This document shows positions 1 to 64,000 of a stretch of DNA of 64,000 nucleotides, one piece after another (positions within the stretch are counted from its first letter, which is position 1; each line of letters begins with the position of its first letter). The position numbers and the translations under genes are program-made. The stretch covers positions 32,814-96,813 of the forward strand of contig JAFVBE010000017.1 of assembly GCA_017480195.1 (NCBI GenBank). Reading direction: 5' to 3'. The notes below the pieces were generated by a model. That model saw only the letters and a list, made by a program, of their open reading frames with translations. It was not told the origin of the DNA and did not search any database. Source of the stretch: Lachnospiraceae bacterium (GTDB lineage: Bacteria; Bacillota; Clostridia; Lachnospirales; Lachnospiraceae).

Positions 1-303
1 CCGGTATACGCAGGCAAGGTTACGGACGCAGTCGTATCAAAGGAATGTGAGCTTGGTATACTTATATGTGGAACAGGTATAGGTATGTCGATGGCAGCAA
101 ATAAGGTAAAGGGCATAAGAGCGGCACTTTGCAGCGATTGCTTTTCGGCTAAGGCTACAAAGGAGCATAACAATGCAAATATACTCTGTATGGGCGCAAG
201 AACCATAGGACCCGGACTTGCGCTTATGATAGTTGATACATTTTTAGATACCCCATTTTCAGAGGATGAAAGGCATATTAGACGAATATCTATGTTTGAT
301 TAG
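1..303 (+). CDS. rpiB: Ribose-5-phosphate isomerase B, C-terminal part (cut by window start)
   Basis: The reading frame is open from base 1 and ends at TAG 301-303, so only about 100 C-terminal residues are present. They contain the ICGTGIGMSMAANK segment typical of RpiB/LacAB isomerases (the Cys-Gly-Thr-Gly anion-binding loop), followed by KGIRAALC and an NNANILCMGART stretch also typical of the family. RpiB interconverts ribose 5-phosphate and ribulose 5-phosphate in the non-oxidative pentose phosphate pathway. The RpiB call fits better than LacA/B because no lactose/galactose genes are near. It lies upstream of the ATP synthase operon in the same direction, but a separate promoter follows it, so co-transcription need not be complete. 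Confidence 0.88.
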   Translation, partial: PVYAGKVTDAVVSKECELGILICGTGIGMSMAANKVKGIRAALCSDCFSAKATKEHNNANILCMGARTIGPGLALMIVDTFLDTPFSEDERHIRRISMFD

Positions 304-352
304 AGCGAAAAATGTCGTTATCGCATTAGCTCGTCAAATAAGCACTTCGTGC

Positions 353-381
353 TTGCTTGACTCGCTTTATTGTGGTATAAT
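353..381 (+). promoter_or_regulatory. Promoter of the atp operon (extended -10)
   Basis: A consensus TATAAT lies at 376-381 and is preceded by TGG, giving an extended -10 (TGnTATAAT, 373-381). A weak -35, TTGCTT, lies at 353-358 with a 17-nt spacer. Transcription would start near 388, about 40 nt upstream of the first atp gene start (430). A small hairpin AAGCAC-TTC-GTGCTT sits immediately upstream (about 340-354) and may help terminate rpiB transcripts. Confidence 0.6.
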
Positions 382-429
382 ATTTCCTGTATATTTTGCG
401 CAAAAATAGGTTTTATTTGGTGGTTTTTG

Positions 430-657
430 ATGAATAAGAACACTAATGAGATTTTAAAGATGCTTTTTCTGATTTCTCAGATTGGCGTGACTATGCTCGT
501 AACCATATTTTTAAGTATGGGAATAGGTTACCTGCTTGATAAATATTTAGGCACTAAGCTCATGGTATGGTTTATTGTGCTGGGAGTTGGTGCGGGTTTT
601 CGGTCAACATTTATACTTATAAAAAGATTTATAGGACAGGACAATGGAAAGTCGTAG
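430..657 (+). CDS. atpZ: AtpZ/AtpI-family small membrane protein
   Basis: This is a 75-residue protein with two hydrophobic segments (about residues 9-33 and 43-63) separated by GYLLDKYLGTK, the pattern of the AtpZ (F1F0-ATPase gene 1) family that opens many Firmicute atp operons. Family members have been linked to assembly of the c-ring and to Mg2+ handling; here that role is only inferred. A longer reading from TTG 370 would start inside the -10 region of the promoter, so ATG 430 is preferred. The ribosome binding site is weak (GGTGG). The 3' end overlaps the next gene by 14 nt, which suggests translational coupling. Confidence 0.75.
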   Translation: MNKNTNEILKMLFLISQIGVTMLVTIFLSMGIGYLLDKYLGTKLMVWFIVLGVGAGFRSTFILIKRFIGQDNGKS

Positions 658-1174
658 GGTTTTGATAGAACTTTATGCCGGTATAATCCTTTATACTTTA
701 GCGGGACTTGTACTTGGTATAATACTTGGAATTATATATGGAGGATGGGCTTGGTTGTTCATACCCGGACTTTTGGTTGGCTCATTTACAGCCTGCTATC
801 AGGCATATCATATATACAGGAGTCTCGACATAGCGCTTGATGATGCAGATGGAAAGAAAGCTAACACTTATATGACAGGACAGAGTTTGCTCCGGCTTCT
901 TATCAGTGCGGGCGTATTGATAGTTGCTATTATAATCCGTTGGCAGGCATTTGTCGGAGTTGCTTTCGGTCTTCTGGCACTTAAGATATCGGGGTATATA
1001 AATCCGTTTGTCAGAAAGTTGATGGGACACAATGAAGAAAGAAAAGACTTGAATTCACTTCTTATGGAGAATTCCGAGGAGAGTATAGCGGGACAGGCTG
1101 ATGAAGACGAGGCTGATGAGGATGAATTTGACTATACCTTTAAGCCTATTGGTATGAAAAAATACAAGGGCTGA
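644..1174 (+). CDS. atpI: ATP synthase subunit I-like membrane protein
   Basis: This 176-residue protein has four predicted membrane segments (roughly residues 10-30, 34-50, 84-102 and 103-118), with a loop typical of AtpI proteins between the second and third. It ends in a very acidic cytoplasmic tail (EDEADEDEFDY). AtpI homologues help assemble the c-ring of F-type ATP synthases. It overlaps the preceding gene by 14 nt and precedes atpB, as in many Firmicutes. The acidic tail is longer than in the textbook proteins. Sequence conservation of AtpI is low, so position in the operon carries much of the call. Confidence 0.72.
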   Translation: MESRRVLIELYAGIILYTLAGLVLGIILGIIYGGWAWLFIPGLLVGSFTACYQAYHIYRSLDIALDDADGKKANTYMTGQSLLRLLISAGVLIVAIIIRWQAFVGVAFGLLALKISGYINPFVRKLMGHNEERKDLNSLLMENSEESIAGQADEDEADEDEFDYTFKPIGMKKYKG

Positions 1175-1238
1175 TTAATACGATTGATGGAGTCATAATG
1201 GCTCTTGAGATAAAAAATAAATGAAGGAGGGTGAACAT

Positions 1239-2245
<1,007 letters not shown>

Positions 2246-2256
2246 GAGGATAAAAA

Positions 2257-2795
2257 GTGACATTTATGTTTAATGAAAATGTTGCTCTTCTCTCAGGTCG
2301 TATCTTCGGACTTGACATGCAGTTGATATTTGATGTGTTGCTGCAGGGGATTGCGGTTTTTCTTCTCTTTATCTTCTTATCATATATTTTGTTTAAGCCG
2401 GTCAGAAAGGTGCTTGAAGACCGTCAGAATAAGGTTAAGGATGATTTGGAAAGTGCAGCTAAGGACAGAGAGGAAGCAGCTAAGCTTAAAACAGAATATG
2501 ATGAAAAGCTTGCCAATGCTGACGCAGAGGCAGACGAGATTTTAGCCACTGCAAGAAAGAAAGCTGTTAAGAATGAAGAGAATATCGTAGCCGAAGCAAA
2601 GGAAGAGGCTGCAAGAATTATCTCCAGAGCAAATCAGGAGGCAGAGCTTGAGAAAGACAAGGTTGCCGATGAGGTTAAGCAGGAGATTATAAGCGTTGCA
2701 ACAGTTATGGCGGGTAAGTTCGTAGAGGGCGGCTTGGATGATGCCAAGCAGGCTGAGCTTATCGATGAAACACTTAAGGAAATGGGTGATGATAC

Positions 2796-2811
<16 letters not shown>
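2257..2811 (+). CDS. atpF: F-type ATP synthase subunit b
   Basis: This is the peripheral stalk subunit: one N-terminal membrane helix (about residues 22-46) followed by a long, charged, Ala/Glu/Lys-rich coiled coil that continues almost to the end. Length is 184 residues, slightly above the usual 160-170. The start is taken as GTG 2257 because AGGAGG at 2244-2249 is 7 nt upstream; ATG 2266 would leave a 16-nt spacer. The 3' end overlaps atpH by 16 nt, consistent with translational coupling. Confidence 0.93.
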
Positions 2812-4867
<2,056 letters not shown>

Positions 4868-4901
4868 TCACAAGGTTAGGTAGAAAGAGGTGAATTGAGT
4901 C

Positions 4902-5828
4902 TTGGCATCGATGCGAGATATAAAAAGACGTAAGGAAAGCGTCACAAGTACACAGCAGATTACCAAGGCTATGAAGCTTGTTGCAACAGTTAAGCTTCAG
5001 AAGGCAAGAGGTAAGGCTGAGAGTAATAAACCGTATTTTAATACACTTTATAACACTATCTGTTCTGTACTTGCCTTGACTAAAAATGTTGACCATAAGT
5101 ATATTAAGGAAAACGATTGTAAGAAGAAGGCTCTTATAGTAATTACTTCCAACAGAGGACTTGCAGGCGGTTACAACAGTAACATAATCAAGCTCATAGC
5201 CAATGGAAGTGGGAACTTATTTCCGAAGGACGATACTTATGTATATGCCATAGGAAAGAAGGGTATCGAAGGTCTTACGCGTAGAGGATATAATATACAC
5301 AAGGATTATTCAGAGGTTATCAATGCACCGCTTTATTCAGACGCATTGGAGATAAGCAAAGAGCTTCTTACTCAGTTTGAGAAGGGTGAGATAGGCGAGA
5401 TATATCTTGCTTATACCAACTTCAAGAATACAGTCTCACAGGAAGCAAAGGTTATTAAGCTTCTTCCGATAGATCCGGGTGACTTCAAACGTGAGGAAGA
5501 ACTTGATGAGAGAGTGCAGATGAACTTTGAGGGACAGGCTGCAGGCTCCGGAGATTTCCAGCCATTTGTAAACGGACTTGACGATTCGGAGAATGAAGAG
5601 GCTGTACTTGATGAGATAATACCAAATTATATGAGAAGTATAATATATGGTGCATTTCTTGAAGCGGTAGCCAGTGAGAACGGAGCCCGAATGCAGGCGA
5701 TGGATTCGGCTACCAGCAATGCAGAGGAAATGATTGATGACTTAACACTTATGTATAACAGAGCAAGACAGGGCGCAATTACTCAGGAGCTTACTGAGAT
5801 AATTGCCGGTGCAGAAGCAATATCATAA
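4902..5828 (+). CDS. atpG: F-type ATP synthase subunit gamma
   Basis: This is the central rotor shaft of F1. The N-terminus MASMRDIKRRKESVTSTQQITKAM and the C-terminus ending in LMYNRARQGAITQELTEIIAGAEA are the two conserved helices that form the coiled coil. The length, 308 residues, is about 20 more than usual because of an acidic insertion around residues 200-235 (EGQAAGSGDF...DDSENEEAV). TTG 4902 is preferred over ATG 4911 because AGAGGTG (about 4886-4892) is 9 nt upstream and the MAS prefix is usual for gamma subunits. A start at 4911 cannot be excluded. Confidence 0.95.
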   Translation: MASMRDIKRRKESVTSTQQITKAMKLVATVKLQKARGKAESNKPYFNTLYNTICSVLALTKNVDHKYIKENDCKKKALIVITSNRGLAGGYNSNIIKLIANGSGNLFPKDDTYVYAIGKKGIEGLTRRGYNIHKDYSEVINAPLYSDALEISKELLTQFEKGEIGEIYLAYTNFKNTVSQEAKVIKLLPIDPGDFKREEELDERVQMNFEGQAAGSGDFQPFVNGLDDSENEEAVLDEIIPNYMRSIIYGAFLEAVASENGARMQAMDSATSNAEEMIDDLTLMYNRARQGAITQELTEIIAGAEAIS

Positions 5829-5856
5829 AGATAAGCAATATTAATTAAGGAGATAG

Positions 5857-7251
<1,395 letters not shown>

Positions 7252-7283
7252 TCCTTCTTAGCTTGGATAAAAAGGAGGACAAT

Positions 7284-7685
7284 ATGGCAGATAATACAAT
7301 GAAGGTTAGAATTTTATCACCTGAGAAGGTTTTCTATGAGGGAGAGGTTTCCTTCATAGAGTTTAATACTACAGCAGGTGTAAGAGGTATTTATCCAAAG
7401 CATGTGCCTACCACTATGGTTCTTCAGCCGGGTGTACTTAAGCTGGTTGAGGCTGATGGTGAGAAGCAGGCAGCTCTTCATACGGGCTTCGTTGAGGTTC
7501 TTCCTGATAAGATTACCATGCTTGCAGAGAGTGTGGAATGGCCGGAGGAGATCGATGAGAAGCGTGCCGAGGAGGCTAAGATTCGTGCGGAGCGTCGTAT
7601 AAGTGACGATACGCAGGATCAGAACAGGGCTGAGCTTGCACTTAAGCGTGCGGTGGTAAGATTACAGCTTTGCAAGGTTAAATAG
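7284..7685 (+). CDS. atpC: F-type ATP synthase subunit epsilon
   Basis: This 133-residue subunit has an N-terminal beta sandwich (MKVRILSPEKVFYEGEVSFIEFNTTAGVRGIYPKH) and a C-terminal helical hairpin rich in Ala/Arg/Glu, as usual for epsilon. The start is ATG 7284, with AGGAGG at 7273-7278; an upstream in-frame TTG at 7263 lies before the ribosome binding site and is discarded. It is the last atp gene. Structured repeat A1 begins 25 nt after its stop codon and could form the 3' end of the operon transcript. Confidence 0.95.
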   Translation: MADNTMKVRILSPEKVFYEGEVSFIEFNTTAGVRGIYPKHVPTTMVLQPGVLKLVEADGEKQAALHTGFVEVLPDKITMLAESVEWPEEIDEKRAEEAKIRAERRISDDTQDQNRAELALKRAVVRLQLCKVK

Positions 7686-7710
7686 TAAATTCAATATTTA
7701 TCGCATTAAG

Positions 7711-7990
7711 GGTGTGGTGAATTTGGCTCTTAGCGTCGAAGACATATAGGATACTGAGGACACGCTTTCGCTCGGTAAAAAACGCAAGGGCTACTAAGAA
7801 AAATTCAAAGACAGATGATATGTATAATCAGATTACTATGTAATCAATTATCCGCCTCATCTGTCTTTTTATTTTTCAAGTACCCGCGTTTTTTAACGGT
7901 CCTCCTGTACCCTATATGTCTTCTTGCTAATGAGCCAAATTCACCACACCAGCTCAAACATCACAAAATTGTGATGTTTGAGCTGTATTT
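7711..7990 (+). ncRNA. Structured dispersed repeat A, copy 1 (candidate RNA)
   Basis: This non-coding element occurs again at 28481-28760. Closing stem: 7711-7728 pairs with 7933-7950, 18 bp without mismatch. Further helices: 7738-7750 with 7911-7923 (13 bp), 7756-7761 with 7899-7904, 7776-7785 with 7886-7895, 7807-7818 with 7857-7868 (12 bp), and hairpin 7831-7836/7840-7845. A separate 14-bp hairpin (7951-7964/7971-7984) followed by a T-rich stretch closes the element like a terminator. In the other copy the closing stems have different but still complementary sequences, while the core around 7776-7895 is nearly identical. No promoter is evident. It lies 25 nt after atpC in the same direction and fills most of the 380-base gap before the next gene. 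I do not recognise the family. Confidence 0.7.
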
Positions 7991-8000
7991 TATTGAATAA

Positions 8001-8028
8001 TTGATTTATTAATATTTTATGATATAAT
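8001..8028 (+). promoter_or_regulatory. Promoter of the interrupted GNAT gene
   Basis: TTGATT (8001-8006) and TATAAT (8023-8028) are separated by 16 nt. Transcription would start near 8035, about 30 nt before ATG 8066. Confidence 0.5.
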
Positions 8029-8065
8029 GTTTTATAAGTTACAATGAAGTTATTAGGGAGATATA

Positions 8066-8503
8066 ATGGTTAGAGAGATATGACAAGATGAATTAAACAG
8101 TTTGTTAGAGCTTTATTTACATTTGCATGAAAGCTCAATACCGGATATGACAGAGCATTTAAAAGCTGCTTGGAATACGATTATTAATGATGAAAAACAT
8201 CATATTATAGTTAAGGTTGTTGATGATATGATTGTTTCCTCCTGTGTATGTGTTATTATTCCGAATCTAACCAGAAATGTAAGACCATATGCTTTTATTG
8301 AGAATGTTGTTACACATATTGATTATCGTGGAAACGGGTATGCGACAGAGTGTCTTAATTATGCAAGAGAGATAGCAAGACAGAATAATTGCTATAAAAT
8401 GATGCTGCTTACAGGCTCAAAGGAAGAAGCTACACTTAATTTTTATGAAAATGCAGGATATAACAGTTCTGATAAAACAGCTTTTATTCAGTGGCTTGAT
8501 TAA
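8066..8503 (+). pseudogene. GNAT N-acetyltransferase interrupted by an early UGA codon
   Basis: AGGGAG (8055-8060) and ATG 8066 give the reading MVREI, then TGA at 8081-8083, then QDELNSLLELYLHLHE and an otherwise intact 140-residue GNAT domain in the same frame. In related acetyltransferases the sixth residue is normally Arg (the I-R pair of the first strand), so this is most simply a CGA-to-TGA change. The acetyl-CoA loop is present (DYRGNGYATECL, about residues 91-102), and the C-terminal LNFYENAGY is intact. The next possible start, TTG 8102, has no ribosome binding site. Decay outside the stop codon is not visible, so the event is recent, or some read-through occurs (the context is UGA followed by C). 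The substrate is unknown. Confidence 0.75.
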
Positions 8504-8526
8504 TTGTACGAAAAATCAAAATTATA

Positions 8527-8554
8527 TTTACAAATATGATAAATTGTATATAAT
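8527..8554 (+). promoter_or_regulatory. Promoter of the antitoxin RNA / toxin-GNAT locus
   Basis: TTTACA (8527-8532) and a consensus TATAAT (8549-8554) are separated by 16 nt. The predicted transcript starts about 20 nt before the first RNA repeat. Confidence 0.6.
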
Positions 8555-8560
8555 ATAATT

Positions 8561-8684
8561 AAGAAATCTTTTTAGATTTTTACCTTTCACAATGTAGGAA
8601 AAACATTGTATTATGACACAAAAACCTTTCGCAATGTAGGACACAAAACATTGCAGGCCCTATATCTTGACATATAGGGCTTTT
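8561..8684 (+). ncRNA. Candidate type III antitoxin RNA (two 42-nt repeats and terminator)
   Basis: Two tandem units begin at 8582 and 8624 (period 42 nt), both starting ACCTTTC. Each holds a hairpin: ACAATGT/ACATTGT in unit 1 and GCAATGT/ACATTGC in unit 2, so the end pair changed from A-T to G-C and stayed paired. A short AAATC/GATTT hairpin precedes them (8564-8579). A terminator follows directly: GCCCTATAT (8657-8665), loop CTTGAC, ATATAGGGC (8672-8680), TTTT. The order promoter, short RNA repeats, weak terminator, toxin gene is the hallmark of type III toxin-antitoxin loci (ToxIN, CptIN, TenpIN). The repeat number and unit length resemble what I recall for CptI. Confidence 0.7.
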
Positions 8685-8699
8685 GTATTAGGAGAAATT

Positions 8700-9713
8700 A
8701 TGATTGAGCATGGAATGTATTTTGGAAAAAATAGCTTTTATAAATTAATTAGAGATAATGGAGGTCAATGGAACGACATCAAAGAAAGACCTATAGTTTG
8801 TCTTGTTAAATCTGTTGAATGTAGTAATTTATATTGGGCGATACCTGTTGGAAATTACGAACATAGATCAATTGAGGCAAAACAACGAATTCAAACATAT
8901 ATGAGCTATAATTCAGAAGACATTAGGTCTTGTTTTTATCATATTGGTAATACTAATGAAAAATCAATTTTTTTTATTAGCGATGTAGTTCCAATTACAG
9001 ATAAGTATATAGATAGGGAATATCTTAATAAAACCGGTAAAATACATATTATTAAAAATAAAATTCTTCTTTCTGATTTAGAATATAAATTAGGGAGAAT
9101 ATTAGCATTTGAAAATAGTAATACTAATTATTTCAGACAGCATATAACAGATATAAAGCAATTTTTATTGAATGAATTAAAAGAAAATGAGAAATCAAAT
9201 AACTGTTCTATAAGAAAATGGAAGCTTGAAGATAAAGAAGAATTGGCAAAGAATCTTAATAATAAAAAGGTTCTTGATAACCTAAGGGATGGTTTGCCTT
9301 ATCCATATACTGAGAAAGATGCAGAAGAATATATTAAGGCGATGCTTTCGGCGGATGAAGATGATACTTTTGCTTTTGCAATAACTGTTGATGATGTTGT
9401 TATAGGAAGTATAGGTGTATTCCGTCGTGATAATATCCATTTTCGGACGGCTGAAATGGGCTACTATATTGGAGAAGATTATTGGGGAAAAGGATATATG
9501 ACCTATGCAGTAAAGCAAGTCTGTAAATATGTATTTGATAACACAGATATTATCAGAATATTTGCTGAACCATTTGCTTATAATATTGCGTCTTGTCGTG
9601 TATTAGAAAAATCGGGTTTTAAGTATGAAGGCACATTACGAAGCGGTGCTTTTAAGAGTGGTAAGGTAGTTGATATGAAAATGTATGCTCTATTAAAAGT
9701 AATTGAAAATTAA
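8700..9713 (+). CDS. CptN-like type III toxin fused to a GNAT acetyltransferase
   Basis: 337 residues in two parts. Residues 1-160 resemble CptN, the endoRNase of Lachnospiraceae type III toxin-antitoxin systems: MYFGKNSFYKLI, then SNLYWAIPVGNYEHR (43-56), then SIFFISDVVPITDKYI (89-104), then a helical end. Residues 168-337 form a complete RimJ-type GNAT domain (SIRKWKLEDKEEL, GYYIGEDYWGKGYMTYAV with the acetyl-CoA loop, NIASCRVLEKSGF). The start ATG 8700 has AGGAG at 8690-8694; the upstream TTG 8667 lies inside the terminator. The toxin catalytic site in ToxN/AbiQ is a Ser/Thr-Lys cluster after the 'P' of the core strand; here that position reads P-V-G-N-Y-E, so RNase activity is uncertain. 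The antitoxin-like RNA lies immediately upstream. The gene is more A+T-rich than its neighbours, which suggests acquisition. Confidence 0.72.
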   Translation: MIEHGMYFGKNSFYKLIRDNGGQWNDIKERPIVCLVKSVECSNLYWAIPVGNYEHRSIEAKQRIQTYMSYNSEDIRSCFYHIGNTNEKSIFFISDVVPITDKYIDREYLNKTGKIHIIKNKILLSDLEYKLGRILAFENSNTNYFRQHITDIKQFLLNELKENEKSNNCSIRKWKLEDKEELAKNLNNKKVLDNLRDGLPYPYTEKDAEEYIKAMLSADEDDTFAFAITVDDVVIGSIGVFRRDNIHFRTAEMGYYIGEDYWGKGYMTYAVKQVCKYVFDNTDIIRIFAEPFAYNIASCRVLEKSGFKYEGTLRSGAFKSGKVVDMKMYALLKVIEN

Positions 9714-9827
9714 TTGAATCTAAAAAAGAAACGAGCAGCCCGCTTTAGTAATTAAACTGTACGGTAAAACCCATTTCTTTTTAAGAATTTACTAAATATT
9801 AAAAATTAGTTAAGCGATATTTTTATT

Positions 9828-11492
9828 CTATGAATAATACTTCTCTACCATCTCATCGAATGTAAGTGGCTCGGAGTAGTATTTGCCCTGCATAGTGGTT
9901 ACAGGGAACTGTCTTACGATGTCGCGGAGTTCCTTAGATTTGACACCTTTGATGTTGATATGCTCGACACAGGTTGATGCCATCTTGGTAAGGTGCTCTA
10001 AGATGTCTCTGTCACGGCCTTCGCTCTCGATGCCGTTCGTGAACTGCTTATCAAGGCAGACTGCATCGACATGTGTTTTCTTAAGGAAGGATATCGAATC
10101 CGTACCGCTTCCGAAACCATCAAGAATGACCAGTATGTTATTCTTGTGTAATCTCTCAATCGTAGCTTTCATATGCTCAGGCTCGATTAATCGGCAGTCA
10201 CTGGAGAACTTCAGGCTTAAAAGATTTGCCGGGAAGCCGCTTTCTTCGATATAATACAGCAGGTTATCTATAAAGTAATCTGTCTCAAGCTGTGAGCTGT
10301 AGACATTTATACATAGTAAGTAATTAGTATTCTTTTCTAAGAATTTTACACCATCATTAAGGCTTTGCTTTAAAACATAATCACTTAATTCCTCAAAGAC
10401 GAAGTCTCTCTCTAATATAGGCAGGAAATCTTCTTCCCTGACAATACCATATTTTTCGTTTTCCCATACGACCTTAGCTTCTGCACCGTTTACATTCTCT
10501 GTATCGGCAGCTATGACAGGCTCATATTCTATATGGAAGCCCTCACAGTCATTAAGTATTGAATCACGAATATCATTGATAAGCCGGATAGAGGCAGACT
10601 CATCATAATTAATGCTTCCGTTGAAGTCAACCAGCTCTCCATGAGCGTGCTGCTTTGATTCCTCATATGCATAGACGAGACAGGAATATATGGCTTCAGC
10701 ACTCGAATCGGCATTGTTTGTAGATACCATACTTCCGTTAGCTATCAGGATATTGCGGATGCCGTTTATCTCGATGCCTCGCTGTAATCTATAGCGTATC
10801 ATATCATATATTGCTGACAACTCTTCTCGTGTGAGGGTTTCTGACAGAATTGCGAAGTTCGCATCATTTAATCGGTATATGTTAGCACGCTCCCCAATAA
10901 TTTCCTTAAGCAGCCAAGATATCTCCTGCAGGAGACGGTTGGAATATGTATAGCCGTGTATACGGGTTATCTCGGAGAATCTGCTTATACCGACATCCAA
11001 AGAGATGGTCTGTGTTCCCGCATTTATGAAATTATTCAAATCTCTAAGATAGGCGTTTTTGTTAGGAAGAATAGTGACCGGATCGATATTCTGAGTCAGT
11101 CCTTCATTGATAAGTGCACCACCTATAAGACTTGGGTTTCCATCTGAATCTCTCAATACGGCTCCCAAAGCACGGAAGGTTGCATAATCTCCTGTATTAA
11201 GACGCACGCGATATGTGATGTCATAGGTATGAGTCTTTCCTTCAATCAGAGGTGTCATAACGTCCATATAACGCTTTCTGTCCTCAGGATGAAGATAATC
11301 ATTCCAGTCGTAAGCGCCATTTGGTATATATTCTCCCGGAAGACCTAAAAGCTCTACTGCATTGGCAGAGTAGCGTGTGAAGCCTCCGGCAACATGCATA
11401 AGCGATACTATACCACCATCTGTAAGCATTGTAAAAGCGTCAAATACATCGTCCAGCATTTGTTTGTGTTTCGGGTCCATATTGATTTCCAT
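9828..11492 (-). CDS. PAS - degenerate GGDEF - degenerate EAL signalling protein
   Basis: This is a 554-residue cytoplasmic protein. A PAS domain (about 25-130, with the LHPEDRKRYMDV segment) is followed by a GGDEF-like domain (135-290) and an EAL-like domain (about 300-554). Both enzyme domains have lost key residues. The GGDEF loop reads LNDAN (208-212), the EAL motif reads EAK (338-340), the metal-binding Glu in the third strand is missing (LKFSS), and the DDFGTG loop reads LDGFGSG (457-463). It is therefore unlikely to make or break c-di-GMP and may bind it or act through protein contacts. The gene follows the hybrid kinase gene by 27 nt with AGGAGG before ATG, so the two are probably one operon. 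Confidence 0.82.
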   Translation of the reverse strand: MEINMDPKHKQMLDDVFDAFTMLTDGGIVSLMHVAGGFTRYSANAVELLGLPGEYIPNGAYDWNDYLHPEDRKRYMDVMTPLIEGKTHTYDITYRVRLNTGDYATFRALGAVLRDSDGNPSLIGGALINEGLTQNIDPVTILPNKNAYLRDLNNFINAGTQTISLDVGISRFSEITRIHGYTYSNRLLQEISWLLKEIIGERANIYRLNDANFAILSETLTREELSAIYDMIRYRLQRGIEINGIRNILIANGSMVSTNNADSSAEAIYSCLVYAYEESKQHAHGELVDFNGSINYDESASIRLINDIRDSILNDCEGFHIEYEPVIAADTENVNGAEAKVVWENEKYGIVREEDFLPILERDFVFEELSDYVLKQSLNDGVKFLEKNTNYLLCINVYSSQLETDYFIDNLLYYIEESGFPANLLSLKFSSDCRLIEPEHMKATIERLHKNNILVILDGFGSGTDSISFLKKTHVDAVCLDKQFTNGIESEGRDRDILEHLTKMASTCVEHINIKGVKSKELRDIVRQFPVTTMQGKYYSEPLTFDEMVEKYYS

Positions 11493-11519
11493 TATTTTAT
11501 CCTCCTTGAGATTAGTAGA

Positions 11520-14500
11520 TTATTCCTTTATAAGACTTGAAAGTGTCTGTATCAGTACATCAAGCTCTACCGGCTTGGCAAGGTGCGCATTCATTCCTGC
11601 TTGCAGTGAGTGCTGTACATCCTCGTCAAAGGCGTTTGCGGTAAGTGCAATGATTGGGATTTTCTTTGCATCAGGATGGTCGAGTGCCCTGATTGTCTTG
11701 GTAGCAGTAAGGCCATCCATAACAGGCATTCGCATATCCATAAGTATGGCATCATAGTAGCCCGCCGGATGTTCCTTGAATAAATCAACCGTTACCTGAC
11801 CATTCTCCCCGTGGTCAACCTTCATATCCATCATTTCAAGAAGCTCTATCATTATCTCTGCATTTATTTCGACATCCTCTGCAAGTAATATACGTCTTCC
11901 TGTTAAATCTATCTCTTTTTCATTCTCTTTCTCTAAGGTCTTGTTCGCCATAGCCTGCTGGAAGGTTGATAATACATTTGCAGCAAACAGCGGCTTAGGC
12001 ATAAAGCTGTCTACACCTGCTTTTAAAGCCTCTTCCTCTATGTCATCCCAGTTATAAGCGGTAAGTACAATGACTGCCGAATCATGACCTATAATTTCTC
12101 GAATGTCCTTTGTAACCTCTATTCCGTCTTTTTCCGGCATCTTCCAGTCTACAAATATGAGATTGTAAATCTCATGTCTTGCAGCCTTAAGATGTATGGT
12201 GTCTATTGCCTCCTGACCGCCCAGACAGGTATCAGCATATATTCCTATCTCCTCAAGAACTATCTTCGCATGTTCTAAGGCTATAGGGTCGTCGTCGATT
12301 ACCATAACCTTAAGATCGCTTGGATTGATGTCGTTCATCTCAAGGTGCCCATGCTTGCTGTTGTGCAGGGTTACATTTACGGTAAAGGTTGAGCCGACAC
12401 CCTTCTCGCTTTCTACGCTTATGTTACCATTCATTAACTCGACGATGTTTTTCGTTATCGCCATACCAAGACCTGTACTGCCGTACTTGTTGGTGTTGGA
12501 ATCATCCTCCTGACTAAATGGCTCGAATATCTTGCTCAGGTATGATTTCTCCATACCTATACCGGTATCCTTCATAATAAATTTAAGTGTAGTTTGCTCG
12601 TCGAATTCTGCAACACGCTCTACTATGAAGCTTACTGTGCCCGGTGAAGGAGTGAACTTAACGGCATTGCCTAAAATATTTATGAGAACCTGCTTTAGCT
12701 TCATATCATCGCCGATATAGTATTCGTCCACTTTGCCGATTATCTTACATTCATAGGTTAAGCCCTTGTCCTGACACTGTGAATTAATCATTGTATTAAT
12801 CTGCTCGAGCATATTGCTGAATGAGAAATCCTCATTTTTAAGATTGAGTCGTCCGCTTTCTATACGGCTCATATCAAGTATATCATTGATAAGACCAAGC
12901 AGATGTCTTGCGCTGTTGCCTATTTTTTCAAGGTGCTCCCTTATACGAGGAGATAAATCAGGTTCCTTTAATGCTATATTATTAAGACCGATTATAGCAT
13001 TCATAGGAGTACGGATTTCGTGACTCATAGATGACAGGAATGCTGTCTTTGCCACATTTGCCTGATTGGCAGCTTCTAAGGCAGCGTTTAGCTGCTCGTT
13101 ATATGCAATCTGCTCTCTCTGTATATCCGTCGTATCGCTCTTAAGAAGGATATAGAATTTGGCTTCTGCATCAATTCGGTAGAAGTCAAACTGCTTGTAA
13201 TATGTCTCGTTATCCATTGTGATACCGATATTTACAACATAGGATTCCTTTTCTGCAAGCTCTTTTTCTATAGTCTCAAGAGAAAGCGCCTTAATCATAG
13301 CTTCCTTCTGTTCGTCTGTACCTTCAAGAACAGGATATACCTGATTGGACAGGTATTGTTGATAGAAACCGTTGCGTGAGGTAGGGAATATGCTTCCGTA
13401 TTTTATATTTGCAGCATCACCGATTGTCACACCATATTGTCCGTTCACGAGGTATGCAACCATATCAAACTGCTGTGCAAGTATTTTGTTTGCCAAGGTC
13501 TGCTGAACCTTCTCGCTATTGAAATCCTGCTCGGTTATAAATGCAATCATATCTCCCGTAAGCGGCTGACGCGTAATGGCTGCGGAAATATTAACGAAGC
13601 ATACATGTCCGTCTTCTCTTATGGAATACAATATCTGTGAGACATTTGTTTTACCTGAAGAATAACCGTTTATAAGTGTATCCCTGTCAAATAGCTGCTT
13701 GAACTGTGCCTGCTCGGATTGTATTGGGAAATGCCCTGCTCTTTGCAGCATAGTATCCGTATATGAATAAGACATGGTGTCTGTCTTGAAAAGGTCCTTA
13801 CCCTTTACCTCCTCCACATTATCTCGTGTAAGATTGACACGGAAGAGTGCAAGAGTTCTGTCATTCTCCTGATAGAAGTTATCACCCATGCTTGAATATA
13901 CACTTTTTAGTCTGTCTTCGTACTGCTTCATCGCAGTTACATCAGTGTATGTACAATATACATAATGCTCGTTGAAATCATCTATAAATGCATAATGTAC
14001 ATTGCACCATATACGATTGCCCTTTGCGGTTATTTTCTGTATGTTGAGTGAGGATTTTCCGTCATAGGTTGTTCTGTGTTTTAACATGCTTCGTACAAGC
14101 GGTCTGTCCTCAGGACTGGTGGTTTTATAAAAGCCCATTCCGTCCATAATTTTCATGGCTTCAGCTATTGAACACTCCATCATGGCTGCAAAGTCATCAG
14201 ATACGAAGACGGTTTCGAACTGGTTGTTATCACTCTTCTTGAATAATACGGCATTATTCTTCATCTGTTGTACATTCGACAGGAAATGTGCCTTGGTATC
14301 ATGTGAGGCATATCCTGTTATATTTGTCAGATAAAAACCTGCATAAGGCGCAGGGAGATTCGGTATCGGTTCAAAGAAAAGATGCAGGTTGACCATTGGC
14401 ATATATGTAACGAAGGAATATGGTTCTTCTGTCACAAATTTCTCCATCATATCAAGGGAGTAATCGTCCATCAGTGTACTTTCCTTTAAAAGCGCACCGA

Positions 14501-14675
14501 TATAGTCATCATTGCCGTATATTGTATGCCAATCATTTGCAAATATTTCACTGGCATATACGACACGAAAATCCCTGATGCTTCCATCGTCATTAAAAAC
14601 CGGCTCATATATAAAAGAACTTATATCATGCTTTTCGTATTGTGAAGTGTCAAAATCAAGCGATGGTTTCGACAT
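11520..14675 (-). CDS. Hybrid sensor histidine kinase with two receiver domains
   Basis: 1051 residues, no clear membrane helix. The N-terminal 500 residues contain PAS-like sensor regions (one around 190-250 with the GNRIWCNVHYAFIDD segment). The HisKA domain has MSHEIRTPMNAIIG with phospho-accepting His552, and the HATPase domain has the G boxes DTGIGM and GSTGLGMAI. Two receiver domains follow, with phospho-Asp 843 (FVDWKMPEKDG) and Asp 980 (LMDMRMPVMDG), each with its conserved Lys (MPKPL, LAKPV). There is no Hpt domain. GGAGGAG precedes the ATG. It is transcribed first, ahead of the degenerate GGDEF-EAL protein, so a shared signalling role is plausible. The signal sensed is unknown. Confidence 0.9.
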   Translation of the reverse strand: MSKPSLDFDTSQYEKHDISSFIYEPVFNDDGSIRDFRVVYASEIFANDWHTIYGNDDYIGALLKESTLMDDYSLDMMEKFVTEEPYSFVTYMPMVNLHLFFEPIPNLPAPYAGFYLTNITGYASHDTKAHFLSNVQQMKNNAVLFKKSDNNQFETVFVSDDFAAMMECSIAEAMKIMDGMGFYKTTSPEDRPLVRSMLKHRTTYDGKSSLNIQKITAKGNRIWCNVHYAFIDDFNEHYVYCTYTDVTAMKQYEDRLKSVYSSMGDNFYQENDRTLALFRVNLTRDNVEEVKGKDLFKTDTMSYSYTDTMLQRAGHFPIQSEQAQFKQLFDRDTLINGYSSGKTNVSQILYSIREDGHVCFVNISAAITRQPLTGDMIAFITEQDFNSEKVQQTLANKILAQQFDMVAYLVNGQYGVTIGDAANIKYGSIFPTSRNGFYQQYLSNQVYPVLEGTDEQKEAMIKALSLETIEKELAEKESYVVNIGITMDNETYYKQFDFYRIDAEAKFYILLKSDTTDIQREQIAYNEQLNAALEAANQANVAKTAFLSSMSHEIRTPMNAIIGLNNIALKEPDLSPRIREHLEKIGNSARHLLGLINDILDMSRIESGRLNLKNEDFSFSNMLEQINTMINSQCQDKGLTYECKIIGKVDEYYIGDDMKLKQVLINILGNAVKFTPSPGTVSFIVERVAEFDEQTTLKFIMKDTGIGMEKSYLSKIFEPFSQEDDSNTNKYGSTGLGMAITKNIVELMNGNISVESEKGVGSTFTVNVTLHNSKHGHLEMNDINPSDLKVMVIDDDPIALEHAKIVLEEIGIYADTCLGGQEAIDTIHLKAARHEIYNLIFVDWKMPEKDGIEVTKDIREIIGHDSAVIVLTAYNWDDIEEEALKAGVDSFMPKPLFAANVLSTFQQAMANKTLEKENEKEIDLTGRRILLAEDVEINAEIMIELLEMMDMKVDHGENGQVTVDLFKEHPAGYYDAILMDMRMPVMDGLTATKTIRALDHPDAKKIPIIALTANAFDEDVQHSLQAGMNAHLAKPVELDVLIQTLSSLIKE

Positions 14676-14856
14676 AAGATGCTCCTCCTTTTTGTGTAAA
14701 ATCAGATATTTTAATTATAAGATAGTTGATACGGTTTTTCAAGAAAATTCTTGTATTTATAGCATTTATAGATATATGAAAAATATATATGTAGTCTTTT
14801 TTTAAAAGATGTGATAAACTTAGTAATCATATTATCAAAGGGGGAAAATAAAGTAT

Positions 14857-17127
14857 ATGAATTCCAAGAAGGTAATTACAATTATCTGCTCTATGTTGGC
14901 TGTAGCAGTAATCATAGCAGCCATTGTTCTTGTGATAAGCTCTAACAAAAAGGATGAAAAGCTTACAGCGGGAACTGATGCTGATACAACGACTGAGGTT
15001 GTGAAGGATACTGAAGAGATAACAGCCGATCCGGGGGCGGTCGCACAGATAGATGCATCGTATGTTAGTTTTATAAGAAGACCGACGCTTCTTGCAGGTG
15101 CAAAAGGAGATTATTCCATAACTGCAAGTGTTCCTGCTTATACGATTGAACCGGATTTTTCTAATGTATATAACAGTGACAAGATTGCATATTATTCTGA
15201 TGAAGAAAAGCTGCAGCTTGCAAGTAACGGATTTCTGGTTACAGAGGGTTATGATATGGAGTTTTTCGAAGTGTATGAGACGAATCGTTATGATTATACG
15301 GCGAATTTCATAACCGTCGATTCCATGATGCATACCTATCATCTGTATTTTGCGTATCTATTAAGAAATACTGAGAGGAATTATCTTTCACAGGATTTAG
15401 CTAACCTTTCTAATGAAATGATGAGTGAGGCAAAGTCACAATATGATACACTTAAGGGGACAGAATGGGAGGATGCGGCATATCTTAATCTTGCGTTTTT
15501 TGCTGTAGGCAATAAGCTGCTTAATCCTGATGCGGAAGTACCAAGCGAGGTAAGTGATATAGTGGCTCAGGAGGTTGACCTTGTAAATGCTGCAGGGGGT
15601 ATTTCATCTTCGCCGCTATTCCAGCCATATAGTGAAGAGCCTGTTGAAGAAGATTATTCACAATATAAGCCGAGAGGATATTATGAGGGTGAAGAGGCTT
15701 TGGAAAGATATTTCAGAGCTATGATGTGGTATGGCAGACGCAACTTCGCACAGGCAAATGAAACCTATAACAGGGCTTCAATTCTTATGACGATAGCACT
15801 TGATAATGGTGCTTTAAGTGACTGGGAGAAGATATATACTGTAACCTCATTCTTTGCAGGTGCATCTGATGACAGCGGTTATTATGAATATCGTCCGATT
15901 ATTGATGCTGCATATGGTGAAGGTGTTACGGTTGATATGCTCGTAGGAAATACAGAGGGTTATAACAACTTTAATGCACTTGTCACTGAGCTTGACCCGC
16001 CACAGATAAATTCCGTACCGGTATATGCGAGTGATACTGATGAAGAGGTTGCCGAGAAGATTATAGGCTATAGATTTATGGGACAGAGGTTCTCGATAGA
16101 TGAGGCAATATTTACGCAGTTAGTATACAGAAAGGTTGAGGAGAATTCACAGGGAGGCTACAGAATGCTTCCTGATGCACTTGATGTTCCGGCTGCACTT
16201 GGCTCTGATACGGCACTTAATATTCTTTCAGCTCAGGGTGCAACCGACTATAAGAATTACAGTGAGAATATGGACAAGTTAAGACTTGATATAGCAAATG
16301 CACCGGAGGATACATGGGATGCAAGTCTTTATTCAGGCTGGATAAATACCTTAAGACCTGTGCTTGAGCCAAAGGGCGAGGGCTATCCTATGTTTATGCA
16401 GAATGAGGAATGGAATAAGAAAAATCTTGTTACATTCTTAGGAAGTTATACAGAGCTTAAGCATGATACGGTTCTTTATTCCAAGCAGATGATAGCAGAG
16501 ATGGGCGGAGCAGATATTCCTGTATTGGATGACAGAGGTTATGTCGAGCCTGAGGTTGAGGTTTACAGAAGACTCAGCGCACTTGTAAAATCTACATCTG
16601 ACGGCTTGGAAGGATATGGATATCTCGACGCAGATAGCAAGGCAGACCTTGCACTTTTGGCTGAGCTTTCAGACCAGCTTCAGACTATATCCGAAAAAGA
16701 GCTAAGAAACGAGCTTCCTACCGATGATGAATTCGAGCTGATAAGAACTTTCGGAGGACAGATAGAGCATTTCTGGCAGGAGACTAACAAGGATAAGGCA
16801 GATAATGAATACTTTACTTCACAGGAATTCCCTGCGGCTGTTGTAGTTGATGTTGCTACGGATCCAAATGGCTCATGTCTTGAGGTAGGAACAGGTCAAT
16901 GTAACAGAATTTATGTTATTGTTCCTGTGGACGGACAGCTTAAGGTGGCAGTGGGCGCAACATACTCCTTCTATGAGTTTGAGCAGCCGATAAGCAACAG
17001 GCTTACTGATACACAGTGGAGAATTATGCTTGGCATAGAGCTTGACGAAAGCGGTTCATATTCAAAGGATGAGAGCATAAAACCGCCTGCATGGACCGAG
17101 AGCTTTACAAAATACTATAATTATTAG
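14857..17127 (+). CDS. DUF3160 family protein, membrane-anchored
   Basis: 756 residues. An N-terminal hydrophobic helix (about residues 5-27) acts as an uncleaved anchor or signal, followed by a Thr/Asp/Glu-rich linker and a large extracytoplasmic domain. Segments such as TVDSMMHTYHLYFAYLLRNTE, YKPRGYYEGEEALERYFRAMMWYGR and VVDVATDPNGSCLEVGTG match my recollection of the DUF3160 family, whose function is not established. The ribosome binding site GGGGGA (about 14838) is about 13 nt from the ATG. The next gene starts 3 nt after the stop codon, so the pair is probably an operon encoding two surface proteins. Confidence 0.75.
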   Translation: MNSKKVITIICSMLAVAVIIAAIVLVISSNKKDEKLTAGTDADTTTEVVKDTEEITADPGAVAQIDASYVSFIRRPTLLAGAKGDYSITASVPAYTIEPDFSNVYNSDKIAYYSDEEKLQLASNGFLVTEGYDMEFFEVYETNRYDYTANFITVDSMMHTYHLYFAYLLRNTERNYLSQDLANLSNEMMSEAKSQYDTLKGTEWEDAAYLNLAFFAVGNKLLNPDAEVPSEVSDIVAQEVDLVNAAGGISSSPLFQPYSEEPVEEDYSQYKPRGYYEGEEALERYFRAMMWYGRRNFAQANETYNRASILMTIALDNGALSDWEKIYTVTSFFAGASDDSGYYEYRPIIDAAYGEGVTVDMLVGNTEGYNNFNALVTELDPPQINSVPVYASDTDEEVAEKIIGYRFMGQRFSIDEAIFTQLVYRKVEENSQGGYRMLPDALDVPAALGSDTALNILSAQGATDYKNYSENMDKLRLDIANAPEDTWDASLYSGWINTLRPVLEPKGEGYPMFMQNEEWNKKNLVTFLGSYTELKHDTVLYSKQMIAEMGGADIPVLDDRGYVEPEVEVYRRLSALVKSTSDGLEGYGYLDADSKADLALLAELSDQLQTISEKELRNELPTDDEFELIRTFGGQIEHFWQETNKDKADNEYFTSQEFPAAVVVDVATDPNGSCLEVGTGQCNRIYVIVPVDGQLKVAVGATYSFYEFEQPISNRLTDTQWRIMLGIELDESGSYSKDESIKPPAWTESFTKYYNY

Positions 17128-17130
17128 AAT

Positions 17131-17736
17131 ATGGAAAGTGAAAAGAACAATATTAAAAAGATAAAGAAGACTCGTGTAGTTGGACTGATTTTAGTTTTTG
17201 CGGCGGCAGTCTTAGGTCTGCTTATATATTACCTTTGGACTAAGGGCGCATTTATCCCGTCATATGCGACATGGCATAATCAGGAGGACACCTATGCCAT
17301 AGGTGATGAGACAGTTGAATTCTCACTTGAGAAAAAGACACTTAAAATTCTTGATAATAAAACGAAGGAGCTTATATATGAGACACCTGATGAGTGGAAG
17401 GTGTCGGATTACTTCTACTTCGATATAGACCATGATGACGAGAATGAGGTGGTTATGGTAGTCTGGAAGCAGGGAAGCTTCGGAGAGCATAAGCCCTTCT
17501 GGCATGAAGGAAAGGATAATAAGTGGACGCAGCATATATTTATATATGATTGGGATATTACAAGGGATAATCGCTTAAAAGCAATCTGGATGTCATCAGG
17601 CTTAGGCATAAAGGCATCAGAAATATTTACTGACGAGAAAGACAGGCTCCACCTTATAGACGACAAGGGAGAAGAGACTGTATGGCAGTGGATTAGCTGG
17701 GGACTGACCTTAATGGAAGTTATACCTGCGGAATAA
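17131..17736 (+). CDS. Single-pass membrane protein of unknown function
   Basis: I do not recognise this 201-residue protein. A lysine-rich N-terminus precedes one membrane helix (about residues 16-36). The rest is predicted to be extracytoplasmic and rich in aromatic and acidic residues, with repeated strand-like segments (TVEFSLEKKTLKILDNKTKELIY) and a Ca2+-loop-like DIDHDDENE at about residue 98. It starts 3 nt after the DUF3160 gene, so a joint function with that protein is likely. Confidence 0.6.
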   Translation: MESEKNNIKKIKKTRVVGLILVFAAAVLGLLIYYLWTKGAFIPSYATWHNQEDTYAIGDETVEFSLEKKTLKILDNKTKELIYETPDEWKVSDYFYFDIDHDDENEVVMVVWKQGSFGEHKPFWHEGKDNKWTQHIFIYDWDITRDNRLKAIWMSSGLGIKASEIFTDEKDRLHLIDDKGEETVWQWISWGLTLMEVIPAE

Positions 17737-17779
17737 TGGATGATACAATTTTAAATTAAAATTATAGGAGGTTTACATT

Positions 17780-18736
17780 ATGAGTAACAAAAAACTTGAC
17801 AGTAGAAAATGTGCGATGATAGGCTGCGGCTTCGTAGGCTCGGCATCGGTTTTTGCACTTATGCAGTCGGGACTTTTCTCGGATATAGTTCTGATTGATG
17901 CGAACAAGGACAAGGCAGAGGGCGAGGCTCTCGATATAAGTCACGGAATACCTTTTGCGAAGCCGGTTGAGCTTAGAGCCGGAGACTATGAGGATATAGC
18001 AGATGCTTCTATAGTAATTGTTACGGCAGGCGCCGCACAGAAGCCGAGCGAGACAAGACTTGACCTTGTGAAGAAGAATGTTGGAATATTTAAGAGTATA
18101 ATTCCTGAGATTGTTAAGGTTAATAAGGATTGTATACTTCTTATAGTGGCCAATCCTGTAGATGTGCTTACCTATGCTGCATGGAAGTTGTCGGGCTTCC
18201 CTAAGGAGAGAGTTATCGGCTCTGGTACAGTGCTTGATACTGCGCGTTTTAAATACCTTTTGGGTGAGCATCTGCAGTTAGACAGCCGTAGTATCCATGC
18301 GTTTATAATCGGTGAGCACGGTGATTCCGAGATTGCTGCATGGTCCTCTGCAAATGTATCAGGTGTGCCTATCCATAAGGTGTGTGAGATGAGAGGCTTT
18401 ACAGACCATGATTATGAGACTCACCGGTTGGCTGAGGAGGTTAAGAATGCCGCTTATGAGATAATTAATAAGAAGGGCGCAACCTATTATGGCATAGGTA
18501 TGGCGATTAAGAGGATATGCGAGGCTATAGTAAGAGACGAGCGTTCGATACTTCCTGTATCTACGCTTATGACAGGACAGTTTGGCTTGGAGGATGTATG
18601 CCTTTCAATGCCGGCATTAGTAGGAGAGGACGGTGTTGATACACTTCTCCCTATCGAGCTTGATGACGAGGAGCTTGCTGCACTCAAGAAATCAGCAGAG
18701 ACACTTAAGGCAGTTATTGCTGATTCGGGACTGTAA
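17780..18736 (+). CDS. ldh: L-lactate dehydrogenase
   Basis: 318 residues, the usual length. The NAD-binding GCGFVGSA motif (15-22) and the acidic residue ending strand 2 (IVLIDANKDK) indicate NAD specificity. The catalytic His is in IIGEHGDSE, and the substrate-binding Arg in GSGTVLDTARFK. It reduces pyruvate to L-lactate and regenerates NAD+ during fermentation. Malate dehydrogenase is less likely, because the substrate loop AAQKPSETRLDLV has a Gln before Lys-Pro, as in lactate dehydrogenases. AGGAGG precedes the ATG. It appears monocistronic. Confidence 0.93.
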   Translation: MSNKKLDSRKCAMIGCGFVGSASVFALMQSGLFSDIVLIDANKDKAEGEALDISHGIPFAKPVELRAGDYEDIADASIVIVTAGAAQKPSETRLDLVKKNVGIFKSIIPEIVKVNKDCILLIVANPVDVLTYAAWKLSGFPKERVIGSGTVLDTARFKYLLGEHLQLDSRSIHAFIIGEHGDSEIAAWSSANVSGVPIHKVCEMRGFTDHDYETHRLAEEVKNAAYEIINKKGATYYGIGMAIKRICEAIVRDERSILPVSTLMTGQFGLEDVCLSMPALVGEDGVDTLLPIELDDEELAALKKSAETLKAVIADSGL

Positions 18737-18769
18737 GATATACTGACCTTGGAATAGTATTATAGAGTC

Positions 18770-18803
18770 GAAGCAGCGGAGTAATTCTTTGCTGCTTCAA
18801 TGA
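18770..18803 (+). terminator. Hairpin after ldh
   Basis: GAAGCAGC and GCTGCTTC form an 8-bp stem around an A/T-rich loop, followed by a short A/T-rich stretch. The T-run is poor, so terminator strength is uncertain. Confidence 0.45.
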
Positions 18804-18830
18804 TTTTCAGATTTTACGGAGTTTTATTGT

Positions 18831-19997
18831 ATGGGAAATATTCAGGAAGCACAGAATGCATTAAATGACGACAGCCTGCATAATGTGGCGAAGTCAAGAG
18901 ATATAATAATTATAAGGACAAGTGTAATAGGGATAATAGCAAATGTTTTTCTGGCGGGCTTTAAGGCGGTAATAGGTCTTATAACCGGCTCTATCGCAAT
19001 CCTTATGGATGCGGTCAACAATATATCGGATGCTGCGTCATCGCTTATTACGATAATCGGCACGAAGCTGGCAGGCAAGCAGCCTGACAAGGAGCACCCG
19101 TTCGGACATGGCAGAGCGGAATACCTAAGTGCTATGGTTATAGCTGTATTGGTTCTATATGCGGGCATAACCTCGTTTACGGAATCGGTCAAGAAGATTA
19201 TCAATCCGAAGACTCCGGAATATACGATTATCGCACTTGTCATAGTGGCTGTTGCAGTAGTAGTCAAGATCGTGCTTGGTAGATATGTAAAGGGCATCGG
19301 AGAGAAGGTAAACTCCGAGTCACTTGTTAATTCCGGTCAGGATGCGACAATGGATTCGGTAATATCTGCGTCAACTCTTGTTGCAGCGATTATATTTGAA
19401 CTCTCCGGCCTTTCCCTTGAGGCGTGGCTCGGTGCGATAATATCTGTTATTATCATCAAGTCAGGTATAGATATGCTTCGTGAAACCATATCGAAGCTGC
19501 TGGGCGAGAGAATTGACAGAGAGCTTGCACTTGCTATCAAGGAGACCGTAACCTCGTTTCCTGATGTAAAGGGTGCATATGACCTTGTACTTAATAATTA
19601 CGGACCGGATTCATTTAATGGCTCTGTACACATTGAAGTCCCTGATACTTATACTGCTTATGACCTTGATGAGTTGCTAAGGCAGATTACGATAGAGGTA
19701 TTTAACAAGCACAATGTAATACTCACAGCGATAGGTGTCTACTCAATCAACACGCAGAACGACTTCGCAGCGAAGGCTCGTGATGAGATAAAGAAGATGG
19801 CACTTGCCAACGAATATGTATTACAGCTTCACGGCTTCTATCTGAATGAAGAGAAGAAAACCATAAGATTTGATATAGTTGTAAGCTTCGATGCACCGGA
19901 CAGAAAAGAAGTGTATATGGATGTGCTGTGTAAGGCTAAGGAAATGTATCCTGAATACGATTTCCAGGTAGCGCTGGATACGGATTTTAGTGATTAA
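18831..19997 (+). CDS. Cation diffusion facilitator (CDF) transporter
   Basis: 388 residues with about six membrane helices in residues 20-215 and a C-terminal cytoplasmic domain. The metal site A residues lie in ILMDAVNNISDAASS, and HPFGHGRAEYL is the conserved loop after helix 2. CDF proteins export divalent metals (Zn2+, Mn2+, Fe2+, Co2+) against protons. The DAVNNISD form of site A is common in the Mn/Fe-type branch, but the metal cannot be set from sequence alone. The C-terminal half is longer than in the shortest family members and includes a second alpha-beta unit. Confidence 0.88.
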   Translation: MGNIQEAQNALNDDSLHNVAKSRDIIIIRTSVIGIIANVFLAGFKAVIGLITGSIAILMDAVNNISDAASSLITIIGTKLAGKQPDKEHPFGHGRAEYLSAMVIAVLVLYAGITSFTESVKKIINPKTPEYTIIALVIVAVAVVVKIVLGRYVKGIGEKVNSESLVNSGQDATMDSVISASTLVAAIIFELSGLSLEAWLGAIISVIIIKSGIDMLRETISKLLGERIDRELALAIKETVTSFPDVKGAYDLVLNNYGPDSFNGSVHIEVPDTYTAYDLDELLRQITIEVFNKHNVILTAIGVYSINTQNDFAAKARDEIKKMALANEYVLQLHGFYLNEEKKTIRFDIVVSFDAPDRKEVYMDVLCKAKEMYPEYDFQVALDTDFSD

Positions 19998-20017
19998 AGA
20001 AAGCTTATGATATTAAA

Positions 20018-20066
20018 AGAACGATGTGCGGATAATTAAGATTTAGTTAGCACATCGTTCTTTTTG
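20018..20066. terminator. Bidirectional terminator between CDF gene and pdxT
   Basis: AGAACGATGTGC (20018-20029) pairs with GCACATCGTTCT (20050-20061), 12 bp, followed by TTTTT on the plus strand and preceded by an A-run that serves the minus strand. The two genes converge here. Confidence 0.8.
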
Positions 20067-20081
20067 TGTTTTTCAAAAGTA

Positions 20082-20645
20082 TTATTCAATCATAGATAAA
20101 AAGTATTGATGAAGTCTTGCGTCGTCTGCAATCTCAGGATGGAAGGTAAGTCCAAGCTGGTTCTTGTACCTCACGGCTGTTATGTGGTCATCAACGCTTG
20201 CCAATACCTCGACATCATCAGAGACAGCTTCTATGTAAGGTGCTCTGATAAAGACCATTTCAAAATTGCCTATACCTTCTATATTGGAAGTTCTTTTAAA
20301 GCTTCCGAGCTGTCTGCCGTAGGCATTCCTTCTGGTTGTTACAGGTAAGGTCTGAAAATATCTTCTGTCATCATTGGACAGGGTTTCAGAAAGAAGGATA
20401 AGACCTGCACATGTAGCCATAACCGGAAGACCTGATTTGATTTTATCTTTTAAAATATTGAACATATCAAGCTCGTTAAGCAGCTTCCCCTGCACTGTAC
20501 TTTCACCACCGGGCAGAACAAGTCCGTCCAAATCATCGGATATATCCGCCTTCTTCCTAAGCTCCACACACTCCGCACCAAGCGAGGAAAGCATATTCTC
20601 ATGCTCTATAAAAGCACCTTGTACAGCTAATATTCCAATCTTCAT
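20082..20645 (-). CDS. pdxT: Pyridoxal 5'-phosphate synthase glutaminase subunit
   Basis: 187 residues. The class I glutaminase triad is visible: Cys79 in ATCAG, His169 and Glu171 in FHPEI. The N-terminus MKIGILAVQGAFIEH and LPGGEST (oxyanion strand) are typical. PdxT releases ammonia from glutamine and passes it to PdxS. The start is the ATG at 20645; the open frame continues upstream only through the structured repeat B1 and has no meaning there. It is downstream of pdxS but 274 nt away, an unusually long gap for this pair, filled by repeat B1. Confidence 0.94.
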   Translation of the reverse strand: MKIGILAVQGAFIEHENMLSSLGAECVELRKKADISDDLDGLVLPGGESTVQGKLLNELDMFNILKDKIKSGLPVMATCAGLILLSETLSNDDRRYFQTLPVTTRRNAYGRQLGSFKRTSNIEGIGNFEMVFIRAPYIEAVSDDVEVLASVDDHITAVRYKNQLGLTFHPEIADDARLHQYFLSMIE

Positions 20646-20684
20646 ATCATATATCCTTTCTGTAAAATAATAACTAAATATTGG

Positions 20685-20899
20685 AACGATTGGATGAAGT
20701 GGCAGGAGGTTGTAGAAACGATTCGCACAATTTGCGTGAAACCAGCAACGAGTGGTTCGTATTGGCTTGCTCAGAAATCGAGCTGTTTGAGCGTAAGCGA
20801 GTTCTCGATTTCGCGCAAGGGCAATAGAATCCGAGTTGACTGATTTAGCAAATTGATTGCGTGTTTCAACAGCCTCCTCTGCCGCTTCATCCAATCGTT
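20685..20899. repeat. Structured dispersed repeat B, copy 1, between pdxS and pdxT
   Basis: The ends 20685-20719 and 20863-20899 are complementary over more than 30 bp with small bulges. Inside lies a conserved core shared with the copy at 30290-30489: GCACAATTTG plus GTGAAA on one side and ACTGATTTA plus CAAATTGATTGC on the other, which pair with each other. An apical hairpin (TATTG...GAAATCGAG / CTCGATTTC...CAATA) has a loop with GAGCG-(T)-AAGCGAGTT, also conserved. The outer stem sequence is quite different in the other copy yet fully paired there. The element would be transcribed as part of the pdxST message. Origin as a small non-autonomous mobile element or an RNA element cannot be separated by eye. 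Confidence 0.65.
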
Positions 20900-20919
20900 T
20901 AGCTTATAAAAGAATTAGT

Positions 20920-21798
20920 TTACTGTCCACGTTCTTCCATGATAAGCTTGATTTCCTGCTCATTGATGCCAACCATAGCCTCCCCTAAATCCTCGGAAAG
21001 CTCTGCTATAAGCTTAGCGTCGGTATAGTTGGTTACAGCCTTGACGATGGCATTTGCACGCTTGGCAGGGTCTCCGGATTTGAATATTCCCGAGCCTACA
21101 AATACACCTTCGGCTCCAAGCTGCATCATAAGCGCTGCGTCTGCCGGAGTAGCTACACCGCCTGCAGCGAAGTTTACAACCGGAAGTCTGCTGTTCTCAT
21201 GGACATAAACCACAAGGTCATAAGGTACCTGAAGCTGCTTGGCTGCTTCGTACAGCTCATCCTCCCGAAGCGATACAAGCTGAGCTATCTCGCTGTTCAT
21301 TTTCCTCATATGTCGTACAGCCTGAACTATATCGCCTGTTCCCGGCTCACCCTTGGTTCTTATCATTGACGCTCCTTCATTTATGCGCCTTAAAGCTTCT
21401 CCCAAATCCCTCGCACCACATACGAAGGGTACCTTGAACTTCTTCTTGTCTATATGATAGACATCATCTGCCGGAGATAAAACCTCGGATTCGTCTATGT
21501 AGTCTATCTCGATTGCCTCTAAAACCTGTGCTTCTGCGAAATGCCCTATACGGCATTTTGCCATAACCGGTATGCTTACTGCTGCTTGAATTCCTTTAAT
21601 CATCTTAGGATCGCTCATGCGCGATACACCGCCTGCTGCTCTTATATCAGCAGGTATCCTCTCAAGTGCCATAACTGCACAGGCGCCTGCTTCCTCTGCG
21701 ATTTTTGCCTGTTCGGGTGTGGTTACATCCATTATGACACCACCCTTAAGCATCTGAGCTAAACCCTTGTTCAAATCATATTGTGTGTTATTACCCAT
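20920..21798 (-). CDS. pdxS: Pyridoxal 5'-phosphate synthase lyase subunit
   Basis: 292 residues. The (beta/alpha)8 barrel has Lys81 in [11 protein letters not shown] and an upstream Asp in [10 protein letters not shown], both active-site residues, plus the phosphate-binding [26 protein letters not shown]. PdxS makes pyridoxal 5'-phosphate from ribose 5-phosphate, glyceraldehyde 3-phosphate and ammonia delivered by PdxT. It is divergent from the PdxR-type regulator, the standard arrangement. AGGAGGAAC precedes the ATG. Confidence 0.96.
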
Positions 21799-21820
21799 TA
21801 TTGTTCCTCCTAAAATATAT

Positions 21821-21860
21821 TGCGTTCTTCAAGTTTTATTGTAAAAACTTTTGGAACGCA
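21821..21860. promoter_or_regulatory. Candidate PdxR operator
   Basis: TGCGTTC (21821-21827) and GAACGCA (21854-21860) are perfect inverted repeats; an inner AAGTTTT / AAAACTT pair extends the symmetry. The palindrome lies in the pdxS-pdxR intergenic region, 23 nt from the pdxS start codon. MocR-type regulators usually bind repeats in this position. It could also be a hairpin in the pdxS leader. Confidence 0.45.
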
Positions 21861-21964
21861 TATTAAAATATTGAAAATAATTTGACTATATGATAGACTC
21901 AATCTGAATATAAAAAAATATTCAAAAATATTTATTTTAATAATATCAGATATGAGGAGAAAGA

Positions 21965-23365
21965 ATGCTGACATATAATCTTGAAGAGAATGATATTCCG
22001 CTTTACGAGCAACTATATAATCACATAAAAGAGGATATAAGCAATGGTGTTATAAAGGCAGATGAACATCTTCCATCTAAGAGAAGTTTTGCAAGACATC
22101 TTGGCGTTAGTACCATTACGGTTGAAAATGCGTATGACCAGTTGATAAGTGAGGGGTATATGTATGCCATAGAAAAAAAGGGATATTATGCTGCGGATAT
22201 ATCGGATATTCACAAGATAAAAAGCTCAGAGATAAAAAGAGAGAATATTATCCTTCCGGAAACTCCGACGGATTATCAATATGACCTGTCAGGCAATCAG
22301 GTGGATACGGATACATTTCCGTTCTCCATATGGGCAAAGCTGCTTCGTGAAACAATATCAGATGACAGCGACAGATTAATGAGAAAATCCTTCTGTGCAG
22401 GTGTTGAACCGTTAAGAGAAGCTATTGCTGAGCACCTTGCGTCGTTTCGAGGTATGTCGGTGGATCCGAATCAGATCATAATAGGCGCAGGAACGGAATA
22501 TCTGTATAGTATGCTGCTTTTAATACTTGGCAAGGACAAAAGGTACTGTGTGGAAAATCCCGGGTACAAGAAGATTCTTCATATATATAGGATGAACGGA
22601 GCGGACTGCACCTATGTCGATATGGACGAGCAGGGAATTACGGTAAAGGGACTTAATGATAAGAGGGCGGATGTTGCGCATATCAGTCCGACGCACCATT
22701 TTCCGACAGGTATTACTATGCCGGTCAGCAGGAGATATGAGCTTCTTGCGTGGGCAAATGAGGTGTCTGGAAGATACATTATAGAGGACGACTACGACAG
22801 CGAATTCAGATTAAATGGCAAGCCTATACCGACGCTGTACAGTATAGACGCCTGTGGTAAGGTGATATATGTGAATACCTTCTCCAAGTCGCTTGCACCT
22901 ACAATCAGGGTAAGCTATATGGTGCTTCCTGTGGAACTTGCAAATATATATTATGAGAGATTTTCCTTTTATTCCTGTACGGTGTCAAACTTCGAGCAGT
23001 ACACGCTTGCAAAGTTTATAAAGCTTGGATATTTCGAGAAGCATATAAACCGCATGAGGCTTTATTATGCAAGACAGCGCGCTAAGGTTATGGAGGCGCT
23101 TAAGAAGAGCAGTCTGTATAACTCATGTAATATAATTGAGAATAATTCGGGGCTTCATTTTGTCCTTGAGCTTGATACGGAATATGAAGACGAGGTACTT
23201 AAGGCTAAGCTTGCGGAGAAGGGAGTTTATATGTCCGCTATATCGGAATATCTGCATGGTGGTAAGAAAAAAACAGATAATTCACACCGCTTCATACTTA
23301 ATTATTCGAATTTGGATACAGATAAATTGGTTGAAATATTTGAGATTATTAATTACCTTATATAA
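21965..23365 (+). CDS. pdxR: PdxR/MocR-type transcriptional regulator (GntR HTH - aminotransferase fold)
   Basis: 466 residues. An N-terminal winged-helix GntR domain (PLYEQLYNHIKEDISNGVI...LPSKRSFARHLGVSTITVENAYDQLISEGY, residues 13-64) is joined to a fold-type I aminotransferase domain. That domain retains the PLP lysine in VNTFSKSLAPTIRVSYMVLP and the Asp of IIEDDYDSEFR. Such proteins sense PLP and control pdxST; the divergent position next to pdxS supports that function. A GAGGAGA site precedes the ATG. Confidence 0.9.
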   Translation: MLTYNLEENDIPLYEQLYNHIKEDISNGVIKADEHLPSKRSFARHLGVSTITVENAYDQLISEGYMYAIEKKGYYAADISDIHKIKSSEIKRENIILPETPTDYQYDLSGNQVDTDTFPFSIWAKLLRETISDDSDRLMRKSFCAGVEPLREAIAEHLASFRGMSVDPNQIIIGAGTEYLYSMLLLILGKDKRYCVENPGYKKILHIYRMNGADCTYVDMDEQGITVKGLNDKRADVAHISPTHHFPTGITMPVSRRYELLAWANEVSGRYIIEDDYDSEFRLNGKPIPTLYSIDACGKVIYVNTFSKSLAPTIRVSYMVLPVELANIYYERFSFYSCTVSNFEQYTLAKFIKLGYFEKHINRMRLYYARQRAKVMEALKKSSLYNSCNIIENNSGLHFVLELDTEYEDEVLKAKLAEKGVYMSAISEYLHGGKKKTDNSHRFILNYSNLDTDKLVEIFEIINYLI

Positions 23366-23399
23366 AATTTATTAAATTTATTAAATTTATATCAGGTCA

Positions 23400-23428
23400 T
23401 TTACTAAAAAAATAATTTGTGGTAAAAT
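23400..23428 (+). promoter_or_regulatory. Promoter of the TPR protein gene
   Basis: TTTACT (23400-23405) and TAAAAT (23423-23428) are separated by 17 nt, 40 nt upstream of the ATG at 23468. Confidence 0.5.
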
Positions 23429-23467
23429 TGATTTATTGTGGGGTTTTTTATTCTAAGGAGGTATACA

Positions 23468-26074
23468 ATGGATGTAGGCAAGGTCCTTATTCAATATGAT
23501 AATATGTTTGATACCGAGTCATTGGAGGACATAGAGGCATTTCTTGTTCAGAAGATTGACGAGGCTTACAGGGAGGAGGATTATTATTCTGCAATCACCC
23601 TTCTCAATGAGATTATAGGATTTTGCCGTGATACCAGTCAGGGTGAAAAGTCCGACAAATATTCTACTCAGGTGCTTGAACTTATGACCGCGCAAGGCAT
23701 AAACGGCACGGTAGAATATGCTACTACACTTCTTAATATCGCCAATGCTTACCGTGCTTTCGGCAAGCTGGATAAATCCCTTAAATTATACGAGAATGTT
23801 GAACAGATATATAATGAGAAGCTTGATAAGGATGCCTTCAACTATGCGAGCCTTTATAATAACTGGAGTCTGCTGTATCAGGAGTTAGGAGACTTCGTAA
23901 ATGCTGCCAAGATGCTCCAGCAGGCGCTTTATATAGTTGACAGCTATCCGAAGGCTGTTATGGAACAGGCGACTACGAGAACGAATATGGCGGTTACTCT
24001 GCTTAGATTAAGCAAGTCTGAGAAGGGTGAGACAGCGTCTGAGAAGGTTTATAATACTGCGATGAAATATCTTGAGCAGGCGCTTGCCATATATGAAGCA
24101 GATGGAGGCAAGGACTTCCATTACAGTGCGGCTCTGTCAGCTATGGGTGATGCTCTTTATTACAGGAATAAATTTACGGAGGCAGCGGATTACTATGGCA
24201 GGGCTATGGAGGAGACCGAAAGACATGTCGGTAAATCAGATGCCTACTACAGAATACAGGATAATTATGAGAAGGCTATACATGAGGCAGAGCTTGAGAA
24301 TTATAATCAGATAATGAACGACTATAATAACCAAACTGATGATAATGCCCATGGAGATGCGGATACGCGCAGAATGTCGTTAAACAGAAAAAATTTCAAG
24401 AATAATATGGAACGCTGTCAGGTGTTTTATGAAGAGTACGGCGCACCTATGATACATGACAGGTTTTCTGATTATGAGTCGAGAATTGCAGTTGGTTTGG
24501 TAGGTGAAGGCTCTGATTGTATGGAGTATGATGATGACATTTCCAAGGATCATGATTATAATGTGGGCTTCTGCATATGGCTTACGGAAGAGATATACGA
24601 TGAAATCGGAGATGAGCTGCAGGCGGAATACAATAATCTGATTATAAATTACAGCGGAGAATTCTATAAGAAGGATAATAACGATATGAACCTCTGTGAC
24701 AGAAGGGGAGTATTCTCCATAGGAGATTTCTATGATACGCTCCTTGACAGCAGCGGGTTCTATGATAAGCTGGTAGGCCTTGCCGGATATGGGCAGTACA
24801 GCTTAAGTGAGCCTATGTGGCTTAAGTTGTCTGAGGAAAGAATTGCAATGGCGGTAGACGGACGAATATTCAGGGATGACTTGGGAGAGTTCACAAGAGT
24901 AAGAAATGCGCTTAAGGAATATTATCCTAATAAGGTGACTATGCTTAAACTGGCACAGTACATCCATGATTTTTCGCAGGCAGGGCAGTATAACTATGTG
25001 AGGATGATGGCAAGGCACGACTATACCACTGCTAATATATGTAAGGCTAAGGCTGTGGATATGGCTATGCATATTATTTATCTGCTTAATGCAAGGTTTG
25101 CACCTTATTACAAGTGGTTAAGACGAGGGCTTGATGATGTACAGATTTTGAATAAGGCAGTTAAATTATTAGATGAGATATCCGAGCTCCCGATACAGAA
25201 GGAGGCATGGACCGGTACGAATTACAGTCCTTATATGATAAATGTTGCCGACAGCGTCGCTACGAAATTCGAAGAGATAGCCGGTATGATACTTGATGAA
25301 TTGAGCACAAGGGATATAGTTGTTAAGAAGGATACATTTTTAGATGCATATGCAGGAAAAATTGCTGCGCTTGCTTATGATGAGCAGGATATGGAAGATG
25401 AAAAAATAGAAAGAAAGGTTCGTGTTAAAGTGTCTGATATTAAGGAAAACAGAATATCAAAGGTTGCAGGTGAATTAATTGAAGAGATAATCCTTAGAGA
25501 ATGGAATCAGTTTGACAAGGTGGATAATGAGGGTGGCAGAGCCGACTGTCAGGACGACTGGAATACTTTCTCAATTATGAGAAGAAGCCAGTATATGACA
25601 TGGACAGAGGAACTTTTGTCAAGCTACAGAAATGACCTTGCAGAAGCTGACAGCAAGGGATGGAATATGATTACGGAGAAGTACGCCCGTATGATGGAGA
25701 GTACGGCGCCGGATAAATATATGGAGCTTAAAGCTAATCTTCCGGTTAGAAGTCCTGAGAGAATAGCTATTCAGGAGGAGATAATCAAGATACAGATTGG
25801 CTGGATGGAGGAATTCGCTGTCAAGTATCCGAATATGGCGGCTAATTCAAGAAGTATACATACCTATGAGGATACTGCTTATAATACCTCTTATGAGACA
25901 TATTTAAGAGGTGAGCTTGGAACTTATTCAGATGATACGCTTGTATTATATGGAAGATTTATAGCTAAGGTTAATCAGGAGGGCAAAAATCTTGCATATA
26001 TGATTATGAATAACACTGCTTTACTTTATGGTTATTCATCGGTAGAGGAAGCAGAGACAAAGATAAACGAGTAA
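23468..26074 (+). CDS. TPR - DUF4037 - DUF4125 fusion protein
   Basis: 868 residues. Residues 1-260 are tetratricopeptide-like helical repeats (SLEDIEAFLVQKIDEAYREEDYYSAITLL, YNNWSLLYQELGDFVNAAKMLQQAL). From about 320, a DUF4037 domain has a nucleotidyltransferase-like signature, VGEGSDCMEYDDDISKDHDY, with acidic residues in the positions of metal ligands. The C-terminal part has GGRADCQDDWNTFSIMRRSQY, the DUF4125 signature. The start is ATG 23468 with AAGGAGG immediately upstream. No enzyme activity is established; nucleotide transfer is only suggested by the G-S-D...D-x-D pattern. It is followed by a CgeB-like glycosyltransferase 29 nt downstream. Confidence 0.75.
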   Translation: MDVGKVLIQYDNMFDTESLEDIEAFLVQKIDEAYREEDYYSAITLLNEIIGFCRDTSQGEKSDKYSTQVLELMTAQGINGTVEYATTLLNIANAYRAFGKLDKSLKLYENVEQIYNEKLDKDAFNYASLYNNWSLLYQELGDFVNAAKMLQQALYIVDSYPKAVMEQATTRTNMAVTLLRLSKSEKGETASEKVYNTAMKYLEQALAIYEADGGKDFHYSAALSAMGDALYYRNKFTEAADYYGRAMEETERHVGKSDAYYRIQDNYEKAIHEAELENYNQIMNDYNNQTDDNAHGDADTRRMSLNRKNFKNNMERCQVFYEEYGAPMIHDRFSDYESRIAVGLVGEGSDCMEYDDDISKDHDYNVGFCIWLTEEIYDEIGDELQAEYNNLIINYSGEFYKKDNNDMNLCDRRGVFSIGDFYDTLLDSSGFYDKLVGLAGYGQYSLSEPMWLKLSEERIAMAVDGRIFRDDLGEFTRVRNALKEYYPNKVTMLKLAQYIHDFSQAGQYNYVRMMARHDYTTANICKAKAVDMAMHIIYLLNARFAPYYKWLRRGLDDVQILNKAVKLLDEISELPIQKEAWTGTNYSPYMINVADSVATKFEEIAGMILDELSTRDIVVKKDTFLDAYAGKIAALAYDEQDMEDEKIERKVRVKVSDIKENRISKVAGELIEEIILREWNQFDKVDNEGGRADCQDDWNTFSIMRRSQYMTWTEELLSSYRNDLAEADSKGWNMITEKYARMMESTAPDKYMELKANLPVRSPERIAIQEEIIKIQIGWMEEFAVKYPNMAANSRSIHTYEDTAYNTSYETYLRGELGTYSDDTLVLYGRFIAKVNQEGKNLAYMIMNNTALLYGYSSVEEAETKINE

Positions 26075-26103
26075 TATGATACTGCATAGGAGACGATTGG
26101 ATT

Positions 26104-27276
26104 ATGAAGATTATATTTTGCAGATGGGACAGTATATGTGAAGAGGGTATTACAAATGCTATGAAGCGTCTTTCCTATGACCTTGTTTTATTTGACAGAT
26201 ATTTTGACAGTGTTGATTATGATGTGAATTATCTGAATGCTCTTGCAGAAGAAATACAGAAAAATCCTGATGCGGATTGTGTATTCTCAGTTAATTTCCA
26301 GCCGATTATAGCGCGTGTCTGTAAGGTTTTCAAATTGCCTTATATATCGTGGACGGTTGATTGTCCGCAATTTCAGCTATATTCTGAAACTATTGATTAC
26401 AGTACCAATCGTATTTTCTTATTTGATTATGCTCAGTACGAGAGATTTTCGCCGTATAATCCCAACTGTATATTCTATATGCCATTAGGCTGTGATATTG
26501 ATACATGGGACAGCATCAAGCCAACCGCAGATGAGCACAAAAGATATGATTGTGATATATCCTTTGTTGGTTCACTTTATTCGGAGAAAACCAGATACAA
26601 CAGTATAGAGAAGGAACTGCCGGATGAGATGCGTGGCTATGTAGACGGACTTATCAATGCGCAGCTTAATGTATATGGCTATAATTTTATTGAAGATTCC
26701 ATAAGTGATGAATGGGCAGACGAATTTAAAAAATATGCAGGCTGGGTTCCGCTTGCGGAGGATTACAGGGAAGATATAAGGGCCATTGTAGCAGATACTT
26801 ATATCGGATATAAATGTACGGAGCAGGAGCGAATTAGAATTTTAACTGCGATAAGTGATAAGTTTAAGATGGATTTGTGGACGCTTAGTGATGCATCTAT
26901 GATACCGCATATCAATAACAGAGGCGGTGCAGATTCTAATAATATGATGCCACAGATTATAAAGTGCAGCAAGATTAATCTTAATCTTACCAATAAGCCG
27001 ATTAAGACAGGACTGCCGCTTAGGATATTCGACCTGATGGGCGCAGGCGGATTCGTCATATCTAATTATCAGTCTGAGATACCTGAATACTTCAATCCGG
27101 GTGAAGATATAGTGCTTTTTGAGAGTGTGCCGGATTTGTTAGATAAGATAGGTTATTATCTGGAACATGAGGATGAGAGAATCCGTATTGCAAAGAACGG
27201 ATATGAGAAGGTCAAGAAAGAACATTCATATGATGTAAGGCTTCCAAAGATGCTTGAGATAGCGGGACTTGCATAA
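26104..27276 (+). CDS. CgeB-like glycosyltransferase (DUF3880 plus glycosyltransferase C-domain)
   Basis: 390 residues of a GT-B architecture. The N-terminal half (FSVNFQPIIARVCKVFKLPYISWTVDCPQFQLYS, then LPLGCD-like MPLGCDID) matches the DUF3880/CgeB group. The C-terminal half contains the nucleotide-sugar region NLTNKPIKTGLPLRIFDLMGAGGFVISNYQSE. CgeB of Bacillus acts on the spore surface; other members glycosylate surface proteins or polysaccharide. The acceptor here is unknown. No membrane helix is present. It is probably co-transcribed with the preceding TPR gene. Confidence 0.75.
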   Translation: MKIIFCRWDSICEEGITNAMKRLSYDLVLFDRYFDSVDYDVNYLNALAEEIQKNPDADCVFSVNFQPIIARVCKVFKLPYISWTVDCPQFQLYSETIDYSTNRIFLFDYAQYERFSPYNPNCIFYMPLGCDIDTWDSIKPTADEHKRYDCDISFVGSLYSEKTRYNSIEKELPDEMRGYVDGLINAQLNVYGYNFIEDSISDEWADEFKKYAGWVPLAEDYREDIRAIVADTYIGYKCTEQERIRILTAISDKFKMDLWTLSDASMIPHINNRGGADSNNMMPQIIKCSKINLNLTNKPIKTGLPLRIFDLMGAGGFVISNYQSEIPEYFNPGEDIVLFESVPDLLDKIGYYLEHEDERIRIAKNGYEKVKKEHSYDVRLPKMLEIAGLA

Positions 27277-27359
27277 TATTTTAATATGATGTATAATATT
27301 TTGAGGTTTTTTATGAAACTTACCATTTGATTTGTTTGTGGGGGACAATGGGCTGACAT

Positions 27360-28454
27360 ATGGCGGAGTTATTTTCAAAAATTGAAATTTTTTTCAAAAA
27401 TAATTTTATGATTGATGACAGAAAAAAATATGCATTAATCTGTGATTCTGTTGCATTGGTGCATCTGCTCTTTTTGGTTGTCTTTTTCGTGTCAGGAGTT
27501 ACACCTTTATTTGTATATAATATTTTTGCGGTTTCCATGTATCTTTATTGTGGATTTTATCTTTCAAAGCATGAGAAATTTGCTACTGTATTTATATTAA
27601 CTATAATTGAGGTTATCTTTCATTCTGCATTTGCTACGGTTTTATTGGGGTGGAATTATGGTTTTATGATTTATACCATTGCGTTGATACCGGTTGCATT
27701 TTATATGGCTTTTACCATAGAAACCATTACAAAGAGTCTCCAATTCTCCGTTCTTTCAAGTGCTTTCATTTTCATTACCTATTTCGTGATTATATATTAT
27801 GCCAGACATAATAATGAGGTATACCATGCGGGAGCAAGACTTGAAGGTATGTTTTTTTATTTGAATAATATGATAGCATTTGCTATGTCCATATTTTTCT
27901 CGGGTTTATTCATTGTGGAAATTATTAATATTCAGAGGAATTTAAGAAGTGAGAATATCTCTCTTGAGGAGCAGGCTAATTATGACAAGCTCACGCATCT
28001 TCTGAATCGTAATGCTATGGCTAAGTATTTTGATGATGCGATTATTCTTGCAGAGCGTGATAACAAGGATTTCTGTATTCTTATGCTTGATATAGATGAT
28101 TTTAAGAAGGTTAATGATACCTACGGACATGATTGCGGTGACGAGGTTCTTAAAACTGTCGCCAGAGTCATATCTGATGATTTGAGACAGGGCGATGCCG
28201 TATTCAGATGGGGCGGCGAGGAGATTGTCGTTCTTATACGAAGTGATATTAAGGTTGCAACGAGTGTTGCACACAGAATATGCAATCACATAGCGGGCAC
28301 TGTTACCTCGCATCAGAATAAGAATATCAGGGTTACGATTACCATTGGTGTGGCTGCGTTCGTCAAGGGCATGACTATGGATGAGCTTATCAAGCAGGCG
28401 GATGTCAAGCTTTACTATGGTAAGAAGCATGGCAAGGATCAGGTGGTAAGCTAA
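27360..28454 (+). CDS. Membrane diguanylate cyclase
   Basis: 364 residues. The N-terminal 190 residues hold about six membrane helices. A GGDEF domain follows (YDKLTHLLNRNAMAKYF at its start) with the active-site loop RWGGEEI (Gly285-Ile289) and an intact inhibitory site RQGD five residues before it. It should make c-di-GMP from GTP at the membrane and be product-inhibited. The start ATG 27360 has only a weak G-rich site upstream. Structured repeat A2 begins 26 nt after the stop codon. Confidence 0.88.
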   Translation: MAELFSKIEIFFKNNFMIDDRKKYALICDSVALVHLLFLVVFFVSGVTPLFVYNIFAVSMYLYCGFYLSKHEKFATVFILTIIEVIFHSAFATVLLGWNYGFMIYTIALIPVAFYMAFTIETITKSLQFSVLSSAFIFITYFVIIYYARHNNEVYHAGARLEGMFFYLNNMIAFAMSIFFSGLFIVEIINIQRNLRSENISLEEQANYDKLTHLLNRNAMAKYFDDAIILAERDNKDFCILMLDIDDFKKVNDTYGHDCGDEVLKTVARVISDDLRQGDAVFRWGGEEIVVLIRSDIKVATSVAHRICNHIAGTVTSHQNKNIRVTITIGVAAFVKGMTMDELIKQADVKLYYGKKHGKDQVVS

Positions 28455-28480
28455 GACAAATATATGTTTGGCGCTTTAAG

Positions 28481-28760
28481 GGTGTGGTGGATATGACTAT
28501 TGACTTCGGGAACATATGGGGCACCGAAAACCCGTTCTCACTCGATAAAAAACGCAGGGGATACTAAGAAAAACTTAAAGACAGATGATACGTATAATTT
28601 GATTACTTTGTAATCCATTATCCGTCTCACCTGTCTTTTCCTTTTTCAAGTACCCGCGTTTTTTAACGGTTTTCTTGTGCCCCATATATCCCCTTGCCAA
28701 TCAGCCATATTCCCCACACCAGCTTGAACATCACGATATCGTGATATTCAAGCTATATTA
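28481..28760 (+). ncRNA. Structured dispersed repeat A, copy 2 (candidate RNA)
   Basis: Counterpart of 7711-7990. Closing stem: 28481-28498 with 28703-28720. Second helix: ATATGGGGCAC (28514-28524) with GTGCCCCATAT (28677-28687), where copy 1 has ATATAGG/CCTATAT. Third helix: GAAAACC (28526-28532) with GGTTTTC (28668-28674), where copy 1 has GAGGAC/GTCCTC. The core from about 28541 to 28670 is nearly identical to copy 1. A 14-bp terminal hairpin AGCTTGAACATCAC / GTGATATTCAAGCT (28721-28734/28741-28754) also differs from copy 1 while staying paired. It starts 26 nt after the stop codon of the diguanylate cyclase gene. No coding potential or promoter was seen. Confidence 0.7.
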
Positions 28761-28780
28761 TTAATTTAATATATTTATAT

Positions 28781-28815
28781 ACGCGCAGCATGTCAGTTAG
28801 ATGGGGTTATGCTTT
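28781..28815 (+). repeat. Direct repeat of the left edge of repeat B copy 2
   Basis: ACGCGCAGCATGTCAGTTAG and the following A-T-GGGGTTATGCTTT match 30237-30270 (ACGCGCAGCGTGTCGGTTAG and onward) with only a few differences. The two copies flank the segment holding the hairpin array and the XRE gene, in the same orientation. Confidence 0.55.
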
Positions 28816-28855
28816 GATTGACCTGACAGATTAGTAATATAACAGATATGAAAAG

Positions 28856-28918
28856 TAGTTTATCAACACGCTACGCATGTATAGAATTTATGAATGCGAA
28901 TGTCATTTATGTAAACTA
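28856..28918. repeat. Isolated inverted repeat ahead of the 53-bp array
   Basis: TAGTTTA (28856-28862) pairs with TAAACTA (28912-28918), and inside it CGCAT pairs with ATGCG. It directly precedes the first 53-bp unit and may be part of the same array in a diverged form. Confidence 0.4.
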
Positions 28919-28921
28919 ATT

Positions 28922-29133
28922 ACAGACTAAGTAATGCAAAACATTGATTTAGTCCGTAGTTTTTTTGAAGAAGTGCGGACTAAAATTAGTAATATGTTGA
29001 TTTAGTCTGTATTTGGGGAAAAATAATACAGACTAAACCGGACAAAATTCTTAATTAGTCTGATAGTTTCGAAAAAATATACGGACTAAATTTGGCAAAC
29101 CACTGATTAAGTCTGTATACTTGCGAAAAATGA
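28922..29133. repeat. Four 53-bp units with inverted-repeat ends
   Basis: Units begin at 28922, 28975, 29028 and 29081, exactly 53 bp apart. Each starts RCRGACTAA and 26-27 bp later carries the inverse, TTAGTCYG (one slightly shifted in unit 4). The middle and the spacer are not conserved. The outcome is eight copies of one 8-9 bp word in alternating orientation every 26-27 bp, about two and a half helical turns. No open reading frame crosses the array. Possible roles are an array of protein-binding sites or a string of RNA hairpins; the sequence does not decide between them. Confidence 0.6.
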
Positions 29134-29252
29134 GCAAAGTAATCTTATTATATATTCCGATTATTTTTTTTCTTAGTGTATCCTGTATTATGTCTGTATC
29201 TCATATAATTTGACAAAACAAAATGTAAAAGTTAGTATATTAACAGTTAAAT

Positions 29253-29350
29253 AAATTGGGATTTGCATGTATGCTACAAGCCGTGACCGAGAACACACGA
29301 AGTGTGGTCGAGGTGTGCACGGCAATTATTTAAGCAAATTTGAATTTTAC
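29253..29350 (+). repeat. Left arm of a long inverted repeat flanking the XRE gene
   Basis: Bases 29280-29346 are an exact inverse copy of 30055-30121 (67 of 67 bp). The outer 27-33 bp (from 29253) match 30196-30228 with about four differences. Each arm can also fold on itself: GCCGTG/CACGGC at its base and CACAC-GAA-GTGTG at the tip. The arms flank one gene of 195 codons and no transposase, like a passenger gene between transposon ends. Confidence 0.7.
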
Positions 29351-29454
29351 GGTATGTAAAAGAACTTTGACACACGGAAAACATAGATGTCAATACACTT
29401 TGATAGCGAAAATACGACCTTTCGATTAGTATGAGTATGCAAGGAGGTGACGAG

Positions 29455-30042
29455 ATGGAACTTGGAAAACAAATAAAAATGCATCGTCAGGAAGCACATC
29501 TATCCCAAGAGGAGTTAGCCAATCGTGTTTATGTTTCAAGACAAACAATCTCAAATTGGGAAAATGATAAAAGCTATCCAGATGTGAATAGTTTGGTATT
29601 ACTGAGTGAAATCTTTCAAATCTCTCTTGACAATCTAATCAAAGGAGATATTGAAGTTATGAAAGATGTAATTCAAAAAGAAGAAATTAAGAAAATGAAC
29701 CGCTATGGGAAAAACTACACTATAATGCTAATTGCTACTGCTGTTTCTGCGGTTCCGCTATTTATGTGGCTCGGTGTGTGGGCGTTCATTCCTTGGGGAA
29801 TTATTTGGGCAATCTCTATGTATTTTGCCTTTAAGGTTGAAAAGATAAAAAAAGATAATGATGTTCAAACCTATAAAGAAATTGTTGCATTTTCTGAGGG
29901 GAAACTATTGGACGATATACACAAGCAGCGAGAAATAGGTAAACGTCCATACCAGAAGATTCTCTTAGTTATAGGTAGTGCACTGATAACATTTATTGTT
30001 TGCGAATTAATTGGGTTTCTGATGCATATTTTTTTGAACTAA
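29455..30042 (+). CDS. XRE-family regulator with C-terminal membrane helices
   Basis: 195 residues. An N-terminal Cro/CI-type helix-turn-helix (LGKQIKMHRQEAHLSQEELANRVYVSRQTISNWENDKSYPD, residues 2-43) is followed by a linker and three hydrophobic segments (about 83-102, 104-120 and 168-192). This architecture is common in Firmicutes for membrane-linked repressors of unknown signal. The start is ATG 29455, preceded by a perfect AAGGAGGTGA. It is the only gene between two 67-bp perfect inverted repeats, so it is probably cargo of an insertion. The codons look more A+T-rich than the surrounding core genes. Confidence 0.82.
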   Translation: MELGKQIKMHRQEAHLSQEELANRVYVSRQTISNWENDKSYPDVNSLVLLSEIFQISLDNLIKGDIEVMKDVIQKEEIKKMNRYGKNYTIMLIATAVSAVPLFMWLGVWAFIPWGIIWAISMYFAFKVEKIKKDNDVQTYKEIVAFSEGKLLDDIHKQREIGKRPYQKILLVIGSALITFIVCELIGFLMHIFLN

Positions 30043-30054
30043 TGTATATGATTA

Positions 30055-30228
30055 AATTCAAATTTGCTTAAATAATTGCCGTGCACACCTCGACCACACT
30101 TCGTGTGTTCTCGGTCACGGCTGTCGCCGTATACATATGAGACTATATTCGCTTTTGTGAGCAAGCTCCCAAAGTGAATATAGTCTCATATTGTGCACGG
30201 CTTGTAGCATACGTGCAAATTCCAGTTT
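30055..30228 (-). repeat. Right arm of the long inverted repeat, interrupted
   Basis: 30055-30121 matches the left arm inverted without a mismatch. The outer part of the arm resumes at 30196-30228. Between them lies an 80-bp palindromic insert described separately. Confidence 0.7.
30122..30201. mobile_element. Small palindromic insert within the right arm
   Basis: ATATGAGACTATATTC (30135-30150) pairs with GAATATAGTCTCATAT (30176-30191), 16 bp perfect, around a 25-nt loop. CACGGC occurs at 30116-30121 and again at 30196-30201, so the insert is bounded by a 6-bp direct duplication, as expected for a target-site duplication. It has no coding capacity. Confidence 0.5.
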
Positions 30229-30247
30229 ATACATACACGCGCAGCGT

Positions 30248-30536
30248 GTCGGTTAGAGGGGGTATACTTTAATAGCAATTATTTGTTTAGGCATGATAAA
30301 AAGCAGGCAGTTATTGCAACAATTTGCACAATTTGTGTGAAATCAGAATCGAAACATCGAATATATTAACACGAAATCGATATGTCTGAGCGAAGCGAGT
30401 TCATCGATTTCGTGTTAATATAGAGATGTTGAGATTACTGATTTAACAAATTGATTGCATGTTGCATAACTGCCTGCTTTTATCATGCCGATATTAATCA
30501 GATAATCTATTAAAGTATACCATCCCTCTGACCGAC
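30248..30536. repeat. Structured dispersed repeat B, copy 2
   Basis: An outer stem pairs 30248-30275 with 30507-30536. A second stem pairs 30290-30320 with 30461-30489 over about 29 bp with small bulges. The core (CACAATTTG with CAAATTG, and AAATCAG with CTGATTT) matches copy 1 at 20685-20899. The apical hairpin TATTAACACGAAATCGAT (30364-30381) pairs perfectly with 30403-30420, and its loop contains the conserved GAGCGAAGCGAGTT. It lies in the 515-base gap between the XRE gene and mnmA, which also holds the right arm described above. Confidence 0.65.
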
Positions 30537-30557
30537 CTTGCTAATATAAACATTTAT

Positions 30558-31631
30558 TTATATGATTGTTCCGCCGCCGACTACTATATCACCATCATAT
30601 AGTACGACAGCCTGTCCTTTGGTTATGGCTCGTTGCGGCTCATCGAATATTACCTTTATCTTTCCGTCTTCGAATGGATAAACAGTAGCAGATGCCTCTT
30701 TGTGCCTATAGCGGACTTTGGCATTTACCTTCATTGGCTCAGTGAGTTTCTCTATTGATATCCAGTTCATATCATCAGCTATAAGCTCTTTTGTGAACAG
30801 CTCGTCATTTGTTCCAAGCATTACGGTATTGTCATAAGGATTTATATTCATTACATACATCGGCGCGGTAAAGGATAGTCCCAAGCCCTTTCTCTGGCCT
30901 ATGGTGTATCTTATTATGCCCTTATGCTCGCCTAATATATTGCCGTTCTTATCTATGAAATTACCTTTTGGATAGAGCTTTTCGGTGTATTTTTCTATAA
31001 AGCTTATGTAATCGCCATCCGGGACGAAGCATATATCCTGACTGTCGTGTTTATTTGCGTTTATGAAGCCGTTTTCCTCGGCGAGGTGCCTGACATCTTC
31101 TTTGTTCATTGCACCAAGCGGAAACTGTGTATGTGCAAGCTGCTCCTGAGTAAGTGAATATAGTACATAGCTTTGGTCCTTGGCTGTGTTCGGAGATTTC
31201 TTAAGTAAGAATCTATGGGTGTCCTCATTATACTCAATAATTGCATAATGACCTGTCACGACATAATCTATACCAAGCTCTTTGGCGCGGTTATAGAGGT
31301 ATTCGAATTTCAGGTATCGGTTGCAATCTATGCAAGGGTTTGGAGTTATGCCATTCTCATAGCAGTTGACAAACTTATCCATAACCTTTTCCTTGAATTG
31401 GTCGGAGAAGTTCATGACATAATAGGGGATATCAAGAAGGCTTGCAATATATCGTGCGTCCTCGACATCGTCTAAGCTGCAGCAGGTATGTCCCTTCGGA
31501 ATAGCTATATCGTCGTTGCTGTATAATTTCATTGTGGCACCGGTACATTCATATCCGTTTTGTACCATAATATATGCTGCTACGCTTGAGTCCACACCGC
31601 CACTCATGGCGATAAGTGCTTTTTGGGACAT
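30558..31631 (-). CDS. mnmA: tRNA-specific 2-thiouridylase
   Basis: 357 residues. The ATP-pyrophosphatase P-loop SGGVDS is at residues 10-15. The two catalytic cysteines lie in NPCIDCNRYLKF and DICFVPDGDY, and the C-terminal beta-barrel domain is complete. MnmA adds the sulfur at position 2 of the wobble uridine in Lys, Glu and Gln tRNAs. An AAAAGGAGG site precedes the ATG. It stands alone, with no cysteine desulfurase gene next to it. Confidence 0.95.
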   Translation of the reverse strand: MSQKALIAMSGGVDSSVAAYIMVQNGYECTGATMKLYSNDDIAIPKGHTCCSLDDVEDARYIASLLDIPYYVMNFSDQFKEKVMDKFVNCYENGITPNPCIDCNRYLKFEYLYNRAKELGIDYVVTGHYAIIEYNEDTHRFLLKKSPNTAKDQSYVLYSLTQEQLAHTQFPLGAMNKEDVRHLAEENGFINANKHDSQDICFVPDGDYISFIEKYTEKLYPKGNFIDKNGNILGEHKGIIRYTIGQRKGLGLSFTAPMYVMNINPYDNTVMLGTNDELFTKELIADDMNWISIEKLTEPMKVNAKVRYRHKEASATVYPFEDGKIKVIFDEPQRAITKGQAVVLYDGDIVVGGGTII

Positions 31632-31864
31632 AGCTTTTACCTCCTTTTAGCATAAAAATCTTGCGGCAAAATCGTTAGTTCACGGCTCATTGCTTTCGTG
31701 CACATTATAGCACTATAATAAGCTTTGCGTAAATCCTTTTAACAAAATTTAAGCCTTATAGTTTTTTTAGAATTGCATAAAAGATTAGCTTGTGCTAACA
31801 TAATATAGATTTAGATTGTGCAAAATCGAGTAAAATATATATAGATTACAGACTGGAGGATATT

Positions 31865-34465
31865 ATGCAGAAATATAATGTTACAGGCATGAGCTGTGCA
31901 GCATGCAGTGCAAGAGTTGAGAAGGCTGTATCGAAAGTTGACGGTGTGGCTTCGGTTGCGGTCAATCTTCTCACGAATTCAATGACGGTTGAAGGGGATG
32001 CAGGTTCTGATGCAGTTATAAAGGCGGTTATAGATGCAGGCTATGGTGCAAGTGTGGCAAACGACAAAGCATCCGAAAAGCAGAACAAGACCGATAAAGA
32101 TGATGACAATTCAGAATTCAAGGCTATAAGGAAGAGATTTTTCATAGCACTCGGCTTCCTCCTTGTGCTTATGTATTTTTCAATGGGACATATGATGTTT
32201 GGCTTTCCGCTTCCGCGATTCTTCGACGACAATCATATTGCTATGGGACTTGTTCAGCTTTTGCTTACAGTTATTATAATGGTTATTAACCAGAAATTCT
32301 TTATAAGCGGCTTTAAGGGATTTGTACATCTTGCGCCGAATATGGACAGCTTAGTTGCGCTTGGCTCGGGAGCTTCCCTTATATACAGTATATATGCGCT
32401 TTTTGCTATGACGGATGCTCAGGTAAAAGGTGATATGGAAGCTGTAATGGGTTATATGGACGAGTTTTATTTTGAGTCTGCTGCGATGATTCTTGTTCTT
32501 ATTACACTTGGTAAGATGCTTGAGGCATACTCTAAGGGCAGGACTACAGATGCATTAAAGGGACTTATGAAGCTTGCTCCTGATACAGCTACTGTTGTTC
32601 GTGACGGCAAGGAAGAAAAGGTATCTGTAAATGAGGTAAGAGTCGGTGATACATTTGTCGTAAGACCGGGAGAGAAGATACCTGTTGACGCAAGGATTAC
32701 ATCAGGCAGCACCAGTATTGACGAATCGGCACTTACAGGTGAGAGTATACCTGTCGATAAGAGTGTGGGAAATGATGTCAAGACAGCAACCATTAATCTC
32801 TCCGGCTTTATAACCTGTGAGGCAACGAAGGTCGGCGAGGATACGACGCTCTCGCAGATAATTCGTATGGTAAGCGATGCCTCTGCATCGAAGGCACCGA
32901 TTGCCAAGATAGCAGATAAGGTGTCGGGAGTATTTGTTCCGATAGTTATTGCAATAGCAATTATTACTTATATAGTATGGACTTTGCTCGGATATGGAGT
33001 GGGATTCTCTATCGCAAGAGCCGTATCGGTTCTGGTTATAAGCTGTCCTTGTGCGCTTGGTCTTGCTACACCGGTAGCGATTATGGTAGGAAGCGGACTC
33101 GGAGCTAAGAATGGAATATTATTCAAAAATGCAACTGCGCTTGAGAACGCAGGTAAGGCAGAGGTTGTTCTGCTTGATAAGACAGGCACGATAACCAAGG
33201 GTAAGCCTGTTGTAACAGATGTGATACCTGCAAGTGAAGGCGAGAATGCAAAATCTGAGCTTTTAAATATAGCTTATGCTCTTGAGACAAAGAGCGAGCA
33301 CCCGCTTGCTAAGGCAGTTGTGGAATACTGTGATGAGAATAAAGATAAAGACCGCAGTATGACGGATGTTACGGAATTTAAAAATCTTGCCGGCAATGGC
33401 CTTATAGGAAGGATAGATAATGAAGCCGTATATGCCGGTAACAGCAGATTTATAGCTGAAAAGCTTTCCTTAACCGATGATATCAAAAATGAAGTTGAAG
33501 CACTTGCAAATGAGGGCAAGACGCCAATGTTATTTGCTAAAGGCTCTAAGCTTTTCGGTATCATAGCTGTAGCGGATGTGCTTAAAAGTGATAGTGTGGC
33601 AGCCATAGAAGAGCTTCATGATATGGGCAAGCATGTGGTTATGATTACAGGTGACAATAAAATCACCGCAGAGGCAATAGGTAAGAAGGCAGGCGTCGAT
33701 GAGATTATCGCAGAAGTGCTTCCTGACGGTAAGGCTAATGTTGTCAAAGATTTCATGGACAAAGGCAGGAAGGTGCTTATGGTCGGTGATGGTGTCAATG
33801 ATGCGCCGGCTTTAACTCAGGCAGACATAGGTGCGGCAGTTGGCTCCGGTACGGATATAGCTATAGATTCCGCAGATGTTGTTCTTATGAAGAATGAACT
33901 AAAAGATGTGGCGGCAGCCATAAGACTTAGTAAGGCTACAATTAAGAATATTCATGAGAATTTGTTCTGGGCATTTATATATAATGTAATAGGTATTCCA
34001 CTTGCTGCAGGAGTGTGGTATCATTTATTTGGATGGTTGCTTAATCCGATGTTCGCAGCAGCAGCTATGAGCCTGTCGAGCGTATGTGTTGTAACCAATG
34101 CGTTAAGGCTTAATCTAAAAAAGATTAAGAGCACTTCGGATAAAACAGAGGATATTGTAGAAAATAATGAAGAAAAACTATCGGATGATAAATCTGTAAA
34201 AGCAGATAATACGGAAAATTATAAATCAAAGGATGATATGAAGGGAGAAGATAAGATGCAGAAGGTAATGTCAATTAACGGTATGATGTGTGCACATTGT
34301 GAGGCGAGGGTAAAGAAGAGCCTTGAGGCAATCGACGGAGTAACTGAGGCGGTTGCAAGTCATGAGAAAAAAGAGGCGGTTGTTACACTCTCTAAGGAAG
34401 TTGATAATGAGATTCTCAAGAAGGCAGTCGAGGATGAAGATTACGAGGTGGTAGACATAAAATAA
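31865..34465 (+). CDS. copA: Copper-exporting P1B-type ATPase with N- and C-terminal metal-binding domains
   Basis: 866 residues. The N-terminal HMA domain has CAAC (11-14). The membrane metal site is CPC (394-396), the phosphorylated Asp is D438 in DKTGT, and the A-domain has TGES. The ATP-binding part has SEHPLA and [10 protein letters not shown]. The CPC plus CxxC pattern is that of Cu+ exporters. After the last helix, a hydrophilic linker of about 45 residues ([20 protein letters not shown]...) leads to a second HMA domain (798-866) with CAHC (809-812). Met798 is preceded by AAGGGAGAAG, so a free CopZ-like chaperone might be made from an internal start. Most CopA proteins carry their HMA domains only at the N-terminus. 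Confidence 0.93.
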
Positions 34466-34542
34466 ATAAAAAAATGTGTACAAATTTGCGTCTGCTATGA
34501 TATTATATCAAAGATAAAGATTTATTGACAGGGGGGATAGCC

Positions 34543-35484
34543 GTGATTAGTAAGTATATAACCGACGACGGTATCTTACGTGAAATTGAAGATTATGAAG
34601 ATGGAATGTGGATTAATCTTACAGCCCCCACTCAAGAGGAAAGTATGGAGATAGCGAATCATTACGACATAGATATTCCCGATATCAGGGCGGCTCTTGA
34701 TGAAGAGGAATCCTCACGTGTCGAAATTAATGATGATTATGTGCTGATTATATTCGATATTCCGACCGTAGAGATTAGACACAGTCAGGAGGCATATACA
34801 ACCATACCTCTTGGAATTATATGGACAGAGGATTCGATAATAACCATATGCTCTGCTGAGACGCCGGTTTTAAAGCATTTTATAATTAATAAATTAAAGG
34901 ATTTTACCACGAAGAAGAAGGTAAGATTTACCTATCAGATATTATACAGAACAAGCATGCTGTACCAGTCGTACCTTAGGATAATCGACAGGAAGCGTCT
35001 GGAGATGGAAGAGAAGATGGGTGTTGCGACAGAGGATTTCGATATTATCTTACTCCACGAGCTTGAGTCTAACCTTGTATATTTTGATACATCCCTAAGG
35101 GCTAACCGAATGATTGTTGACAGACTTACAAGATACAGCGGTATCAAGAAATTCCCTGAGGATCAGGAGCTTCTTGATGATGTCATAGTCGAGAATTTGC
35201 AGGCTATTGAGATGACACAGATTTACCGCGATATTATAAAAGGTACGAGAGAGCTTATGTCTACGGTTATTGATAACCGTTTGAATAACATTATGAAGTA
35301 TCTTGCGGCAATCACAATTGTTATGGCGATACCTACTATTATATCAGGTCTGTATGGTATGAATGTGGCCGGTGAATGGATGCCGCTTTCGTCTACACCT
35401 TATGGTTTTTATATAATATGTGGTATAACACTTCTTATATGTATAATAGTTGCATTTGTATTAAAGAAAAAGAAGATGTTATAA
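34543..35484 (+). CDS. corA: CorA-family divalent cation transporter
   Basis: 313 residues. A long cytoplasmic N-terminal alpha/beta domain is followed by two C-terminal membrane helices; the signature YGMNV (GMN motif) closes the first helix. Members move Mg2+, or sometimes Co2+ or Zn2+. GTG 34543 is chosen as start because GGGGGGA lies 7 nt upstream; a TTG at 34525 would precede that site. The C-terminus ends in a Lys-rich tail typical of the family. Confidence 0.88.
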   Translation: MISKYITDDGILREIEDYEDGMWINLTAPTQEESMEIANHYDIDIPDIRAALDEEESSRVEINDDYVLIIFDIPTVEIRHSQEAYTTIPLGIIWTEDSIITICSAETPVLKHFIINKLKDFTTKKKVRFTYQILYRTSMLYQSYLRIIDRKRLEMEEKMGVATEDFDIILLHELESNLVYFDTSLRANRMIVDRLTRYSGIKKFPEDQELLDDVIVENLQAIEMTQIYRDIIKGTRELMSTVIDNRLNNIMKYLAAITIVMAIPTIISGLYGMNVAGEWMPLSSTPYGFYIICGITLLICIIVAFVLKKKKML

Positions 35485-35539
35485 TCGTATATAATACATA
35501 GGATAAATGGAGTTTCAGTAATAGGATAAAAGGTGATTT

Positions 35540-36316
35540 ATGAAGCAGTTAAAATTCAAATTTGTTGTAGCGTCGAGTTTGATATATGGATTCGGCAGTA
35601 TACCGAAGGCGAATAAAATGATAAGACATCCTGAGCGTTATACCGAGGAGGAATGCTACAGGTATGCCATAAGGATTATGCGCCATATGAAGAGGAAGGC
35701 ACTTACAAGAACTAAGTGCTATGGTGTGGAGAATCTGCCTAAGGAAGGCGGTTATATAATGTATTCCAATCACCAGGGCAAGTATGATGCGCTTGGTATA
35801 CTTATAAAGCATAAGCCGACTTGTGCAGTGCTATGGGAGGAAAAGTCTGCTGACCGTCTGCTTGCCAGACAGATATGCGGTTTATTAAGGGCGCAGACTA
35901 TAAGCTTTGAAGATCCGAGACAGCAGATAAAGGCATTGAACAAGATAGCCGAAGAGGTATCAGAAGGAAGAAGGTATCTTATATTCCCGGAGGGAGGATA
36001 TACGGATAACAAGAATAATTTACAGGAATTTAAGTCCGGCTGCTTCGCCTGCTCATTAAAATCCAAAGCTCCGATTATTCCGGTGGCTATATATGACTCG
36101 TGGAAGTCAATGGATATTAATACCATAAGACCGGTTACAACTCAGGTGCACTTCATGGAGCCGATTTATTATGAGGAATACGGGCACATGAAGAAAAAAG
36201 AGATAAGTGATATGGTTAAGGGACTTATCCAGAAGAGAATTGATGATATAAGAAGCGGTGAGTTCAAGAAGCAGCTTAAAAATAAAAAATTAAATAATAC
36301 AGCATTAGGGGCGTAA
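35540..36316 (+). CDS. plsC: 1-acyl-sn-glycerol-3-phosphate acyltransferase family protein
   Basis: 258 residues. The acyltransferase motif I NHQGKYD (NHxxxxD) and motif III FPEGGYTDN are present. PlsC-type enzymes add the second acyl chain to lysophosphatidic acid in phospholipid synthesis. Other members of the superfamily acylate different lysolipids, so the substrate is inferred. It stands in the same direction as corA with a 55-nt gap. Confidence 0.82.
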   Translation: MKQLKFKFVVASSLIYGFGSIPKANKMIRHPERYTEEECYRYAIRIMRHMKRKALTRTKCYGVENLPKEGGYIMYSNHQGKYDALGILIKHKPTCAVLWEEKSADRLLARQICGLLRAQTISFEDPRQQIKALNKIAEEVSEGRRYLIFPEGGYTDNKNNLQEFKSGCFACSLKSKAPIIPVAIYDSWKSMDINTIRPVTTQVHFMEPIYYEEYGHMKKKEISDMVKGLIQKRIDDIRSGEFKKQLKNKKLNNTALGA

Positions 36317-36325
36317 TACAGGATA

Positions 36326-36354
36326 GACCACCATAAGTTATGGTGGTCTTATTA
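36326..36354. terminator. Bidirectional terminator between plsC and asparaginase genes
   Basis: GACCACCATA (36326-36335), loop AGT, TATGGTGGTC (36339-36348): a 10-bp stem with a T/A-rich stretch after it. The genes converge at this point. Confidence 0.75.
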
Positions 36355-37272
36355 TTACTTGCTGTATTTAAACCATAAAAAAATATATGCTGATATTGGA
36401 GATAGCTCAGGCATTATGATAAGGTGCAGGCTGTCGTATGAGGCTGTGCTCTCATATTGTGTACGGTTCTCAATACCGACTACATAGATTGGGATTTTTT
36501 TGCCATATGCAGCTTCACAGAATTCCTGAAGGGCTCTGCTGTCCGTGCCAAGCGTACCTGAATGGTATGTCTCAAGAAGTATGGCTTTTATATCTGTATC
36601 ATTAAATGACGGATAACTCTGCCCGGGAACGGCTTTCAGATATAGTATGGGTGCTGTATCTGTAAGCAGGGTATTGTCAAAAGTTATACCCTCATACATT
36701 AGGAATTCCCTTGCAGAGCTTTCTTCTGATAGTTTGTCTGAGTGATTAAGAGCGTATATCTTATCGGAATACGGCATATGAGGCAGAAGAGTAAAAGCAT
36801 CAAGCACAGAGCCGTCATATGATACATATACACCTGTCATATCATAGGATGAGATATATTCTACTGCCTGTGTAAAGTTTATAAGTCCATTGGAACGCTT
36901 GTCATCTAATATATAATTGGCAGATACAAATATAACAGGTGTTTCTACATCAGACAGTGCAAGGGCAAGTGCGGCAGCAGAATACTGGAGAGTGTCGGTA
37001 CCGTGAGTTATAATTATGCCGTCATATTTTTTACTATTATTCAATATTTCTCTTACACATTTGATTAGCGTATTGATATATTTGCCGCTCAGATTTTCGC
37101 TTAAGATAGTGTATGGATTGAATGTATCAAAGCTTATCCCGAAAGCTGCATCAGGATTTTTTTCTCTGAATAACTCAATTATTTTATATTTATCACCATT
37201 AAGGGATATATAGTTATTTTTTTGGGTTGAAGCGATGGTTCCGCCTGTTATAATTACTGCTATATTACACAT
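36355..37272 (-). CDS. ansA: L-asparaginase (type I-like)
   Basis: 305 residues. The first threonine motif is ITGGTIAST (nucleophile Thr) and the second is HGTDTLQYSA (Thr-Asp pair), as in all bacterial asparaginases. There is no signal peptide, so it is probably the cytoplasmic type. The start is taken as the ATG at 37272 because GGAG lies 7 nt upstream; an upstream in-frame ATG at 37296 precedes that site. It releases ammonia from asparagine. Confidence 0.85.
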   Translation of the reverse strand: MCNIAVIITGGTIASTQKNNYISLNGDKYKIIELFREKNPDAAFGISFDTFNPYTILSENLSGKYINTLIKCVREILNNSKKYDGIIITHGTDTLQYSAAALALALSDVETPVIFVSANYILDDKRSNGLINFTQAVEYISSYDMTGVYVSYDGSVLDAFTLLPHMPYSDKIYALNHSDKLSEESSAREFLMYEGITFDNTLLTDTAPILYLKAVPGQSYPSFNDTDIKAILLETYHSGTLGTDSRALQEFCEAAYGKKIPIYVVGIENRTQYESTASYDSLHLIIMPELSPISAYIFLWFKYSK

Positions 37273-37438
37273 AATAATCTCCAAATATATTTTCAAAATT
37301 ATAATGCCTGATACGACATTTAATAACCTGATATTAATTATAAGTCTATCACATAAAAAAATATTTGACTATGTAAAAATAATTCTTCCATTATCAGCCA
37401 AAAAATAATATAATTTCCTTAATAAGGAGGAAGGTACA

Positions 37439-37909
37439 ATGCAGGTAAGGAGAGCTAAGATTAAGGATACGGACAGGATTATGGAACTTTTGGTACAGGT
37501 AAATAATGTACATAGCGAGAAAAGACCGGATTTGTTCATAAAAAATAAGACAAAATATAACACAGATGAACTGATAGAAATTATAAATGATGACGACAGA
37601 CCAATATTTGTAGCTGTTGATGATGACGACAGAGTTATGGGATATATGTTTGGTAAATTAGAGTCACATATTGAGGATAATAATTTTCCTGATATTATAA
37701 CCTTTTATATAGATGATTTGTGTGTTGATGAGGTAGCAAGAGGGCAGCATATAGGTAAGCTTTTATATGACTATACTGTAGCTGTTGCAAGAACTCTCGG
37801 ATGCTACAATGTGACACTTAATGTATGGGAGGGCAATGATAATGCGCGAAGGTTTTATGAGAAATGTGGCTTAAAGCCTCAGAAGACAGGCTTGGAGGTT
37901 GTTCTGTAA
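37439..37909 (+). CDS. GNAT family N-acetyltransferase
   Basis: 156 residues with the complete fold: beta 1 QVRRAKIKDTDRIMELL, acetyl-CoA loop ARGQHIGKLLYDYTVAVAR, and a C-terminal NARRFYEKCGLKPQKTG. The substrate cannot be inferred. AAGGAGGAAGG precedes the ATG. The clostripain-type protease gene begins 18 nt downstream. Confidence 0.88.
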   Translation: MQVRRAKIKDTDRIMELLVQVNNVHSEKRPDLFIKNKTKYNTDELIEIINDDDRPIFVAVDDDDRVMGYMFGKLESHIEDNNFPDIITFYIDDLCVDEVARGQHIGKLLYDYTVAVARTLGCYNVTLNVWEGNDNARRFYEKCGLKPQKTGLEVVL

Positions 37910-37927
37910 TCAGAAAAGGGGTATGTT

Positions 37928-40015
37928 ATGAAGAAAAAGTTTTTGTTATCGGCAATAATAATGAGTATGATGCTTATGCTTGTGTCCTGTGGTGAAGATA
38001 AGCATTACGGTAATCCGTCATCGACGAAGACTAGGCTTGATAATGCGCTGTCTGTCAAGGATGAGCTTATAGTATCGTATGAGGAGAATTATGACAGATA
38101 TATCAGTCATCAGAATCTGTCGGGAGACGGTGTAGAGGTTTTGATGGTCTATATGGTCGGTTCGGATCTTGAATCAGAAGCAGGGCTTGCGAGTGAGGAT
38201 ATTGAAGAGATGCAGGACAGCAGCTTCTATGGTGATAATCTTAAGGTCCTTATATGTACCGGCGGTGCGAATTACTGGTGGAATGATGACATATCAGAGG
38301 ATGAGGTGGCTGTATACGAGATTTTTTCCGGCGAAGAAAGCATGGATAAGCTTACCGTATTGGATAATGATAATATGTCGGAGCCGGACACACTTACCTC
38401 ATTTATTGATTATGTATATGATAATTATCAGGGAGACTGCTACAGTCTTATTCTATGGAATCATGGCGGAGGAGCCGTGCTTGGCTATGGCTGCGATGAA
38501 AGATATAATTATGAGGCGTTGTCGTTGAGTGAACTGGATACAGCTTTATCAAGTAGCCGGCTTATAATGGATGGCAACAGATTTGAGTGGGTAGGTTTTG
38601 ACGCATGTCTTATGGGCATGCTTGAGGTTGCTGAGCTTTTCGAGCCGTATTCTAATTATCTCATAGCCTCCGAGGAGCTTATACCGGGAGAAGGCTGGGA
38701 TTATTCGTTTTTAGAGGAGTTAAGTGATGGAACTGCACTTACCGGAGATTATGCAGGTGAGGTTATAATTGATACATATGCTTCATTTTATGATTCATAC
38801 AAGTGGTATAAACCGGAGTATACTTTGTCCTGTATGGATTTGTCTAAAACCAATGAGGTGATGAATGAATTCGACAGCTTCATAAGTGTTGCGGAAAGCA
38901 GTCTTATAGGTGGCGAGTATTCTGATATAGCAAGACAAAGAGGCAATACCAAGGCTTTTGGAATAATTGATGAATTCACTTGCTATGATACGATAGATTT
39001 GTATAACCTTACTGAGAATATGTACGACAGCCATCCTGCAGAAGCGGCATCACTCCAGTCGGCTATTGAAACAATGGTTATATATGAGAAGTCAAATGTT
39101 GAAAATGCAAATGGTATAGCTATATATTTCCCTTATAATAATAAGGATTATGCAGAGGAATGGGTTGATGAATACAGTCAGTATGATTTCAGTGAACCAT
39201 ATATGCAGTTCGTAAGGAATTTTATGGAGACATTATCAGGAAATCCACTTACCGTATGGGATATAAGCAGTGATGATGCAACAGTTATGGTTGATGCAGA
39301 TATTGAAGCTACACCATCAGATGCAGTAGGTGATATAGGAAGCATAGGTAATTTCTCTATACAGCTTACACCTGAGCAGGCTGCGAATTTTGCAACTGCA
39401 AAGCTTGAAATATGGGAAATATTTGAAAATCAGGATAATGGAAGCTATGGGCTCTGGATTAATTCTTCTGATGTTAATTTATCCTCCGATGGTGTGCTGT
39501 CATCAATGATTGCAGACAAGAGATTTATCCTTCGTGATTCGGCAGGTAATGAGGCTGACTGCTGTGCTATTGAGCTTGAAAGAGGAGATGATTATGCGGT
39601 ATATTACACCGTTGTATTTAATACACCTTATGATGATGATGGCTATCCGGGGCTAATGGAAGATTATAAAATATATATAAGAGTTGATGCAGATAATCCA
39701 AATGGTGTAATTACAGGCATATATCCGTCTGATAGTGATACAGATAATATGATGCCAAGTAAGCAAAGTGTAGTCTTTGAGCAGGGGAGCACTATAAATC
39801 CGTTTGCGTTTGGTCGTGTTGTAAAATTCAATGATGACGGAAGTCTTGCGCCATTTGATGAATGGGAGAGCAATTCCGGCTTGTTCTATGGATTTGATTT
39901 AGATGGTGACCTTAGTGTTGATATGGTAGATATAGATCCTTATATTGAAAAATTATATGTTTACTGTATTGTTGATACTCAGGGCAACAGCTATATCTTA
40001 AATGTCGTTCAATAA
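37928..40015 (+). CDS. Clostripain-related cysteine peptidase, lipoprotein (family C11)
   Basis: 695 residues. A lipoprotein signal peptide ends in LMLVSC with Cys21 as the lipid anchor, so the enzyme is attached to the outer face of the membrane. The C11 catalytic dyad is visible: His179 in LILWNHGGGAVLGYGCDE and Cys227 in FDACLMGMLEVAE. The last 250 residues form an added domain rich in beta structure. Family members cleave after Arg or Lys and are often self-processed. Targets here are unknown. Confidence 0.87.
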   Translation: MKKKFLLSAIIMSMMLMLVSCGEDKHYGNPSSTKTRLDNALSVKDELIVSYEENYDRYISHQNLSGDGVEVLMVYMVGSDLESEAGLASEDIEEMQDSSFYGDNLKVLICTGGANYWWNDDISEDEVAVYEIFSGEESMDKLTVLDNDNMSEPDTLTSFIDYVYDNYQGDCYSLILWNHGGGAVLGYGCDERYNYEALSLSELDTALSSSRLIMDGNRFEWVGFDACLMGMLEVAELFEPYSNYLIASEELIPGEGWDYSFLEELSDGTALTGDYAGEVIIDTYASFYDSYKWYKPEYTLSCMDLSKTNEVMNEFDSFISVAESSLIGGEYSDIARQRGNTKAFGIIDEFTCYDTIDLYNLTENMYDSHPAEAASLQSAIETMVIYEKSNVENANGIAIYFPYNNKDYAEEWVDEYSQYDFSEPYMQFVRNFMETLSGNPLTVWDISSDDATVMVDADIEATPSDAVGDIGSIGNFSIQLTPEQAANFATAKLEIWEIFENQDNGSYGLWINSSDVNLSSDGVLSSMIADKRFILRDSAGNEADCCAIELERGDDYAVYYTVVFNTPYDDDGYPGLMEDYKIYIRVDADNPNGVITGIYPSDSDTDNMMPSKQSVVFEQGSTINPFAFGRVVKFNDDGSLAPFDEWESNSGLFYGFDLDGDLSVDMVDIDPYIEKLYVYCIVDTQGNSYILNVVQ

Positions 40016-40033
40016 AATATTAGAACTAAATAT

Positions 40034-40062
40034 GTATAAAAATCCTTTATTTACAGATAATA
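40034..40062 (+). promoter_or_regulatory. Candidate sigma-G-type promoter of spoVT
   Basis: GTATA (40034-40038) and GATAATA (40056-40062), 17 nt apart, resemble the forespore sigma-G elements (GMATR and CATNMTA) with one difference each. In Bacillus spoVT is read by sigma-G. Confidence 0.35.
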
Positions 40063-40097
40063 GAAACAGAGAATTGTAGATAAAGGAGATTATAGAC

Positions 40098-40646
40098 ATG
40101 AAAGCAACAGGTATAATTCGTAGAATAGATGAATTAGGAAGAATAGTTGTTCCAAAAGAGATAAGGAGAGTCTTAAGAATACGTGAGGGTGATCCTATAG
40201 AAATATTCACCGATAAGGATGGAGAAATCATATTAAAGAAATATTCTCCGATTGGTGAGCTTGGAAGCTTCGCGCAGGAGTATGTTGAAGCAGCCGCGCA
40301 GATTCTCGGCTGCGGTGTATGCGTATGTGACAGGGATCAGATAATTGCAGTAGCGGGTATTCCTAAGAAGGAGCTTCTTGGTAAGCCGCTTCACAAGGAA
40401 CTGGAAGAGGCAATTAACGACAGGGAGGCTATACTTGCCAAGAAGGGTGAGAAGAAATATGTTAAAATCCTTGGTAATGGCGATAACGAGTATTCAGGTC
40501 AGGTGGTGCAGACCATTATCAGTGAGGGTGACGCCATAGGTGCTGTTATTCTGCTTAGCAAGGACGAGAATATGCCGATAGGTGTTACCGAGCAAAAAGC
40601 GGCTGTGATAGCTGCAAAATTCTTGGGAAAGCAGATGGAAGGATAG
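40098..40646 (+). CDS. spoVT: Stage V sporulation protein T
   Basis: 182 residues. The AbrB-type swapped-hairpin DNA-binding domain is at 1-50 (GIIRRIDELGRIVVPKEIRRVLRIREGDPIEIF) and a GAF-like domain at 56-180. This two-domain size distinguishes SpoVT from AbrB (about 95 residues). In Bacillus it tunes sigma-G dependent genes in the forespore. It opens the sporulation/division cluster, as in other spore formers. Confidence 0.93.
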   Translation: MKATGIIRRIDELGRIVVPKEIRRVLRIREGDPIEIFTDKDGEIILKKYSPIGELGSFAQEYVEAAAQILGCGVCVCDRDQIIAVAGIPKKELLGKPLHKELEEAINDREAILAKKGEKKYVKILGNGDNEYSGQVVQTIISEGDAIGAVILLSKDENMPIGVTEQKAAVIAAKFLGKQMEG

Positions 40647-40694
40647 TAAATATAAAAAATCCTCTAATTTATCTGCCTTTTACTTGAATTTTAC

Positions 40695-40723
40695 TTGACA
40701 AATTGGCATTTAAAGGGTATAAA
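40695..40723 (+). promoter_or_regulatory. Promoter of hup
   Basis: TTGACA (40695-40700), a 17-nt spacer and TATAAA (40718-40723) form a strong sigma-A promoter. Two small hairpins (GGCATTTGA/TCAAATGTC and GATTG/CAATC) lie in the 5' leader, which is about 85 nt long. Confidence 0.75.
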
Positions 40724-40814
40724 TAGGTTTAGGGCATTTGATAATCAAATGTCACAAACTATATGGGATTGTGAAGAGCAATCAAACGTTTGTAATTATA
40801 GGAGGAATTTTTAA

Positions 40815-41087
40815 ATGAACAAGAATGAATTAGTTGCAAGTATTTCAGAGAAGACTGGCTTAAAGAAGACTGAGGCTGAGAAGGCTGTTAAGGCTTTCAC
40901 TGAGTCAGTTACAGAAGCTTTAAAGAAGGGTGATAAGGTTCAGTTAGTTGGATTTGGTACATTTGAAGTTGTTGACAGACCTGCAAGAGAGGGTAGAAAC
41001 CCACAGACTGGTAAGACAATGAAGATTAAGGCTTCTAAGGCTCCTAAGTTTAAGGCTGGTAAGGCTTTAAAGGATTCTGTAAACTAA
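40815..41087 (+). CDS. hup: HU family DNA-binding protein
   Basis: 90 residues, the standard HU length. MNKNELVASISEKTGLKKTEAEKAVKAF is the helical base, and GREGRNPQTGK-type sequence (REGRNPQTGKTMKIKASKAPKFKAGKALKD) contains the beta-arm with its conserved Arg-Asn-Pro. HU bends and compacts DNA. TAGGAGGAA precedes the ATG, and a strong promoter and terminator make it a single-gene unit. Confidence 0.96.
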   Translation: MNKNELVASISEKTGLKKTEAEKAVKAFTESVTEALKKGDKVQLVGFGTFEVVDRPAREGRNPQTGKTMKIKASKAPKFKAGKALKDSVN

Positions 41088-41112
41088 TCAGAATATATTA
41101 ACGGTAGCAATT

Positions 41113-41148
41113 AAAGGTCATCATACTTTAGGTGTGATGACCTTTTTT
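41113..41148 (+). terminator. Terminator of hup
   Basis: AAAGGTCATCA and TGATGACCTTT form the stem around a short loop, and TTTTTT follows. Confidence 0.85.
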
Positions 41149-41173
41149 ATGTAAATGATATGGAGGAGTAATT

Positions 41174-41413
41174 ATGAGATTAGATAAGTATTTGAAGGTT
41201 TCGAGATTGATAAAGAGAAGAACAGTTGCCAATGAAGCCTGCGACGCAGGCCGTGTTAAGGTCAATGATAAGGTGGTTAAAGCGTCTTATGATGTGAAGG
41301 TAGGAGATATAATTGAAATATCCTTTGGTAACAAGACTGTTAAGGCAGAGGTTACAAGGATTGCCGATACCACAAAAAAGGAAGATGCCAAGGAAATGTA
41401 TAACATACTTTAG
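41174..41413 (+). CDS. rqcP: S4-domain RNA-binding protein RqcP (YabO)
   Basis: 79 residues, nearly all an S4 domain ([45 protein letters not shown]). In Bacillus, YabO (RqcP) works with RqcH in alanine tailing of stalled nascent chains on the 50S subunit. Its position just before yabP and yabQ is the classical one. TGGAGGAG precedes the ATG. Confidence 0.9.
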
Positions 41414-41465
41414 ATGAAGACTGCATAATATATTCTATATAGGTTCTTATTTTCCGGAGGTTTAT

Positions 41466-41750
41466 ATGGAAGATATTCAATATGCTAAAAGTCACAAATT
41501 AACTCTTGATAATAGAAAAAAAGCTACTATATATGGCATAAGAGAGGTTGCATCCTTTGATGCTGACTGCGTAATATTGGAAACCGATATAGGCAATCTT
41601 ACGATTAAGGGCAAGGATTTGCATGTTATCAGATTAGATGTCGACAAGGGTGAGCTTGAAATGGCAGGAACGATTGACAGTATGGTTTATACGGAAAATC
41701 ATGATATGAAGAAGACCGCTTCGGGCATTCTCAAAAGAATGTTCAAATAG
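41466..41750 (+). CDS. yabP: Sporulation protein YabP
   Basis: 94 residues. The segments HKLTLDNRKKATIYGIREVASFDADCVILETDIGNLTIKGKDLHV match the YabP/YqfC family. In Bacillus it is made in the mother cell under sigma-E. The yabP-yabQ pair and the downstream divIC fix the call over the paralogue YqfC. CCGGAGG precedes the ATG. Confidence 0.9.
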   Translation: MEDIQYAKSHKLTLDNRKKATIYGIREVASFDADCVILETDIGNLTIKGKDLHVIRLDVDKGELEMAGTIDSMVYTENHDMKKTASGILKRMFK

Positions 41751-41752
41751 CT

Positions 41753-42220
41753 ATGCTTGATATTGTTTATTCGCAGACTAATATGTTTCTTGCCTGTATA
41801 ATCATGGGAATAGCTATGGGCTTTACCTATGATATATTCAGAGGGTTAAGAAAAGCCGTACCTCATTCCGATATAATCGTTGGCTTGGAAGACATCATAT
41901 ATTGGTTTTTCTGGACTATAATTTTCATAGATAATATATTCAGATTTAATGATGGAGAGTTCAGAATATACATATTTGTCATATCGGCTACAGGATTAGT
42001 AATTTATAGACACACTATAAGTAGTGGGGTTTTTAAATTGATTTACTATATCTTGTACCTCGTAAAAAAATGTGTCAAAAAAATAAATAAATCATTGAAA
42101 AATGCAGTAAATTGGGGTAAAATCAAGATATCTGCTTTAAGAAAAAATAAGAAGGATTTGGACGATGGGCACTCAGCAAAGAGCAAGAAGAAGAAAAAAA
42201 TCAACAAGAAGACAGTCTAA
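41753..42220 (+). CDS. yabQ: Sporulation protein YabQ
   Basis: 155 residues with hydrophobic helices in the first 110 residues (MFLACIIMGIAMGFTYDIFRGLRKAV; WFFWTIIFIDNIF; YIFVISATGLVIYRH) and a long Lys-rich tail. In Bacillus YabQ is needed for spore cortex formation. It begins 2 nt after the yabP stop codon and overlaps divIC by 56 nt in another frame, so the tail could be a read-on into the next gene. Confidence 0.88.
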   Translation: MLDIVYSQTNMFLACIIMGIAMGFTYDIFRGLRKAVPHSDIIVGLEDIIYWFFWTIIFIDNIFRFNDGEFRIYIFVISATGLVIYRHTISSGVFKLIYYILYLVKKCVKKINKSLKNAVNWGKIKISALRKNKKDLDDGHSAKSKKKKKINKKTV

Positions 42221-42485
42221 GATAACGAGCTTTTTTATCGTTATGGCTGTTTTGTTCGTATGTGTATTTTCCGTAGTGAGAATTACGGAGCTTCGTGCTC
42301 AGGGTGAGGAGCTTGCATACACAGAGGCTGTATTAGAACAGAAGATTGAGGCTGCTAAGCAGGAGAATGAGGTTATGCTTGCCGAGCAGCAATATATGCA
42401 GACCAACAAATACATCGAGGATGTGGCTAAGGACAAGCTTGGACTTGTATATCCAGACGAGATTGTCATAAAGCCAAAAGAATAA
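42165..42485 (+). CDS. divIC: Septum formation initiator DivIC/FtsB family
   Basis: 106 residues: basic N-terminus (GTQQRARRRKKSTRRQSK), one membrane helix (about 22-40), then an extracytoplasmic coiled coil (ELRAQGEELAYTEAVLEQKIEAAKQENEVML) and the conserved end YIEDVAKDKLGLVYPDEIV. DivIC with FtsL and DivIB links cell wall synthesis to the division ring. It overlaps the tail of yabQ by 56 nt. Confidence 0.9.
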   Translation: MGTQQRARRRKKSTRRQSKITSFFIVMAVLFVCVFSVVRITELRAQGEELAYTEAVLEQKIEAAKQENEVMLAEQQYMQTNKYIEDVAKDKLGLVYPDEIVIKPKE

Positions 42486-42512
42486 AGCTCACACTTATAG
42501 TTAAGAATTTAT

Positions 42513-42557
42513 AAAGGGGACCGTCGCGGTTTTTATAAGCCGGGGCGGTCCTTTTTT
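42513..42557 (+). terminator. Terminator after divIC
   Basis: GGACCG (42518-42523) pairs with CGGTCC (42546-42551), followed by TTTTTT; an inner CGG/CCG pair shortens the loop. Confidence 0.8.
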
Positions 42558-42579
42558 GTCAATAAATTAATCCTATAAT
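42555..42579 (+). promoter_or_regulatory. Candidate Spo0A box and -10 of spoIIE
   Basis: TTTGTCAAT (42555-42563) matches the 0A box TTTGTCRAA at eight of nine positions. A consensus TATAAT lies at 42574-42579, 10 nt further on. There is no proper -35 at 17 nt. This resembles Spo0A-activated sigma-A promoters such as that of Bacillus spoIIE. The box overlaps the T-run of the divIC terminator. Confidence 0.45.
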
Positions 42580-42656
42580 TACCATAGTTAGACACTTTTA
42601 TATCCTGAGGAGATTTATAATCTTTAAATTGATAATTCATAATATGGAGGGATATA

Positions 42657-44651
42657 ATGAAGGCATCTAAAATATTTGGAGGTATAGGACTTTTTCTTAC
42701 TGCACTTTCTGTTGGACTAAGCTTTGTTTGGGATATAAATGCATTTGCCGTAGGATTTTTGACCGCGGCATGTCTTTCAGGTGAGAGCATGCTTATTACG
42801 GCAGTTGGGCTGTTGGCAGGTATAGCACTTGCGGCCTCTGTTTTTAATATAATAAAATACAGTATTATTTTTATGCTTTTGATGGTGATTCTTGGTCTTA
42901 AGAACTCTATTAATTTAAGAGGCAGGAATTACCTTATAGCTGCGCTGGCAGGACTTATAACTGCCGCCATAGATACCGCAATATATTTTATTTATCCGAC
43001 CGGTATAGATGCTTTTATGATACTGTCTGAATGTGTGCTGGTATGCTCAACATCAGTTATATATCATAGGTGCATAATCGGCTTTAAAGAGGATTATATG
43101 AAGCTTGTGGTTGATTCGGAGACGCTTCTTTCGGCATTGGCACTCGGAGCTACAATACTTTGGGGAATGCCTGCAAATATCGGTGAGTTGGTTATTGCAG
43201 AAGGCTTCGCCATATTCAGTATACTCTATGCGGATTATAAATTCGGTTTGGGAGTGGGACTTTCGTGGACGGTGATAGCCGGTGCGGTGATTTCAGAGAA
43301 GCTGGGAGATACCTCATATCTTCTTGCATGGCTTATTATTTCAATCGCAGTTTATTCTATTAACTCAATTATAAATGGGAATCGCATAATCTTCGCATTG
43401 ATTTATGTTTTGGTATATTATGCAGCAGGGTTGTCACATTTTGATGTGCTCATTCTGGATGATGGTAACAAGGCAGTACTCTCCGCTTTATTAGTGTTCG
43501 TGTTTGCACCAAATATTATGATGGTGCGTGTTGACAGCAGAGCTATCTCTGATGAGCTTAGTAACAATTCTCCCGAGTGGGGAAGGCTTGTCATTAACAG
43601 GATAAACAACCTTGCTTCTGCATTTAAGCGTATAGAATATACCTTTGCAGGTGAGGCAGGAGCCGGCATAGGCTTTAATGATGTAGGTGAGATAATAGAG
43701 AATTTTACAAATCAGCTTGATAATACCGTGCAGCTTAAGAAGACGATTGAGGCTAAGATTATAGAGGAACTTTCCTCGCGGGACATACAGGTTAAAAATT
43801 TAATACTTGTAAAAAATCAAGATGAGAGATATGAGGTGTATCTTAATGCAAGAGTTAGAAGAGGAAGACTTATTGCTGCCGATGCTGTAAGAAAAATAAT
43901 TGAGAACGAAATGAAAATCCCATTTGAGCTTAAAGAAGAGAGCCGTATGATAGTAAGTAAAAATTATGAAATGCTATGTATGAACGAAAAGCCTGACTAT
44001 AAATGTTTTACTGCAGTAAGGCGGCTTAGTATGTATGAGGATGAAGTGTCAGGGGATAATTTCTACATAGGTGATATAAAGAGCGGACAGAAGCTTATAC
44101 TTATAGCTGACGGTATGGGCAACGGTGAGCAGGCGGCAAGAGACAGCAACCAACTGATTGATTCTCTTGAGGAGCTTTTGTCAGCAGGTTTTGATAAGGA
44201 TATGTCCATACGCGTTGTGAACTCGTATTTGGCAAATAAGAACAGGGGTGAGAGCTTTTCTACTCTCGATATGCTTATACTGGATTTATACACAGGCTGT
44301 GGCAGGATATATAAACAAGGGGCGGCAGCAACTTTTATAAAAAGAGGCGACTGGATTGAATTAATTAAATCTACATCGCTTCCGGTAGGGGTAGTAGAAG
44401 GTGCCGTTTGTGAAAAATGTATTAAAAAGTTCTATTCGGGTGAGTTTATAATTATGGTAAGCGACGGGCTTTTGGAAAGTATAATATTCGAGAATAAGGA
44501 AGATTATATGAAGGAACTGATTTTAAGCTCTAAGGAGGACGAGCCATCTGAATTGGCAGATGCTATAGTGGATAATATAAAATCTTTAAGCGGTAATCGC
44601 ATGAAGGACGACGCGACCATTATCGTGTGTAAAATTGTTAAAAAATTGTGA
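42657..44651 (+). CDS. spoIIE: Stage II sporulation protein E (PP2C phosphatase)
   Basis: 664 residues, shorter than the Bacillus protein (827). The first 270 residues hold about eight to ten membrane helices, and the central region (about 270-430) links FtsZ and phosphatase functions. The C-terminal PP2C domain contains the metal motif ADGMGNGEQA, SFSTLDMLILDL and MVSDGLLES with its Asp. SpoIIE dephosphorylates SpoIIAA and so frees sigma-F in the forespore. TGGAGGGA precedes the ATG. Confidence 0.94.
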   Translation: MKASKIFGGIGLFLTALSVGLSFVWDINAFAVGFLTAACLSGESMLITAVGLLAGIALAASVFNIIKYSIIFMLLMVILGLKNSINLRGRNYLIAALAGLITAAIDTAIYFIYPTGIDAFMILSECVLVCSTSVIYHRCIIGFKEDYMKLVVDSETLLSALALGATILWGMPANIGELVIAEGFAIFSILYADYKFGLGVGLSWTVIAGAVISEKLGDTSYLLAWLIISIAVYSINSIINGNRIIFALIYVLVYYAAGLSHFDVLILDDGNKAVLSALLVFVFAPNIMMVRVDSRAISDELSNNSPEWGRLVINRINNLASAFKRIEYTFAGEAGAGIGFNDVGEIIENFTNQLDNTVQLKKTIEAKIIEELSSRDIQVKNLILVKNQDERYEVYLNARVRRGRLIAADAVRKIIENEMKIPFELKEESRMIVSKNYEMLCMNEKPDYKCFTAVRRLSMYEDEVSGDNFYIGDIKSGQKLILIADGMGNGEQAARDSNQLIDSLEELLSAGFDKDMSIRVVNSYLANKNRGESFSTLDMLILDLYTGCGRIYKQGAAATFIKRGDWIELIKSTSLPVGVVEGAVCEKCIKKFYSGEFIIMVSDGLLESIIFENKEDYMKELILSSKEDEPSELADAIVDNIKSLSGNRMKDDATIIVCKIVKKL

Positions 44652-44681
44652 TAAAGCTATACTTTAAAAAATTAATGTGAT

Positions 44682-44921
44682 ATCATACGAGGAAAGGTGT
44701 CGCTGCGCTGGCGCAGGCGACACTTTGACGAGAAACCCCATCGAGACGAAAGTCGAGATGAATCATACGAGGAAAGGTGTCGCTGCGCTGGCGCAGGCGA
44801 CACTTTGACGAGAAGCCCCATCGAGACGAAAGTCGAGATGAATCATACGAGGAAAGGTGTCGCTGCGCTGGCGCAGGCGACACTTTGACGAGAAACCTCA
44901 TCGAGACGAAAGTCGAGATGA
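44682..44921. repeat. Three 80-bp tandem repeats with two hairpins per unit
   Basis: Units start at 44682, 44762 and 44842 (ATCATACGAGG...) and differ only at one or two positions. Hairpin 1 pairs GTGTCGC with GCGACAC and TGCGC with GCGCA. Hairpin 2 reads CATCGAGAC-GAAA-GTCGAGATG: flanking Watson-Crick pairs, tandem G-A mismatches and a GAAA loop, a stable RNA-type arrangement. The repeats fill the gap between spoIIE and tilS; an open frame runs through them but the tilS start lies after them. In Bacillus other genes occupy this site. Confidence 0.85.
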
Positions 44922-44934
44922 TTTTGGAGAATCT

Positions 44935-46326
44935 ATGGATAAATTTTTGATAAAAATAAAAGCATATATGGATAAATATAATATGGCAGATAAGGACAGT
45001 CGAATAGTCATAGGATTATCCGGTGGAGCTGATTCTGTCTGCCTTTTGCGTGCAATGAAGGCACTTGGATATTCTGTAACGGCTGTGCATATTAATCATC
45101 AAATAAGAGGAGAGGAAGCAGATAGGGATGAGAACTTCTGCAAAAACCTGTGTGACAGGCTTGGCGTGGAGTTCATAAGTTATCATAAGGACATAAGGAC
45201 ATATGCTTCAGAGGAAGGGCTGACTGTCGAGGAAGCCGGCAGGAAATTCAGATACAGATGTTTTGATGAGACGGCAAAAAAATACGAAAATTCGCGTATA
45301 GCTGTTGCACACAATAAGAACGATCTGGCAGAGACTATATTATTTAACATGATACGCGGAAGCGGGATGAATGGGTTGACCGGTATAAAGCCTGTAAGGG
45401 AGAATATTATCCGTCCTATGCTTGATACGGGCAGGGATGATATAGAGGATTATCTGCAAAGCATCGCTCAGGATTTTGTGACTGATGCAACTAATCTTTC
45501 CTGTGATTATGACAGGAATAGGATAAGACATAAGATAATTCCGGCACTAATTGAGATTAATGACAAGGCTTTAACGCATATATGTGATATAGGTTTTGAG
45601 GCGGGCGAAGGCTATAAATACATTACGGAAATAGCTGATAAAGCTTATACATCGCTTGCGCAGGAGGAAGGCTTGTCGGATGATATCGTAAGTAGAGTTA
45701 CTTTCGATATAGAGGGATTAAGGAGTGCCGAGGATATAATAAGGAGTCAGCTTATCTATAAGGCGATGTCGACAGTGGCAGTCAGAAGGAAGGATATAAG
45801 CAGAATACATGTATCGGATACATTAAGTCTGATTGATAAGGAGACCGGAAGCAGTATAAATCTTATATATAATCTGAGGGCGAGGAGAAGCTACGGACAG
45901 CTTATAATTGAGACTAATATTGATAACCGGACAGATTACAGGATAGATATTTCAGAGGCAGGAAGCTATGAGATAGAAGGATATGGAGTTTTAGAGATAA
46001 GCTTTATGGATAATTCCGATGATATAAGCATTTTAAAAAATATCTATACTAAAATGGCAGATTATGGTAAAATAAAGGATAACCTTTGTATAAGAACCCC
46101 GCAGGATGGGGATTATATTATAATTGATAAGGAAGGTAATAAGAAGAAGCTGTCGAGGGTTTTCATAGACAGTAAGATAGATAGAAAAGAACGGCTTAGC
46201 TGGCCTGTAATTGCCGTAGAGAATGAGGTTATATGGGCTATAGGACTTAGGTTTAGTGAAGCATACAAGATAACTGATAATACAACGAAGATAATTTGCA
46301 TGAACTACATAAGAAAAGGAGTGTGA
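44935..46326 (+). CDS. tilS: tRNA(Ile)-lysidine synthetase
   Basis: 463 residues. The ATP-pyrophosphatase P-loop GLSGGADS lies around residues 27-34. The N-terminal catalytic domain contains VHINHQIRGEEADRDE and AHNKNDLAETILFNMIRGSG, followed by substrate-binding C-terminal domains. TilS converts the wobble C of tRNA-Ile(CAU) to lysidine. The start is ATG 44935, after GGAGA; an upstream in-frame start inside the repeats is unlikely. Confidence 0.94.
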   Translation: MDKFLIKIKAYMDKYNMADKDSRIVIGLSGGADSVCLLRAMKALGYSVTAVHINHQIRGEEADRDENFCKNLCDRLGVEFISYHKDIRTYASEEGLTVEEAGRKFRYRCFDETAKKYENSRIAVAHNKNDLAETILFNMIRGSGMNGLTGIKPVRENIIRPMLDTGRDDIEDYLQSIAQDFVTDATNLSCDYDRNRIRHKIIPALIEINDKALTHICDIGFEAGEGYKYITEIADKAYTSLAQEEGLSDDIVSRVTFDIEGLRSAEDIIRSQLIYKAMSTVAVRRKDISRIHVSDTLSLIDKETGSSINLIYNLRARRSYGQLIIETNIDNRTDYRIDISEAGSYEIEGYGVLEISFMDNSDDISILKNIYTKMADYGKIKDNLCIRTPQDGDYIIIDKEGNKKKLSRVFIDSKIDRKERLSWPVIAVENEVIWAIGLRFSEAYKITDNTTKIICMNYIRKGV

Positions 46327-46330
46327 TACT

Positions 46331-46849
46331 ATGGAGAAAATAGGCGTTCTTATAAGCGAGGACAAAGTGAATGCGCGTATAACTGAGATGGCTGAGAAAA
46401 TCAGTAAGGAATACGAGGGCAAGACGGTACATCTTATAGGTGTATTAAAGGGAAGTGTTTTTTTTATGTGTGAGCTTGCCAAGAAGATAACCGTACCCGT
46501 AACCCTTGATTTCATGGCGGTCAGCAGCTATGGTAACGGTACATCTTCATCGGGAGTTGTAAAACTTATCAAGGATTTGGATGATACTATAGAAGGCAGG
46601 GATGTCGTATTGGTAGAGGATATTATGGATTCGGGAAGAACTTTATCATATCTCGTAAAGATATTAAAAGAGAGAAAGCCTGCCAGCTTCAAGGTTATCA
46701 CATTACTTGACAAGCCTTCAAGGCGTGTAGTTGACATAGAGCCGGATATGACCTGCTTCGAGATACCGGACAGGTTCGTAGTAGGTTATGGACTCGACTG
46801 TGCGCAAAAATACAGGAATTTGCCATATATTGGTGTTATAGAAGAATAG
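46331..46849 (+). CDS. hpt: Hypoxanthine(-guanine) phosphoribosyltransferase
   Basis: 172 residues. The PRPP-binding motif VLVEDIMDSGRT is at 93-104, with the flexible loop SSYGNGTSSSG before it. It salvages hypoxanthine and guanine to IMP and GMP. It begins 4 nt after tilS and is followed by ftsH, the order in Bacillus. Confidence 0.95.
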   Translation: MEKIGVLISEDKVNARITEMAEKISKEYEGKTVHLIGVLKGSVFFMCELAKKITVPVTLDFMAVSSYGNGTSSSGVVKLIKDLDDTIEGRDVVLVEDIMDSGRTLSYLVKILKERKPASFKVITLLDKPSRRVVDIEPDMTCFEIPDRFVVGYGLDCAQKYRNLPYIGVIEE

Positions 46850-46867
46850 TAAAAAAGGAAGGAGTAA

Positions 46868-48754
<1,887 letters not shown>

Positions 48755-48931
48755 TTAATATTTTATGGGCATATGAAAAGCTGTGTGCAAATTGCACAAA
48801 AAAATAATTATAAAAATTTTGATTTTGGACACACTTTTTAGAATAAATATGTATAATAATAATTGTAACCCCCAATACATTATATAGTTTTTTGCTACAC
48901 CCCATAAGTAACAAAATACCTTCTCCGAAGA

Positions 48932-48958
48932 GGACAGTCGATCGTTGGCTGTCCTTTT
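48932..48958 (+). terminator. Terminator after ftsH
   Basis: GGACAG (48932-48937) and CTGTCC (48949-48954) form the stem, and TTTT follows. It lies in a 308-base intergenic gap that otherwise holds A+T-rich sequence and the promoter of the next gene. Confidence 0.75.
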
Positions 48959-48991
48959 CTCCTGTTTAAAATAAAAAAGAATAATTTGTTA

Positions 48992-49020
48992 TTGAGAAAT
49001 TGTTAATAATGTATTAAAAT
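48992..49020 (+). promoter_or_regulatory. Promoter of the GH13 gene
   Basis: TTGAGA (48992-48997) and TAAAAT (49015-49020) are separated by 17 nt and lie about 43 nt before the start codon. Confidence 0.55.
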
Positions 49021-49062
49021 ATCTTTATGTTTTACGATTAGCGATAATGGAGGAAGACTTTT

Positions 49063-51165
49063 ATGTCGGATTTTAGAAGAAAAGCTATCAGAGCATTTGA
49101 TTATGTGTTCAGAACGAAGATGGCGCTTAATTTTGGTGCGTTGTTTGCTGATGGTACGGAGTATTATCGCTCTCCGTCAGAAATATCTGAGGGAGATTCG
49201 GTTACATTAAGATTCAGAACTGCTGTCGATAATGTAGATGAGGTCTGGCTTGTATGTAATAATGAGCGTCTTAGAATGTCTATTGAAAAAAGTGATGAAT
49301 TCTTTGATTATTATTCATACACTATTCCTGAGGTTAATGAAGATATAGATTATTATTATGAAGTTATAGCGGGAAGTGTTGTATGCTATTACAATAAGCT
49401 TGGCACTCAAAACAACAATAATAGTGATTATAATTTCTATGTTCCGCTTGACTTTCACACTCCGAAATGGGCGAGAGGCGCGGTGTTCTATCAGATATTT
49501 GTTGACCGCTTCTGTAATGGCGACACTTCGAATGATGTCCTTGATAATGAATACTGTTATATCGGTGAGGGAACAAGGCGCGTGACGGACTGGTTCAAAT
49601 ACCCTGACAATATGGATGTAAGGTCGTTCTATGGCGGAGATTTACAGGGCGTTATGAATAAGCTTGACTATCTGCAGGATTTGGGCGTCGATGTCATCTA
49701 TCTTAATCCGATATTCGTATCGCCGTCTAATCATAAATATGATATACAGGACTACGATTATGTAGACCCACATTTTGGTGTGATTGTAAATGATGAGGGC
49801 ACATGTCTGCCTGAGGGTTCAAAATCCAACAAAGAGTCAACCAGATATATTAATCGTGTTACGAATAAAGAGAACTTAGAAGCCAGCAATCAGCTTTTTA
49901 TAAAGCTGGTTGAAGAGGTTCACAGACGCGGTATGAAGATAATACTTGACGGAGTATTTAATCACTGCGGTTCCTTCAATAAATGGCTGGACAAGGAATG
50001 TATATATGAAGGTCAGGAAGGTTATGAGAAGGGCGCATATGTAGATCACGAAAGTCCTTACAGGAGCTTCTTCAAATTTCAGGATCCTTGGCAGTGGCCT
50101 TATAATCCGACTTACAATGGCTGGTGGGGACACGATACACTGCCGAAGCTTAATTATGAGGAGTCTGAGAAGCTTTATGAATATATAATGAGAATAGGCG
50201 AGAAATGGGTTTCACCGCCTTTCAATGTAGACGGCTGGAGACTTGATGTAGCGGCGGATTTGGGCTATACAGAGGAATTCAATCATAAGTTCTGGCGCGA
50301 TTTCAGGAAGAGGGTTAAGGCGGCTAACCCTAATGCGATAATTCTTGCTGAGCATTATGGCGATGCAAAATCCTGGCTTATGGGAGACCAGTGGGATACA
50401 GTTATGAACTATGATGCGTTTATGGAGCCGATAACATGGTTTTTAACGGGTGTGGAGAAGCATAGTGATGAATTCCGAGGAGACTTGCTCGGTAATCCGG
50501 ATGCATTTACCGGGGCACTTAGACATCATATGTCAAGGTTTAATCAGAATTCACTCGAGATTGCGATGAATGAGCTTTCTAACCACGATCATTCGAGATT
50601 TCTTACGAGAACTAATAAGAGAGTTGGACGAATTCATACTATTGGACCTGAGGCTGCTAATGAAGGTGTTAATAAGGGAGTGTTCAGAGAAGCGGTCGTA
50701 TTTCAAATGACCTGGCCGGGTGCACCTACCATCTATTACGGAGATGAGGCAGGTCTTTGCGGATGGACTGATCCGGATAACAGAAGAACCTATCCTTGGG
50801 GGCATGAGGACTGGGAATTGATTAATTTTCATAAGGATATGATTAAGATACACAAGCGCAATGAAGCCTTTATGAAGGGATCGGTCATATTCTTATATGG
50901 CGGATATAAAAATGTTATATATGGCAGATTTACAGATAAGCAGGCTGCAGTTGTTATATTGAACGACGATTATAACGAGCAGACACATAGGATACCTGTA
51001 CAGCGTGTAGGCGTATATGATAAGGCAGTTATGGTACAGCTTATTCAGACTACGGAGGCGGGCTACAGCCTTGCGCGCAGAGATTACATTGTGGAGGATA
51101 ATGTGCTGACAATCACTGTGCCGAAGATATCTGCGACAGTTCTTATCGGTGATTTACGGAGATAG
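49063..51165 (+). CDS. GH13 alpha-amylase family glycosidase (neopullulanase/cyclomaltodextrinase-like)
   Basis: 700 residues and no signal peptide, so it acts in the cytoplasm. An N-terminal beta domain (about 1-135) precedes the (beta/alpha)8 barrel, which opens with WARGAVFYQIFVDRF. The nucleophile is Asp395 (DGWRLDVA), the acid/base Glu430 (ILAEHYG) and the transition-state stabiliser Asp509 (SNHDHSRF). MDEFGG-type strand 3 reads GMKIILDGVFNHCG. An N-terminal domain before a Y-Q-I-F-V-D-R-F barrel is typical of neopullulanase or cyclomaltodextrinase, which degrade imported maltodextrins. Exact specificity is not determined. Confidence 0.87.
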   Translation: MSDFRRKAIRAFDYVFRTKMALNFGALFADGTEYYRSPSEISEGDSVTLRFRTAVDNVDEVWLVCNNERLRMSIEKSDEFFDYYSYTIPEVNEDIDYYYEVIAGSVVCYYNKLGTQNNNNSDYNFYVPLDFHTPKWARGAVFYQIFVDRFCNGDTSNDVLDNEYCYIGEGTRRVTDWFKYPDNMDVRSFYGGDLQGVMNKLDYLQDLGVDVIYLNPIFVSPSNHKYDIQDYDYVDPHFGVIVNDEGTCLPEGSKSNKESTRYINRVTNKENLEASNQLFIKLVEEVHRRGMKIILDGVFNHCGSFNKWLDKECIYEGQEGYEKGAYVDHESPYRSFFKFQDPWQWPYNPTYNGWWGHDTLPKLNYEESEKLYEYIMRIGEKWVSPPFNVDGWRLDVAADLGYTEEFNHKFWRDFRKRVKAANPNAIILAEHYGDAKSWLMGDQWDTVMNYDAFMEPITWFLTGVEKHSDEFRGDLLGNPDAFTGALRHHMSRFNQNSLEIAMNELSNHDHSRFLTRTNKRVGRIHTIGPEAANEGVNKGVFREAVVFQMTWPGAPTIYYGDEAGLCGWTDPDNRRTYPWGHEDWELINFHKDMIKIHKRNEAFMKGSVIFLYGGYKNVIYGRFTDKQAAVVILNDDYNEQTHRIPVQRVGVYDKAVMVQLIQTTEAGYSLARRDYIVEDNVLTITVPKISATVLIGDLRR

Positions 51166-51240
51166 TACATCTTAGATGATATGCATTTGTAAATGTCGAG
51201 ATGGTGCGAATAACACATAGCCGAATTATAATATAAAAAA

Positions 51241-51275
51241 GTACAGAAAATCGAACGATTGTTCTGTACTTTTTG
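51241..51275 (+). terminator. Terminator after the GH13 gene
   Basis: GTACAGAA (51241-51248) and TTCTGTAC (51262-51269) flank a 13-nt loop, followed by TTTTTG. Confidence 0.85.
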
Positions 51276-51376
51276 TTCTTTCTATGTTATAATTGGCGGT
51301 GACCTGCACTAAATTGACTTTTGTATTATATGTCAATTAATGCAGCGTTATGGATATTACATTTTGGAGATTTATT

Positions 51377-53371
51377 ATGGACCATTTTGAACTTGTATCA
51401 GAATATGCGCCGACAGGCGACCAGCCTGAAGCTATAGAAGGGCTTGTGCAGGGCTTTAAAGAGGGAAAGCATAAGCAGACTCTCTTAGGTGTTACCGGTT
51501 CAGGCAAGACCTTTACTATGGCGAATGTCATAGCTGCCATTAATAAGCCGACACTCATTATATCGCATAACAAGACACTTGCTGCACAGCTCTATAGTGA
51601 GTTCAAGGCATTTTTTCCGAACAATGCGGTAGAGTATTTCGTATCCTACTATGATTATTATCAGCCGGAGGCATATGTACCTCAGACGGATACCTATATT
51701 GCGAAGGATTCTTCGATAAATGATGAGATAGATAAAATGCGACACAGTGCTACCTCTGCGTTGATTGAACGTAAGGATGTTATAGTTGTGTCCTCTGTAT
51801 CATGTATATATAATATAGGTGATCCTGAGGAATATAAATCTATGATGTTATCCTTAAGACCCGGTATGAATAAGGACAGGGATGAGGTTATACGACAGCT
51901 TGTGGATATTCAGTACAACAGGAATGATATGGATTTTACCAGAGGAACCTTTCGTGTGAAGGGCGATGTGGTGGATGTACTTCCTGCAAATACCTTCGAG
52001 GACGGGCTCAGGATAGAATTCTTCGGTGATGAGATAGACAGACTGGTGGAATTCGACCCGCTTACCGGAGAGATAAAAAGAACCTTGTCCTTTGCTTGCA
52101 TCTTTCCTGCTTCACATTATGTAGTTGCGAACGATAAGCTTGAGAAGGCTATAGATGAGATTAAGCTTGAACTTGAGGAGAGGGTTGCTTACTTCAAGGA
52201 AAATGATAAATTGCTCGAGGCGCAGCGTATTAGGGAGAGAACGGAATTCGATATGGAGATGCTCAAGGAGACGGGATTCTGCTCAGGTGTAGAGAATTAT
52301 TCGCGTGTTCTTGCAGGACTTAAACCGGGTTCAACTCCTAATACCTTACTCAAATTCTTTGACGGAGATTATCTTATTATAATAGATGAGTCACATATTA
52401 CACTTCCACAGATAAGAGGTATGTATGCGGGTGACAGGGCGAGAAAGCAGACACTTGTTGACTATGGATTCAGACTTCCTTCGGCGCTTGATAACAGACC
52501 GCTTAATTTTGGTGAGTTTGAGGAAAGAGTTGACAAGATAATGTATGTATCGGCGACTCCGGCAGATTATGAGAAGGAGCATGAGGAGAATCGTGTAGAG
52601 CAGATTATAAGACCGACAGGACTTTTGGACCCTGTCATAGATGTGAGACCTGTCGAAGGACAGGTGGATGACCTTGTGTCAGAGGTTAGAAAGGAGACTG
52701 AGAAGGGCAACAAGGTTCTCGTTACCACACTTACCAAGCGTATGGCTGAGGATTTGACAGATTATATGAGGCAACTTGACATTAAGGTTAAGTACCTTCA
52801 TTCTGACATAGATACACTTGAACGCCTTGAGATAGTCAGGGATTTAAGGATGGGCGTCTTCGATGTGTTAGTCGGTATAAATCTTTTAAGAGAGGGACTC
52901 GACATACCTGAGATTACACTTGTTGCGATACTTGATGCGGATAAAGAAGGCTTCCTTCGTTCTGAAACCTCACTTGTCCAGACAGTCGGTCGTGCAGCAA
53001 GAAATGTCGATGGTCATGTTATAATGTATGCTGACAATATAACTGATTCCATGAAAAATGCAATAGAGGAGACAAAGAGAAGGAGAAGCATACAGGATAA
53101 TTATAATAAAGAACACAATATAACGCCTCAAAGTATCAAAAAGGATATAAGGGATATAATATCTATGGAGGTTGATGAAGAAGAGGTTAAGAATAAGCGT
53201 AAATACGCTAAAGATCCTGAATCAATGACAAAGAAGGAGCTTAAAGCTGAGGTTGAGAGACTTACACTTCGTATGAATAAGGCTGCGGCGGAGCTTAATT
53301 TCGAGGTGGCTGCGGTTATTAGGGATGAGCTAAAAGAGCTTAAGATTATGCTTAGGGATTATGATGCTTAA
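51377..53371 (+). CDS. uvrB: Excinuclease ABC subunit B
   Basis: 664 residues. The Walker A motif GVTGSGKT is at 38-45. The beta-hairpin region is present ([18 protein letters not shown]), with helicase motifs [10 protein letters not shown] and QTVGRAARN, and the C-terminal UvrC-binding motif ending [20 protein letters not shown]. UvrB verifies DNA lesions after UvrA loading. ATG 51377 with GGAGA at 51366-51370 is preferred over ATG 51350. It is followed by a small gene and uvrA in one operon. Confidence 0.97.
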
Positions 53372-53397
53372 TGAAATATATGAAAAGGAGGCAAACA

Positions 53398-53736
53398 ATG
53401 AGCAAATGCAAAAAATGCTGTAAATGTAATAAAAAAGGAGGACAGGATATGTATTATGATGAATTAGTTTCAGAGATATCACTCAGATGTGATTTACCGA
53501 TTGATGAGGTGGCAGATGTCTTGGATGAGGAGGAGAATATTATTGAAGAGGAAAGGCGCTATAGAAAGAGAAAGAAACATTTATATTTCCTATGCTTTTT
53601 ACTCATAGTTATGATGACTGCTGCGGTTACAATCTGCATACTGGACAGACAGGAGAAGATTGACATTGAGAACACCGTAAGAAAGTATCTGGATAAGATG
53701 GAGAAGCTTAAGGAAGAATATTTACCGGAGAGATAA
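53398..53736 (+). CDS. Small Cys-rich membrane protein between uvrB and uvrA
   Basis: 112 residues if read from ATG 53398 (AAGGAGG at 53384-53390). The first 17 residues are rich in Lys and Cys ([14 protein letters not shown]), followed by an acidic helical segment, one membrane helix (about 66-85) and a charged coiled-coil tail. A second ATG at 53449, also preceded by AAAAGGAGG, would give a 95-residue form without the Cys-rich stretch. I do not recognise the family. uvrA starts 1 nt after the stop codon, so it is part of the uvr operon. Confidence 0.65.
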
Positions 53737-53737
53737 G

Positions 53738-56572
53738 ATGAGCGAGCTTAAATACATTACTATAAAAGGTGCGAGAGAACATAATTTAAAGAATATAGAC
53801 ATTAAGATACCGAGAGATAAATTCGTGGTTTTGACCGGTTTATCGGGGTCGGGAAAGTCCTCACTTGCATTTGATACAATATATGCAGAGGGACAGAGAA
53901 AGTATATGGAGTCACTTTCTTCATATGCAAGACAATTCTTAGGACTTTCGGATAAGCCGGATGTAGATTCGATAGAAGGTCTTTCACCTTCAATATCCAT
54001 CGACCAGAAGTCTACGAACAGAAATCCGCGTTCTACAGTAGGTACTGTAACGGAGATTTACGATTATCTTAGACTTTTGTATGCTCGAATTGGTATACCG
54101 CATTGCCCGAAGTGCGGCAAGGAGATAGTCAGACAGTCTGTAGATCAGATGGTAGATGAGATAATGGAACTCCCTCAAGGAACGAAGTTTCAAGTGCTTG
54201 CACCTGTTATAAGAGGCAGAAAGGGTGAGCATGTAAAGCTTCTTGCACATGCGAGAAAGAGCGGCTTCGTAAGAGCTATTATAGATGGAAGCGTATATGA
54301 TTTAAGCGAGGATATAGAGCTTGACAAGAATAAGAAGCACAATATAGATATAGTGGTAGACAGACTTGCGGTTAAGGAGGGCATAGAATTAAGGCTTGGT
54401 GAGTCTATCGAGACTGTACTTAAGATGGCAGAGGGACTTCTCAAGGTTGATGTGATAGGCGGAGAAATGCTTAATTTTTCCGATAGTTTTTCCTGTCCTG
54501 ATTGCGGTATAAGTATAGATGAGATAGAGCCGAGAAGCTTCTCCTTTAATAATCCTTTTGGTGCGTGCCCATGCTGTACAGGACTTGGTTTTAAGCGAGA
54601 GTTCGATGTAGACCTTATGATACCTGATACAAGACTTTCAATAAATGAAGGCGCTATAAGTGTACTTGGCTGGCAGTCCTCAGGTAAGAAGGACAGCTAT
54701 ACACATGCGACGCTTGAAGCTCTTGCCGATAAGTATAAATTCTCTCTTGATACACCATTCGAGAAGCTTTCCGATAAGGCGAAGGATGTACTTATTAACG
54801 GTACGGGGGATGACACCATCAGGGTACGCTATCACAGTAAGAGAGTTGCAAACGCAGAGTATCTTGTTACATTTGAAGGGCTTATAGAGAATATTAAGAG
54901 AAGATACAGAGAATCCTCCGAGAGTATTAAGGCAGAGTATGAGGCTTTTATGACGATTACACCATGTGATGAATGTGGTGGTAAGAGGCTTAAGGCTTCA
55001 TCCCTTGCAGTAACGGTGAGTGATAAGAATATAGCCGAGATAACAGATATGTCTATAGTTCGTTTGGCAGAGTTCCTTAATGATATGAACCTGACAGAGA
55101 GGCAGGTGTCTATAGGACATCAGGTTATCAAGGAGATTAAGGCTAGAGTTGGTTTCCTCGTAAATGTAGGCTTGGAATATCTTTCTTTATCAAGAGCTAC
55201 AGGAACATTGTCAGGAGGTGAAGCACAGCGTATAAGACTTGCTACACAGATAGGCTCAGGCCTTATGGGTGTGGCGTATATCCTTGATGAACCGAGTATA
55301 GGGCTTCATCAAAGAGATAATGACAAACTGTTGTCGGCGCTTAAGAACCTGCGTGATTTGGGTAATACCCTGTTAGTCGTTGAGCATGATGAGGATACTA
55401 TGTATGCGGCGGATTATATAGTCGATATAGGTCCGGGAGCGGGTTCAAACGGTGGTGAGGTTGTTGCGACAGGAAGTGTAGAAGACATTAAGAACTGCCC
55501 TGAGTCCGTAACGGGTGCATATCTTAGCAGGAAGCTATATATACCGGTGCCTGAGATGAGGAAGGAACCGACAGGTTTTATAGAGGTTGTAGGTGCTGCT
55601 GAGAATAATCTTAAAAATATAAATGTCAAGTTTCCGCTTGGAGTTATGACCTGTGTGACCGGAGTTTCCGGCTCGGGCAAGAGCTCACTGGTTAATGAAA
55701 TATTATATAAGAGACTTGAGCGAGATTTGAACAGAGCCAAGATTAAGGCGGGCAAGCATAAGAATATAAAAGGGATTGAGCAGCTTGATAAGATAATCAA
55801 TATAGACCAGTCGCCTATAGGCAGGTCGCCGCGTTCCAATCCGGCTACCTATACGGGAGTATTTGATTTGATCAGAGACTTATTTGCGAATACCAAGGAT
55901 GCCAAGGCAATGGGCTATAATAAGGGAAGATTCTCCTTCAATGTATCCGGAGGAAGATGCGAAGCTTGCAAAGGTGATGGCATAATCAAGATAGAAATGC
56001 ATTTCTTGGCAGATGTATATGTGCCTTGTGAGGTCTGCAAGGGAAAGAGATATAACAGGGAGACTCTTGAGGTAAAATACAAGGGCAAGAATATATATGA
56101 TGTGCTTGATATGACAGTAGACGAGGCTTGCGAATTCTTCGCAAATGTTCCGCTCATATTAAGGAAGATTGAGACATTAAAGGATGTCGGACTTGGATAT
56201 ATCAAGCTTGGACAGCCTTCGACTACTCTCTCCGGAGGTGAAGCGCAGAGAATTAAGCTTGCCACGGAGTTAAGCAGAAGAAGCACGGGAAGAACCATCT
56301 ATGTGCTTGATGAGCCGACGACAGGTTTGCATTTCGCAGATGTTCACAAGTTGGTTAATATATTGCAGAAGCTCTGTGAGGGCGGCAATACAGTAGTGGT
56401 TATAGAACATAATCTTGATGTCATCAAGACTGCGGACTATATCATAGATATGGGACCGGAGGGCGGAGAGAACGGTGGCACGGTTGTAACCTACGGCACT
56501 CCGGAGCAGGTAGCCAAATGCAAGAAGTCCTATACAGGACAGTATTTGAAGAAATATTTAAAAGCGAAATAG
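53738..56572 (+). CDS. uvrA: Excinuclease ABC subunit A
   Basis: 944 residues with two ABC ATPase modules. The first Walker A is GLSGSGKS (34-41), the second GVSGSGKS in the C-terminal half. Signature motifs [13 protein letters not shown] and [13 protein letters not shown] are both present. Zinc-binding CxxC pairs lie in CPDCGISID...CPCCTG and CEACKGDG...CEVCKG. UvrA recognises damaged DNA and hands it to UvrB. The ATG follows the preceding stop codon by 1 nt. Confidence 0.98.
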
Positions 56573-56587
56573 TATTTAATTATTTGC

Positions 56588-56616
56588 TTTATTTTTATTA
56601 AAACTTATAGTATAAT
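56588..56616 (+). promoter_or_regulatory. Promoter of fba
   Basis: TATAAT at 56611-56616 with a weak -35 (TTTATT, 56588-56593) 17 nt upstream, about 70 nt ahead of the fba start codon. Confidence 0.4.
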
Positions 56617-56687
56617 GATAAAAGGTTGTTTGACTATACGAATATATAGTCGTGTGCAGCAAAAATTATAAAATGGAGGAAGTCAAA

Positions 56688-57551
56688 ATGTTAGTTTCAG
56701 CAAAGGAAATGCTTGAAAAGGCTGTTGCAGGCGGATATGCCGTAGCACAGTTCAACATCAATAACCTCGAGTGGACTAAGTCGGTTCTGCTTGAGTGTGA
56801 GGAATTAAAGACACCTGTTATTCTTGGAGTATCTGAGGGAGCAGGTAAGTATATGACAGGTTTTAAGACTGTTTCTGCAATGGTTAAGGCAATGGATGAG
56901 TCACTTGGAATTACTGTTCCTGTTGCACTTCATCTTGACCATGGTTCATATGAAGGCGCAAAGGCATGTATAGAAGCAGGCTTTACATCTATTATGTTCG
57001 ATGGTTCTTCACTCCCGCTTGAAGAGAATATTGCTAAGACAAAAGAACTTGTTGCAATCTGCAATGAGAAGGGTATCTCTCTTGAGGCAGAAGTAGGTGG
57101 AATCGGTGGAGAAGAGGATGGCGTAGTATCAACAGGTGAGTGTGCAGATCCTGAGGAGTGTAAGCAGATTAATGACCTTGGTGTTACAATGCTTGCATGC
57201 GGTATAGGTAATATTCATGGTAAGTATCCTGATAACTGGGCTGGTCTTCAGTTTAATGTGCTTGAGAGCATCAAGGCTGTAACAGGTAATACTCCGCTCG
57301 TTCTTCACGGTGGTTCAGGTATACCTGATGAGCAGATTAAGAAAGCAATCTCTATGGGCGTTGCTAAGGTTAATGTAAATACAGAATGTCAGCTTGTATT
57401 TGCGGCTGCTACTCGTAAGTACATAGAAGCAGGTAAGGATCTTGAAGGCAAGGGTTATGACCCACGTAAGCTTCTTGCCCCTGGTGCACAGGCAATTAGA
57501 GACGAAGTTAAGGACAGAGTTGCTGTATTTGGCTCAGCAGGTAAAGCATAG
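56688..57551 (+). CDS. fba: Class II fructose-bisphosphate aldolase
   Basis: 287 residues. The zinc ligands and catalytic Asp lie in VALHLDHGSYEGAKACIEAGFTS, with later His residues in IGNIHGKY and LVLHGGSGIPDE. It cleaves fructose 1,6-bisphosphate in glycolysis. The start is ATG 56688, with TGGAGGAAG just upstream. Confidence 0.95.
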   Translation: MLVSAKEMLEKAVAGGYAVAQFNINNLEWTKSVLLECEELKTPVILGVSEGAGKYMTGFKTVSAMVKAMDESLGITVPVALHLDHGSYEGAKACIEAGFTSIMFDGSSLPLEENIAKTKELVAICNEKGISLEAEVGGIGGEEDGVVSTGECADPEECKQINDLGVTMLACGIGNIHGKYPDNWAGLQFNVLESIKAVTGNTPLVLHGGSGIPDEQIKKAISMGVAKVNVNTECQLVFAAATRKYIEAGKDLEGKGYDPRKLLAPGAQAIRDEVKDRVAVFGSAGKA

Positions 57552-57572
57552 GGCATAATTATTTGGACGGCA

Positions 57573-57610
57573 AAGAAAATGCAGAGGCTTTACTACCTCT
57601 GCATTTTCTT
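57573..57610 (+). terminator. Terminator after fba
   Basis: AAAATGCAGAGG and CCTCTGCATTTT form a 12-bp stem around an 8-nt loop; the T-run continues as CTTT. Confidence 0.85.
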
Positions 57611-57646
57611 TAAAATATCTAATAATCATGTGGAGAGGAGTATAAT

Positions 57647-58516
57647 ATGGCAATAAATTACAATCAGTTGAGAAACCAATCAAATAATCAGGGTAACAAT
57701 AAACCTGCCGAGAAAAAGAGCAGTATAATATTAAGGATAATTTTCTGTGGATTATTTGCAGCGCTGTTGGTAGGTTTTGGAATATTTAATCTTATAAATC
57801 ATGCTGACTATTATTTTGGCTCGGCTAAGAATATTGATGATATGCTTGTGGCAGGTAATGTCGAGAAGGACGAATATGTGTCAATAGGTGTGGATGCAGT
57901 ATTTGACTGGTATGCAGAGACAACGCATAAAGTTAATGGCATACCTACAGGTAAGGAGCAGCACTGTATAGTATGGCTCAGCAATGGCGATATAATCTCC
58001 ATGACCGTTAAAGGAAAGAAAAACTATGCAAAAATAGACGAAATTATAGATGCAACATGGGCTGCATGGGATGATGAGACTGGAATGACTGCGCTTCATA
58101 CTCCTGTTGTGTTTGAAGGAAAAATCACAAATGTCGGCTATGAGGTCAAACAGTATTATGATGAATATGTGGGCGATATGGAGAATGCGGGTTTCTTTGA
58201 TTATTATGGTACAAGATACTATGAACTTACCATAGATACTACCGATAATAAGATGTCAATGCTTATGTGGTATATCGGAGGCGCGCTCATAGTAGTGCTT
58301 ATGGTATTTGGCGTGATATCAGGTGTAAAGGATATAAAGAAGCTTGATGCTGCCAAGAATGCCGGATATGATGCAAATGCATACAACACTCAGTTCAATC
58401 AGGATAACATATATAACCATACAAATTCGTTCGGTCAGGATAATCAACAGTACACTGGCGGAGGGAACTTCGGTGAGGTTATGAATAATAATGACGATTG
58501 GAATAAAGATTTATAA
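57647..58516 (+). CDS. Membrane protein of unknown function
   Basis: 289 residues, family not recognised. A Gln/Asn-rich N-terminus precedes a first helix (about 26-48), an external domain of about 150 residues (YVSIGVDAVFDWYAETTHKVNGIPTG), a second helix (about 204-225) and a Gln/Asn/Gly-rich cytoplasmic tail (YNTQFNQDNIYNHTNSFGQD). Such Asn/Gln-rich ends are common in membrane proteins of Lachnospiraceae. GAGAGGAG precedes the ATG. It appears to be a single-gene unit. Confidence 0.6.
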   Translation: MAINYNQLRNQSNNQGNNKPAEKKSSIILRIIFCGLFAALLVGFGIFNLINHADYYFGSAKNIDDMLVAGNVEKDEYVSIGVDAVFDWYAETTHKVNGIPTGKEQHCIVWLSNGDIISMTVKGKKNYAKIDEIIDATWAAWDDETGMTALHTPVVFEGKITNVGYEVKQYYDEYVGDMENAGFFDYYGTRYYELTIDTTDNKMSMLMWYIGGALIVVLMVFGVISGVKDIKKLDAAKNAGYDANAYNTQFNQDNIYNHTNSFGQDNQQYTGGGNFGEVMNNNDDWNKDL

Positions 58517-58550
58517 TTAATAAGAAAATAAGAAAAAAATAAAAAAGTTC

Positions 58551-58579
58551 TTGCATTATGATTTCACATGTTATATAAT
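58551..58579 (+). promoter_or_regulatory. Promoter of the S10 operon
   Basis: TTGCAT (58551-58556), a 17-nt spacer and TATAAT (58574-58579). Transcription should begin near 58586, giving a leader of about 240 nt. Confidence 0.75.
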
Positions 58580-58585
58580 GGCTAT

Positions 58586-58826
58586 TGCTGTGACATTGAT
58601 AGCGTTGAAGCGGAGGTTGCCGCTTAAGCATTTAAGCGGGTTTTTCGTGGAGCGAATGTCAATTAATGATAACTGGCGACAAGTCACTGTACTTAATAAC
58701 CATCTGCCAGGGGCAGAGATGACGTGTGAAAATCATAATGTTTGAAATTATGACACACACGGGAAAGTTGTACAGTCACCGCTTGTCGTACTGATAATAA
58801 GTGCGAAAAGGAGGCGGCTTTTTTTT
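58586..58826 (+). promoter_or_regulatory. S10 operon leader RNA with possible attenuator
   Basis: A 5' domain is closed by GACATT/AATGTC (58592-58597/58655-58660). In it, CCGCTTAA (58620-58627) can pair with TTAAGCGG (58632-58639), followed by G-TTTTT as in a terminator, or CCGCTT can pair with the upstream AAGCGG (58608-58613), which would prevent it. A 3' domain is closed by GACAAG..ACTGTAC (58678-58692) with GTACAGT..CTTGTC (58770-58787) and contains CATCTGCC/GGCAGA and CATAAT/ATTATG hairpins. From memory, this leader is widespread before rpsJ in Clostridia. Regulation by a ribosomal protein of the operon is likely but not proven. It fills the 310-base gap before rpsJ. Confidence 0.65.
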
Positions 58827-59135
58827 ATGGCAAGTCAAGTAATGAGAATCACATTGAAGGCGTATGACCACAAGTTAATCGACCAGGCAGCTAAGCAGGT
58901 TATTGAAACTGCAAGGAGTACAGGTGCTAAGGTAAGCGGACCTGTTCCAATGCCTACAAAGGTTGAGAAGATTACAATTCTTAGAGCTGTTCATAAGTAT
59001 AAGGATTCAAGAGAACAGTTTGAGCAAAGAACTCATAAGAGACTCATTGACATTATACCATCAACAGATACAGTTAGTGCTCTTCAGAAGCTTGATGTTT
59101 CTGCTGGTGTATATGTAGAGATTAAGAATGTGTAA
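58827..59135 (+). CDS. rpsJ: 30S ribosomal protein S10
   Basis: 102 residues, normal length. [39 protein letters not shown] and the end [10 protein letters not shown]-type sequence are diagnostic. The first gene of the operon. AAAGGAGG lies about 12 nt before the ATG. Also known as NusE in antitermination complexes. Confidence 0.98.
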
Positions 59136-59250
59136 TAAAATTTAAGTGAAAAGTTATACAGTAAATACCTAATTACATCTTATTTAAAGATGAATTTAGT
59201 ATGATTGCCACGGCAATCCGCTGTGAATTAAAATTAGGAGGAAAGTAAAA

Positions 59251-59934
59251 ATGAAGAAAGCTATTTTAGCAACTAAAGTCGGAATGACTCAAATCTTCAA
59301 TGAAGATGGTGTATTGACACCGGTAACAGTATTAGAGGCCGGACCATGTGTTGTAACTCAGGTAAAAACAGTTGATAATGACGGTTACGATGCAATTCAG
59401 GTAGGTTTTGGCGAGAAGAAGGAAAAAATTGTTTCAAAGGATGTATCAGGAAAGAAAGTTATCAGAAATCCGCATGGTGCCGGTAAGGCTGAGACAGGAC
59501 ATTTCAAGAAAGCAGGAACCACACCTAAGAGATTTGTAAGAGAATTTAAGCTTGAGAATGTTGCCGATTATAATGCAGGTGATGAAATCAAGGCTGATAT
59601 CTTCGCAGAGGGTGATAAGGTAGATGTAACTGCTAAGTCCAAGGGTAAAGGATATGCAGGCGGTATCAAGAGATACGGTATGCGTTCAGGCCCTTCCGCT
59701 CATGGTTCAAAATACCATCGTCATGCCGGATCAAATGGTTCTGCAACTACTCCGGGTAGAGTGTTTAAAGGTAAGAAGATGCCTGGACATATGGGTAATG
59801 TAAGAGTTACCGTACAGAATCTTGAGATAGTTAAGATAGATGTTGAGAACAATGTAATTTTGGTAAAGGGTGCCGTTCCCGGACCAAAGAAATCATTAGT
59901 AATGATTAAGGAAACAGTAAAGGTTGGCAAATAA
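59251..59934 (+). CDS. rplC: 50S ribosomal protein L3
   Basis: 227 residues, slightly longer than the usual 205-215. [18 protein letters not shown] at the start and the tail-entry loop with [33 protein letters not shown] are typical. It binds 23S rRNA near the peptidyl transferase centre. The preceding 115-nt gap holds a small CACGG/CTGTG hairpin and a GGAGGAAAG site. Confidence 0.97.
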
Positions 59935-59964
59935 GCCGGTCTTTAAGGAAGGAGGAACATTTAG

Positions 59965-60585
59965 ATGGCAACAGTAGCAGTTTATAACATCGAAGGTAAA
60001 GAAGTTGATAAGCTTGAGCTTAATGACAATGTGTTCGGTGTTGAGATAAATGAACATTTATTACATCAGGCAGTTGTTACACAGTTAGCAAACAGCCGTC
60101 AGGGAACACAGAGTGCTAAGACTCGTTCAGAGGTTTCCGGTGGTGGTAGGAAGCCATGGAGACAGAAAGGAACAGGTCATGCAAGACAGGGTTCAATCAG
60201 AGCTCCACAGTGGAAAGGCGGCGGAGTAGTATTTGCACCAAAGCCAAGAGATTATTCAATGAAGATGAATAAGAGAGAGAAGCAGATAGCAATTAAGTCA
60301 GCTCTGACTTCAAAGGTTAATGATGAGAAGCTTATCGTAGTTGATGAGTTAAAGTTAGATGAAATTAAAACTAATAACTTTGTTAAGATATTGGATGCCC
60401 TTAAGGCTCCAAAGGCATTGGTAGTAACTAAGGACAATGATAAGAATGTTGTTCTTTCAGCAAGAAATATTCCTACTGTTAAGACTACATTATCAAGTAC
60501 ATTAAGTGTATATGATATTCTTAAATACGAATCACTTGTTATTACTAAGGATGCAGTAGCAGCAATTGAGGAGGTGTATGCATAA
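59965..60585 (+). CDS. rplD: 50S ribosomal protein L4
   Basis: 206 residues. The extended loop [30 protein letters not shown] reaches into the exit tunnel. In some bacteria L4 also controls its own operon through the S10 leader. The last base of its stop codon is the first base of rplW. Confidence 0.97.
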
Positions 60586-60884
60586 TGGCAGATATCAAAT
60601 ATTATGATGTAATTTTAAAGCCTGTACTCACTGAGAAGAGTATGAATGCAATGGCTGAGAAGAAGTACACTTTCCTTGTTCATCCTGAAGCAACTAAGAG
60701 TCAGGTTAAGGAAGCTGTTGAGAAGATGTTTGAAGGAACTAAGGTTGCCAAGGTCAACACTATGAACTATGATGGCAAGACCAAGAGACGCGGAATGACC
60801 TATGGCAAGACAGCCAAGACTAAGAAGGCAGTAGTTCAGCTTACAGCAGAGAGCGCAGACATCGAGCTCTTCGAAGGACTGTAA
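60585..60884 (+). CDS. rplW: 50S ribosomal protein L23
   Basis: 99 residues. [40 protein letters not shown] is diagnostic. It lies at the tunnel exit and docks trigger factor and SRP. It overlaps rplD by 1 nt (TAATG). Confidence 0.97.
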
Positions 60885-60888
60885 GAAA

Positions 60889-61020
60889 AAGAAAAAATCC
60901 TGAAAGGATTTTCTTGAACTCGCTCAAAGCCGCGAGGGGCTCCCCTTCGCAGATGCTCGGGGCAGACATACGCAGTAAAGCGTGATAATAAATCATTGTT
61001 AAATCGAAAGGAGAAAAAAA
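60889..61020 (+). promoter_or_regulatory. rplW-rplB intergenic segment with hairpin
   Basis: AAG-AAAATCC (60889-60900) pairs with GGATTTT-CTT (60906-60915), which resembles a weak terminator. A G+C-rich stretch with GAGGGGCTCCCC follows, then an AAAGGAG ribosome binding site. The gap is 136 nt, much longer than the other gaps in this operon. Confidence 0.4.
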
Positions 61021-61863
61021 ATGGGAATTAAGACATATAACCCATATACACCTTCCAGAAGGAATATGACTGGTCTTGATTTTGAGGAGATTACTAAGAG
61101 CACTCCTGAGAAATCACTCCTTGCTAAGAAGAAAAAGACAGCAGGACGTAACAACCAGGGTAAAATAACTGTAAGACATCACGGCGGTGGAAACAGACAG
61201 AAATATAGAATAGTTGATTTTAAGAGAAATAAGGATGATGTACCTGCAAAGGTTGCAGCTATCGAGTACGATCCTAATAGAACAGCCAATATCGCACTTC
61301 TTTACTATGCAGATGGAGAGAAATCATATATCCTGGCTCCTGTAGGATTAAAGGTAGGCGATGAGGTTATGAATGGACCAAAGGCAGAGGTTAAGGTTGG
61401 TAATGCATTACCACTTTCAGAGATTCCTGTTGGTACAGAAATTCATAATATCGAGCTTTATCCGGGAAAGGGCGGACAATTAGTTCGTTCCGCAGGTAAC
61501 TCAGCACAGCTTATGGCTAAGGAAGGTAAATATGCTACTTTAAGACTTCCTTCAGGTGAGATGAGAATGGTTCCAATTATCTGCCGTGCAACTATCGGTC
61601 AGGTAGGAAATATTGAACATGGACTTGTTAATATAGGTAAGGCAGGACGCAAGCGTCATATGGGTATCAGACCTACTGTTCGTGGTTCTGTTATGAACCC
61701 TAACGATCACCCACATGGTGGTGGTGAAGGTAAGACCAGTATTGGTAGACCGGGTCCTTCTACTCCTTGGGGTAAGCCGGCACTTGGCTTAAAGACAAGA
61801 AAGAAGAACAAGCAGTCTAACAAGCTGATAATCAGAACAAGAGACGGAAAGAATGTTAAGTAA
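61021..61863 (+). CDS. rplB: 50S ribosomal protein L2
   Basis: 280 residues. [22 protein letters not shown] and the C-terminal [29 protein letters not shown], with the conserved His near the peptidyl transferase centre, are present. Needed for subunit joining. Confidence 0.98.
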
Positions 61864-61875
61864 GGAGGGTAAACT

Positions 61876-62157
61876 ATGGCTCGTTCATTAAAAAAAGGAC
61901 CATTTGCAGATGATTATTTATTAAAGAAAATAGATGCATTAAATGCGGCAAATGACAAGCAGGTTATTAAGACATGGTCACGCCGTTCAACTATCTTCCC
62001 ATCATTCGTTGGTCATACAATCGCCGTATATGATGGAAGAAAGCATGTACCTGTATATATAACAGAGGATATGGTTGGACACAAGCTCGGAGAGTTTGTT
62101 TCAACAAGAACATACAGAGGACATGGAAAAGACGAAAAGAAAGGCAAGAGAGGTTAA
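61876..62157 (+). CDS. rpsS: 30S ribosomal protein S19
   Basis: 93 residues. [19 protein letters not shown] and [30 protein letters not shown] are typical. It binds 16S rRNA in the head of the small subunit with S13. AAGGAGGG precedes the ATG. Confidence 0.97.
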
Positions 62158-62179
62158 GTAGGAAGGAGGATACATCAAA

Positions 62180-62569
62180 ATGGCAAAGGGACATAGATCT
62201 CAGGTTAAGAGATTAAGAAATGAAGAAAATAAAGATACAAGACCAAGAGCTACTGTATCATATGCCAGAGTTTCAGTAACAAAAGCATGCTTCGTATTAG
62301 ATGCTATAAGAGGTAAGGATGTAGCTTCTGCACTTGGAATTCTTGCTTATAATAACAGATACGCGTCAAAGGTTATAGAGAAATTATTAAAGTCAGCTAT
62401 TGCTAACGCTGAGAATAACAATGGACTTAAGGCTGAGGACCTTTACATTGCTGAGTGTTATGCAAACAAAGGACCTACAATGAAGAGAATTCAACCGAGA
62501 GCACAGGGCAGAGCTTATAGAATCGAGAAGAGAACAAGCCACATTACAATAGTGCTTGATGAAAGATAG
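62180..62569 (+). CDS. rplV: 50S ribosomal protein L22
   Basis: 129 residues, slightly longer than usual at the N-terminus. RVSVTKACFVLDAIRGKDVASALGIL and the beta-hairpin loop IQPRAQGRAYRIEKRTSHITIVL that lines the exit tunnel are present. AAGGAGG precedes the ATG. Confidence 0.97.
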   Translation: MAKGHRSQVKRLRNEENKDTRPRATVSYARVSVTKACFVLDAIRGKDVASALGILAYNNRYASKVIEKLLKSAIANAENNNGLKAEDLYIAECYANKGPTMKRIQPRAQGRAYRIEKRTSHITIVLDER

Positions 62570-62579
62570 GAGGTAAGCA

Positions 62580-63245
62580 ATGGGACAGAAGGTTAATCCA
62601 CATGGTTTAAGAGTCGGAGTCATCAAGGATTGGGATTCTAAATGGTATGCTGATACTAAAAATGATGAATTTGCTAATAACCTTGTTGAAGATTATAAAA
62701 TCAGAGAGTTTTTAAAGAAAGAACTTTACTCAGCTAATGTTTCTAAGATTGAAATCGAGAGAACTGCTGATAAGGTTAGAGTTAATGTATATACTGCTAA
62801 GCCTGGTATCGTAATCGGTAAGGGTGGTGCAGGAATCGAGAAGGTTAAGAATAAGGTTCAGAAGCTTACTTCTAAGAAGCTTATTATTGAAATCAAGGAG
62901 ATTAAGAAGCCTGATTTAGATGCTCAGCTTGTAGCAGAGAATATTGCCGCACAGCTTGAAAATCGTATCTCATTCAGAAAGGCTATGAAGTCTTGCATGG
63001 GCAGAACCATGAAGGCAGGAGCTTTAGGTATCAAGACTTCTGTATCCGGAAGACTTGGTGGCGCTGATATGGCAAGAACAGAGTTTTATAGTGAGGGAAC
63101 AATACCTCTTCAGACACTTCGTGCTGATATCGACTATGGATTTGCTGAAGCAGATACAACTTATGGTAAGGTCGGAGTTAAGACTTGGATTTACCATGGA
63201 GAAATACTCCCAACTAAGGGAAATAAGGAAGGGAGCGATAAATAA
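62580..63245 (+). CDS. rpsC: 30S ribosomal protein S3
   Basis: 221 residues. [24 protein letters not shown], a KH domain with [16 protein letters not shown] and the C-terminal [23 protein letters not shown]. It forms part of the mRNA entry site. Its stop codon overlaps the rplP start by 1 nt. Confidence 0.98.
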
Positions 63246-63691
63246 TGTTAATGCCTAAGAGAGTTAAGCACCGTAAGCAGTTCAGAGGTTCTATGAAGGG
63301 CAAGGCGCTTAGAGGAAACAAAATCACTAATGGTGAATATGGTATAGTTGCACTTGAGCCGGCATGGATCAAGTCAAATCAGATAGAGGCAGCCAGAATT
63401 GCTATGACACGTTATGTAAAGCGTAATGGTAAGGTTTGGATTAAGATATTCCCTGACAAGCCTGTTACAGCAAAGCCTGCTGAAACGCGTATGGGTTCAG
63501 GTAAAGGATCTCTTGAATACTGGGTAGCTGTTGTTAAGCCGGGCAGAGTAATGTTCGAGATTGCAGGTGTTCCTGAGGAAACTGCAAAGGAAGCTCTTCG
63601 CCTTGCTACACATAAATTACCTGTTAAGTGTAAGATAGTATCAAAGGCCGATTTGGAGGCTGAAGAAGGAGGTAATAGCAGTGAAGCTTAA
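63245..63691 (+). CDS. rplP: 50S ribosomal protein L16
   Basis: 148 residues. [23 protein letters not shown] and [37 protein letters not shown] are diagnostic. ATG 63245 fits the GGGAG at 63231-63235 (9-nt spacer); ATG 63251 is the common family start and is also possible. The end overlaps rpmC. Confidence 0.97.
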
Positions 63692-63884
63692 GGAATATAA
63701 AGAAGAATTAAATTCAAAGTCTCTTGAAGAATTACAAAGCGATTTAGTAGCTGCTAAGAAGGAATTATTTAACTTGAGATTCCAGAATGCCACTAATCAG
63801 CTTGAAAATACAAGCAGAATTAAAGATGTTAGAAAGAATATTGCAAGAATACAGACAGTTATAGCTCAGAAGGCTAAAGCTTAA
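63681..63884 (+). CDS. rpmC: 50S ribosomal protein L29
   Basis: 67 residues, two helices, with the family motif [32 protein letters not shown]. The start is GTG 63681, inside the last codons of rplP, after GAAGGAGG. Confidence 0.96.
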
Positions 63885-63905
63885 TATCGTAAAGGAGGAA
63901 ATATT

Positions 63906-64000
63906 GTGGACAGAAATCTGAGAAAAACACGTGTAGGTTTAGTTACAAGTGATAAGATGGATAAGACAATCGTTGTATCAATCGTTGATAATGTAAAGCA
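63906..64000 (+). CDS. rpsQ: 30S ribosomal protein S17, N-terminal part (cut by window end)
   Basis: 31 complete codons are present: MDRNLRKTRVGLVTSDKMDK and then TIVVSIVDNVK, the typical S17 start. The start is GTG 63906 after AAAGGAGG. It follows rpmC as in the standard S10 operon order. Confidence 0.93.
   Translation, partial: MDRNLRKTRVGLVTSDKMDKTIVVSIVDNVK

Follow-up and report, generated by a model that had tools for sequence, protein, structure and literature searches.

The stretch of DNA analysed here (64,000 nucleotides from a Lachnospiraceae draft genome, hereafter the window) carries what is probably, at somewhat better than even confidence, a type III toxin-antitoxin locus of CptIN-like kind, in which the toxin gene has captured a RimL/MccE-like GNAT acetyltransferase gene in frame at its 3' end, the GNAT then acting as a second, non-toxic enzyme. 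This reading is built on features of the sequence, namely the anatomy of the locus, the pseudoknot of its repeat RNA, the folds of the two protein domains, the in-frame fusion and the conserved residues of both halves. The exact fusion is known from one draft genome only. A literature search turned up no description of a type III toxin carrying a fused GNAT or other enzyme, in line with the preliminary description, which had considered such a toxin-GNAT fusion undescribed.

Organisation of the locus

The locus occupies positions 8527-9713 and runs, all on the forward strand, from a promoter-like site through a short hairpin, two tandem repeats, an intrinsic terminator and a ribosome-binding site to a 337-codon gene; upstream tandem repeats, terminator and toxin gene are thus all present, as the preliminary description had it. 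The promoter-like site (TTTACA-16-TATAAT, 8527..8554) agrees with the consensus at 11 of 12 positions, in a region where the number of such sites is not above chance expectation. Folding predicts a short hairpin (8562..8581) close to where the RNA should have its 5' end, and a resembling hairpin can be seen by eye at the same place in the upstream sequences of three relatives (L053, L140 and L033). The repeat RNA, a putative antitoxin (8578..8654), is separated from the toxin gene by a terminator with an 11-pair stem, a 6-nt loop and a T-rich tail (8655..8682), and GGAG is read directly as the ribosome-binding site (8691..8694). The gene itself (8700..9713, 337 aa), with its ATG at 8700 and its stop at 9713, encodes a CptN-like domain (residues 1-166, 8700..9197) assigned by profile, structure and conserved positions, a junction (9198..9203) and a RimL/MccE-like GNAT domain (residues 168-337, 9201..9710) assigned by Pfam and structure comparison. 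No open frame of at least 60 codons is listed between 8503 and 8667, that is, no protein-antitoxin candidate of such a size.

The source genome is a 2.4-Mb draft in 63 contigs with 84.7% completeness and 5.5% contamination; the fusion gene is single-copy there, and three further matches are to the GNAT half (31-38%). Judging from their translations, the upstream neighbours resemble ATP synthase genes and the downstream neighbour, on the opposite strand, is a GGDEF/EAL-like gene; no synteny of this downstream gene was found across the genus, the best matches elsewhere being about 33% alike among the matches listed. Directly upstream of the locus lies a second GNAT-like frame (PF00583, 8066-8503), in which a possible ATG is followed by an in-frame TGA at codon 6; the frame as listed begins at a later TTG. 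This upstream frame (8102-8503) was considered as the origin of the fused GNAT and ruled out, the kinship being too distant (E=0.09).

Repeat RNA and pseudoknot

The two repeats, at a spacing of 42 nt, conform to an H-type pseudoknot for which the covariation is strong, and the segment 8578-8654 passes the gathering cut-off of the Rfam family RF02920 (Fusobacteriales-1; 60 against 52.1 bits). In repeat 1 (8582..8623) the stems are S1 8583-8585/8596-8598 and S2 8589-8595/8603-8609, loop 2 is just 4 nt and the repeat is shortened; in repeat 2 (8624..8654) they are S1 8625-8627/8638-8640 and S2 8631-8637/8648-8654. The outer S2 pair is A-U in the first repeat and G-C in the second, a compensatory change within the window itself. 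Inspection of sequences upstream of toxin relatives revealed repeats of the RF02920 type there as well, and 35 repeats from 12 loci were picked on the long stem S2 alone, so that S1 alone provides a free test. This 3-bp stem, which closes the pseudoknot, was paired in 105 of 105 cells by nine combinations, against a shuffled mean of 75 and maximum of 87, with 0 of 2000 shuffles reaching 105. In a MAFFT alignment of 34 repeats all 340 of 340 cells were paired and 47 double changes were counted (shuffled mean 12.3), slid partners being at most 52.7% paired; as the repeats share kinship, these pairings and double changes are non-independent events. The pseudoknot topology is that given for CptI in passages of PMC4627078.

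According to portions of PMC4627078 and PMC5086642, the precursor RNA of type III systems is cut by the toxin into pseudoknots, which assemble with the toxin as an inactive ring. The Eubacterium rectale locus has two CptI repeats, of which one sufficed (parts of PMC4627078), and the two repeats of the window are therefore within the known range; among the class-A loci counted, 11 of 12 have three each, the window being the twelfth.

RF02920 precedes the toxin gene in all 12 class-A relatives given (L053, L140, L033, L137, L142, L145, L161-L163 and L165-L167), and it was found at none of five loci with another repeat type and, unlike in the window, at none of the three canonical CptN loci tested. 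Under stricter filters, 383 genomes of the order yielded four RF02920 arrays, three of which precede a CptN-like gene (the window, G640 and G543). The fourth (L204 ~1500-1690, G371:C8:84725-84844) has two repeats, a terminator and a ribosome-site-like stretch, with no toxin gene found behind it, and is thus an orphan array. When 22 upstream stretches, duplicates included, were inspected by eye, no repeats were seen for the clade toxins L141 and L143. Rfam files RF02920 as type Cis-reg and names it for Fusobacteriales, and a literature search for the family or its name found no paper. It is likely that this orphan family functions as the repeat RNA upstream of CptN-like toxins of one clade.

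The CptN-like toxin half

The preliminary description had likened the first 160 or so residues to CptN, and profile searches bear this out, with the solved CptN (4rmo) matched at E=9e-8 from the single sequence and at E=8e-13 from a clade profile of ten. The structural matches listed for the whole protein were all GNATs, because the GNAT domain fills the list, and the N-domain was therefore modelled separately; the five best matches of this model are all type III toxins, which shows that it has the ToxN/AbiQ/CptN fold that had been anticipated for it. All 39 positions invariant among 14 aligned relatives are kept. The score against the NCBIfam CptIN equivalog NF047359 is 55.3 bits where the cut-off is 90, and we have accordingly filed the toxin as a CptIN-like sister clade outside that equivalog. 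On sequence comparison, then, the N-domain is a type III toxin of this sister clade. PADLOC returned 0 families for either protein.

The active site of CptN is a Ser-Ser-Arg triad according to passages of PMC4627078, which we place at residues 51-53 by our own count on the 4rmo sequence. Whereas CptN has Ser-Ser, the window toxin reads Gly51-Asn52, and Gly-[Asn/Lys/Asp] occupies the site in 15 of 15 aligned toxins (the window and 14 clade relatives), with Arg56 invariant in the sequence alignment. As Ser-Ser is replaced across the clade, RNase activity is not assured, and we infer it, along with RNA processing, inhibition and toxicity, from the toxin family. The toxin gives dN/dS values of 0.08-0.22 against relatives (four of five pairs computable), and the GNAT half 0.05-0.07 (four of eight pairs computable); for both halves dS is near saturation and the values mostly predate the fusion.

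From the CptIN system of E. rectale (4RMO), as set out in portions of PMC4627078, the window toxin differs by its fused GNAT. ToxIN and AbiQ toxins share 6-11% identity with the N-domain in structural alignments, and the parts of PMC5086642 consulted mention no fused enzyme for them, whereas the window toxin has one.

Standalone class-A toxins with their repeat RNA also occur on phage contigs, L161-L167 from IMG/VR and L201 from the Clostridioides phage pCD1602_4, and this toxin matches phrog_33519, labelled 'unknown function'. At another locus (L185 34-3366, G1067) a CptN-like gene of the clade lies between a gene for an N-6 DNA methylase and a type I specificity gene, a setting which hints at a role in defence.

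The GNAT half and the join

Residues 168-337 pass the Pfam cut-off for PF13302 and show the GNAT fold, so the complete in-frame GNAT of the preliminary description stands. In structure it comes closest to RimL, MccE and SpeG, with 18-20% identity to RimL and MccE, and the conserved residues of the family are kept. The NCBIfam equivalog cut-offs for RimL and RimJ as named enzymes were missed, that for L7/L12-serine at 45 of 184 bits and that for S5-alanine at 32.6 of 190 bits. Among close relatives, 39 of 45 are separate genes of 154-217 codons, and the open frames preceding GNAT relatives, considered by position only and with the genes not named, have no common size or distance pattern. The kin of the GNAT half thus look like ordinary enzymes; whether it is active, what it would act on and what the coupling might bring are a guess.

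These observations bear on the suggestion that the GNAT might be toxic as well, both activities being restrained by the RNA. TacT and AtaT are toxic GNATs of type II systems, so that the GNAT superfamily does occur in a toxin-antitoxin setting as it does in the window, and here a GNAT shares a chain with a toxin domain. The putative partner in the window is however an RNA, where that of TacT and AtaT is a protein antitoxin. From RimL and MccE the GNAT of the window differs by its attachment to a toxin domain; MccE, too, is a fusion protein. With most close relatives being separate genes, the frames before them patternless and RimL, MccE and SpeG the closest structures, we regard a second toxic activity as very improbable, and this part of the preliminary description found no support.

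The point of fusion can be placed by comparison with standalone genes. The closest toxin, L053, is 74% identical to that of the window over 167 columns and its last residue aligns with residue 167, its end (...ELNENQNKS-stop) corresponding to ...ELKENEKS-NN-CSIRKW... in the window. Standalone GNATs start at the first N of this NN (for example MDCYIRKW in L006), and codon 167 (AAT) takes the position of their ATG; the GNAT would therefore be made only within the fused chain, unless a poor start further upstream were used. Two genes kept apart by an overlooked stop are excluded by the absence of a start codon at the usual GNAT place. Other standalone toxins extend up to 11 residues further than L053. 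On sequence grounds, toxin and GNAT are fused in frame.

A wrong joining of two pieces of DNA in the assembly has to be weighed here, given a single case from a draft of 63 contigs with 5.5% contamination. Such an artefact is very unlikely, since the join is in frame and falls between the toxin end and the GNAT start position, and the shared sequence at the join does not exceed chance length, the longest exact words in seven comparisons being 5-8 nt against a shuffled mean of 6.7 and maximum of 10.

In the structure model a continuous helix (149-167) is predicted to run into the GNAT (pLDDT 85.5, pTM 0.59), the pTM leaving the relative placement of the domains uncertain. The closeness of both domains on one chain, together with this helix, could favour a GNAT that acetylates the toxin or its partner and so tunes RNase activity or RNA binding, but the class-A toxin relatives seen share the RNA type and do so without a GNAT, and we consider this self-control most improbable.

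Other fusions

The preliminary description had proposed a search for other proteins with these two domains located after RNA repeats. No second CptN-GNAT fusion was found among the matches listed for 299 genomes of the family, in 37 genomes of the genus or 51 related loci of the genome collection, nor by a toxin-half search by open-frame length in 392 genomes of the order, 391 of the class and 398 of the phylum, these family, genus, order, class and phylum sets overlapping. Set aside from this search were G554 (a 460-codon frame with three internal stops), G721 (300 codons, E=1e-3) and, for long frames that gave weak GNAT matches, their N-terminal parts. With the whole protein as query, 193 plasmid records matched, none covering 80% of the query at a single place and the 15 listed matching by the GNAT half only, and the N-domain query gave one plasmid record at 31%. 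Viral contigs had no match to the whole protein, and a query with the L136 fusion described below found one locus there, with the toxin half only.

Candidates for the same architecture were rejected where the N part of a 388-codon frame (L054) proved to be another acetyltransferase and where the proteins of 957 codons (G535) and 812 codons (G420) had weakly CptN-like starts of large proteins. Weakly CptN-like N-terminal domains were recorded at L135 1757-4195 (812 codons, DUF6674) and at L134 1140-4013 (957 codons).

A fusion with a different enzyme did emerge. The clade profile at more than 60 bits gave 21 distinct loci (25 rows before further copies of the window and two duplicate contigs were removed), and two of these, the window and L136, encode an enzyme at the C terminus. 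In the latter (2450-3722, G472:C40) a CptN-like domain continues into a P-loop kinase (AAA_18, residues 169-278). Like the window it has a CptN-like toxin, a C-terminal enzyme and repeats with a terminator in front; unlike the window it has an AAA_18-type kinase instead of a GNAT, and its three repeats, followed by a terminator recognised by eye, are of another type. Pseudoknot pairs were found for each of them in a scan permissive enough to yield chance hits as well. Relatives of the kinase exist without a toxin half, within G472 too. As L136 lies on a separate branch of the clade, its fusion is independent of that of the window. The search thus yielded another enzyme fusion behind repeats and no second CptN-GNAT, and with no homologous CptN-GNAT fusion found, a check for repeats was feasible only on the independent L136, which has them.

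GNAT relatives joined to a second acetyltransferase domain were also seen, at L061 1719-2702, L021 1492-2442, L028 1198-2145, L031 1510-2457 and L054 2365-3531, from which the GNAT seems to fuse readily. Such kin, together with the lack of a second CptN-GNAT fusion in the genomes searched, lend something to a neutral accident, in which a working CptIN-like locus recently fused with its neighbour and the GNAT is a tolerated passenger of one lineage only. Set against this are the conserved residues kept in both halves and the independent second enzyme fusion behind repeat RNAs at L136, and we take a neutral accident to be possible but doubtful.

Discussion

Under the capture of an ordinary GNAT gene, the reading we favour, a single promoter would drive the repeat RNA and a leaky terminator would let a minor share of transcripts continue into the toxin gene. 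The N-domain may then cut the RNA to single pseudoknots, which would close on it and keep it inactive; upon loss of the RNA supply, through loss of the locus or phage shut-off of the host, the N-domain would be freed and cut cellular RNA. The GNAT, whose gene would have been captured from a family that is mostly standalone elsewhere, would be a second, non-toxic enzyme on the same chain (N-terminal or small-molecule acetylation), retained with an addictive locus and made solely along with the RNA-protein complex. Its place at the C terminus is most simply that of a second enzyme carried by the complex. Telling against the favoured reading are the single occurrence of the fusion in a draft assembly, the replacement of Ser-Ser, the score below the CptIN equivalog cut-off, the two repeats (the first of them shortened) where other class-A loci counted have three, the orphan RF02920 array, and the clade toxins L141 and L143 with no repeats seen by eye.

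The sections of a 2012 survey consulted (PMC3482391) argue that the need for antitoxin contact limits which toxin domains recombine, and that no polymorphic toxin with an RNA regulator was known to it. A broader and more speculative view, to which we give a rather low probability, is that CptN-like toxins repeatedly capture ordinary C-terminal enzymes (GNAT, P-loop kinase), the repeat RNA gating the non-toxin enzyme or addicting the cell to it.

If true, a neighbouring gene would become a protected, RNA-controlled cargo or a second arm of phage defence. The two independent enzyme fusions of the window and L136 allow a direct test of RNA antitoxin control over a second activity, and through the toxin clade two families so far without an assigned role, RF02920 and phrog_33519, both found on phage contigs, acquire a likely function.
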